Source of the DNA: Jiulongibacter sp.
GTDB taxonomy: Bacteria; Bacteroidota; Bacteroidia; Cytophagales; Spirosomataceae
Length of the DNA: 32,848 bases
Reading direction: 5' to 3'
NCBI GenBank assembly: GCA_024645245.1
Contig: JAHEBN010000027.1
Span: forward strand, 1 to 32,848
This document shows positions 1 through 32,848 of the stretch, one piece after another. How positions within the stretch are numbered: the stretch's first letter is position 1; the number at the start of each line of letters is the position of its first letter. The notes under the pieces were generated by a model that was not told where the DNA came from, did no database searches, and worked only from the letters and a program-made list of their open reading frames with translations. Both the position numbers and the translations under genes were made by a program.

Positions 1-484
1 TCATGTATTCGATCCAGTCAACCATTTCGCCCACTGTTCCTGAACCAACATTGGCCGATATGTAAGGATCGCAGCCCAACAATTCGCAAAGATTCAGGAA
101 TTCGTTGGTGCCAAAACTATTGTCTTCGACCGTTCCGCCCCAAAACACATTTTTAATTTTTGGACGTTCTGCTTCCGGACCAATTCCGTCTTTCCAATGA
201 TAGGTATCAGCAAAACAGCCACCCGGCCAACGTAGATTTGGAATATTTAAGTTTTTTAGGGCATTCACTACGTCTGTACGCATGCCGTTGATATGTGGTA
301 CAAGTTTATTTTCTTCACCAACGTACAATCCGCCGTAAATACAGCGACCCAGATGTTCAGAAAAATGTCCGTAAATGTGCCTGCTGATAGTAGTTTCGGC
401 CAAATCCGTATTTAAAACCAGCTTGTTTTGAGCAATGGATGAAACAGAAATAGAAAGTAATAAGATTAAAATAAGTTTTTTCAT
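1..484 (-). CDS. Alpha-L-arabinofuranosidase, GH51 family (partial, C-terminus beyond window)
   Basis: The reverse strand from an ATG at 484 encodes 161 residues and then runs off the window edge. It opens with a typical signal peptide ([19 protein letters not shown]), so the enzyme should be exported. The mature part shows hallmarks of the GH51 N-terminal barrel: [20 protein letters not shown], then [14 protein letters not shown] and [18 protein letters not shown]51 enzymes remove terminal arabinofuranose from arabinoxylan and other hemicelluloses. The catalytic acid/base and nucleophile glutamates lie further on and cannot be seen here. The gene is divergent from the acyl-CoA genes at 681. 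Family assignment is firm; exact substrate is inferred. Confidence 0.9.
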
Positions 485-507
485 GAGTTTCTGGTTGAAA
501 TTTTCAT

Positions 508-538
508 CAAAATAGGCAGTTGCTTTTCTCAATTCAAA
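508..538 (-). promoter_or_regulatory. Possible promoter for the GH51 gene
   Basis: Read on the minus strand, TTTG (535-538) is followed after 20 bases by TATTTTG (508-514), 23 bases before the ATG at 484. This resembles the Bacteroidota -33 TTTG / -7 TAnnTTTG promoter, but the -7 box is one base short, so it is only a candidate. Confidence 0.3.
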
Positions 539-609
539 CTTTTTGGTTCTAAAATTTCAATTAAGCTTCGGAAAAAATATATAAGTATTTGATATTTAAA
601 TAATTAAAT

Positions 610-628
610 ATGTGTGAAAATTACACAT
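610..628. promoter_or_regulatory. Inverted repeat ATGTGT-N7-ACACAT, possible operator
   Basis: A perfect 6-base inverted repeat (ATGTGT 610-615, ACACAT 623-628) sits in the divergent intergenic region, 24 bases before the TAACTTTG box of the crotonase gene, about where the -33 region should be. A regulator bound here would block or assist that promoter. It resembles the TGTG...CACA shape of CRP/FNR-type sites but with a different spacing. No regulator gene is adjacent. Confidence 0.3.
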
Positions 629-652
629 TTATCTGGAATTGAAAATTTAACT

Positions 653-660
653 TAACTTTG
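653..660 (+). promoter_or_regulatory. -7 promoter box TAACTTTG of the crotonase-tesB operon
   Basis: TAACTTTG matches the Bacteroidota TAnnTTTG box exactly and ends 20 bases before the ATG at 681, implying a very short leader. No TTTG is present at the expected -33 distance; the inverted repeat at 610-628 lies near there instead. Confidence 0.5.
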
Positions 661-680
661 AAAAAAAACATCAACAAAAC

Positions 681-1451
681 ATGAATGCTGTAAAATTAGA
701 AATGATTGGCGATCACATAGCCAAAATAAGTCTGAATCGTCCGGACGCCTACAATGCGATTAACGATGAAATAACGCAGGCTATGGACGCCATTGTAAAA
801 CAAACAGAAGCCGATTCTAACATCAGGGTTGTGATTCTTACTGGTAGTGGCGATAAAGCTTTTTGTGCCGGAGCAGATTTGAAGATGCTTTCACAGGGTC
901 GTGGAGCTGAACTTTATACTCCGGATGGGGGTTTTGCCGGTTTTGTATATGCCAAAAAGACAAAACCCTGGATCGCCGCAGTTAATGGTTTTGCACTTGC
1001 AGGTGGAACAGAACTGTGCCTGGCTTGCGACATGATAGTAGCTACCGAAAATGCCAAGTTTGGTTTGCCAGAAGTGAAAAGAGGGCTTATCGCCGGAGCA
1101 GGTGGTGTTTTTCGTTTGCCAAAAGCACTACCTGAAAAAATTGCCATGGAAGTTATTCTCACCGGCAATCACTTTGATACTGCATTCGCATTCCAGCATG
1201 GTTTAGTTAATAAAGTAGCTAGTGCAGATGAACTGTTACCAGTAGCCATAAAACTGGCAGAAGATATTGCTGTAAACTCTCCCAATTCTGTTCGCGAAAG
1301 TATGGCATTCATAAAAAACATGGGAACAAAAAGTGAGCATCAATTAATGGGAGAATCAACTCAACTTTTTATAAAAATCTCCCAATCGGCCGATGCTATG
1401 GAGGGCACTTTGGCTTTTGTAGAAAAAAGACCACCCGTTTGGCAGAATTAA
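681..1451 (+). CDS. Enoyl-CoA hydratase/isomerase (crotonase) family protein
   Basis: The 256-residue product is a full-length crotonase. It has the oxyanion-hole motif AFCAGADLKML (residues 60-70), the second loop VNGFALAGGTELCLACD (101-117) and LPEVKRGLIAGAGG. Both glutamates that act as acid and base in true hydratases are present (Glu111 and Glu131, 20 apart as in the family), so hydration of a 2-enoyl-CoA is likely. The run GGVFRLPKALPEKIAMEVILTG resembles CaiD-like members, but the substrate cannot be named. tesB follows after 12 bases, which suggests one acyl-CoA operon. The start is the first ATG, placed 20 bases after a -7 box. Confidence 0.9.
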   Translation: MNAVKLEMIGDHIAKISLNRPDAYNAINDEITQAMDAIVKQTEADSNIRVVILTGSGDKAFCAGADLKMLSQGRGAELYTPDGGFAGFVYAKKTKPWIAAVNGFALAGGTELCLACDMIVATENAKFGLPEVKRGLIAGAGGVFRLPKALPEKIAMEVILTGNHFDTAFAFQHGLVNKVASADELLPVAIKLAEDIAVNSPNSVRESMAFIKNMGTKSEHQLMGESTQLFIKISQSADAMEGTLAFVEKRPPVWQN

Positions 1452-1463
1452 GCAAATAAATTT

Positions 1464-2324
1464 ATGAAAAACATCAACGAACTTATCCAACTCCTCGAAC
1501 TCAAAAAGGAGGAAGAAAACGTATTTATCGGTCAAAACTACCAAGCACCCTGGAACCGTGTTTTCGGCGGCCAGGTACTAGCTCAAGCCCTTAGTGCAGC
1601 CTATCAAACTGTGCCTGTTGATCGCTTTGTACATTCCATGCATGCCTATTTTCTTTTGGCGGGAGACATCTCAATACCCATTCGTTTTGAAGTGGACAAT
1701 GTACGCGATGGTGGTAGCTTTACCACCCGAAGAGTGGTAGCTAAACAAAATGAGGCAGTGATTTTCATAACCTCCATTTCCTTTCAAATAAAACAAGAAG
1801 GCTTTGATCATCAGATTGATATGCCTAATGTGCTAGGTCCGTCCGGACTTAAATCGGATGAAGATATAGCAAACAAGTTTAAGTTTTTTGTGCCGCAAAA
1901 TATATTGCAGGTAATTTCAGAAAGGCCTTTTGAATTTCGCCCCGTTGAAAAATTAAACATACTGGATCGCAGCACCAAGCCACCTTACCGGCATTTTTGG
2001 TTTAAAGCAAAAGAAAAAGTGGAAGGAGATATAACGGTGCATCAAAAGCTACTTACCTATGTTTCTGATTATAATTTGCTTACCACTGCCACTTTACCGC
2101 ATACAAAGGGCCCGATACCCGGAGGTGGGCTCTTTATGGCCAGCCTCGACCACGCGATGTGGTTTCACCGCGATTTCCGAATAGATCAATGGCTACTGTA
2201 CGCCCTCGACAGCCCAAGTGCTTCGAATACCCGAGGATTTACCAGAGGCAATATCTTTACTGAGGACGGAATTTTAGTGGCCTCTGTAGTACAGGAAGGC
2301 CTCATTCGCGAAATGAAGAAGTGA
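1464..2324 (+). CDS. tesB: Acyl-CoA thioesterase II
   Basis: At 286 residues this matches the usual TesB length and double hot-dog architecture. The N-terminal half carries NYQAPWNRVFGGQVLAQAL and VHSMHAYFLLAGD. The C-terminal half carries SLDHAMWFH, with the catalytic-type Asp229, and ASVVQEGLIR, with Gln277, two of the three residues of the E. coli active site. It hydrolyses acyl-CoA to free fatty acid and CoA in the cytosol. It lies 12 bases behind the crotonase gene and is probably cotranscribed, suggesting a small acyl-CoA turnover unit. Confidence 0.92.
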   Translation: MKNINELIQLLELKKEEENVFIGQNYQAPWNRVFGGQVLAQALSAAYQTVPVDRFVHSMHAYFLLAGDISIPIRFEVDNVRDGGSFTTRRVVAKQNEAVIFITSISFQIKQEGFDHQIDMPNVLGPSGLKSDEDIANKFKFFVPQNILQVISERPFEFRPVEKLNILDRSTKPPYRHFWFKAKEKVEGDITVHQKLLTYVSDYNLLTTATLPHTKGPIPGGGLFMASLDHAMWFHRDFRIDQWLLYALDSPSASNTRGFTRGNIFTEDGILVASVVQEGLIREMKK

Positions 2325-2329
2325 GTGAG

Positions 2330-2400
2330 GGTTGGGAGGTTGGAAGTTCAAGGTTCAAAGGTTTTAGCTTTAGTGTTAGGGTTTAATGTTTTAAAAATCT
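2330..2400. repeat. AT/G-rich degenerate repeat, left flank of the four-helix-bundle pseudogene
   Basis: The stretch after tesB is built of loosely repeated units such as AAGTTCAAGGTTCAAAGGTTTTAG and GTTAGGGTTTAATGTTTT-like blocks. In reverse complement it resembles the array at 2883-2963, so the broken gene between them is bracketed by imperfect inverted repeat arrays. The match is by eye and imperfect. Confidence 0.45.
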
Positions 2401-2455
2401 ATCCAAATCCTTTAATATATACTCATTAGTAATTTTAAAATAAATTGGTTTCAAA

Positions 2456-2848
2456 ATGGCAACTATTCATTCGTTCGAAGAATTGGATATATGGAAATTG
2501 GCACGAGAATTATCAAGTGACATTTTTAAACTTATTCAAAATGGTGATTTTAAAAATGATTTTGGCCTGATAAATCAAATAAATAATTCGTCCGGATCAA
2601 TTATGGACAATTACGCAGAAGGGTTTGAAAGGGGTGGAAATAAAGAATTCTTCAATTTTTTGGTTTATACCAAGGGCTCATGCGGAGAAACAAGATCTCA
2701 AATTTTAAGAGCATTTGAAAGAAATTAATTAACCATTGTCTAAAAAGACGAATTTAATACCAGGTGCGAATTTTTAAGCCGAAAAATTGCTAATTTCATG
2801 AAATATCTACAAGATTCTGATTCAAAAGGAAGCTTTAGAAAGCTGTAA
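2456..2848 (+). pseudogene. Four-helix bundle (S23 / 23S rRNA intervening sequence-type) protein, two in-frame stops
   Basis: The open part (2456-2728, 90 residues) reads IHSFEELDIWKLAREL, then DNYAEGFERGGNKEFFNFL and GSCGETRSQILRAFERN, which is the well-known S23/TIGR02436-like four-helix bundle. It stops about 30 residues short of the family's usual 115-130. The same frame continues past TAA (2726-2728) as LTIV, then a second TAA (2741-2743), then KDEFNTRCEFLSRKIANFM and KYLQDSDSKGSFRKL to a final TAA at 2848. That tail is what the missing last helix should look like. Two nonsense changes with no frameshift (probably Tyr and Glu codons) therefore explain the truncation. A functional 90-residue product is possible but less likely. 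The family's role is poorly known; members occur inside 23S rRNA intervening sequences and as free genes. Confidence 0.72.
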
Positions 2849-2882
2849 GAATAAAAAGCTTTTTAAATTGTAATCAGAAAAT

Positions 2883-2963
2883 TAAACATTGAACTTTGAA
2901 TACTAAACATTGAACTTTAAAACCCTAAAACTTTAAAACCTTAAAACTTTACAACCTTAAAAC
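2883..2963. repeat. Tandem AT-rich repeats, right flank of the four-helix-bundle pseudogene
   Basis: TAAACATTGAACTTT occurs twice exactly (2883-2897 and 2904-2918, period 21). It is followed directly by about 2.8 copies of the 16-base unit AAAACCYTAAAACTTT (2919-2934, 2935-2950, 2951-2963). These arrays sit between the broken gene and the nitronate monooxygenase. They are direct tandem repeats without spacers, so not CRISPR. Confidence 0.75.
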
Positions 2964-2998
2964 AAATGACTTTAACACATATTCAACAAAACTAAAAA

Positions 2999-3964
2999 AT
3001 GAACCCTTTCCAAAACTTAAATCTTCCCGTAGTAGTAGCCCCTATGTTTTTAATATCCGGTCCTCAGCTGGTGATCGAATGTTGTAAAAACGGCATTGTT
3101 GGTACATTTCCGGCTTTAAATCACCGAACCACAGAAGGCTTCGAGGAGTGGGTGGTGCAAATAAAAAATGAGCTTGCAACTTTTGAAAAAGAAACTGGCA
3201 AAAAAGCTGCTCCATTTGGCGTAAACTTAATTGTACACCAAACCAACCCGCGGGTAATGGCCGATTTGCAGGTTATAATTAAACACCAGGTTCCACTGGT
3301 AATAACTTCCCTTGGTGCAGTTTCCGATTTGGTTACTGCGGTACATTCTTACGGAGGTTTGGTATTTCATGATGTAATCAAGAAACGCCACGCCGAAAAA
3401 GCTGCCGAAGCAGGCGTTGATGGTCTGATATTAGTATGTGCTGGAGCAGGTGGCCATGCGGGCACTTTAAATCCGATTCCTTTTGTTCAGGAAATCAGGT
3501 CGTTTTTTGATAAAACCATTCTACTATCCGGCAGTTTAAGTTCGGGTGCAGATGTGGCGTCTTCCATGCAAATAGGTGCAGATCTTGCCTATATGGGCAC
3601 CCGATTTATAAATACTACTGAAGCTTACGTAGATAAAGAATACCAGGAAATGATAATTGAAAGTGAAACTTCTGATATTGTTTATACGGCGGCAGTTTCA
3701 GGTGTATTGGCCAATTTTATGTCGAAAAGCCTGGAAGAAGCAGGAATACCAAAACAAATGTGGGAAAGCAAAGCAAAAATTGATTTTGGAAAAGAATTAG
3801 ACGCGGCACAAGCTGAAGCCAAAGCCTGGAAAACCATCTGGAGTGCAGGTCAGGGCGTAACCACCATTCATGATGTACTTCCGGTAGAAGATTTAGTAGC
3901 CCGGATGAAAATTGAGTTTCGGGAAGCGATTCAAAAGCAATATGAATTGCTAAAAGTATATTAA
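2999..3964 (+). CDS. Nitronate monooxygenase (2-nitropropane dioxygenase family)
   Basis: The 321-residue product is an FMN TIM-barrel of the NMO / 2-nitropropane dioxygenase family. It shows the N-terminal PVVVAPMFLISGPQLV, the glycine-rich GVDGLILVCAGAGGHAG flavin segment, and ILLSGSLSSGADVASSMQIG with GADLAYMGTRFI for phosphate binding. Family members oxidise alkyl nitronates to carbonyl compounds and nitrite, although some have other substrates. The gene stands alone on this strand; its TAA shares four bases (TTAA, 3961-3964) with the stop of the convergent methyltransferase gene. No clear promoter was found beyond the repeats just upstream. Confidence 0.88.
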   Translation: MNPFQNLNLPVVVAPMFLISGPQLVIECCKNGIVGTFPALNHRTTEGFEEWVVQIKNELATFEKETGKKAAPFGVNLIVHQTNPRVMADLQVIIKHQVPLVITSLGAVSDLVTAVHSYGGLVFHDVIKKRHAEKAAEAGVDGLILVCAGAGGHAGTLNPIPFVQEIRSFFDKTILLSGSLSSGADVASSMQIGADLAYMGTRFINTTEAYVDKEYQEMIIESETSDIVYTAAVSGVLANFMSKSLEEAGIPKQMWESKAKIDFGKELDAAQAEAKAWKTIWSAGQGVTTIHDVLPVEDLVARMKIEFREAIQKQYELLKVY

Positions 3965-4725
3965 ATACTTTTTTTAATTACCAGAAATAAGGAGCTGCCA
4001 AAAAATGCTCTTTTAAAGAGTTTTTCTTCTTGCTTTACTAAACTATAAAAAAAACGATTAACCAAATCAGAAGGTAATTGCACATCCGATTTTTGCTTAC
4101 TAATATCAACAAATCCAAATTTTAGTTGGATTTGTTGCAATAATCTAACCACTAGAATAGGGATTGCCAAAAACAAACTCCAATAGGTTGAATACTGAAT
4201 TTCCAGGTTTGGAATACCATCAACAATTTTCTTAAAATAAGGTAAAGTAAAGCGGTGCTTACCACCTAATACTTCGTCATGTATTCCCTTAAATACCGTA
4301 AAAGCATTGTTATTTGTAATGAAAACACCACCTGGCTTCAAAACCTTAGTTACATTTTGAAAAACCTCTCGGATAAGTGTATGATCTAAGCTGTACATAA
4401 CATCATTAGAAATCACCACGTCAAATTTTTCATCCTGATTCAAGGCTAATTCCGCAATATCTAACTGCCTAACATTCAGGTTTCTGCTCTTGGTAAATTC
4501 AACCGCCGAAATAGCGTAATCAAATCCTTCAACAAGAGTATATCCGGTTTTGATAAGTGAATTCATCATTCCTCCAGTACCACATCCAGCATCCAAAATA
4601 TCTATATCCTGAGAGCTAAAATTTCTTATTATTGAATCAATAACTTTTTCATGTAAAATGCGATACCACCAAAGTTTCTCTTCAACTTCATACATGCTTT
4701 GGTACTCTTCATGGCTAAACAGCAT
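3961..4725 (-). CDS. Class I SAM-dependent methyltransferase (sugar/polysaccharide cluster)
   Basis: The product has a clear SAM-binding motif I, DILDAGCGTGGMMNSL, an acidic post-I region (VEGFDYAISAVEFTKS), motif IV (DVVISNDVMYSLDH) and VLKPGGVFITNNN. I place the start at the ATG at 4725 (254 residues): it overlaps the upstream glycosyltransferase by 11 bases, whereas the longer GTG start at 4770 would overlap by 56. Being the last gene of an overlapping sugar operon, it most likely modifies a nucleotide sugar or glycan, perhaps O- or N-methylation of an aminosugar. The acceptor is unknown. A C-terminal hydrophobic segment (FLAIPILVVRLLQ) may associate it with the membrane. Confidence 0.8.
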   Translation of the reverse strand: MLFSHEEYQSMYEVEEKLWWYRILHEKVIDSIIRNFSSQDIDILDAGCGTGGMMNSLIKTGYTLVEGFDYAISAVEFTKSRNLNVRQLDIAELALNQDEKFDVVISNDVMYSLDHTLIREVFQNVTKVLKPGGVFITNNNAFTVFKGIHDEVLGGKHRFTLPYFKKIVDGIPNLEIQYSTYWSLFLAIPILVVRLLQQIQLKFGFVDISKQKSDVQLPSDLVNRFFYSLVKQEEKLFKRAFFGSSLFLVIKKSI

Positions 4726-5623
4726 CCTTATGTAAAATTTTATCTTTAATAATATATTGCGGTGTACCACTTATGGTCATATAATTTTTACCGATATACT
4801 CCCCCAACAAGGAAACAATTGTTAGAAAAAAACCAATAAAAAAAAGCATAAATGATTCAAAAATAATATTTAAAGAACTGATTGTGCTTCCAAATATTAA
4901 CATTAGTGAGAGAAAAATCGAACAAATTCCAGCCAAAAATACAAGTCGGATTGGTAAAAGAGAATATCCAAAAACTATGGTTATGAATAAATTAAATAAT
5001 CTTCGAAAAGAATAATTAGACACCCCATTAACCCTGTCAGAATGCTCCACAAGCACGGTACCTATATTATTAGTAACTCTAAAAATTAAACCATCTATAT
5101 AGGGATAGGGTCCGGTATATTTTACTATTTCTTCAACCACCTCTTTATTAATAAGCTTAAAACTTGAAAGATATAGATCCTTTGGCTTTTTAATTAAGTA
5201 AGTATTTAAGGCATTAATTAACCTGCTTCCAAAATTTCTAAAAGGGGAATGTTTCTTTTGCAAATACTCACTATATACCACGTCATAATCAAATTCTTTA
5301 GCTTTGTTAAGAAGTTTAAGTATTTCTGAAGGCGGATTTTGAAAATCATCATCTATTATAACAGCATATCTACCATTAATGTGATTTAAACCACACATAA
5401 CTGCATTAAATTCGCCAAAATTCTTTCTTAAGTTAAGGAAATTAACTTGCTGATATTTTACAGTCAATTGTTTACAAATTTGGGCTGACTTATCTCTGCT
5501 TCCGTCATTCACTAGGACTATTTCAAAACTTAAATGCCCCAATTCTTCGCCTAACTTTTCGACTAAAACGCCAATTGTCTTTTCAGAATTATAAACAGGA
5601 ATTACTATTGACAATTCTAACAC
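4715..5623 (-). CDS. GT2 family glycosyltransferase (DPM1/GtrB-like, membrane anchored)
   Basis: The 302-residue protein starts with the GT2 signature LSIVIPVYNSEKTIGVLVEKL, then EIVLVNDGSRDKSAQIC and the metal/nucleotide motif VIIDDDFQNPPSEI. Two transmembrane segments follow at the C-terminus (about residues 225-250 and 260-285), then GEYIGKNYM. This layout is typical of undecaprenyl-phosphate glycosyltransferases. The start is GTG, overlapping the TAG of the aminotransferase by one base (TAGTG), so translation is probably coupled. In this cluster it likely moves a sugar to a lipid carrier at the inner face of the cytoplasmic membrane. Confidence 0.87.
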   Translation of the reverse strand: MLELSIVIPVYNSEKTIGVLVEKLGEELGHLSFEIVLVNDGSRDKSAQICKQLTVKYQQVNFLNLRKNFGEFNAVMCGLNHINGRYAVIIDDDFQNPPSEILKLLNKAKEFDYDVVYSEYLQKKHSPFRNFGSRLINALNTYLIKKPKDLYLSSFKLINKEVVEEIVKYTGPYPYIDGLIFRVTNNIGTVLVEHSDRVNGVSNYSFRRLFNLFITIVFGYSLLPIRLVFLAGICSIFLSLMLIFGSTISSLNIIFESFMLFFIGFFLTIVSLLGEYIGKNYMTISGTPQYIIKDKILHKDAV

Positions 5624-6717
5624 TATAAATAATGGTTTATTGTTGTAATAATATAGTCAATATTTTCTTTAGAAAGAGAAATATTCATTGGCAAACTTAC
5701 TACTTCCTTATGAATAAGTTCGGTAACAGGCAATGTTAAATTATTAAATTGTGGAAGGGCTTTTTGTTTATGGGGCGGTATCGGATAATGTATATCGATG
5801 CCAATATTATGTTGCCTCATATATTTGCAAAAATTCTCCCGATCATTCACACGAATTACAAAGAGATGCCAGGAGTCCTCAAAAATGGCATCTGCATCAG
5901 GTAATATAATATGCTGATTCGATATCTCCTGAATATATCTATTCGCTATTCGCCTTTTTAATTCAATTTCTCCCCTTAAATGAGGCAGCTTAACATTTAG
6001 TATTGTTGCCTGAATCTCATCCAGACGACTATTAATGCCCAAATGATCAAAAAAATATTTTTTTGACGATCCATAATTCCGCAGACTCCTAATTTTATAA
6101 ATCAGCTTTTCATTGTTGCTGACAATTGCTCCGGCATCACCTAAAGCACCCAGATTTTTAGTTGGATAAAAACTCAAAGCCACCGAGTCGTAAAAAGAAC
6201 TGGAATATAGACCCATAAATTGTGATCCTAGTGATTGGGCTGCATCTAATAATAATTTTAACCCATTTATTTCACAAAATTCCCTCAACAAATCAGGCCT
6301 CCCACTTTTACCATATAATTCCACATTAAGTATTGCTACTGTTTTTTCTGTTATTTTTTCGAAAACATTACCTATGTTAAGTAAATAGCTATTAATGTCT
6401 GGTTCTACTAATATTGGAATATGACCTGCTCTTAAAATACTTAAAATTGTGGCAATATATGTATTTGAAGGTACGATAATTTCACTTTTAGCTGGAAAAT
6501 CATAGGCTTCTATCATTAAAGTTAGGGCATCCAGTCCGCTGCCTACTCCTGCAGCATATTTTAAACCAGTGTATTCAGGGATAGATTCTTCCAGAAGATT
6601 AAGTTCTTTCCCAAAAATATACCAACCTGATTTAATTGTTTTTTCAACAGCTACAAGAATTTCTTTTTCAAATTTAGCGTTGATGACTTTTAAATCTAAA
6701 AAGGGGATTTTATTCAT
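5623..6717 (-). CDS. DegT/DnrJ/EryC1/StrS aminotransferase, FdtB/QdtB-like sugar transaminase
   Basis: The 364-residue product is a full-length PLP-dependent nucleotide-sugar aminotransferase. The PLP lysine is Lys187 in SFYPTKNLGALGDAGAIV, with Asp158 and Gln161 in LLLDAAQSLGS, and GVGSGLDAL near residue 57 binds cofactor phosphate. Because the preceding gene is an FdtA-type 3,4-ketoisomerase, the expected reaction is transfer of an amino group to C3 of a dTDP-3-keto-6-deoxyhexose, giving dTDP-Fuc3N or dTDP-Qui3N. It overlaps fdtA by 8 bases. The exact stereochemistry cannot be read from sequence. Confidence 0.88.
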   Translation of the reverse strand: MNKIPFLDLKVINAKFEKEILVAVEKTIKSGWYIFGKELNLLEESIPEYTGLKYAAGVGSGLDALTLMIEAYDFPAKSEIIVPSNTYIATILSILRAGHIPILVEPDINSYLLNIGNVFEKITEKTVAILNVELYGKSGRPDLLREFCEINGLKLLLDAAQSLGSQFMGLYSSSFYDSVALSFYPTKNLGALGDAGAIVSNNEKLIYKIRSLRNYGSSKKYFFDHLGINSRLDEIQATILNVKLPHLRGEIELKRRIANRYIQEISNQHIILPDADAIFEDSWHLFVIRVNDRENFCKYMRQHNIGIDIHYPIPPHKQKALPQFNNLTLPVTELIHKEVVSLPMNISLSKENIDYIITTINHYL

Positions 6718-7096
6718 TTGCTACCAAATCGTAATAAGGCTCATCTATGTAATCTTTCACATCATAGACTTGATTTGCCAATACCAAAAGAATACAATCG
6801 TTGGAAAAATTATTCATAATATGCCAGTCTTCTGGATCCAAAATGAGACATTTTTCATGACTATTTAGTTCAAAAATATTCTTCTCAAAGCCATTATCTG
6901 TTTCAACCCGACAATTACCGCTAATAGTTACTAATACCTGTTTTGTCAACTTATGCCTATGACCGCCGCGAACAGCATCTGCTGGCACATTTTTAATATA
7001 ATATACCCTTTTTACACCCCCTGGCAGGAAATCCTCTAAGACACTTAATTCTCCTTTTTCAGAATTAAAGGTATTGATTTTTAGTAGTTTAGCCAT
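6710..7096 (-). CDS. FdtA/QdtA-like dTDP-4-dehydro-6-deoxyglucose 3,4-ketoisomerase (cupin)
   Basis: This small single-domain cupin (128 residues from the ATG at 7096) resembles FdtA/WxcM C-terminal proteins. It has LEDFLPGGVKRVYYIKNV, the RGGHRHK motif with the active-site histidines, VLVTISGNCRV, and a C-terminal ILDPEDWHIM. Such enzymes shift the keto group of dTDP-4-dehydro-6-deoxyglucose from C4 to C3. An extension to a TTG at 7111 is possible, but the ATG gives the family's usual beginning. It is the first gene of a four-gene overlapping operon. RmlA and RmlB, which make its substrate, are not in the window. Confidence 0.85.
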   Translation of the reverse strand: MAKLLKINTFNSEKGELSVLEDFLPGGVKRVYYIKNVPADAVRGGHRHKLTKQVLVTISGNCRVETDNGFEKNIFELNSHEKCLILDPEDWHIMNNFSNDCILLVLANQVYDVKDYIDEPYYDLVANE

Positions 7097-7255
7097 GCTT
7101 TTTATTAGCAAGTAACATTAATGCCTAAATAGTGGAGTTAAGAAAAGAATTAATCTTAACGGTTAATTTCAAGCAAAATACTTAAATTTTTATCGAAAGA
7201 TGGCATACCTTTAAAATTAATTAATATTCTACAAAAACTTATCGGTAAATAAGGA

Positions 7256-9382
7256 ATGTCTATCGCTCTAATATTCATCGTTGTTACAACATTAACACTA
7301 ACTTTTTACTTGAATAATCAAACTAGACTAATTACTGAGTCTTACCCAAAAGCTTTCATCCTATTTTCAACAATGACCTTAATTTTTACAGAAACAATAT
7401 CCCTTTTTGGGGAATTAAATTTGATTTCTGCTTCTATTTTTTGGGCTATAATTTCCATCTCTGGATTGTTCTACCTTATTTATAATTACAACATAAAAGC
7501 ATTTGACCTAAATTTTTTAAGAATCGAAAAGGAGAAATTAAATTATTTATCCGTTGCCATAATTTTATTAGTATTAATATCTTTCGGCCTCTCTATTATT
7601 AGTCCTCCTAATAATTTGGATAGCCATAATTACCATTTAAATCGTATTGTAAACTGGATTCAAAATGAAAATGTATTGCATTTTCCGACCATATTTGCTC
7701 CTGAGCTTTATCATAATCCGATGGGTGAATACCTAGTTCTTCAAACGTTCCTTTTGAGCGGTTCAGATAAATTCGCTAATTCGATACAATTTTTTGCCCT
7801 TCTCGGAAATTTAGCCAACATATACCAGATATCTGGTCAAGCCAAATTAAATTATAGAACCAGATATATTGCTGTCTTTCTCATGCTTACTATTCCTATT
7901 GCCTTATTTGAATCTACCACCACTCAAGTTGATTTGCTGGCATGTTTTTATTTTACAAGTTTTGTTTATCATATTTTTGAATGGAATAACAATTGCTCGA
8001 AAAAAAGCCTAATATGGGCTTGTTTGAGTTTTACACTTGGTGCATTTACCAAGTATACCATTTTTATGTATTGTCTTCCATTTTACCTATTTATTGGAAT
8101 AAGTAAATTAATAAAAGGTCGATTTAAAGATCTATATTGCTGGTTTGGCTTTACCATATCATGTTTATTTATGGTATATAGTTTTTTCTGGTATCGTAAC
8201 TATGAGCTTTTTGGCAATATCCTTTCTCCAATTAAAGGCTCCAAAATGTATTTAGAAAGAATCCCAAATGAAAGATTTGGAATCGATGTTTTCTCTGTGA
8301 TCGCATTAAAAAATTTAGTTATTCATGCGGCATTACCTGTTCAAAAGTTCAACTTAATAATTGATAATCTGGTTTACAACTTTCATCAATTCGTCGGTAT
8401 CGCTGTTAATGATTTACGATATAGCTTTAATTACTATGTAACAAAGTTTTCCATGCAGGAGGATATGGCTACTAATGCATTCCATTTTTATTTGGGAATT
8501 GTTGCATTGGTTTATACAACAATAAAAAGAAATAGCAATAATTACATCAGTCTTATTACAGGATTAGCTTTAAGTGGCTTATTAATTCTAAGCGGAGTTC
8601 TAAAGTTTGAATTATGGGTAAGCCGTACGCAACTTCCTTTTTTTGCATTATTAAGTATTTTTATAGCTGTCTTTTTAAGTCAAATTAATTTAAAAGTTGC
8701 CAATGCAATCCTTTTGTTACAATTTATTTTTTCAATTATTTTAATTCTTACCAATCCAAATAAACCCGTTTTAAACTTAAAATACGATTTAAAAAGATAC
8801 TTGTCTTTTGTCCCAACTGAACTTATTCCGGATAGAACAGAAACTAATAAATTCGAGCCCGGTTTAATTACTAATTGGTATGAAAAAAAAGAAGGGATAT
8901 ACCATATAAAAAAGACTGTTACTAATTCAGATTCTAAAAATAAAATCTTTCGGGCCTTAGAACAATCTCACTATTATGACGTAGAAAGGGATAATACAAT
9001 TTTTAATAAAACCAGAAATCAGTTGTACTTTGCTCCAAATTATTACGAGTACTACGAAATCAAGAGTTTGTTTAGAAACCAATTGAATGAAATCAAAAAC
9101 ATAGGAGTTATTTACTATTCGGGCCAAGGATTCTATAAATACTGGGCATATTTAAATTACGGAAAAAATAAATCGATAAAAATGCAGCATATATTATTTC
9201 CTCAAGAATTAAATAATTTACAAAATACAAGGAAGCATTTTGAATACAATTACGTTTTTACAGACCATCTTGGGCTTGCTAAAAGCAAAATACCCGAAAA
9301 CAGTATTGAAAAGATTCTGCATTCGGGCAAATTTTATCTAATAAAACTAAAAAAGAGTCAGTCAGATCAGTATAACTATTAA
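7256..9382 (+). CDS. Large multi-pass membrane protein, probable GT-C-type glycosyltransferase
   Basis: The 708-residue protein has about ten to twelve hydrophobic segments across residues 1-490 and a soluble C-terminal part of about 200 residues. After the third segment it reads SPPNNLDSHNYHLNRIVNWI and LHFPT, which matches the first external loop of Bacteroidota GT-C / PMT-like membrane proteins (PP-N-DSxxYHLxR); the Asp there would be the catalytic-type acid. Such enzymes use polyprenyl-phosphate sugars at the outer face of the cytoplasmic membrane. It is divergent from the aminosugar operon and very AT-rich like it, so it belongs to the same surface-glycan locus. The function is inferred from topology and the loop motif only. 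Confidence 0.65.
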   Translation: MSIALIFIVVTTLTLTFYLNNQTRLITESYPKAFILFSTMTLIFTETISLFGELNLISASIFWAIISISGLFYLIYNYNIKAFDLNFLRIEKEKLNYLSVAIILLVLISFGLSIISPPNNLDSHNYHLNRIVNWIQNENVLHFPTIFAPELYHNPMGEYLVLQTFLLSGSDKFANSIQFFALLGNLANIYQISGQAKLNYRTRYIAVFLMLTIPIALFESTTTQVDLLACFYFTSFVYHIFEWNNNCSKKSLIWACLSFTLGAFTKYTIFMYCLPFYLFIGISKLIKGRFKDLYCWFGFTISCLFMVYSFFWYRNYELFGNILSPIKGSKMYLERIPNERFGIDVFSVIALKNLVIHAALPVQKFNLIIDNLVYNFHQFVGIAVNDLRYSFNYYVTKFSMQEDMATNAFHFYLGIVALVYTTIKRNSNNYISLITGLALSGLLILSGVLKFELWVSRTQLPFFALLSIFIAVFLSQINLKVANAILLLQFIFSIILILTNPNKPVLNLKYDLKRYLSFVPTELIPDRTETNKFEPGLITNWYEKKEGIYHIKKTVTNSDSKNKIFRALEQSHYYDVERDNTIFNKTRNQLYFAPNYYEYYEIKSLFRNQLNEIKNIGVIYYSGQGFYKYWAYLNYGKNKSIKMQHILFPQELNNLQNTRKHFEYNYVFTDHLGLAKSKIPENSIEKILHSGKFYLIKLKKSQSDQYNY

Positions 9383-9384
9383 TT

Positions 9385-10341
9385 TTACTTATAGTACTCC
9401 GTAGAATTAAGTTCAGGGCTACCTCCACGTTTTCCAATTCCGCCTGTAATAAATATTTTCTTACCGATTTTGGCTGCTCCTGTTCCATGCCGACCTTGGT
9501 TCATTGGTTTTAAGGATGACCATTTCATGGTTTTTATATCAAAGGCTTCCACATGTTCGTGAGCCGGTACCTGAGTCGGGCTTTCGCCACCCATAAATAG
9601 TACCTGATTGCCTAAAACCGCCACGCTGGCACCTGCACGCATGGTCGGAATATTCTGTCCTTCCACATTATGCCAGTTATTGGTGGCAAAATCATAAACG
9701 TCCGTTTCTGGCACAGTTAGATCCAAAACTTTATTAATCCGGGCGGTAGATAACCTTCCCCCCGCAACTACTACCTGAGTACCAACCATAGCTGCTGAAA
9801 CATGATCACGGGCGTGAAGTGCATTTGGCAAAATTTTCCATTCTCCGGTAGCAGGATTGAACTCATCAAACCAGGCCACATGTCCATCCCAATGGCCATC
9901 GATTATACCGCACAAAACATATATTTTGTCATTATACACAAAACAGGCCGCAGCTCCTCTTTTCCTGGGAATTTCAGGACCAACCCGCCATGTATCGCTT
10001 GCCGGATTATAAATATAAACATTCGGAATTGGTGTTTCATGCGGATATGGCCCTGTTAAAGCTCCTACTACATATATTTCACCCTTAAATACCACTCCCT
10101 GAAAATGATGCATTTCAATAGGAGGAACCGATTTTTTGGTCCAGGTATTTGTTTTTGTATTCAAAACCTCCAATGGTTTCATACCCCGGCATCCGAATAA
10201 ATACAAATTATCGCCTATGGCTACCACTGAGTTTTCACCACGCTCGGTGCTGTTATTGGTGGTAGTAATTGTTGTCCAGTTTTGGGCAAAAACAAACTTT
10301 ATACTTCCCAAAATTAATAGTCCTAAAAGTTTATATTTCAT
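9385..10341 (-). CDS. Secreted Kelch-repeat beta-propeller protein
   Basis: The 318-residue product begins with a signal peptide (MKYKLLGLLILGSIKFVFAQ), so it is exported. The mature protein is a chain of about six Kelch motifs. Examples are NLYLFGC, EIYVVGALTG with YIYNPASDTWRVGPEIP, KIYVLCG with FNPATGEWKILP, VVVAGGR with VYDFATNNW, VLFMGGE with FDIKTMKWSSL, and IFITGGIG. It should fold as a beta-propeller that binds a carbohydrate or protein partner; no catalytic function is visible. It starts 24 bases after the sugar dehydrogenase gene and is probably cotranscribed with it. Its stop lies 2 bases from the convergent GT-C gene. Confidence 0.87.
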   Translation of the reverse strand: MKYKLLGLLILGSIKFVFAQNWTTITTTNNSTERGENSVVAIGDNLYLFGCRGMKPLEVLNTKTNTWTKKSVPPIEMHHFQGVVFKGEIYVVGALTGPYPHETPIPNVYIYNPASDTWRVGPEIPRKRGAAACFVYNDKIYVLCGIIDGHWDGHVAWFDEFNPATGEWKILPNALHARDHVSAAMVGTQVVVAGGRLSTARINKVLDLTVPETDVYDFATNNWHNVEGQNIPTMRAGASVAVLGNQVLFMGGESPTQVPAHEHVEAFDIKTMKWSSLKPMNQGRHGTGAAKIGKKIFITGGIGKRGGSPELNSTEYYK

Positions 10342-10365
10342 TTTATAAGGGTTGAATGTTATTCA

Positions 10366-11769
10366 TTATTGAGGTAAAAGGCGATAAACTGTTCCCGGAT
10401 TTTCTATTCCAATATATATGTAACCATCTGAGCCCTGAATTACACTTCTTAAACGGCCCACATTGATTAATACTTTTTCCTGATCGGCCACTTTGTTATC
10501 TTTCATAACAATACGGTTTAGGTAGTTAAACCGGAGCGAACCCGCCATAATATTACCTTGCCAGGCCGGATATTTATCGCTTGTGATGTAGGCCAGTCCA
10601 CATGGTGCGATGGAAGGAATCCAATAGGTTTCCGGTTGCTCCATACCTTCCTGCTTCGAATTAGGCGTAAGGACTGTTCCATCGTAATTGATACCGTAAG
10701 AAATTACCGGCCAGCCATAATTTGCACCTTTTTTGATCAAATTAAGCTCATCTCCACCACGAGGACCATGCTCGGTATCATACATTTCGCCATTCGCCGG
10801 ATCAAAAATTAGTCCCTGCGGATTACGGTGACCGTAGCTCCAGATGCTCTCATTTCCGTTGCTGCTACCCACAAAAGGATTATCCGAAGGAATTTTACCA
10901 TCATCCATCAAACGGTGAATTTTACCTAAATCATTTTTTGTATTCTGCGGATTAACCTGTTCTCTGCCTCTTTCCCCAACAGAGAAAAACAAATATCCTT
11001 TATTGTCAAATGCTATTCGGGAGCCGTAATGATGTCTGGTTTTTTCGTAAGGCTGGGCCTCAAAAATATCTTCTTTGTTGGTAAAAGTATCGCCATTTAA
11101 TTTCCCTCTTACAATTGCAGTAGTGGAAACCAGGCTTTCACCTTCTCCTTTAAATTTGGAATAGGAAATATAAATCCAACCGTTATTTTTATAATCGGGG
11201 TGTAAAACCACATCCAATAATCCGCCCTGACCTACAGCCAATACAGGAGGAATTCCGGTGATTTCATGTTTTTCTTTATTTTTATCTACCCGGTACATTT
11301 TGCCGGCACGGTCATTTATTAAAATATCACCATCGGGTAATACAGCAATTCCCCATGGACTTTCTAATCCCGATGCAATTTCTTCAGTTTTTACAGTAAT
11401 CCCTTTCGATTTATAAGTATCCGTTTTCGCAACCTCTTTAAAATCGTATTGAGTTACAGTAGCCAGGCTAGTCACAATCAATTCGGCCAGTGCACTGATG
11501 TCTTTCTCTGCAATTTTATCTTTCCATGTGGGCATGCCAGCATCCTGGTAACCATTCGTTATACTTGCCACAATCTCATCTTTCGAATTACCATGTTTCC
11601 ATTTTCGATCTACAAAGGCCTCCACTTTTTCTCCGTGGCAACTGGCACAATATTGTGTATATATTTTTCTGGCCTTTTTGCCAGGTTTGGTATTTAAATC
11701 CGGAGAAGTAAAGGCTTTTCCAGAAATACCTATAAAAAGCAAAAGAGATAAGAAGCTTAATTTTTTCAT
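10366..11769 (-). CDS. Cytochrome c-fused PQQ-type aldose sugar dehydrogenase (glucose/sorbosone dehydrogenase family)
   Basis: This 467-residue exported protein has three parts. A signal peptide covers about residues 1-22. A cytochrome c domain follows at about 30-105, with heme motif CASCH (Cys41, Cys44, His45) and likely axial Met79 in AGMPTW. A six-bladed soluble-GDH-like propeller fills the rest, with GLESPWGIAVLPDGDILIND, the catalytic-type HHYGSRIAF, SYGHRNPQGLIFDP and EHGPRGGDELNLI. Relatives oxidise aldoses in the periplasm using PQQ, and the attached heme would take the electrons directly. No PQQ synthesis genes are in the window. A single ATG start gives a clean signal peptide. Confidence 0.88.
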   Translation of the reverse strand: MKKLSFLSLLLFIGISGKAFTSPDLNTKPGKKARKIYTQYCASCHGEKVEAFVDRKWKHGNSKDEIVASITNGYQDAGMPTWKDKIAEKDISALAELIVTSLATVTQYDFKEVAKTDTYKSKGITVKTEEIASGLESPWGIAVLPDGDILINDRAGKMYRVDKNKEKHEITGIPPVLAVGQGGLLDVVLHPDYKNNGWIYISYSKFKGEGESLVSTTAIVRGKLNGDTFTNKEDIFEAQPYEKTRHHYGSRIAFDNKGYLFFSVGERGREQVNPQNTKNDLGKIHRLMDDGKIPSDNPFVGSSNGNESIWSYGHRNPQGLIFDPANGEMYDTEHGPRGGDELNLIKKGANYGWPVISYGINYDGTVLTPNSKQEGMEQPETYWIPSIAPCGLAYITSDKYPAWQGNIMAGSLRFNYLNRIVMKDNKVADQEKVLINVGRLRSVIQGSDGYIYIGIENPGTVYRLLPQ

Positions 11770-11833
11770 TATTAGTTTAAAAGTTTTTGAGGCAATTTAA
11801 GAAAGAAAAATTGTAGAATTTATTTCTACGTTT

Positions 11834-11864
11834 AAAAAGACAGCTTAAGTAGATAAAAGGCTGT
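11834..11864 (-). terminator. Weak terminator-like hairpin after the MFS gene
   Basis: Directly after the TAG of the MFS gene the minus strand has ACAGC (11864-11860), a 15-base loop, GCTGT (11844-11840) and then CTTTTT. The short stem makes this uncertain; it could separate the MFS gene from the sugar dehydrogenase gene. Confidence 0.3.
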
Positions 11865-11868
11865 AATA

Positions 11869-13083
11869 CTATTCTACATAATCCAGATTTTTGTGAAAAG
11901 TCTCCGGTAACTTATAATTGGCGTATATAGCTATTGCAAAACAAAATACACCTGTAATTAATGCAGAATGGATAATATTATGGGTTAAATAGTTGGTTAA
12001 AGCGGTATACAACATACTAATCGGTACTGCAGCACCTCGTACAAAATTAGGTATTGTAGTAGCAACTGTTGATCGAATATTTGTGCCAAATTGTTCGGCA
12101 CCCATGGTAATCATAACGATCCAATATCCGGTACTGATTCCCATAATAAAACAAATGGTAAAAAATTGAAATGCTGAGGCATTTCCCAGGTTCAAATAAA
12201 CCAAACAGGCTATCAGACTCAAAACCTGATAGAGAGCGATCGCTTTTTTCCTACTCTTTAGTTTTTGCGAAACAAAACCACAGGAAATGTCGCCTAAAGC
12301 CAAACCGGAATAAATGAAAATGACAGCTTTGCCTGTGGTAATATTCCCTGAAACTCCCATTTCGGCAGCGAGAGAAGGGGCCAATTGCATCAAAATAGTA
12401 ACCACAAAAAATACCGGAATACCAACCAACAAGCTCAAAATGTACTTAGAACGCTTCTCCGGGTCCGTAAAAAGTGATAATATATTCCCTTTTTGAATTG
12501 AATCGTTATCCTTTGTATGCAAAAACATTTCGGATTCAAAAGTGCCTAAACGCAAAATCAACAGCAACAAACCCAAACCTCCTCCGAAGTAAAAGGCTGT
12601 TCGCCAATAGAAAAAATCTCCTACCAATCCGGCTGTAACGGCTCCTAAAACACCCGTTGCCGCCAAAATGGAAGTTCCGTATCCTCTTATTTTCTGAGGC
12701 ATGGTTTCAGCTACAATAGTAACACCAACTCCCAGCTCACCCGCAAGGCCCACACCGGCCAGAAAACGTAGCATAGCATACAAGTAAATATTATCAGTAA
12801 ACCCATTTATTATATTACAAACTGAGTACAATAATATCGAACCAAACAAAACCGAGAGTCTGCCTTTTTTATCTCCAAGTATTCCAAAAAATATTCCTCC
12901 GATAAGTAAACCGATCATTTGGATATCAAATAATAGCAAAGTCATTTCATCCAGGCCTTTTCCGGAAAAACCTAATTCAGACAAGCTGTTTTTACCTATT
13001 ACTGCAAATAGAATTAAATCAAAGGCATCGACAAAATATCCCAGAGAGGCTACAATCAACAACAACCAGGTAGATTTTTTCAT
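11869..13083 (-). CDS. MFS transporter (metabolite:H+ symporter-like)
   Basis: The 404-residue protein has twelve predicted membrane spans in two halves. Its first span is followed by GYFVDAFDLILFAVIGKNSL, and the loop between spans 2 and 3 has the MFS motif GGIFFGILGDKKGR. RFLAGVGLAGELGVGVTIVAETMP is the typical span-4 region of the sugar/metabolite-H+ symporter group. The central loop contains a short hydrophilic stretch (HTKDNDSIQKGNI). It probably imports a small organic acid or sugar across the cytoplasmic membrane. The sugar dehydrogenase and Kelch genes follow on the same strand after 99 bases, so the three may serve one substrate; this is inference. Confidence 0.85.
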   Translation of the reverse strand: MKKSTWLLLIVASLGYFVDAFDLILFAVIGKNSLSELGFSGKGLDEMTLLLFDIQMIGLLIGGIFFGILGDKKGRLSVLFGSILLYSVCNIINGFTDNIYLYAMLRFLAGVGLAGELGVGVTIVAETMPQKIRGYGTSILAATGVLGAVTAGLVGDFFYWRTAFYFGGGLGLLLLILRLGTFESEMFLHTKDNDSIQKGNILSLFTDPEKRSKYILSLLVGIPVFFVVTILMQLAPSLAAEMGVSGNITTGKAVIFIYSGLALGDISCGFVSQKLKSRKKAIALYQVLSLIACLVYLNLGNASAFQFFTICFIMGISTGYWIVMITMGAEQFGTNIRSTVATTIPNFVRGAAVPISMLYTALTNYLTHNIIHSALITGVFCFAIAIYANYKLPETFHKNLDYVE

Positions 13084-13263
13084 TTGGATTAATTGAATTC
13101 AGTTATTAAGGTCGCCGATTAAATAAAAGTTTTATACGATGATCTACAAAATTGGTACAATAATGATAAAATACACAATAAATGATCTCCAACTATTGAT
13201 TTTTCGTATCTTTTATAGTTATTTAAGGGCCGAAAACCAAAAACCCCAAATATTGATATAATT

Positions 13264-14175
13264 ATGAGAATCACATCGAAATTAGTACTTGCCGCTTCTG
13301 TAGCCATAGCAATGTCTTCTTGTGTTGCCAAGAAAAAGTTTGTGGATTTACAAAGTCAGCTTTCAAAAGCCAATTCAGATTTAGTTGCTTGTGGAGACGA
13401 AGTACAGAATTACAAAGACAAATGGAACAACGCTCAGGCAGACCTGGAAAACCAAAGGAAACAATTAGCCACGGAGCAAAAGAATGCAGCTGACAGACTG
13501 GCTGATATGAAATCGCAAATTGCTGATTTGCAAAAACAAAGAGATCAACAAATGCAAACGGTGGGTGATTTAACTATATTATCTAAAAAAGCCAGTGATA
13601 ATATTGACAAAACCCTTACTCAAATGCGTGAGAAAGATCAATATATCAATTTGATTCAGGCAGCCAAAACCAAAGCGGATAGCATGAATCTTGCTCTTGC
13701 TATTAACCTAAGAGGTAGCATCGGTCAAGATCTTAACGACGATGATGTTGAAATAAAAGTTGACAAAACGGTTGTCATGATCAACCTTTCCGACAAAATG
13801 CTTTACCGCAGTGGTAGCTATCAGATCACGCCAAAAGCAAATGAAGTTTTAGGGAAAATTGCAGCTATTATAAAGTCACGTCCTGAGCTGGAAGTAATGG
13901 TTGAGGGATATACTGATAATGTATCAATCAACACAGAATGTATTCAGGATAACTGGGATCTTAGTGTTAAAAGATCAACTTCCGTTATTCGTGCCTTGCA
14001 AAATAAGTTTGGTGTAGATCCTGATAAGCTAATCGCTGCAGGTCGTGGTGAATACAATGCTTTAACTTCTAACGATACCTCGGAAGGAAGGTCAATCAAC
14101 CGTAGAACAAGAATCATTTTGATGCCAAAAATCGATCAGTTCTATGATCTATTGAATCCGGATTTGAGCAAATAA
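13264..14175 (+). CDS. OmpA-family lipoprotein with coiled coil and peptidoglycan-binding domain
   Basis: The 303-residue protein begins with a lipoprotein signal ending in AIAMSSC, so Cys20 should be lipidated after cleavage. A long coiled coil of about 110 residues follows (DLQSQLSKANSDL through DLQKQRDQQMQTVGDL). The C-terminal OmpA/MotB domain has LYRSGSYQITPKANEVLGKI, VEGYTDNVSI, NWDLSVKRSTSVI and NRRTRIIL, including the Asp and Arg that grip diaminopimelate. It should tether the outer membrane to peptidoglycan. It stands alone, with a strong terminator just after its stop. A TATCTTTT box at 13207-13214 may be its -7 element, but no matching -33 box is seen. Confidence 0.92.
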   Translation: MRITSKLVLAASVAIAMSSCVAKKKFVDLQSQLSKANSDLVACGDEVQNYKDKWNNAQADLENQRKQLATEQKNAADRLADMKSQIADLQKQRDQQMQTVGDLTILSKKASDNIDKTLTQMREKDQYINLIQAAKTKADSMNLALAINLRGSIGQDLNDDDVEIKVDKTVVMINLSDKMLYRSGSYQITPKANEVLGKIAAIIKSRPELEVMVEGYTDNVSINTECIQDNWDLSVKRSTSVIRALQNKFGVDPDKLIAAGRGEYNALTSNDTSEGRSINRRTRIILMPKIDQFYDLLNPDLSK

Positions 14176-14196
14176 TAATTTTATAGAATACTTTTT

Positions 14197-14240
14197 GAGG
14201 AAGCCGCTTAATTGCGGCTTTTTCGTTTTATGGCTTCCTC
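14197..14240 (+). terminator. Terminator after the OmpA gene, with an overlapping alternative stem
   Basis: The hairpin AAGCCGC (14201-14207), 6-base loop, GCGGCTT (14214-14220), then TTTCGTTTT is a good rho-independent terminator. In addition GAGGAAGCC (14197-14205) is perfectly complementary to GGCTTCCTC (14232-14240). The two stems share bases 14201-14205, so they exclude one another. Confidence 0.85.
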
Positions 14241-14435
14241 TGTTTAAAATTTATCAAATAGGCATACTTTAAAAAGAATCCCTTCCCTGCTTTACCCTTG
14301 AGGAACCAATTTAATTCGAATTCTATTGAAACTTCATAGGTATCAAATCTGTTTAGAATTCTCGGGAATGAAAATTAGCTTAATTCTGTGTATTTTCTCA
14401 ACCCCTCTATTTTATTTTCAAAAAAAAACAACATG
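14241..14435. other. Intergenic DNA between the OmpA terminator and the sigma-factor promoter
   Basis: I see no open reading frame of note, no RNA gene and no strong hairpin here. The stretch is AT-rich and precedes the ECF-type promoter at 14436. Confidence 0.6.
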
Positions 14436-14466
14436 ATTTAAAGTAAAATCAATTCTCGTTCGTCTT
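14436..14466 (+). promoter_or_regulatory. Probable ECF sigma promoter, copy 1 (autoregulation of the sigma gene)
   Basis: ATTTAAAGTAAAATC (14436-14450), 8 bases, TTCGTCTT (14459-14466). The same two blocks at the same spacing recur at 15448-15478. CGTC in the -10 block is common for ECF sigma promoters. The element ends 27 bases before the ATG at 14494, which leaves room for a leader of about 20 bases. Confidence 0.75.
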
Positions 14467-14493
14467 GCAAAAGAAAAGAAGGTTTTATCTACT

Positions 14494-15042
14494 ATGAGTA
14501 AAGAGGCCAAAACTATTAAATCCACGATTCAGACTTTTGGAAAAAAGTTGTTTGGTTTTATTCGCGGTAAAGTGCGGTCTAACGAAGATGCCGAAGATAT
14601 TCTTCAGGATGTATGGTACCAGCTTTCGAGTTTCGGTAACCTCGAAGATATCGAGAATGTGAGTGCCTGGCTTTATCAGGTGGCACGTAATAAAGTGACC
14701 GACTTGTATAGAAAAAAGAAAACCGATAACCTGGAAGGCTATGAGTTTACAGATAGCGAGGGCGAAATGATGTTTAAGGAAATCCTTCTTTTAGACGATA
14801 GTCAAAATCCAGAACTGGCACTTTTTAAGGAGGCTTTCTGGAATGAATTGGAAAAGGCACTGAACCAACTTCCTGAAAACCAGCGGGAAGTTTTTGTGCT
14901 AAACGAATTGGAAGATTTAACTTTACAGCAAATCGCCGACTTGAAAGGAGAAAACCTCAAAACTATAATCAGCAGGAAGGGATATGCTGTGAAATTTCTG
15001 AGAAACAAACTCAATTATTTATATCAAGAATTAAATTTTTAA
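14494..15042 (+). CDS. ECF-type RNA polymerase sigma factor
   Basis: The 182-residue protein contains only sigma regions 2 and 4, as ECF factors do. Region 2 (about residues 15-75) has GFIRGKVRSNEDAEDILQDV and NVSAWLYQVARNKVTDLYRK. Region 4 (about 120-172) has LNQLPENQREVFVLNELEDL, with the helix-turn-helix TLQQIADLKGENLKTIISRK. The start is the ATG 27 bases after a promoter element it probably recognises itself. The next gene follows after 4 bases. No FecR- or ZAS-type anti-sigma gene is adjacent, so the means of control is unclear. Confidence 0.92.
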   Translation: MSKEAKTIKSTIQTFGKKLFGFIRGKVRSNEDAEDILQDVWYQLSSFGNLEDIENVSAWLYQVARNKVTDLYRKKKTDNLEGYEFTDSEGEMMFKEILLLDDSQNPELALFKEAFWNELEKALNQLPENQREVFVLNELEDLTLQQIADLKGENLKTIISRKGYAVKFLRNKLNYLYQELNF

Positions 15043-15046
15043 GACA

Positions 15047-15349
15047 ATGAAAAAAAAGCTTTTCTTTATTCCGGTAATCCTGACAGCGATTTTCGCATTT
15101 GGTTGGGTGGTAATGATGCTTTGGAACTGGTTGGTGCCGGGCATATTTCATTGGTCAAAAATCAATTATGCACAAGCCCTGGGTCTTTTTGTTTTGAGCA
15201 GAATTCTTTTCGGTGGATTTCATTTCAGAGGGTCGAGATATAGAAGGCCACCATTTGCCAATTCCAAATTCAAAGAAAAATTTATGCACATGACAGACGA
15301 GGAAAAACAAAGCTTTAAAGAGCAATGGAAACAACGATGCGGAAAGTGA
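15047..15349 (+). CDS. Small two-span membrane protein cotranscribed with the sigma factor
   Basis: The 100-residue product has two hydrophobic spans (about residues 5-28 and 42-60: FFIPVILTAIFAFGWVVMML and ALGLFVLSRILFGGF). A basic stretch with RGSRYRRPP and a charged amphipathic tail, MTDEEKQSFKEQWKQRCGK, follow. The tail loosely recalls the metal/misfolding-sensing helices of Spy/CpxP and CnrX-like proteins, but this is a resemblance only. It begins 4 bases after the sigma gene and ends in a terminator, so the two form a tight operon. It could hold or release the sigma factor; I do not recognise a named family. The tail is expected in the cytoplasm if the spans form a hairpin with both ends inside. 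Confidence 0.75.
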   Translation: MKKKLFFIPVILTAIFAFGWVVMMLWNWLVPGIFHWSKINYAQALGLFVLSRILFGGFHFRGSRYRRPPFANSKFKEKFMHMTDEEKQSFKEQWKQRCGK

Positions 15350-15374
15350 GAAACTAATAAAAAAAAGGATCAAG

Positions 15375-15405
15375 AAAGAGTCTTCCAGAAATGGAAGACT
15401 CTTTT
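15375..15405 (+). terminator. Rho-independent terminator after the sigma-factor operon
   Basis: A perfect 12-base stem AAAGAGTCTTCC (15375-15386) / GGAAGACTCTTT (15393-15404) with a 6-base loop, ending in TTTTATTTAT. It separates the sigma operon from the promoter at 15448. Confidence 0.88.
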
Positions 15406-15447
15406 ATTTATACCTTATTATCAATTAGTTAAACCTATTTTTAGGAA

Positions 15448-15478
15448 ATTTAAAGTAAAATCCAGACCTATTCGTCTT
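15448..15478 (+). promoter_or_regulatory. Probable ECF sigma promoter, copy 2 (stress operon)
   Basis: ATTTAAAGTAAAATC (15448-15462), 8 unrelated bases, TTCGTCTT (15471-15478). Both blocks are identical to those before the sigma gene, while the spacer differs, which is what selection on sigma contacts would leave. It ends 25 bases before the ATG at 15504. Confidence 0.78.
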
Positions 15479-15503
15479 CCCTTATATATACAAAAATTTC
15501 AAA

Positions 15504-15740
15504 ATGATAAGATCAATTTTTTTCGGACTATTTATGGGGGCTACTTTATTTTTTGCTCCATTCTTTATGTTGTTCTTTTTGACTTTCTTCTTTTTTATGG
15601 GCATGAGATTTAGAAGAAGAATGCGATACGCCTTTGCTCCATACCGCACTGGTAACCAAGGTGTTTATGCGATGTCTGAATTCGAAAATACCATTTTCAA
15701 AAACAGAAATCATAACAGCCAGATTATTAATATTGACTAA
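15504..15740 (+). CDS. Small Phe/Met-rich membrane protein of the sigma regulon
   Basis: The 78-residue product is strongly hydrophobic for its first 35 residues (IFFGLFMGATLFFAPFFMLF, then FLTFFFFMGM), enough for one or two spans. A basic patch with RFRRRMRY follows, then a polar tail ending in NSQIINID. The arrangement of spans followed by an arginine-rich patch echoes the 100-residue protein of the sigma operon. It is the first gene after ECF promoter copy 2 and is followed within 20 bases by the next small gene. I do not recognise a family and propose no biochemical function; a role at the membrane under stress is inferred from context. Confidence 0.7.
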   Translation: MIRSIFFGLFMGATLFFAPFFMLFFLTFFFFMGMRFRRRMRYAFAPYRTGNQGVYAMSEFENTIFKNRNHNSQIINID

Positions 15741-15759
15741 ATTTTAAAAACGACAAATT

Positions 15760-15927
15760 ATGAAAAGGAGACCAAAAATTTTTGTTAGCGTAGCTGTTGC
15801 CATACTTACTTTCGGTGCACTTACTTCCCATTTTGGATGGAGGCATCATTTCAAACATCATAACCGGCATGCCTCGCACTGTGAGAAAAGCCAGGAAATT
15901 CAAAAAAATAACAATCTAAAAAATTAA
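15760..15927 (+). CDS. 55-residue His-rich membrane-anchored peptide
   Basis: An ATG at 15760 opens a 55-codon gene ending in TAA at 15925-15927. It lies 19 bases after the previous stop and 7 bases before the Hsp20 start, as expected of a gene in the operon. A basic start (MKRRPK) and one hydrophobic segment (FVSVAVAILTFGALTSHFG) suggest a signal anchor. The outward tail carries seven histidines and one cysteine (His24, 29, 30, 33, 34, 37, 40 and Cys41; for example WRHHFKHHNRHASHC). Such a tail could bind Zn, Cu or Ni in the periplasm. No family is recognised. Its tight packing between two clear genes is the main support that it is translated. Confidence 0.68.
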   Translation: MKRRPKIFVSVAVAILTFGALTSHFGWRHHFKHHNRHASHCEKSQEIQKNNNLKN

Positions 15928-15934
15928 TAAAATT

Positions 15935-16330
15935 ATGTGTAGAGACAGAGCTTATTATAATCCGGCATTTCGTCAAATGCCCCATTTTGGAGTCGGTTTT
16001 CGTCGCCCAAAATACAATGTACCCGTAAATATTTCCGAGACAGAAACTGCGTATGAAGTTCAGGTATTTGCTACCGGCTTTTCGAAAGAACAAATAAAAC
16101 TTGCTGTAAAAGAGGATGTATTGATAATTACCGGCGAAAAAGAAATAGAAAACGCACCAAAGTTTACCCAACAAGAATTCCCTGTGAAAACATTTGAAAG
16201 GGCGGTAGCTTTGAATAGAAAAGTTGATGTAGAACTCATTACTGCCAGACATGAGGCCGGGATGCTTTTTGTTACCCTACCAAAATCAACAGAAGCTCTC
16301 AGAAAGGATGTCAACGTTGAAATAAATTAA
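15935..16330 (+). CDS. Hsp20 / alpha-crystallin family small heat shock protein
   Basis: The 131-residue protein is a compact small heat shock protein. A short N-terminal arm (MCRDRAYYNPAFRQMPHF) precedes the alpha-crystallin domain at about residues 27-125: VPVNISETETAYEVQVFATG, VLIITGEKE, and the C-terminal beta strand with AGMLFVTLPK, which is the family's G-x-L signature. Such proteins hold unfolding polypeptides in the cytosol without ATP. It has no signal peptide. It is the last gene of the operon driven by ECF promoter copy 2 and ends before a good terminator, so its induction is predicted to depend on the sigma factor at 14494. Confidence 0.93.
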   Translation: MCRDRAYYNPAFRQMPHFGVGFRRPKYNVPVNISETETAYEVQVFATGFSKEQIKLAVKEDVLIITGEKEIENAPKFTQQEFPVKTFERAVALNRKVDVELITARHEAGMLFVTLPKSTEALRKDVNVEIN

Positions 16331-16349
16331 ATTTCATATTTTCATTAAT

Positions 16350-16380
16350 AAAGGCAGTTGGGTTTACCGCTGCCTTTTTT
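16350..16380 (+). terminator. Rho-independent terminator after the Hsp20 operon
   Basis: AAAGGCAG (16350-16357), a 12-base loop, CTGCCTTT (16370-16377), then TTTGTTTT. It closes the second sigma-dependent operon. Confidence 0.85.
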
Positions 16381-16385
16381 GTTTT

Positions 16386-16690
16386 ATAATTTCATCGATT
16401 TAATAAAAAGAGAATCTATAAAAAATGGAAACTTTATTTTTTTGACGCATAGAACACAATGTATTTGAACAAAGTGCACGGTTTAAAATACAACGCTGAC
16501 TGCAAAAAATACTTTGCGTCTAATTTCCTTCAATAGTTCATAAAAAATGATTTTATGTCCGCCTTTAAGATTTGCCAATAATCCGGTTAAAATTTCCTGA
16601 AAAATCTTTGCGGCATTGCGGCTTTGGGTTTAAAAGAAAAACTTTCCAGGTCATAATTTGGCCTGAACCGAATAAATTGATTGATTTAGG
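16386..16690. other. Intergenic DNA with degenerate CTTTGCG-type repeats
   Basis: This stretch lies between two facing operons and contains no convincing gene. It includes ACTTTGCGTCTAATTT near 16510 and CTTTGCGGCATTGCGGCTTTG at 16606-16626, which look like decayed copies of a short dispersed unit around CTTTGCG. Nothing else is evident. Confidence 0.4.
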
Positions 16691-16727
16691 GTACAAAAAA
16701 ACCGGCTCAATAAATCAAGCCGGTTTT
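16691..16727 (-). terminator. Rho-independent terminator of the molybdenum hydroxylase operon
   Basis: AAAACCGGCT (16698-16707) pairs with AGCCGGTTTT (16718-16727) around a 10-base loop. Read on the minus strand the hairpin comes 20 bases after the large-subunit stop and is followed by a run of T. The stem also has T residues on the plus side, so it may stop both strands. Confidence 0.85.
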
Positions 16728-16747
16728 AATATTTAAATAATTTTATC

Positions 16748-18874
16748 TTAAAGATAACTCTCCACTTTATCATCTGCCATATTAAATGGCTGGCTATAGA
16801 GCCGTTTACCGGTTGTGGCCGCAATGGCATTAGCCACAGCACCACCCAATGGCGGAAGAGCCGGCTCTCCTAAGCCCGTAGGGTCAATTCCATTATCAAT
16901 AAAATGGGCCTCTACCTGAGGTACTTCAGGCATTTTAATCACGCGATAAGTATCGTAATTTTTCTCCAATGGTTCCCCATTTTTAAAAGTCAGCTTGCCG
17001 TACATAGCATGACTCAATCCATCCGTTATGGCACCATAAATCTGATTTTGAGCACCACTCTGGTTGATTACGATTCCGCAATCGGTCACTGCGTATACTT
17101 TTGTCAGTACGGGTTGCCCTTTCTTTTTTTCCATTTCCGCTATTTGTGCCACATAGGAATTATGAGAAAAATAAACAGAAAAGCCCTGATAAACGCCTTT
17201 CTTTTTACCCCAACCCGCTTTGTCAGCAGCCGTTTGCATTACCACACGGAAACGCTCCGGCTCGTAGGTAATTTTACCCACCGGATTTTTTACCACTTTA
17301 TCGATCAGTTCCAGACGCATTTTTATTGGGTCTTTACCTGCGGTTTTGGCCACTTCATCTAAGAAAGATTGCTCGGCATAGGCAAGGAAATTAGTAATCG
17401 GTGCCCGCCATGGACCTGTTGTTATAGTCGATTTGTGATCGTATGATTCTATCAACAAATTTTCGATAGCACCTGCCGGGAAATTATCCTGACGCATCGG
17501 GTTGCCGGTATTTATTCCCACTCCTTTACTATAATATCCGGTGATATTTCCTGCTTTATCTAAAGCCGCTTTAAACCGATAGCGAACTGCCGGACGGTAA
17601 TACCCTCCGGTCATGTCGTCTTCCCGGGTCCAGATCAATTTTACCGGTTTGCCAGTAGCTTTCGATATCTCCGCCGCTTCTATAGCATAGCCATCATCAA
17701 GTCGGCGGCCGAAACCTCCACCCATTTTGGTAAGTTCAACCGTAATTTTATCTTCAGGTATTCCGGTAAGTTTCGAAACGGAGGCTCTTGCTCTGCCCGG
17801 GGTTTGAGTTGGACCAGCCAAAACCACGCTATCCGCTCTTACATCGGCATAAAAATTCATAGGCTCCATAGGGCTATGTGGTAAAAACGGGCATTGGTAT
17901 TCTGCTTCTACTATCTTAGCCGCTTCTTTGAATGCCTTTTCCACATCTCCATCTTTACGTTGTAGTTGGGCCTTGGAAGTATCATCCAGGTATTCTTTGA
18001 ATAGTTTATCGTGATCACTGCTACTTTCCAGATTACCGTCTTTTTCCCATTCAATATTTATCTTTTTACGTGCCTGCATGATCTGCCAGGTACTTTTACC
18101 TAAAACAGCTACCCGGTTACCAACTGCCACCACCTGAGTTATTCCCGGCATTTTTTCAGCTTCGGAAGCGTCAAAACTTTTAAGCTTCATACCAAAAGCG
18201 GTTGGCCTGATTAGTTGAGCCAAATACATGCCTTCCTTTTTCAGATCGATACCATAAAGTGGCTTACCCGTAAGTACCGAAGGATTATCAACCCCTTTTA
18301 TAAAACCACCTATCAATTTAAATGAATCCACCGGTTTAAGTGTAACCTCTGTTGGCGGTGCAAGTTTTGATGCTGCCTCGGCCAATTCGCCGTAACTTAA
18401 TTTTTTACCGGAAGAGTGCGATACCCATCCTTTGCTTGTTTCACAGGTTCTGGCTTCCACCTGCCATTTATTTGCAGCGGCCTCAATCAACATTTGACGT
18501 GCAGTGGCTCCGGCTTTGCGTAGCCGTTCCCAGCTGTGCTTAATTGCACCGCTACCTCCTGTAAGTTGCCTGTCGAAAGCCGGCGAAAGATCCGCCTGAA
18601 GTACTTTTACATTTGCCCAATCTACGTCCAGCTCTTCAGCCACAATAACCGGAAAAGCGGTTTTGATACCCTGACCAATCTCCGGATTGGGTGAAGTTAT
18701 ACTTACTATTCCATCTGATGCGATGGATAAAAACGCATTAAAATTTAATGCGGCTGCCTCGGTTTTAATCACCTCAGAAGCGAATGCTTTATTTGCAGCC
18801 CAGTCGAAACCGATGATTAAACCACCGGAAACAGTTGAAAAGGCTTTTAGAAAATTTCTTCTTGAATGTGCCAT
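16748..18874 (-). CDS. Molybdopterin-binding large subunit of a xanthine dehydrogenase-family (IorB-like) oxidoreductase
   Basis: The 708-residue protein starts with a Tat signal (SRRNFLK, then a hydrophobic stretch to about residue 32), so it is exported folded with its cofactor. The mature part has MoCo-binding features including EAEYQCPFLPHSPMEPMN, MGGGFGRRLDDGYAIEAA and GPWRAPITNFLAYAEQSFLDE. The C-terminal GLGEPALPPLGGAVANA supplies the catalytic-type base Glu670. A single subunit of this length with a split N-terminal half matches IorB-type isoquinoline/aldehyde oxidases rather than XdhB/CoxL. It follows the 2Fe-2S subunit after 25 bases. The substrate cannot be named. No FAD subunit is present, as is usual for this type. 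Confidence 0.9.
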   Translation of the reverse strand: MAHSRRNFLKAFSTVSGGLIIGFDWAANKAFASEVIKTEAAALNFNAFLSIASDGIVSITSPNPEIGQGIKTAFPVIVAEELDVDWANVKVLQADLSPAFDRQLTGGSGAIKHSWERLRKAGATARQMLIEAAANKWQVEARTCETSKGWVSHSSGKKLSYGELAEAASKLAPPTEVTLKPVDSFKLIGGFIKGVDNPSVLTGKPLYGIDLKKEGMYLAQLIRPTAFGMKLKSFDASEAEKMPGITQVVAVGNRVAVLGKSTWQIMQARKKINIEWEKDGNLESSSDHDKLFKEYLDDTSKAQLQRKDGDVEKAFKEAAKIVEAEYQCPFLPHSPMEPMNFYADVRADSVVLAGPTQTPGRARASVSKLTGIPEDKITVELTKMGGGFGRRLDDGYAIEAAEISKATGKPVKLIWTREDDMTGGYYRPAVRYRFKAALDKAGNITGYYSKGVGINTGNPMRQDNFPAGAIENLLIESYDHKSTITTGPWRAPITNFLAYAEQSFLDEVAKTAGKDPIKMRLELIDKVVKNPVGKITYEPERFRVVMQTAADKAGWGKKKGVYQGFSVYFSHNSYVAQIAEMEKKKGQPVLTKVYAVTDCGIVINQSGAQNQIYGAITDGLSHAMYGKLTFKNGEPLEKNYDTYRVIKMPEVPQVEAHFIDNGIDPTGLGEPALPPLGGAVANAIAATTGKRLYSQPFNMADDKVESYL

Positions 18875-18899
18875 ATTTGTTTTAATGTCTTCGGTTAAA

Positions 18900-19361
18900 T
18901 CAATTCATTTTTTCAGCAGCCAGTTTGACCGCTTCGCGAATACGGTGATAGGTACCACATCGACAAATATTATTGCCCATCGCGAGCTCTATATCTTCCA
19001 GACTTGGCTTTGGGTTGTCTTTCAAAAGTGAAGCCGCCGTCATTATCTGACCGGCCTGGCAATAGCCGCATTGTGGCACGTCCAACTCATCCCAGGCTTT
19101 TTGTAAGGGATGATCGCCTTTTTCAGATAAACCTTCGATCGTTGTGATCTCAGCACCGTCTGCCGACGACACAGGTAATACACAAGAACGCACAGCCGTG
19201 CCATTCATGTGCACTGTGCAAGCACCACATTGAGCTATTCCGCAACCGTATTTGGTGCCTACCAGCTCAATTTCTTCACGCAAATACCAGAGCAAGGGCA
19301 TCTCCGGATCTACATCCGACTCGTAGGCCTTGCCATTAATTTTTAATTTTACAATTGCCAT
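18900..19361 (-). CDS. 2Fe-2S small subunit of the IorAB-type molybdenum hydroxylase
   Basis: The 153-residue protein carries both 2Fe-2S clusters of the family. The plant-type cluster is Cys40, Cys45, Cys48 and Cys60 ([17 protein letters not shown], then RSC). The C-terminal helical cluster is Cys98, Cys101, Cys133 and Cys135 (CGYCQAGQI and [11 protein letters not shown]). It passes electrons from the molybdenum site to an acceptor, in this type usually a cytochrome c, which is not encoded next to it. It has no signal peptide and presumably leaves the cell with the Tat-bearing large subunit. It is the first gene of the operon and starts at a single clear ATG. Confidence 0.93.
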
Positions 19362-19731
19362 ACTATCTGCTATTTATTGATATTTTAAGTTTTTGAATCA
19401 CTATGAAAAGAAACATGAAGATAGTAAAAATGTTCGTTGCTTTTGAAACTAAAACCTGATGTGTAGATGAAACTGGAAATTTGCTCAACATTAGGCTTTT
19501 AAATGGCATTCTTTCTCCCATCTGAGAAACCGATTGCTAGTTCAGGCATTAATGAAAGATTCATTAAACTTACTTGATGCTTACGTGGAAACTGCTTGTT
19601 TGAAAATGAATTACATAACTGATAAAAACCGGAAACAATAATTTGTAAATGATAATATATAGACTAAAAATCTTCTATAATCAATCAACAAAAAATATTT
19701 TTATTATAAGTCTAAATTCCTTGTTTCCTAT
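19362..19731. other. Intergenic DNA upstream of the molybdenum hydroxylase operon
   Basis: I find no open reading frame longer than about 20 codons with a plausible start, no RNA gene and no strong hairpin. The promoter of the minus-strand hydroxylase operon must lie in its left part, but no TAnnTTTG box stands out. Confidence 0.55.
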
Positions 19732-20346
19732 TTAACATTTACGCCCAACAAATCGAACCACCGAACCCGTACCCAAATGGCATATTCCCTCATTCAATTC
19801 CACCTCTGTTTCTTCTAAAAGTAAAATTTCATAAGTCGGAAAATCAGCTGTTATTTCTTCCATGGAATACAATACACCCAAATCTTTCGGACCGCCTACT
19901 TTCGGATTTAGATTGACATATTCGAGGTGTTTTTTACTAAAAGCTTCCAGAATAATCAAGCCCCCTATTCGTAAATATTGATCCAAAATTTGGTGATATA
20001 CAGACTTTTGCTCTTTTGAAAAATGAGCGTAAATAAGTGCAATGGCATCAAATTGATTTTGCTTAAAATCCAACTCCGGCAAGGTACCGACTTGATAATC
20101 CATTTCTACCTTATTTTTAACTGCTAACTTCAAGGCCTTCTTTTTTCCTTCCCTACTCTGATCAAATGCAGAAACATGCCAACCCAGCTTGGCAGCATAA
20201 ACGGCATTCCGTCCTTCCCCTTCTGCCGGAAAAAGGATTTCTCCGGGCGGTATTCCTGCCAATTGCTCAAGCAAAAACTCATTTGGCTCTTCGCCATAAG
20301 CATATATTTCGTTGGCGTATCTTTCGTCCCAAAATTCTTTTTTCAT
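19732..20346 (-). CDS. SAM-dependent methyltransferase (TehB/thiopurine methyltransferase-like)
   Basis: The 204-residue protein begins [20 protein letters not shown], the opening typical of small stand-alone methyltransferases of the TehB/TPMT-like kind. Motif I is [20 protein letters not shown] (FPAEGEGRN replacing the usual D-G-G-G-x-G), followed by the acidic VSAFDQS. A motif IV-like [11 protein letters not shown] and GGLIILEAF complete the fold. The acceptor could be a small thiol, oxyanion or metabolite; this is not shown by sequence. It is a single gene with its own ATG at 20346 and no close neighbour on the same strand. Confidence 0.83.
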
Positions 20347-20468
20347 TTATTTTTTAAGCTTAAAACAGTTTAGCTAATAAACCTTATTCTTTCTTTTTGA
20401 ATTAATAAAAACCAGAAAACCAATTAATAGGAATTAATATATTAGTACAGACATAACCTAAAAACCAA

Positions 20469-20509
20469 AAAAATGCAGCACCGGTAGTACACCACATCTC
20501 TGCATTTTT
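20469..20509 (-). terminator. Terminator after the decayed small membrane gene
   Basis: AAAAATGCAG (20469-20478) and CTGCATTTTT (20500-20509) form a perfect 10-base stem. On the minus strand the hairpin starts 6 bases after the TAG at 20516 and is followed by seven T. This marks the end of a former or present minus-strand transcript. Confidence 0.65.
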
Positions 20510-20515
20510 AACATC

Positions 20516-20707
20516 CTAGTAAAATCCTTTAACATAAACAGACATTGCAATATCCGGAGTATTTAAACCAATAAATAGAGCAATAATTCAGCCTGAAATA
20601 ACCCATTCGATGGATTTAATACGTAAAATTCTATAAAAAATCAGGAATCCCAAAAGGGGAAATAGTACGATAAATAATAGCAATATCAATAATTAAAAGA
20701 TTTTCAT
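20516..20707 (-). pseudogene. Small two-span membrane protein gene with two in-frame stops
   Basis: From an ATG at 20707 the minus-strand frame reads MKIF, TAA (20693-20695), then LLILLLFIVLFPLLGFLIF and YRILRIKSIEWVISG, TGA (20588-20590), then IIALFIGLNTPDIAMSVY and VKGFY, ending in TAG at 20516. Read through, it is a 63-residue, two-span membrane protein of ordinary composition, and a terminator follows at once. Both stops keep the frame, so decay by nonsense change is the simplest view. A 33-residue peptide starting at a TTG after the first stop is an alternative. I do not recognise the family. Confidence 0.45.
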
Positions 20708-20790
20708 TTCATTCGAAAAAATATATTCTACCCACAAATTGATTTAAATACATTTATGAACCTTAAAACCAAAGATTTCAACATTCAACC

Positions 20791-23256
20791 TTACTCTTTA
20801 TAAAACACCCGCTTCACCCGATTTCCAATTTTTGTAAGTATCTCGTAAGGAATGGTTTCCAGCTTTTTAGCCATATCAAAAATAGGTAAGTTGGGACCAA
20901 AAACCTCCACCATATCGCCTTCTGTCGCGGTGGTATCTGTTATATCTACCATTGTCATATCCATACATACATTGCCTATTACAGGGCAAATCTTGTCCTG
21001 TATAAGCACCGTGCCTGTTCCATTGCTCAGGTGGCGATCAAAGCCATCTGCATAGCCAATTGCCAGCGTGGCGATTCGCGAGTCCCTATGTACTACGCCT
21101 TTGCGGCTATAGCCCACAGTTTCGCCTTTTTTTACATTTTTGATCTGCGAAATGGTGGTTTTTAGGGTGCCCACTGTTTGCAAAGCAGCCTGATTCATGC
21201 CAGTGGCTTCTACACCATACAGCCCGATTCCCAAACGTACCATGTCAAATTCCGCCTCCGGAAAACGAATGATACCGGCCGAATTGGCGATGTGCCGGAA
21301 AGGTTTATCCTGGATATTTGCCAGAATTTTATCCGACATTACCTGAAAGGCTTTGATTTGAGAGCGGGTAAAATCATTGTGATCTTTTTCATCTGCTCCG
21401 GCCAAGTGACTGAAAATCGAAGCTATTTCGAGAATCGGATTGTTATTTATAACAGAAATCAATTCACTCAGGTCTCCGGACGAAAAACCGAGCCGATTCA
21501 TTCCTGTATCCAGTTTCAGGTGAATGCGTATTCTGCCGCTGATATCATCGCGGCTAGCCAGAAAATCCAGAAATTCATGGATGCTTCGCAGCGAAAAAAT
21601 TTCTGGCTCCAGATTGTATTCCACTATTTTAGCGTAAGTACCCAGGTGCGTATTCAACACCATAATCGGCAACTCGATACCATTTTGACGCAAGTAAACG
21701 CCCTCGTCGGTATATGCTACAGAGAGGTAATTGATGCGGTGGTATTGTAGCAAACTGGCCACTTCCGTACTCCCGCTGCCATAGGCCGATGCTTTCACCA
21801 TCACCATAATTCCGGTTTTCGGAGACAATTTACTGCGATAAAAATTCAGATTATGGGTGATGGCATCGAGGTTAATCTCGAAAACGGTTCCATGAACTTT
21901 TGCGATAAGTCGCTCTACAATATTCTCAAAAGTAAACGGACGTGCCCCTTTTATTAAAATGAGTTCGTTGGCGAAATGATTTATCGGCTGGCTTTCCAAA
22001 AAAGATTGGGTATCGGCAAATCCGGTAAAATTTTCAAAAAGCTCCTCCTGTCTGTTTATCGCCGGACCGATACCAATTACTTTGCTGATTCCGTGCCCGT
22101 TAAGTAGGTCTGAAATTTGGCGATAAAGGTCAATTTCACGCAAGTTGGTTTGTAAAACATCACTCAGAATTATCGTTTTGTTCTTCTTGATGTGGTGCTG
22201 ACTCATGAAATTAAGAGCCATATTTAAGCCGCCGAAATCGTTATTATAGGTATCGTCGATCAGGTAACAATTATTTACTCCTTCTTTAAGCTCCAGCCGC
22301 ATGGCGACTGGCTTCAGGCTATCCAGGCCACGCTGAATTATCTGAATATTTTCAAAATGACTATGGCTTTTCGCCAAAAGATGATAGGCCGCAAAAAAAC
22401 AATGCGTCGCATTTTCCAGCGATGCATTATCCGTAAAAGGTATATTCAGGCCTATTTCTTCCCCATTCCAGTAAATAAGGGCTTCTGTATAATCCTTATG
22501 TCTATTGTAATTTACATTTATAGTAGATCGGTTTCGGGCCGACCAGCAAATGAGCTGAACTTCGGGATTCACCGCTTTTAAAAAAATACGTATCTCTTCA
22601 TCAAGTTCCTGATAATCATGACAATATATTAAGGTCTTTGCTTTCCTGAAAAGCCTTAACTTTTCTGTAATTTTTTGTTTGCGTGAGCGAAAACCTTCAT
22701 CGTGTGCCGGACCAATATTGGTAAAAATACCCAGATCGGGCTTGATCACTTCCTGTAGTTTTTGCATCTCTCCTTCCTGCGAAATACCTGCCTCGAAAAT
22801 ACCCAGCGTATGCGAGGCCTCCAATTGCCAAACCGAAAGCGGTACACCAATCTGGGAATTATAACTTCTCGGACTTTTTGCGATTTGAAAAGAACCCAAC
22901 AAAATCTGATTCAGCCATTCTTTGATGATGGTTTTGCCGTTGCTTCCGGTAATTCCCACCACCGGAATTTTAAATTTAGATCGATGCTTCGCTGCTAAAC
23001 TTTGCAAAGCCTTGGTTGCGTTGGCAACCACCCAATATGTGGCCTTTTCTGCGTAATCTTCATTTTTATCTGCCCAGTGTTTTTCGACAACAAACTCCCG
23101 CACACCGGCTTCCAACAAAGTATCGATAAAAGTATGACCATCGTGACGAATACCCTTAATGGCAAAAAAAACAGAATCAGAAGCCTGGGCAAGAAAGCGA
23201 CTGTCGGTAAGTAGAAGATGACTTTTGGGTGCTGGATCTGTGAAAAGAAAAGGCAT
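20791..23256 (-). CDS. Bifunctional MurF ligase / alanine racemase fusion
   Basis: The 821-residue protein joins two peptidoglycan enzymes. Residues 1 to about 450 are MurF (UDP-MurNAc-tripeptide:D-Ala-D-Ala ligase): substrate-binding start with LLLTDSRFL, the ATP loop GITGSNGKT (GSNGKT at 104-109), and ENATHCFFAAYHLL with IDDTYNNDFGGLNMAL. From about 455 it is a fold-III alanine racemase: FEINLDAITHNLNFYR, the PLP lysine Lys488 in VKASAYGSG (where VKANAYGHG is usual), KLDTGMNRLGF, GETVGYSRKGV with the second catalytic-type Tyr, and CPVIGNVCMDMTMVD. It both makes D-alanine and attaches the D-Ala-D-Ala dipeptide. This fusion is typical of Bacteroidota. It is divergent from tatD. Confidence 0.95.
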   Translation of the reverse strand: MPFLFTDPAPKSHLLLTDSRFLAQASDSVFFAIKGIRHDGHTFIDTLLEAGVREFVVEKHWADKNEDYAEKATYWVVANATKALQSLAAKHRSKFKIPVVGITGSNGKTIIKEWLNQILLGSFQIAKSPRSYNSQIGVPLSVWQLEASHTLGIFEAGISQEGEMQKLQEVIKPDLGIFTNIGPAHDEGFRSRKQKITEKLRLFRKAKTLIYCHDYQELDEEIRIFLKAVNPEVQLICWSARNRSTINVNYNRHKDYTEALIYWNGEEIGLNIPFTDNASLENATHCFFAAYHLLAKSHSHFENIQIIQRGLDSLKPVAMRLELKEGVNNCYLIDDTYNNDFGGLNMALNFMSQHHIKKNKTIILSDVLQTNLREIDLYRQISDLLNGHGISKVIGIGPAINRQEELFENFTGFADTQSFLESQPINHFANELILIKGARPFTFENIVERLIAKVHGTVFEINLDAITHNLNFYRSKLSPKTGIMVMVKASAYGSGSTEVASLLQYHRINYLSVAYTDEGVYLRQNGIELPIMVLNTHLGTYAKIVEYNLEPEIFSLRSIHEFLDFLASRDDISGRIRIHLKLDTGMNRLGFSSGDLSELISVINNNPILEIASIFSHLAGADEKDHNDFTRSQIKAFQVMSDKILANIQDKPFRHIANSAGIIRFPEAEFDMVRLGIGLYGVEATGMNQAALQTVGTLKTTISQIKNVKKGETVGYSRKGVVHRDSRIATLAIGYADGFDRHLSNGTGTVLIQDKICPVIGNVCMDMTMVDITDTTATEGDMVEVFGPNLPIFDMAKKLETIPYEILTKIGNRVKRVFYKE

Positions 23257-23344
23257 AAATTGTATTTAATCAAAAATGATATGCAAGGTAACAGGAAGCT
23301 TTGGATTGATTTTCAGAAATACGGCAATTTTTGGCTCATAGTAT

Positions 23345-23352
23345 TAACTTTG
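23345..23352 (+). promoter_or_regulatory. -7 promoter box TAACTTTG of the tatD-EamA operon
   Basis: TAACTTTG matches TAnnTTTG and is identical to the box before the crotonase gene. It ends 23 bases before the GTG at 23376. No TTTG is found at the expected -33 distance. Its position rules against the longer tatD start at 23331. Confidence 0.5.
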
Positions 23353-23375
23353 TTGTGTACAAAAGCAATAGTAAG

Positions 23376-24164
23376 GTGATTGAAACGCACGCACATATTT
23401 ATGACGAGCAATTTGACGAGGATAGAAATGCCATGCTTCATCGGGCATTTAGTGTCGGAGTGGAGCAAATATGGATGCCAAACTGCAATTCAGAAACTAT
23501 CACAGGTATGCTGCAATTGGAAATAGAGCATCCGGAAAGATGTAAACCTATGATGGGACTGCATCCCTGCTACGTAAAAGAAGATTATCAGACCGAATTA
23601 AATCTGGTGGCCGACTGGCTTTCGAAAAAACCTTTTATAATGATCGGTGAAATCGGTCTTGACTTTTATTGGGATCTTAGCTTTGTAGCCGAGCAGGAAA
23701 AGGCCTTTATTTTTCAATTGGAATTGGCCAAAAAATACAATCTGCCTATTTGTATTCATTCCCGAAACAGCAAAGGTAACAGTCAAAATGCCATAATACG
23801 CTGCTGTGAGTTGATAGAAGAATTTGGTTGGAAAGACTTACGTGGTATTTTTCACTGTTTTTCCGGAAATCTGGAAGAAGCCAGGCGGGTAATTGGCTTA
23901 AACTTTTTGCTGGGAATTGGTGGAGTAAGCACTTTTAAAAACGCTGGCTTGGATATGGTTTTGCCATATATTGCATTAGAAAACATCGTTTTAGAAACCG
24001 ACTCGCCTTATCTGGCTCCCATTCCTTATCGGGGAAAAAGAAACGAAGTGGCCTATATAGCCTTAGTTGCCGATCGCGTAGCCATGCTAATGGGCAGTGA
24101 TGAACTTCAGGTACGTGAAATTACCTCTGGCAATGCTTTTAAATTAATAAACGGGTTAATTTGA
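23376..24164 (+). CDS. tatD: TatD-family metal-dependent hydrolase (DNase-like)
   Basis: The product is a TIM-barrel metallohydrolase with all TatD landmarks: ETHAHIYDEQFDEDR at the start, GEIGLDFYWD, ICIHSRNSKG, FHCFSGN and LETDSPYLAP, which supply the metal-binding His, Glu and Asp residues. I start it at GTG 23376 (262 residues), which gives the family's usual first strand. An upstream TTG at 23331 would add 15 residues without family support and would lie before the -7 box at 23345. Members act as 3'-5' exonucleases or deoxyribonucleases in repair and DNA turnover. The next gene overlaps its stop by four bases. Confidence 0.9.
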   Translation: MIETHAHIYDEQFDEDRNAMLHRAFSVGVEQIWMPNCNSETITGMLQLEIEHPERCKPMMGLHPCYVKEDYQTELNLVADWLSKKPFIMIGEIGLDFYWDLSFVAEQEKAFIFQLELAKKYNLPICIHSRNSKGNSQNAIIRCCELIEEFGWKDLRGIFHCFSGNLEEARRVIGLNFLLGIGGVSTFKNAGLDMVLPYIALENIVLETDSPYLAPIPYRGKRNEVAYIALVADRVAMLMGSDELQVREITSGNAFKLINGLI

Positions 24165-25033
24165 AAAACCTAAATCTTAAATTTATCGGATTAGGGCTTT
24201 TGTTCAGTATTTTCTGGGCATCGGCATCCGTTTCAGCAAAAATTGGCCTGCGATCGGTTCAACCTTTGGTTTTGTACCAATACAGATTTGGGACAGCCGC
24301 AGTTATCATGCTGATATGGGCACATGTAATAAAGCGTGAGAAATTACCAGATTGGTCAGAATTTAAACAAATAGCCGTAATGGGCTTGTTGAATGTTACA
24401 CTTTCCTTGGGAATATTCATTATTGCTATTCAGGAGGTGGCAGCCGGTATCGGTGCTATGCAAGTTTCGGTGAATCCATTGCTTATTACTGTTTTATCTT
24501 CCGTTTTTTTGGGTAGAACTTTAAGGAGGTCAGATATTATCGCTTTAGTTTTGGGAATTACCGGAATAGGAATTGCCGCCTATCCACTACTTTTAAAAAG
24601 CTATGCCACACCAAAAGGACTGATCTTGCTGGTTATTGGGATGTTCGCCTATTCTTCTGCCGCTATCTACTATTCAAAAGTAAAATGGCAAAGTAGTCGC
24701 CTGAGCATAAACGCCTGGCAGGTGTTTCTGGGAGGATTATACTTCTTTCCCTTAACTATATTTATGTATGAAAGTGAGTTGAATACCTATGATCTCATTT
24801 TTGCCTGTTCTGTATTTTGGCTGGCAGTCCCAATTTCTGTTCTGGCTTCCTCTTTGTGGTTAAGACTGCTTAGTTTGGACACAGTAAAGGCATCCTTTTT
24901 CCTGTTTCTTTGCCCGATATTTGGATTTATTTATGCCTATTTTATTCTTAATGAGCCATTTACTTTTTACACCCTAAGTGGATTACTGATGGTTTTACTG
25001 GCTTTATATATAGGACAAAAAAAAGCAGGCTAA
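24161..25033 (+). CDS. DMT-superfamily transporter (EamA domains)
   Basis: The 290-residue protein has ten membrane spans in two EamA halves. The first half opens with LLFSIFWASASVSAKIGLRS and LVLYQYRFGTAAVIMLIW. The second half follows TPKGLILLVIGMFAYSSAAI and ends with PIFGFIYAYFILNEPFTFYT, the conserved end of the family (a Glu-Pro pair before the last span). It probably exports a small metabolite or amino acid. The start is TTG inside TTGA, which overlaps the tatD stop by four bases, so translation is probably coupled. No in-frame ATG occurs before the second span. Confidence 0.85.
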   Translation: MKNLNLKFIGLGLLFSIFWASASVSAKIGLRSVQPLVLYQYRFGTAAVIMLIWAHVIKREKLPDWSEFKQIAVMGLLNVTLSLGIFIIAIQEVAAGIGAMQVSVNPLLITVLSSVFLGRTLRRSDIIALVLGITGIGIAAYPLLLKSYATPKGLILLVIGMFAYSSAAIYYSKVKWQSSRLSINAWQVFLGGLYFFPLTIFMYESELNTYDLIFACSVFWLAVPISVLASSLWLRLLSLDTVKASFFLFLCPIFGFIYAYFILNEPFTFYTLSGLLMVLLALYIGQKKAG

Positions 25034-25050
25034 TTTAACCTGCTCTTTCT
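25024..25050 (+). terminator. Terminator-like hairpin at the EamA stop
   Basis: AGCAGG (25024-25029), a 9-base loop that contains the stop codon, CCTGCT (25039-25044), then CTTTCT. The T run is interrupted, so it is only moderate. Confidence 0.45.
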
Positions 25051-25151
25051 ACTAACCCTAAACCTCTTAATAACCATTAATCTAAAATGATGATTTAAAA
25101 ATAAATCTGTTTTGATATACGGTAATAAAATGATTTTGGATTAAAGGCCAT

Positions 25152-25176
25152 AAAAAAAGGGCAAAAAGCCCTTTTT
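25152..25176. terminator. Bidirectional rho-independent terminator between convergent genes
   Basis: AAAAAGGGC (25154-25162), 5-base loop, GCCCTTTTT (25168-25176). A run of A on the left and of T on the right lets it work on either strand. It serves the EamA gene from the left and the zinc-ribbon gene (minus strand) from the right. Confidence 0.8.
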
Positions 25177-25196
25177 CCTGATTATTTACCAATCGC

Positions 25197-25943
25197 TTAT
25201 TTTCTCTTACGGTGAACCTTGATAGTATCGGCATCTGCCAAAATACGACCACAGTGCTCGCAAATAATAATTTTCAACTTGTCCATGATATCTGCTTGCA
25301 ATTGAGGAGGAACCACATTGAAACATCCACCACAAGCACCACGATCAATTGCTACTACTGCAAGTCCGTTTTTAGTGCTGTTACGAATACGATGATATGC
25401 CTTTAAAAGACGCTCATCTACTTTTTTAGCTTGCTTATCGCTTTGCTTCAAAAGTTTTTCTTCCTCTTCCTGACTTTCTACTACCAGTTTATCAAGTTCA
25501 CTTTTCTTCTGGGCAAGCATTCCATTTTTAGTATCCAGGTTTGCATGCACCTCATCAATTTCCTGCTGCTTGGTTTTGATTTTGAAATCGGCTTCGCGAA
25601 TTCTTTTATCCGCCAGTTGAATTTCAAGCTCCTGAAGTTCCAATTCTTTCGAAATGGCATCAAATTCACGGTTGTTACGCACGTTCATTTGTTGATCTTT
25701 GTATTTCAAGATCAATTTCTCTGAATCTTTCTTATTCAGCTTGTGCTTTTCAATCTCTTCGTTTACTGAATCAATCTCAGCCTGAAACTTACTGACTCTT
25801 TTTTCAATTCCTGCAATTTCATCTTCCAGATCTCTTACTTCATCAGGTAAGTCACCACGTAACTTTCTGAGTTCATCCAGCTCTGAATCTATCTCCTGAA
25901 GCTTTGAAAGGGCTTCTAACTTGTCTGCGATTGTTAATTCCAT
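25197..25943 (-). CDS. Coiled-coil protein with C-terminal C4 zinc ribbon (CT398/CdsZ-like)
   Basis: The 248-residue protein is mostly a long antiparallel coiled coil (about residues 10-175), rich in Glu, Lys and Leu (for example EVRDLEDEIAGIEKRVSKF and KDQQMNVRNNREFDAISKEL). It ends in a zinc ribbon formed by Cys204 and Cys207 (GACGGCFNVVPP) and Cys228 and Cys231 (ICEHCGRIL). Members of this conserved family are thought to bind nucleic acid or act in protein secretion, depending on the lineage; here no specific role is shown. It follows the Nif3-like gene after 53 bases, a pairing often seen in Bacteroidota. Confidence 0.87.
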   Translation of the reverse strand: MELTIADKLEALSKLQEIDSELDELRKLRGDLPDEVRDLEDEIAGIEKRVSKFQAEIDSVNEEIEKHKLNKKDSEKLILKYKDQQMNVRNNREFDAISKELELQELEIQLADKRIREADFKIKTKQQEIDEVHANLDTKNGMLAQKKSELDKLVVESQEEEEKLLKQSDKQAKKVDERLLKAYHRIRNSTKNGLAVVAIDRGACGGCFNVVPPQLQADIMDKLKIIICEHCGRILADADTIKVHRKRK

Positions 25944-25996
25944 AAACTTTTATACAGCTTTAAAATATGTTGGCTGAATGCCACAGCCCGTTGATA

Positions 25997-27094
25997 TTAA
26001 TAGTAATAATTGACGGGATTTGTTTTCACCTCCGACAAACAGGACGCAAAATTAGGAAATTTTTTGGAAATAATATCTTGTATTAAATCTTTTGTGAACT
26101 GTTCGCTCTCAAAATGTCCTATATCGGCAATAATAATTTTCCCTTCGGCATCAAAGAACTCGTGATACTTGTAATCTGAAGTAATAAACACATCTGCCCG
26201 CTGATTAATTGCATCTTTTAATAAAAAACCACCTGAGCCCCCACAAACAGCAATACGGCCTATGTTTTTATTTAAAAGCAGAGTATGTCTTATTACATCC
26301 AACTTCATTGTTTCTTTCAAAAATGCCAGAAACTCAGGTTCAGAAATGGGCTGTTTTAATTCCCCTACCATTCCAGCTCCTACATCCTGAAATTCATTTT
26401 CTGTTTCAGTCAGGTAATAAGCGATTTCTTCATAAATGTGACCAGCCCGCATACCGGACAGAATTTTATTTTTCAGGTAACTCGGAAATATCACCTCTAC
26501 CCTATTCTCATCCACCTCTTCATAAACTCCGATTTGTCCCAAATTAGGATTCGAATTGAGGTTTCCTTTAAAGGTACCTTTACCTGCTACCCTAAAACTG
26601 CAATTGCTGTAATTACCAATATCGCCGGCTCCGGCTACATATAGTGAATCGAGCAATTTACCTGTATGTTCCACAGGTACAAAAACCACCAATTTCATTA
26701 ACAATCCAATCTTTGGTGCCAAAATTTTTGCTTTAATCAGACCCAATTTCTCCGCAATTTTTGCATTCACGCCATTTACCACATTGTCCAGATTGGTATG
26801 GATTGCATAAATTGCAATATCATTTTTAATCGCTTTAATTACGGTACGTTCTACATAGGTCTTTCCGGTAATCTTTTTTAGACCTTTAAAAATTATGGGA
26901 TGGTGAGCTATAACCAGATTGTATTTTTTATCAATCGCTTCTTGAATTACATCTTCAGTAACATCTAAGCTTATTACGGCTCCACTTATTTCTGTCTCCG
27001 GATCCCCAACCAGTAAACCTGAATTATCATAAGATTCTTGTAAAGAAGGCTGTGCATATGATTCTAAATAATGGCAGATTTCTCTAAGTTTCAT
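25997..27094 (-). CDS. Nif3-like dinuclear metal centre protein
   Basis: The 365-residue protein is of the long Nif3 type, with a family-specific domain inserted in the middle (about residues 130-230). The metal-binding motifs are YNLVIAHHPIIFKGLKKI in the first half and DIGHFESEQF near the C-terminus. YAIHTNLDNVVNGVNAKIAE and GGSGGFLLKDAI are also conserved. The proteins form hexamers with two metals per subunit. Some databases name them GTP cyclohydrolase type 2, but the physiological reaction is unsettled. It is first in a two-gene minus-strand operon with the zinc-ribbon protein. The start is the ATG at 27094. Confidence 0.9.
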   Translation of the reverse strand: MKLREICHYLESYAQPSLQESYDNSGLLVGDPETEISGAVISLDVTEDVIQEAIDKKYNLVIAHHPIIFKGLKKITGKTYVERTVIKAIKNDIAIYAIHTNLDNVVNGVNAKIAEKLGLIKAKILAPKIGLLMKLVVFVPVEHTGKLLDSLYVAGAGDIGNYSNCSFRVAGKGTFKGNLNSNPNLGQIGVYEEVDENRVEVIFPSYLKNKILSGMRAGHIYEEIAYYLTETENEFQDVGAGMVGELKQPISEPEFLAFLKETMKLDVIRHTLLLNKNIGRIAVCGGSGGFLLKDAINQRADVFITSDYKYHEFFDAEGKIIIADIGHFESEQFTKDLIQDIISKKFPNFASCLSEVKTNPVNYYY

Positions 27095-27273
27095 TCCTTT
27101 TTTTGAAGTAAATTTAGATGAAATAGCGGAATTTAAGTGGAATTTGAACCCATGTAGGCAAATTTTTAAAGGTTCTACTTAAAAAAATAGAAAATAATTA
27201 AAATTGCAAGGTTTGAAAATCAGGTTTTTAGGTAAAATTGGGAGATATTTTTACATTATTTTAAAAATTGGTG

Positions 27274-27304
27274 TTTGTAAAAAAAAAGAATACATCTATC
27301 TTTG
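27274..27304 (+). promoter_or_regulatory. Canonical Bacteroidota promoter of tRNA-Asp
   Basis: TTTG (27274-27277), exactly 19 bases, TATCTTTG (27297-27304). Both boxes and the spacing fit the housekeeping consensus TTTG-N19-TAnnTTTG. The predicted transcript starts about 45 bases before the tRNA. Confidence 0.85.
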
Positions 27305-27358
27305 CACCCACATTTAAGGAAGGCAATTCTGATTATGTAATTTAGTTCTAAAAATATT

Positions 27359-27432
27359 GGTCTGGTAGTTCAGCTGGTTAGAATACCTGCCTGTCACGCA
27401 GGGGGTCGCGGGTTCGAGTCCCGTCCAGACCG
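27359..27432 (+). tRNA. tRNA-Asp (anticodon GTC)
   Basis: A 74-base cloverleaf. The acceptor stem is GGTCTGG (27359-27365) with CCAGACC (27425-27431), and the discriminator base is G. The anticodon arm is CCTGC-CTGTCAC-GCAGG with GTC at 27393-27395. The T arm is GCGGG-TTCGAGT-CCCGT. GTC and the G discriminator identify aspartate. CCA is not encoded (CAA follows) and must be added afterwards. Confidence 0.97.
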
Positions 27433-27433
27433 C

Positions 27434-27466
27434 AAGCCTCAACGCAAGTTGGGGCTTTTGTGTTTT
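27434..27466 (+). terminator. Terminator of tRNA-Asp
   Basis: AAGCCTCAAC (27434-27443), GCAA tetraloop, GTTGGGGCTT (27448-27457) with one G-T pair, then TTGTGTTTT. The stem starts two bases after the tRNA. The GIY-YIG reading frame enters from within its right arm. Confidence 0.85.
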
Positions 27467-27811
27467 ATTACAACCCACAATTCTCCTCTGTTTGATGTTT
27501 ACATTCTTCAAAGCCTAAAAGACCATTATTTTTATATTGGTTACAGCTCTAATATTCAAAATCGATTAGAAAAACATAATAATTCTAAAACAAGCTATAC
27601 CTCCACCAAAAAACCGTGGAAACTGGTTTACTCCGAAGTGTTTGACCCCAAAACTGAAGCCATTAAAAGAGAAAAATTCATTAAGTCTCAAAAAAGTAAG
27701 TTTTTCAATCAAAATATTTTTTTCCTTAAAACCCAACTAATTTGGACCTCATTACGTCTGCTGATTAATGAGCTCTATAATCTTATTAAAAACCAATTAT
27801 GCATTAATTAA
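27449..27811 (+). CDS. GIY-YIG nuclease domain protein (URI-type), start uncertain
   Basis: The 120-codon frame encodes a single GIY-YIG (COG2827-like) domain: DVYILQSLKDHYFYIGYSS with the two family motifs in VYI and YIG, NRLEKHN with the catalytic-type Arg, and AIKREKFIKSQKS with the metal-binding Glu. A C-terminal stretch rich in Leu and Asn follows. The frame has no ATG before the domain: TTG at 27449 or 27458 are the only near starts, and both lie inside the tRNA terminator. The nearby ATG at 27495 is out of frame. The gene may use a non-ATG start or have lost its start. Function (DNA end processing or selfish element) is not known. Confidence 0.68.
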   Translation: MGLLCFITTHNSPLFDVYILQSLKDHYFYIGYSSNIQNRLEKHNNSKTSYTSTKKPWKLVYSEVFDPKTEAIKREKFIKSQKSKFFNQNIFFLKTQLIWTSLRLLINELYNLIKNQLCIN

Positions 27812-28153
27812 AATATCATTAAGGTGCAAATAGTTAAAAGTTTTTGTTCTGCCTGATTTCAATTATATCGGGCAAAAAGAAAAAGCAATTGAAATTTTAG
27901 CAAACCTTTAAAATAATATATTTAACTTTCGACAGTGATCTTTTTAGCTAAAGATTTAAAATACGTGCGAACCTGAATATTCTAAATTTAAAGACGCTGA
28001 TAAGCCAATTAAACCTTTCTGAATGGTTGAAATTATTAAATTTTCAGAACTGGCAAATCTTCTACTATTTTATAAAAGTAACTTTTAATTATTTACCTGC
28101 TAACAGGTTGATAATTACTTATATGTTATTTAAAGAAGGTATGTAAACTATAA
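27812..28153. other. AT-rich intergenic DNA upstream of ccsBA
   Basis: I see no gene here. Two small hairpins occur: GCCTGA...TCGGGC around 27857-27879, and ACCTG (28095-28099) CTAA CAGGT (28104-28108) 45 bases before the ccsBA ATG. The second could act in the leader, but it is short. No full TTTG / TAnnTTTG promoter pair was found. Confidence 0.5.
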
Positions 28154-31100
28154 ATGAAGTTTTTAATAAGAAATATAAAACATTTACACGAAAACTATCA
28201 AAACCCGATGATAAAAAAAATACTTAACCAGATTACCTCAACAAGGGCTGCTGGAGTATATCTATTGCTATTTGCATTCTCTATTGGTGCCGCAACTTTT
28301 ATTGAAAATGATTTCGGTACAAGTTCCGCACAAAGCTTAATATTCAGAAGTACCTGGTTTGAAATTTTACTTTTTCTTTTTGCTGTTACAATACTCGTGA
28401 ATATCTGGCGATTTCGATTGATTAAACAAAAGAAATGGTCTTCTCTTTCTTTTCATTTGGCCATTATAATAATTCTTATTGGAGCTGCCATTACCAGGTA
28501 TTTCGGAACCGAAGGGATGATGCATATTCGCGAAGGACAAACCAGCAATATCTATCTTTCTGCTGATAATTACCTGAAATTTAAAGTATTGCAAAATGGC
28601 AAGACCTATTCATTTGACGAAAAGGTATATTTTTCAAGTAAAGGCAACAATAGTTTTCATAATTCATACCAGATAGGCAAAAACCTGATAGATATCAATC
28701 TGGATAAGTTTATTCCAAATCCAAAAGAAATGGCTACACCGGATCCAAATGGTGTTCCCATGATAAAAGTAGTTATCGCAGGAAATGGAGGCCGGGAAGA
28801 ATATTTTGTGAAACAAGGCGATAAAGCCCAGATAAACGGTGTGAATTTTAATTTTTCCGATATACCTTCAGCAAATGCTTTTAATGTCATTCTAAATGGA
28901 GATTCACTTCAATTCAGCACCGATTCTCCAGTAAATCAAATGGTTATGGCAACTCAACAAGCCTCGTCATTCGAACCAGGCGGCATTCACACATTAATGC
29001 TTAGGTCTTTGTATACCGTTGGAATGTCAAACTTTGTAATAGGAGAATTTATTCCCAAAGGCACGGTGGCAATTCTTTCTGACAACCCAAAGATAAAAAA
29101 CGAAAGTCTGGTTGGACTTGAGATTTCAGTCAATATTAATGGGCAAACACAGAAAACGATGTTAACAGGCCAAAGAGGTGACGAAGGGCAACAAAAAAAT
29201 CTGGATTTTGGAGATGTGAAAATTGCATTGAGTTATGGTGCTAAAATCGAAAAATTGCCATTTTCGCTTACGTGCAATGATTTTATTTTGGAGAAATACC
29301 CAGGTACTGAAAATCCGTCTTCCTATGCAAGTGAAGTTACATTGATTGATCCTCAAAATTCCATTAACCGAGATCAGCGAATATATATGAATAATATTTT
29401 GGATTATGGTGGATATAAATTTTTCCAGTCTTCATTCGATCAGGATGAACTTGGTACCTATTTGAGTGTCAATCATGACTTTTGGGGTTCGTTGATTTCA
29501 TATCTGGGCTATGCAATTCTCACCATTGGTTTGATCATGTCATTTTTTGATAAGAAAGGCCGTTTTTCTTTTCTTGTGAAAAGGATGGGTGAATTGCAGA
29601 AAACAGCACTTTTTGGAGGCTTAATTCTACTTTCAAGTAGCTTTCAGAATACCGTATTTGGAAATCCCGCAATCAGTAAAGAACATGCCGCCGCATTCGG
29701 GAAACTGGCGATCCAGGACCATAATGGCCGGGTAAAACCGATGAATACTTTTACCGGAGAAATATTAAGAAAAATTGCAAGAAAAGAAAATTTGCTTGAT
29801 CAAAACTCAGACCAATTGATTCTTGCCATGATTCTTAATCCGGCAGAATGGGAAAGAGCCAAAATAATCCAGGTACCTACTCATCCTCAGGTACAGGCAT
29901 TATTGGGGACAAACGAAAAAATGCTAAGTTATGCAAACTTCTTTAGTCCTGAAGGTCAATATCTGCTTCAAGAATCAGTACGTTCGGCTCAAACGATGAT
30001 TCCAAAAGATCAGGGTACTTTTGAAAAAGCAATAATTAAACTGGATGAAAAAGTCAACATTGTAAACATGATTTTCTCAGGAAGTCTTTTTAAAATATTT
30101 CCTCAGATAGTGGATCCCACCAATACCTGGATTACACCTGAAGAATTGATGCATGATCACGGCCAATTTCCGGTTAATTCTGAAGCCAAAACATTATTCC
30201 AAAATTATATTCAAGCCTTAAGTGATGGAACAAATACGGGTAACTTCAAAAATGCAGATTTTGCTTTAGAGCAAATATCACGTTATCAGAATTTACACGG
30301 TGCTGTTATTATGCCCTCTGGCACTAAACTAAAGGCAGAATTATTGTTAAATAAATTAAATGTATTTAATCGGTTAAGAAATTATTACGCTTTGCTTTGC
30401 CTCCTCATTACAGGAATATTTCTTTTTGTTACCATAAAGAAAAAAGGTAAAAAAGCAACCTATACCAAATATGCTTTTTATGCCATGGCGACTGGTTTTG
30501 CATTCCATACAATTGGTTTGGGCTTACGTTGGTATATTTCCGGTAGAGCCCCCTGGAGTAATGGCTATGAATCCATGATATATATTGGTTGGACTACCAT
30601 GTTGGCTGGCACTTTATTTTCAAAAAAATCATTGGGTGGGCTCGCCGCTACGGCAACACTTGCTGCCACCATACTTTTAGTAGCAAGCATGAGCTGGCTT
30701 GACCCCGAAATTACACCACTTGTACCAGTTCTTAAGTCTTATTGGCTAACTATTCACGTATCGCTTGAGGCAGGAAGTTATGGCTTTTTGATGCTTGGTG
30801 CGGTTATTGGAATGCTCAATTTACTTTTGATGATTTTTATCAATGATAAAAATAAAGAAAATATTACCCGGTCAATTAAAGAACTTACCACCATCAGTGA
30901 AATCACCCTTTTGGCAGGCCTCACAATGGTCAGTATAGGCACATACCTTGGAGGTGTTTGGGCCAATGAGTCCTGGGGAAGATACTGGGGTTGGGATGCC
31001 AAGGAAACATGGGCACTTGTAACAATACTTGTATATGCTTTTATATTACACATGCGGTTTATACCTAAATTACAAAGTATTTATGCTTTCAATTTTGCAT

Positions 31101-31282
31101 CACTCTTTGGATTTGCAACAGTGATAATGACCTATTTTGGTGTAAACTATTACTTGTCTGGTCTGCATTCTTATGCGGCTGGTGACCCAGTACCGATACC
31201 GCCTTCCGTGTATTATACCGCTTTAATTTTAAGCATTTTAAGTGGGACAGCTTATTATAAATACAAAAAAACAATGGCATAA
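28154..31282 (+). CDS. ccsBA: Fused cytochrome c synthase CcsBA (ResB-CcsA, system II)
   Basis: The 1042-residue protein combines ResB/CcsB and CcsA. Three spans at about residues 32-115 (AAGVYLLLFAFSIGAATFIE onward) and an external beta-rich domain to about 440 form the ResB part, with a span at about 450-470. An external helical stretch follows, including AIQDHNGRVKPMNTFTGEIL. From about 735 the CcsA part has GRAPWSNGYESMIYIGW, the external-type histidine in WLTIHVSLEAGS, and the tryptophan-rich heme-handling motif NESWGRYWGWDAKETWALV near residue 936-955. It carries heme across the membrane and attaches it to CxxCH motifs, as needed by the cytochrome domain at 10366-11769 and probably by partners beyond the window. 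Met18 (28205) is a possible alternative start. Confidence 0.93.
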   Translation: MKFLIRNIKHLHENYQNPMIKKILNQITSTRAAGVYLLLFAFSIGAATFIENDFGTSSAQSLIFRSTWFEILLFLFAVTILVNIWRFRLIKQKKWSSLSFHLAIIIILIGAAITRYFGTEGMMHIREGQTSNIYLSADNYLKFKVLQNGKTYSFDEKVYFSSKGNNSFHNSYQIGKNLIDINLDKFIPNPKEMATPDPNGVPMIKVVIAGNGGREEYFVKQGDKAQINGVNFNFSDIPSANAFNVILNGDSLQFSTDSPVNQMVMATQQASSFEPGGIHTLMLRSLYTVGMSNFVIGEFIPKGTVAILSDNPKIKNESLVGLEISVNINGQTQKTMLTGQRGDEGQQKNLDFGDVKIALSYGAKIEKLPFSLTCNDFILEKYPGTENPSSYASEVTLIDPQNSINRDQRIYMNNILDYGGYKFFQSSFDQDELGTYLSVNHDFWGSLISYLGYAILTIGLIMSFFDKKGRFSFLVKRMGELQKTALFGGLILLSSSFQNTVFGNPAISKEHAAAFGKLAIQDHNGRVKPMNTFTGEILRKIARKENLLDQNSDQLILAMILNPAEWERAKIIQVPTHPQVQALLGTNEKMLSYANFFSPEGQYLLQESVRSAQTMIPKDQGTFEKAIIKLDEKVNIVNMIFSGSLFKIFPQIVDPTNTWITPEELMHDHGQFPVNSEAKTLFQNYIQALSDGTNTGNFKNADFALEQISRYQNLHGAVIMPSGTKLKAELLLNKLNVFNRLRNYYALLCLLITGIFLFVTIKKKGKKATYTKYAFYAMATGFAFHTIGLGLRWYISGRAPWSNGYESMIYIGWTTMLAGTLFSKKSLGGLAATATLAATILLVASMSWLDPEITPLVPVLKSYWLTIHVSLEAGSYGFLMLGAVIGMLNLLLMIFINDKNKENITRSIKELTTISEITLLAGLTMVSIGTYLGGVWANESWGRYWGWDAKETWALVTILVYAFILHMRFIPKLQSIYAFNFASLFGFATVIMTYFGVNYYLSGLHSYAAGDPVPIPPSVYYTALILSILSGTAYYKYKKTMA

Positions 31283-31362
31283 ATTTTGTAAAAAAGAAAG
31301 ATATTCCTTGTGTGTAAAACCCTTTAAAGTGCCAGAGGCATTTTAATTACGACCATTTTAAA

Positions 31363-32208
31363 ATGACTAAAACTGCCCATAAAATTTATATTGGCACTAT
31401 GGTATTAATTATAGTTGCAGTAACTGTCTACCTGTTTTTTACCGGATTGCCTTATTACCAAACCTCAATTGAAGAACGATTTTATCATCCTGACCATAAA
31501 TCACTGAAACCAAGCGGAGCTTTAGGTCATGGTATGGGCATATTAGGGACTTCCTTAATTATTATTGGCGTTTTTGGCTATCAGGCTAGAAAATACATGA
31601 AATCACTTTCCAAAATCTGGCTACTGAAACATTGGCTTGAATTTCACATCTTCCTTTGTACACTTGGTCCAATACTGGTACTTTTTCATACTTCCTTTAA
31701 GTTTGGCGGTTTGGTATCGATCAGTTTCTGGAGCATGGTAGCAGTGGTAGCAAGTGGCGTAATAGGCCGATTTATATATCTTCAGATTCCCAGAACTATT
31801 CAAGGTCGGGAATTGAGCTTACAAGAAATCCAAGGCATCAAGTCAAATATATCCTTCAAAATGGAAGATGAAATAAGTGCCGATAAAATTGAAGAAATAC
31901 TGGCACTTACAAAACGTGCAGATAGCAAGAATAGCATGACCAAACAATACTTGCTGGATTGGCAATTAAAGGGAAAAATAAAAAAGCAATTAATAAATTC
32001 CCATGTGTCGGGTAAAAAGCTTAAAAGTGTTATGAATATGGTGAGCGAAGAACTCAACATGAATCGTAAAATTGAAAGATTGGTGATTATGCAGAAACTT
32101 TTTCATTACTGGCATGTGATTCATCTTCCTTTTGCCATTATCATGTTGGTTATCATGATCATACATGTAGGGGTTACACTTGCTTTTGGTTATAAATGGA
32201 TATTTTAA
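31363..32208 (+). CDS. His-rich multi-pass membrane protein, possible cytochrome b-type electron carrier
   Basis: The 281-residue protein has about five membrane spans: three or four in residues 8-150, then a cytosolic stretch of about 80 charged residues, then a last span. Histidines sit near span ends: His56 (LGHGMGILG), His90 and His95 (LLKHWLEFHIF), His109 (VLFHTSF) and several in KLFHYWHVIHLPFAIIM and MIIHVGVT. This pattern suggests bound heme b and transfer of electrons across or into the membrane. No named family is recognised with certainty. It lies 80 bases after ccsBA and 7 bases before the FeS-flavoprotein, which makes it the likely membrane partner of the latter. Confidence 0.62.
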   Translation: MTKTAHKIYIGTMVLIIVAVTVYLFFTGLPYYQTSIEERFYHPDHKSLKPSGALGHGMGILGTSLIIIGVFGYQARKYMKSLSKIWLLKHWLEFHIFLCTLGPILVLFHTSFKFGGLVSISFWSMVAVVASGVIGRFIYLQIPRTIQGRELSLQEIQGIKSNISFKMEDEISADKIEEILALTKRADSKNSMTKQYLLDWQLKGKIKKQLINSHVSGKKLKSVMNMVSEELNMNRKIERLVIMQKLFHYWHVIHLPFAIIMLVIMIIHVGVTLAFGYKWIF

Positions 32209-32215
32209 TACAGAA

Positions 32216-32848
32216 ATGAATACCGAGGAAATATTAATTTATGGGGTTGGCCTTTTGCTCTGTGCATTGGTTATATTTCTATACCTGTTTATAAAAAACA
32301 AGAAATCGAAAAAAGTAGAAAAAAAAATTGAGAAAGCGAAGGAAGAAGGCATTTACGAACCAGTATCTCTCTATCCGTTTATCGACCCAAATATTTGTAT
32401 TGGTGGTGCCGCCTGTGTGCATGCCTGCCCGGAAAAAGATATAATAGGCATTGTAAAAGGTAGAGGCGAATTAATTAATGCTTCCAATTGCGTGGGTCAC
32501 GGGGCCTGTTTTCATGCCTGTCCCATTGAAGCTATTTCCTTAAAAATCGGAACGGAAAAAAGAGGAGTGGATTTACCGCATATAAATCAAAATTTCGAAA
32601 CCAATATCAAAGGAATCTTTATTGCCGGAGAATTGGGCGGAATGGGACTAATAAAAAACAGTGTTGAACAAGGAAAACAAGCAACTGATAATATTCGTCA
32701 TTCGATAGATCAAAATCACTCGGCAGAATACGACATTGTAATTATTGGCTCCGGTCCAGCTGGTATCTCAGCTTCCTTAAGATCAAAAGAATTCGGTTTG
32801 AAAGCTGTAACCCTTGAGCAAGACTCACTTGGCGGCACAGTTTATAAT
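32216..32848 (+). CDS. Membrane-anchored ferredoxin-flavoprotein oxidoreductase (partial, continues beyond window)
   Basis: An ATG at 32216 opens a frame that runs to the window end (211 codons). One N-terminal span (about residues 6-26) and a charged linker lead to two ferredoxin-like motifs: CIGGAACVHACP (Cys61, 67, 71) and CVGHGACFHACP (Cys92, 98, 102). Each lacks the usual second cysteine, which is Gly64 and His95. A conserved-looking RGVDLPHINQNFET and GIFIAGELGGMGLIKNSVEQ follow, then a Rossmann FAD/NAD motif DIVIIGSGPAGISASLRS and GLKAVTLEQDSLGGT of the thioredoxin reductase kind. It probably links a soluble NAD(P)H or ferredoxin pool to the membrane protein before it. Confidence 0.8.
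   Translation, partial: MNTEEILIYGVGLLLCALVIFLYLFIKNKKSKKVEKKIEKAKEEGIYEPVSLYPFIDPNICIGGAACVHACPEKDIIGIVKGRGELINASNCVGHGACFHACPIEAISLKIGTEKRGVDLPHINQNFETNIKGIFIAGELGGMGLIKNSVEQGKQATDNIRHSIDQNHSAEYDIVIIGSGPAGISASLRSKEFGLKAVTLEQDSLGGTVYN

Follow-up and report, generated by a model that had tools for sequence, protein, structure and literature searches.

Pairs of an autoregulated ECF sigma factor and a membrane anti-sigma factor are represented by RpoE-RseA of E. coli and SigW-RsiW of B. subtilis. ECF promoters are characterized by a CGTC -10 box and a fixed box spacing, and the -35 consensus of the RpoE/SigW kind is of the GAAC type. CnrY is a small membrane protein. In the CnrH-CnrY system of Cupriavidus metallidurans, it is the class II anti-sigma factor, two helices of which wrap the sigma factor (PMC7406223). 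According to the same source, a class I anti-sigma gene is found next to only 6% of ECF factors in Bacteroidetes, compared with 32% overall, and other anti-sigma classes may dominate in Bacteroidetes (PMC7406223). The Dma/Das system of Bacteroides thetaiotaomicron includes a dual membrane-spanning anti-sigma factor that goes with an ECF21 sigma factor; Dma combines an anti-sigma domain at its N-terminus with one transmembrane (TM) helix, a disordered tether, and, at the C-terminus, a beta-barrel (PMC13088901). In Flavobacterium psychrophilum, the SM6 promoters serve genes that include T9SS components and are induced at low nutrients; that report leaves their assignment to one sigma factor open, and no link to the sigma factor considered here was seen in it (PMC9723704).

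Here, we describe an ECF sigma locus in a 32,848-nucleotide stretch of DNA from Jiulongibacter sp. (the window); the features of the locus described below all lie on the + strand. The locus has in common with RpoE-RseA and SigW-RsiW an ECF sigma factor with regions 2 and 4, a CGTC-type -10 box, an element at the sigma gene's own promoter, and a membrane protein gene (gene A) directly downstream. It differs from them in its -35 box, which is TAAAGTA/TAAAATA rather than of the GAAC type, and in gene A, which lacks a class I anti-sigma domain and encodes an apparent two-TM hairpin of ~100 aa. The structures of RpoE-RseA, SigW-RsiW, and CnrH-CnrY were all among our structure-search matches, and a literature search yielded no description that we recognized of this sigma factor with gene A, or of the element. 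Judged from sequence, it is very probable that the sigma factor recognizes TTAAAGTAAAA-N10-TTCGTCT (-35- and -10-like boxes whose starts are 21 nt apart) before its own operon (sigma and A) and again, on the far side of a terminator, in front of another operon, which encodes two small proteins (B and C) and Hsp20.

Two operons and their shared element

The sigma gene (14494..15042) encodes a short protein of 182 aa that belongs to the ECF (group IV) sigma factors, with region 2 matching PF04542 (E 1.7e-10, residues 12-76), region 4 matching PF08281 (E 3e-10, residues 117-158), and the sigma70-ECF family TIGR02937 matched at 77.9 bits (cut-off 42.9); no equivalog cut-off was passed among the best 25 of 97 NCBIfam families. 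Region 4 in the model of a related sigma factor (L016) fits that of E. coli sigma-E bound to -35 DNA (2h27; target TM 0.85 and 0.89), and K156 of the window's protein is the first residue of the region 4.2 recognition helix. Gene A follows at 15047..15349; its 100-aa product has, by eye, two TM helices, and its C-terminal tail is predicted to form two helices. This part of the sigma operon was overlooked by the preliminary description. The second operon comprises gene B (15504..15740), for a 78-aa small membrane protein; gene C (15760..15927), for 55 aa with an N-terminal hydrophobic segment and a His/Cys-bearing tail (both by eye); and a gene for an Hsp20/alpha-crystallin small heat-shock protein of 131 aa (15935..16330; PF00011, E 4.9e-15, 55.9 bits, cut-off 20.8).

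The element consists of ATTTAAAGTAAAATC-N8-TTCGTCTT and is present at 14436-14466 (P1, before the sigma gene, with TTAAAGTAAA as the -35-like box and TTCGTCTT as the -10-like box) and at 15448-15478 (P2, before the B-C-Hsp20 operon). The boxes are letter-identical and the 8-nt spacers are unlike (AATTCTCG vs CAGACCTA). P1 is separated from its ATG by 27 nt (14467-14493) and P2 by 25 nt (15479-15503). The stem of an intrinsic terminator lies between gene A and P2 (15374-15405) and is followed by T-rich sequence; the whole stretch has a folding energy of -23.7 kcal/mol (z -4.77), which was equalled in 0 of 200 shuffles. A simple consensus scan for terminators did not return this stem, and the terminator between the P1 operon and P2 is nevertheless well supported. 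The pair of identical elements, their distance of 25-27 nt from an ATG, and the intervening terminator had all been reported in the preliminary description and were found as reported.

The full pattern is confined to this locus: with up to three mismatches allowed, it matched only P1 and P2 in the whole genome (4,550,241 bases, 315 contigs), with 0 matches for the reversed pattern in the same genome and 0 in dinucleotide shuffles of the window (n=100). A shorter core with up to two mismatches occurred at 7 places, compared with 18 for its reversed control, P1 and P2 having no mismatch and the remaining five having two each. The genome contains 23 matches to sigma region 4 (20 of them above the cut-off), and solely the sigma locus at 14494-15042 is accompanied by the element.

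Gene A as a candidate anti-sigma factor

Gene A is a constant neighbour of the sigma gene, adjoining it (as the following gene) in 80/80 loci selected by sigma and standing directly after it in 84/89 loci selected by A; it is carried by 51/296 phylum genomes and 70/295 class genomes (E values up to 1e-4, of which a few are marginal). It has no Pfam match better than E 0.14, no NCBIfam match, and no PDB sequence match. The predicted fold of the L016 homologue is all helical and ends in a two-helix C-terminal tail; the window's protein has one Cys, close to the C-terminus, and a reading of the charges places both ends in the cytosol.

Known anti-sigma classes were compared in turn. Class I (ASDI) was rejected for gene A, which has neither an anti-sigma domain match nor Hx3Cx2C, a very diverged domain being conceivable. 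The Dma family was also rejected: as in Dma/Das, a Bacteroidota membrane protein (here a candidate regulator) is encoded beside an ECF sigma factor, but gene A, unlike Dma, encodes ~100 aa, predicted to be all helical in the L016 homologue. With class II, gene A would share a short two-helix segment, which differs from that of CnrY in being C-terminal, past two apparent TM helices.

We propose gene A as a candidate anti-sigma factor of a class without a known domain. That gene A instead encodes an ordinary regulated membrane protein (an effector, a chaperone anchor, or a signal-releasing protein), with the sigma factor controlled mainly by its own level, is a serious alternative that we consider possible but do not favour; it concerns gene A alone and is compatible with the promoter assignment. 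It is consistent with the missing anti-sigma domain and with the absence of a sigma-A contact signal. Tail confidence for L016, in blocks of ten with the last eight residues, was 83, 93, and 76 in the sigma-A read-through and 71, 88, and 83 for A alone; being alike with and without sigma, these values provide no evidence of docking. In mean-field DCA of 161 sigma-A pairs, the top inter-protein value was 1.57, compared with 1.11 and 1.53 in two shuffled pairings, which gives the true pairs no clear advantage and speaks neither for nor against binding (each A-only row of the fusion alignment had 3 to 17 residues placed on the sigma part).

The same alternative also accommodates the tail motif that B, a product of the regulated operon, shares with A. 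The link between the two families is confined to the C-terminal 31 columns (hhalign probability 96.7, E 3.8e-10) and holds at probabilities of 95.3 to 96.5 when odd rows of the B set, namely L038 (A-like) and L045 (broken), and further rows are left out; the motif is weak in the window's own gene B. These families come from a strict HMM pass, used in place of an early iterated one that had merged A, B, and C. Against an ordinary membrane protein, gene A still adjoins sigma in loci whose sigma factor has Asn at residue 156, although P2 and B are each found in 0/40 of these, and the apparently cytosolic position of both ends fits a tail that would hold sigma.

A bolder form of the anti-sigma proposal can be offered only tentatively, as slightly more doubtful than even: gene A would define a new Bacteroidota anti-sigma class, a two-TM hairpin with a C-terminal tail (REKxMxMxDEERxxFKEEWxxRC) clamping sigma; B, with the same tail and under sigma control, would be a feedback clamp; and residue 156 would be a one-residue switch of -35 specificity (Lys156 for G, Asn156 for A), which the promoters follow.

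The element and residue 156 across relatives

In the comparison of loci, the counts of which include the window, a two-box model found P1 at >15 bits upstream of sigma in 127/164 loci (controls 0 and 1), the other 37/164 being below this score. At 1.5 bits, the 95% level of the reversed and reverse-complemented controls, P1 is present in 149/164 loci and below the level in 15/164; its box distance is 21 nt in 136 of the 149 and 22 nt in 13. The model, trained on P1 sites only, placed P2 (>15 bits) after the gene following sigma in 71/157 loci (controls 1 and 0). Three loci whose sigma proteins are identical (L009, L080, L148) and two that lack sigma (L155, L173) were dropped, L175 (a late-starting sigma match) was left out of the promoter model, and the P2 test omits three A-before-sigma loci and those with <300 nt after A. 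One A-before-sigma locus, L200, has an element (22.8 bits) directly preceding A.

A small membrane gene lies directly past P2 in most P2 loci, and Hsp20 is nearby in 35; the first ORF within 130 nt of P2 is of the B family in 60/71 and Hsp20 in 3/71. Over 1200 nt downstream (150 loci, after omission of 7/157 with less sequence), P2 and B occur together in 62 loci, neither occurs in 76, P2 alone in 8, and B alone in 4. Two elements 976-1562 nt apart on one strand were found in 17/150 genomes of the family, and opposite-strand pairs within 5 kb in none of the 150. The two-promoter layout of the preliminary description has to be restricted: with at least 1200 nt downstream, P2 was found in 67/93 Lys-156 loci and is absent from the other 26/93 and from 40/40 Asn-156 loci, while 7/7 Spirosoma loci and L102 have no P1 >12 bits within 900 nt. 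A recent local duplication without regulatory meaning, which the letter-identical boxes of the window might suggest, is extremely improbable given the unlike spacers and flanks, the recurrence of P2 with the same geometry in 71/157 loci, and boxes that differ by small steps from lineage to lineage.

The sixth -35 base changes together with residue 156: Lys is paired with G in 100 cases and with A in 2 (both from poorly placed sites), and other residues are paired with A in 47 and with G in 0. Two marginal P2 calls run the other way, with G in L115 (Asn-156, 7.0 bits) and A in L036 (Lys-156, 5.6 bits). Residue 156 was chosen as the best among all columns, and its normalized mutual information with the base is 0.86 (next column, 0.55). 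The tree reduces the link to about 3 independent changes, with 1 pair on well-supported branches, which does not suffice for a sign test. Within this limit, we take the pairing as evidence that this sigma factor probably reads the element. Two further co-variations, between -35 base 9 and residues 163/167 and between the CGTC/CGAC base and residues 52/55, were weak or did not hold up on the tree and are not claimed. Within loci, P1 and P2 resemble each other beyond shuffling clearly at -35 base 10 alone (52/73, shuffled mean 35.2), with a weak excess at bases 1 and 9 and none at 4 and 6.

It is improbable that the element instead serves as an operator for some other regulator (e.g. of heat shock or metal) acting on both operons, with sigma a mere target. 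The promoter assignment draws on sequence comparison, and P2 persists without P1 in four Spirosoma loci (L045, L047, L059, L069), so the element need not precede sigma. An operator of this kind is nonetheless at odds with the ECF-promoter-like anatomy (CGTC -10, fixed spacing), with the lack of a palindrome by eye, with the shift of the -35 base along with the sigma recognition helix, and with the company the element keeps, gene A being present in 13/19 class genomes with the strict pattern against a background of 70/295.

Regulon size and a possible circuit

The preliminary description's view of autoregulation plus control of small membrane proteins and Hsp20 remains the best reading of the sequence, given the element before sigma and the next operon in relatives and the -35 co-variation. 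The predicted conservation beside sigma homologues is likewise borne out (P1, P2, and a fixed box distance), and a search for occurrence at random sites, one part of the refuting condition set by that description, found the element tied to the sigma locus in relatives.

The description of the regulon as self-contained holds nearly, but not always: two genomes (G277, G668) have the B/Hsp20 operon at a site apart from sigma, and a small number of additional targets probably exist. The bare pattern had 12 matches in 296 phylum genomes and 89 in 150 family genomes, compared with 26 and 67 for the reversed pattern (counted by hand from tables); with no excess across the phylum and a slight one in the family, a large regulon is not supported. 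Among 15 family matches hand-picked from the 89, the sigma-A-B system accounts for 8; another 2 stand before one small gene and 1 before a glycosyltransferase, and the remaining 4 have nothing recognizable alongside. Of the distal matches inspected, several from a single genus (f89/g179) sit, by eye, within or close to unrelated coding sequence and were taken as chance.

We lean slightly towards a circuit in which gene A holds sigma and releases it under envelope or protein-folding stress, sigma then driving both operons. The cytosolic two-helix tail of the hairpin would hold sigma until such stress; freed sigma would transcribe the sigma-A operon, forming a positive loop that includes its own brake, as well as the B-C-Hsp20 operon. 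B, which shares the tail motif, may serve as a further brake, itself induced, or as a membrane effector, and Hsp20 would shield unfolding proteins.

The promoter pair can serve directly as a reporter in the search for the signal, and the pairing of residue 156 with the -35 base allows -35 recognition by ECF sigma factors to be tested with a single residue and a single base. For the Bacteroidota, gene A is a concrete and widespread candidate for a non-class-I anti-sigma factor.

Layout of the locus and gene A

On the plus strand of the window, the ECF sigma gene (14494–15042) is preceded by a two-box promoter element, P1 (14436–14466), and followed by a gene for a 100-aa protein, gene A (15047–15349), which is absent from the preliminary description. 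Gene A lies between sigma and a strong terminator stem (15374–15405; z −4.77), beyond which a second element, P2 (15448–15478), precedes a three-gene operon of gene B (15504–15740), gene C (15760–15927), and Hsp20 (15935–16330). The preliminary description had placed the two elements at exactly these positions, separated by a terminator, and both statements hold. Across the whole 4.55 Mb genome, the element occurs, at up to 3 mismatches, at these two places only, and sigma region 4 (PF08281) is matched 23 times (20 over the cut-off). On the minus strand, at 16748–19361, ORFs of 708 and 153 aa resemble by eye the large and 2Fe-2S subunits of molybdenum hydroxylases.

A sigma-based scan returned 459 relatives; in all of the best 80, which were kept (sigma 54–87% identical; nearly all Bacteroidota by title), gene A follows sigma. 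One system (L025; sigma 68% identical) sits in a contig of 477 kb whose title, Pyrinomonadaceae, would place it outside Bacteroidota; this may reflect either transfer or a misbinned contig. Conversely, the 89 loci fetched with gene A (L096–L124 and L148–L207; genomes partly shared with the sigma-fetched set) contain a same-strand sigma in 87 cases, directly upstream in 84, and with the order A then sigma in three; where sigma is unmatched (L155 and L173), the sequence upstream of A stops at the contig end after 50 and 261 nt. At the level of the phylum, 51 of 296 genomes carry gene A; at the level of the class, 70 of 295 do.

Gene A has no family in Pfam or NCBIfam, and a PDB sequence search returned no relative (best E 0.92). 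By eye, two TM helices flanked by basic residues can be made out in the protein, and its C-terminal tail has the consensus REKxMxMxDEERxxFKEEWxxRC. AlphaFold predicts two helices for this tail both with and without sigma attached, and in mean-field DCA on 161 sigma–A pairs the highest inter-protein score was 1.57, compared with 1.11 and 1.53 when the pairing was shuffled. The case for an anti-sigma role is therefore built on synteny, apparent topology, and precedent; we lean slightly towards A holding sigma at the membrane via its tail. The A and B families have a tail motif in common (hhalign E 3.8e-10 at a probability of 96.7, which stays between 95.3 and 96.5 once irregular rows are left out), and in one locus (L038) the gene at the B position is itself A-like.

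The elements P1 and P2 across relatives

The pattern TTAAAGTAAAA-N10-TTCGTCT (at most 4 of 18 mismatches) was found within 260 nt upstream of sigma in 65 of the 80 kept loci (best 80 of 459), an association that the preliminary description had expected beside sigma homologues. Outside these sites there were 66 further forward copies, mostly some 900 to 1500 nt past the start of sigma; as controls in the same loci, the opposite strand gave 11 and the reversed pattern 26 (both strands). When a two-box model was fitted to sequence upstream of sigma in 164 distinct loci, one of them the window, 149 scored over the level that 95% of the reversed and reverse-complemented controls stay below, a count favoured by the model having been fitted to those very regions and by a level of only 1.5 bits, which about eight loci would pass by chance. 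At 15 bits, P1 is present in 127 of 164 loci vs 0 and 1 in controls; in L066 a 27.3-bit element sits at −279.

Among the loci in which A precedes sigma, L200 has a 22.8-bit element that starts about 70 nt ahead of the A match and 408 nt ahead of the sigma match, as would fit a promoter heading the operon; in L185 the element scores lower (14.7 bits) and lies some 400 nt ahead of A, and none was found in L117. P1 was not found in any of seven Spirosoma loci, and the Spirosoma loci L045, L047, L059, and L069 retain P2. In L013, L014, L016, and L022, an earlier in-frame ATG (METxx...) lies 7 nt past the −10 box, where the transcript is expected to begin, which suggests that the sigma mRNA may be leaderless or nearly so. 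In L143 (genome G481, without a gene A match), the element stands ahead of a sigma-like ORF whose similarity ends, by eye, after about 36 residues: a decayed system or an assembly fault.

Applied without refitting to at most 1200 nt after gene A, the P1-fitted model called P2 at >15 bits in 71 of the 157 loci scored, the window among them, vs 1 reversed and 0 reverse-complemented. For 60 of the 71, a B-family ORF is no more than 130 nt away, and for three Hsp20 is that close. The remaining eight comprise three before an HMA-like gene in Aequorivita (L021, L024, and L026), whose product takes gene B's place (that of L021 matches Pfam HMA at E 0.077 only, below cut-off), four that are B-like by eye, and L066, which is unclear. 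In 35 of the 71 loci, Hsp20 is encoded no more than 2 kb after P2. In L078, a short ORF between C and Hsp20 (4674–5063) resembles by eye the N-terminal part of the glycosyltransferase that follows an element in L222 (see below).

Across 150 genomes from the family to which the window belongs, there are 89 element matches, spread over 58 genomes; in 17 of these, counting the window's own genome, two sites stand 976–1562 nt apart on the same strand, and none has an opposite-strand pair within 5 kb. Gene A occurs in 13 of the 19 class genomes with the strict pattern, compared with 70 of all 295, and lies no more than 2 kb from 12 of the 23 strict-pattern matches (the window's own two included); it also occurs in 7 of 10 phylum genomes with an element match. 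In two genomes the element is retained before a B-type gene with Hsp20 that lies away from sigma: 117 kb from it in G277 (L094; weak B match, E 5.4e-5), and in G668 (L226) with neither sigma nor A within 3 kb upstream. In L213 (G643; 228–255, plus strand) and L214 (G651; 2410–2437, minus strand), it precedes, by 21 and 23 nt, two genes that resemble each other and encode small proteins of 117 and 122 aa, probably exported and belonging to no Pfam family. Neither sigma nor A occurs in roughly 2 kb upstream, and this gene is a likely distal regulon member. A UDPGT/EryCIII-type glycosyltransferase begins 73 nt after the element in L222 (G639; 2503–2530, minus strand), and in L088 (G210; 1501–1564), at a great distance from sigma, the gene for a DUF2652 protein (PF10851, E 2.5e-26) has an element 35 nt ahead of it, which could be a chance match.

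Residue 156 and the −35-like box

The −35 box occurs as TAAAGTA, TAAAATA, TACAATA, or TGCAATA, and the −10 box as CGTC or CGAC. When sigma alignment columns from 149 loci were ranked by normalised mutual information per variable base, residue 156 of region 4.2 came top for −35 base 6 (G/A), at 0.86 vs 0.55 for the next column. With Lys at 156, base 6 is G in 100 loci and A in 2; with any other residue (N 42, Q 2, S 1, P 1, and G 1), it is A in 47 and G in none. The two exceptions (L059 and L069; placements of 6.3 and 5.4 bits) are Spirosoma loci, none of which has a P1 scoring over 12 bits. In the P2 set, which is mostly Lys-156, base 6 is G in 71 of 72 Lys loci; it is also G in L115, the sole Asn locus with a P2 call (marginal, 7.0 bits).

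Residue 156 aligns to the Gly preceding the conserved Thr with which the recognition helix begins in solved ECF sigmas, and in the predicted structure of the L016 sigma, region 4 fits that of E. coli sigma-E bound to −35 DNA. Lys-G and Asn-A are familiar side chain–base pairings. On the tree, residue 156 changes three times and base 6 four times, giving three independent residue–base pairs on the best tree; one of them remains when branches must be well supported, and there the base followed the residue. With so few independent changes, a sign test is unable to reach significance. P2 is present in 67 of 93 Lys-156 loci, and neither P2 nor B was found in any of 40 Asn-156 loci; sigma-A with its own promoter is thus the wider trait, the stress operon being confined to part of the family. 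The Spirosoma loci show the opposite arrangement, with P2 kept in four and no P1 found.

A proposed regulon and its place among ECF systems

Together, these sequence comparisons support the reading that sigma recognises both P1 and P2, and that sigma-A and B-C-Hsp20 form one regulon. In the proposed mechanism, A would tether sigma at the membrane through its C-terminal tail, B would be an induced second clamp or an effector, and the signal would be envelope or folding stress, perhaps also metals, since many C proteins, and some B proteins, have tails rich in His and Cys. Autoregulated ECF sigmas are already a known kind, and this group may well be named in the main ECF classification; the sigma family with gene A, the promoter element, and the residue-156 switch were not found in the accessible portions of the literature searched. 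PMC7406223 describes class I anti-sigmas as scarce near Bacteroidetes ECFs, and gene A may be one answer to that scarcity.
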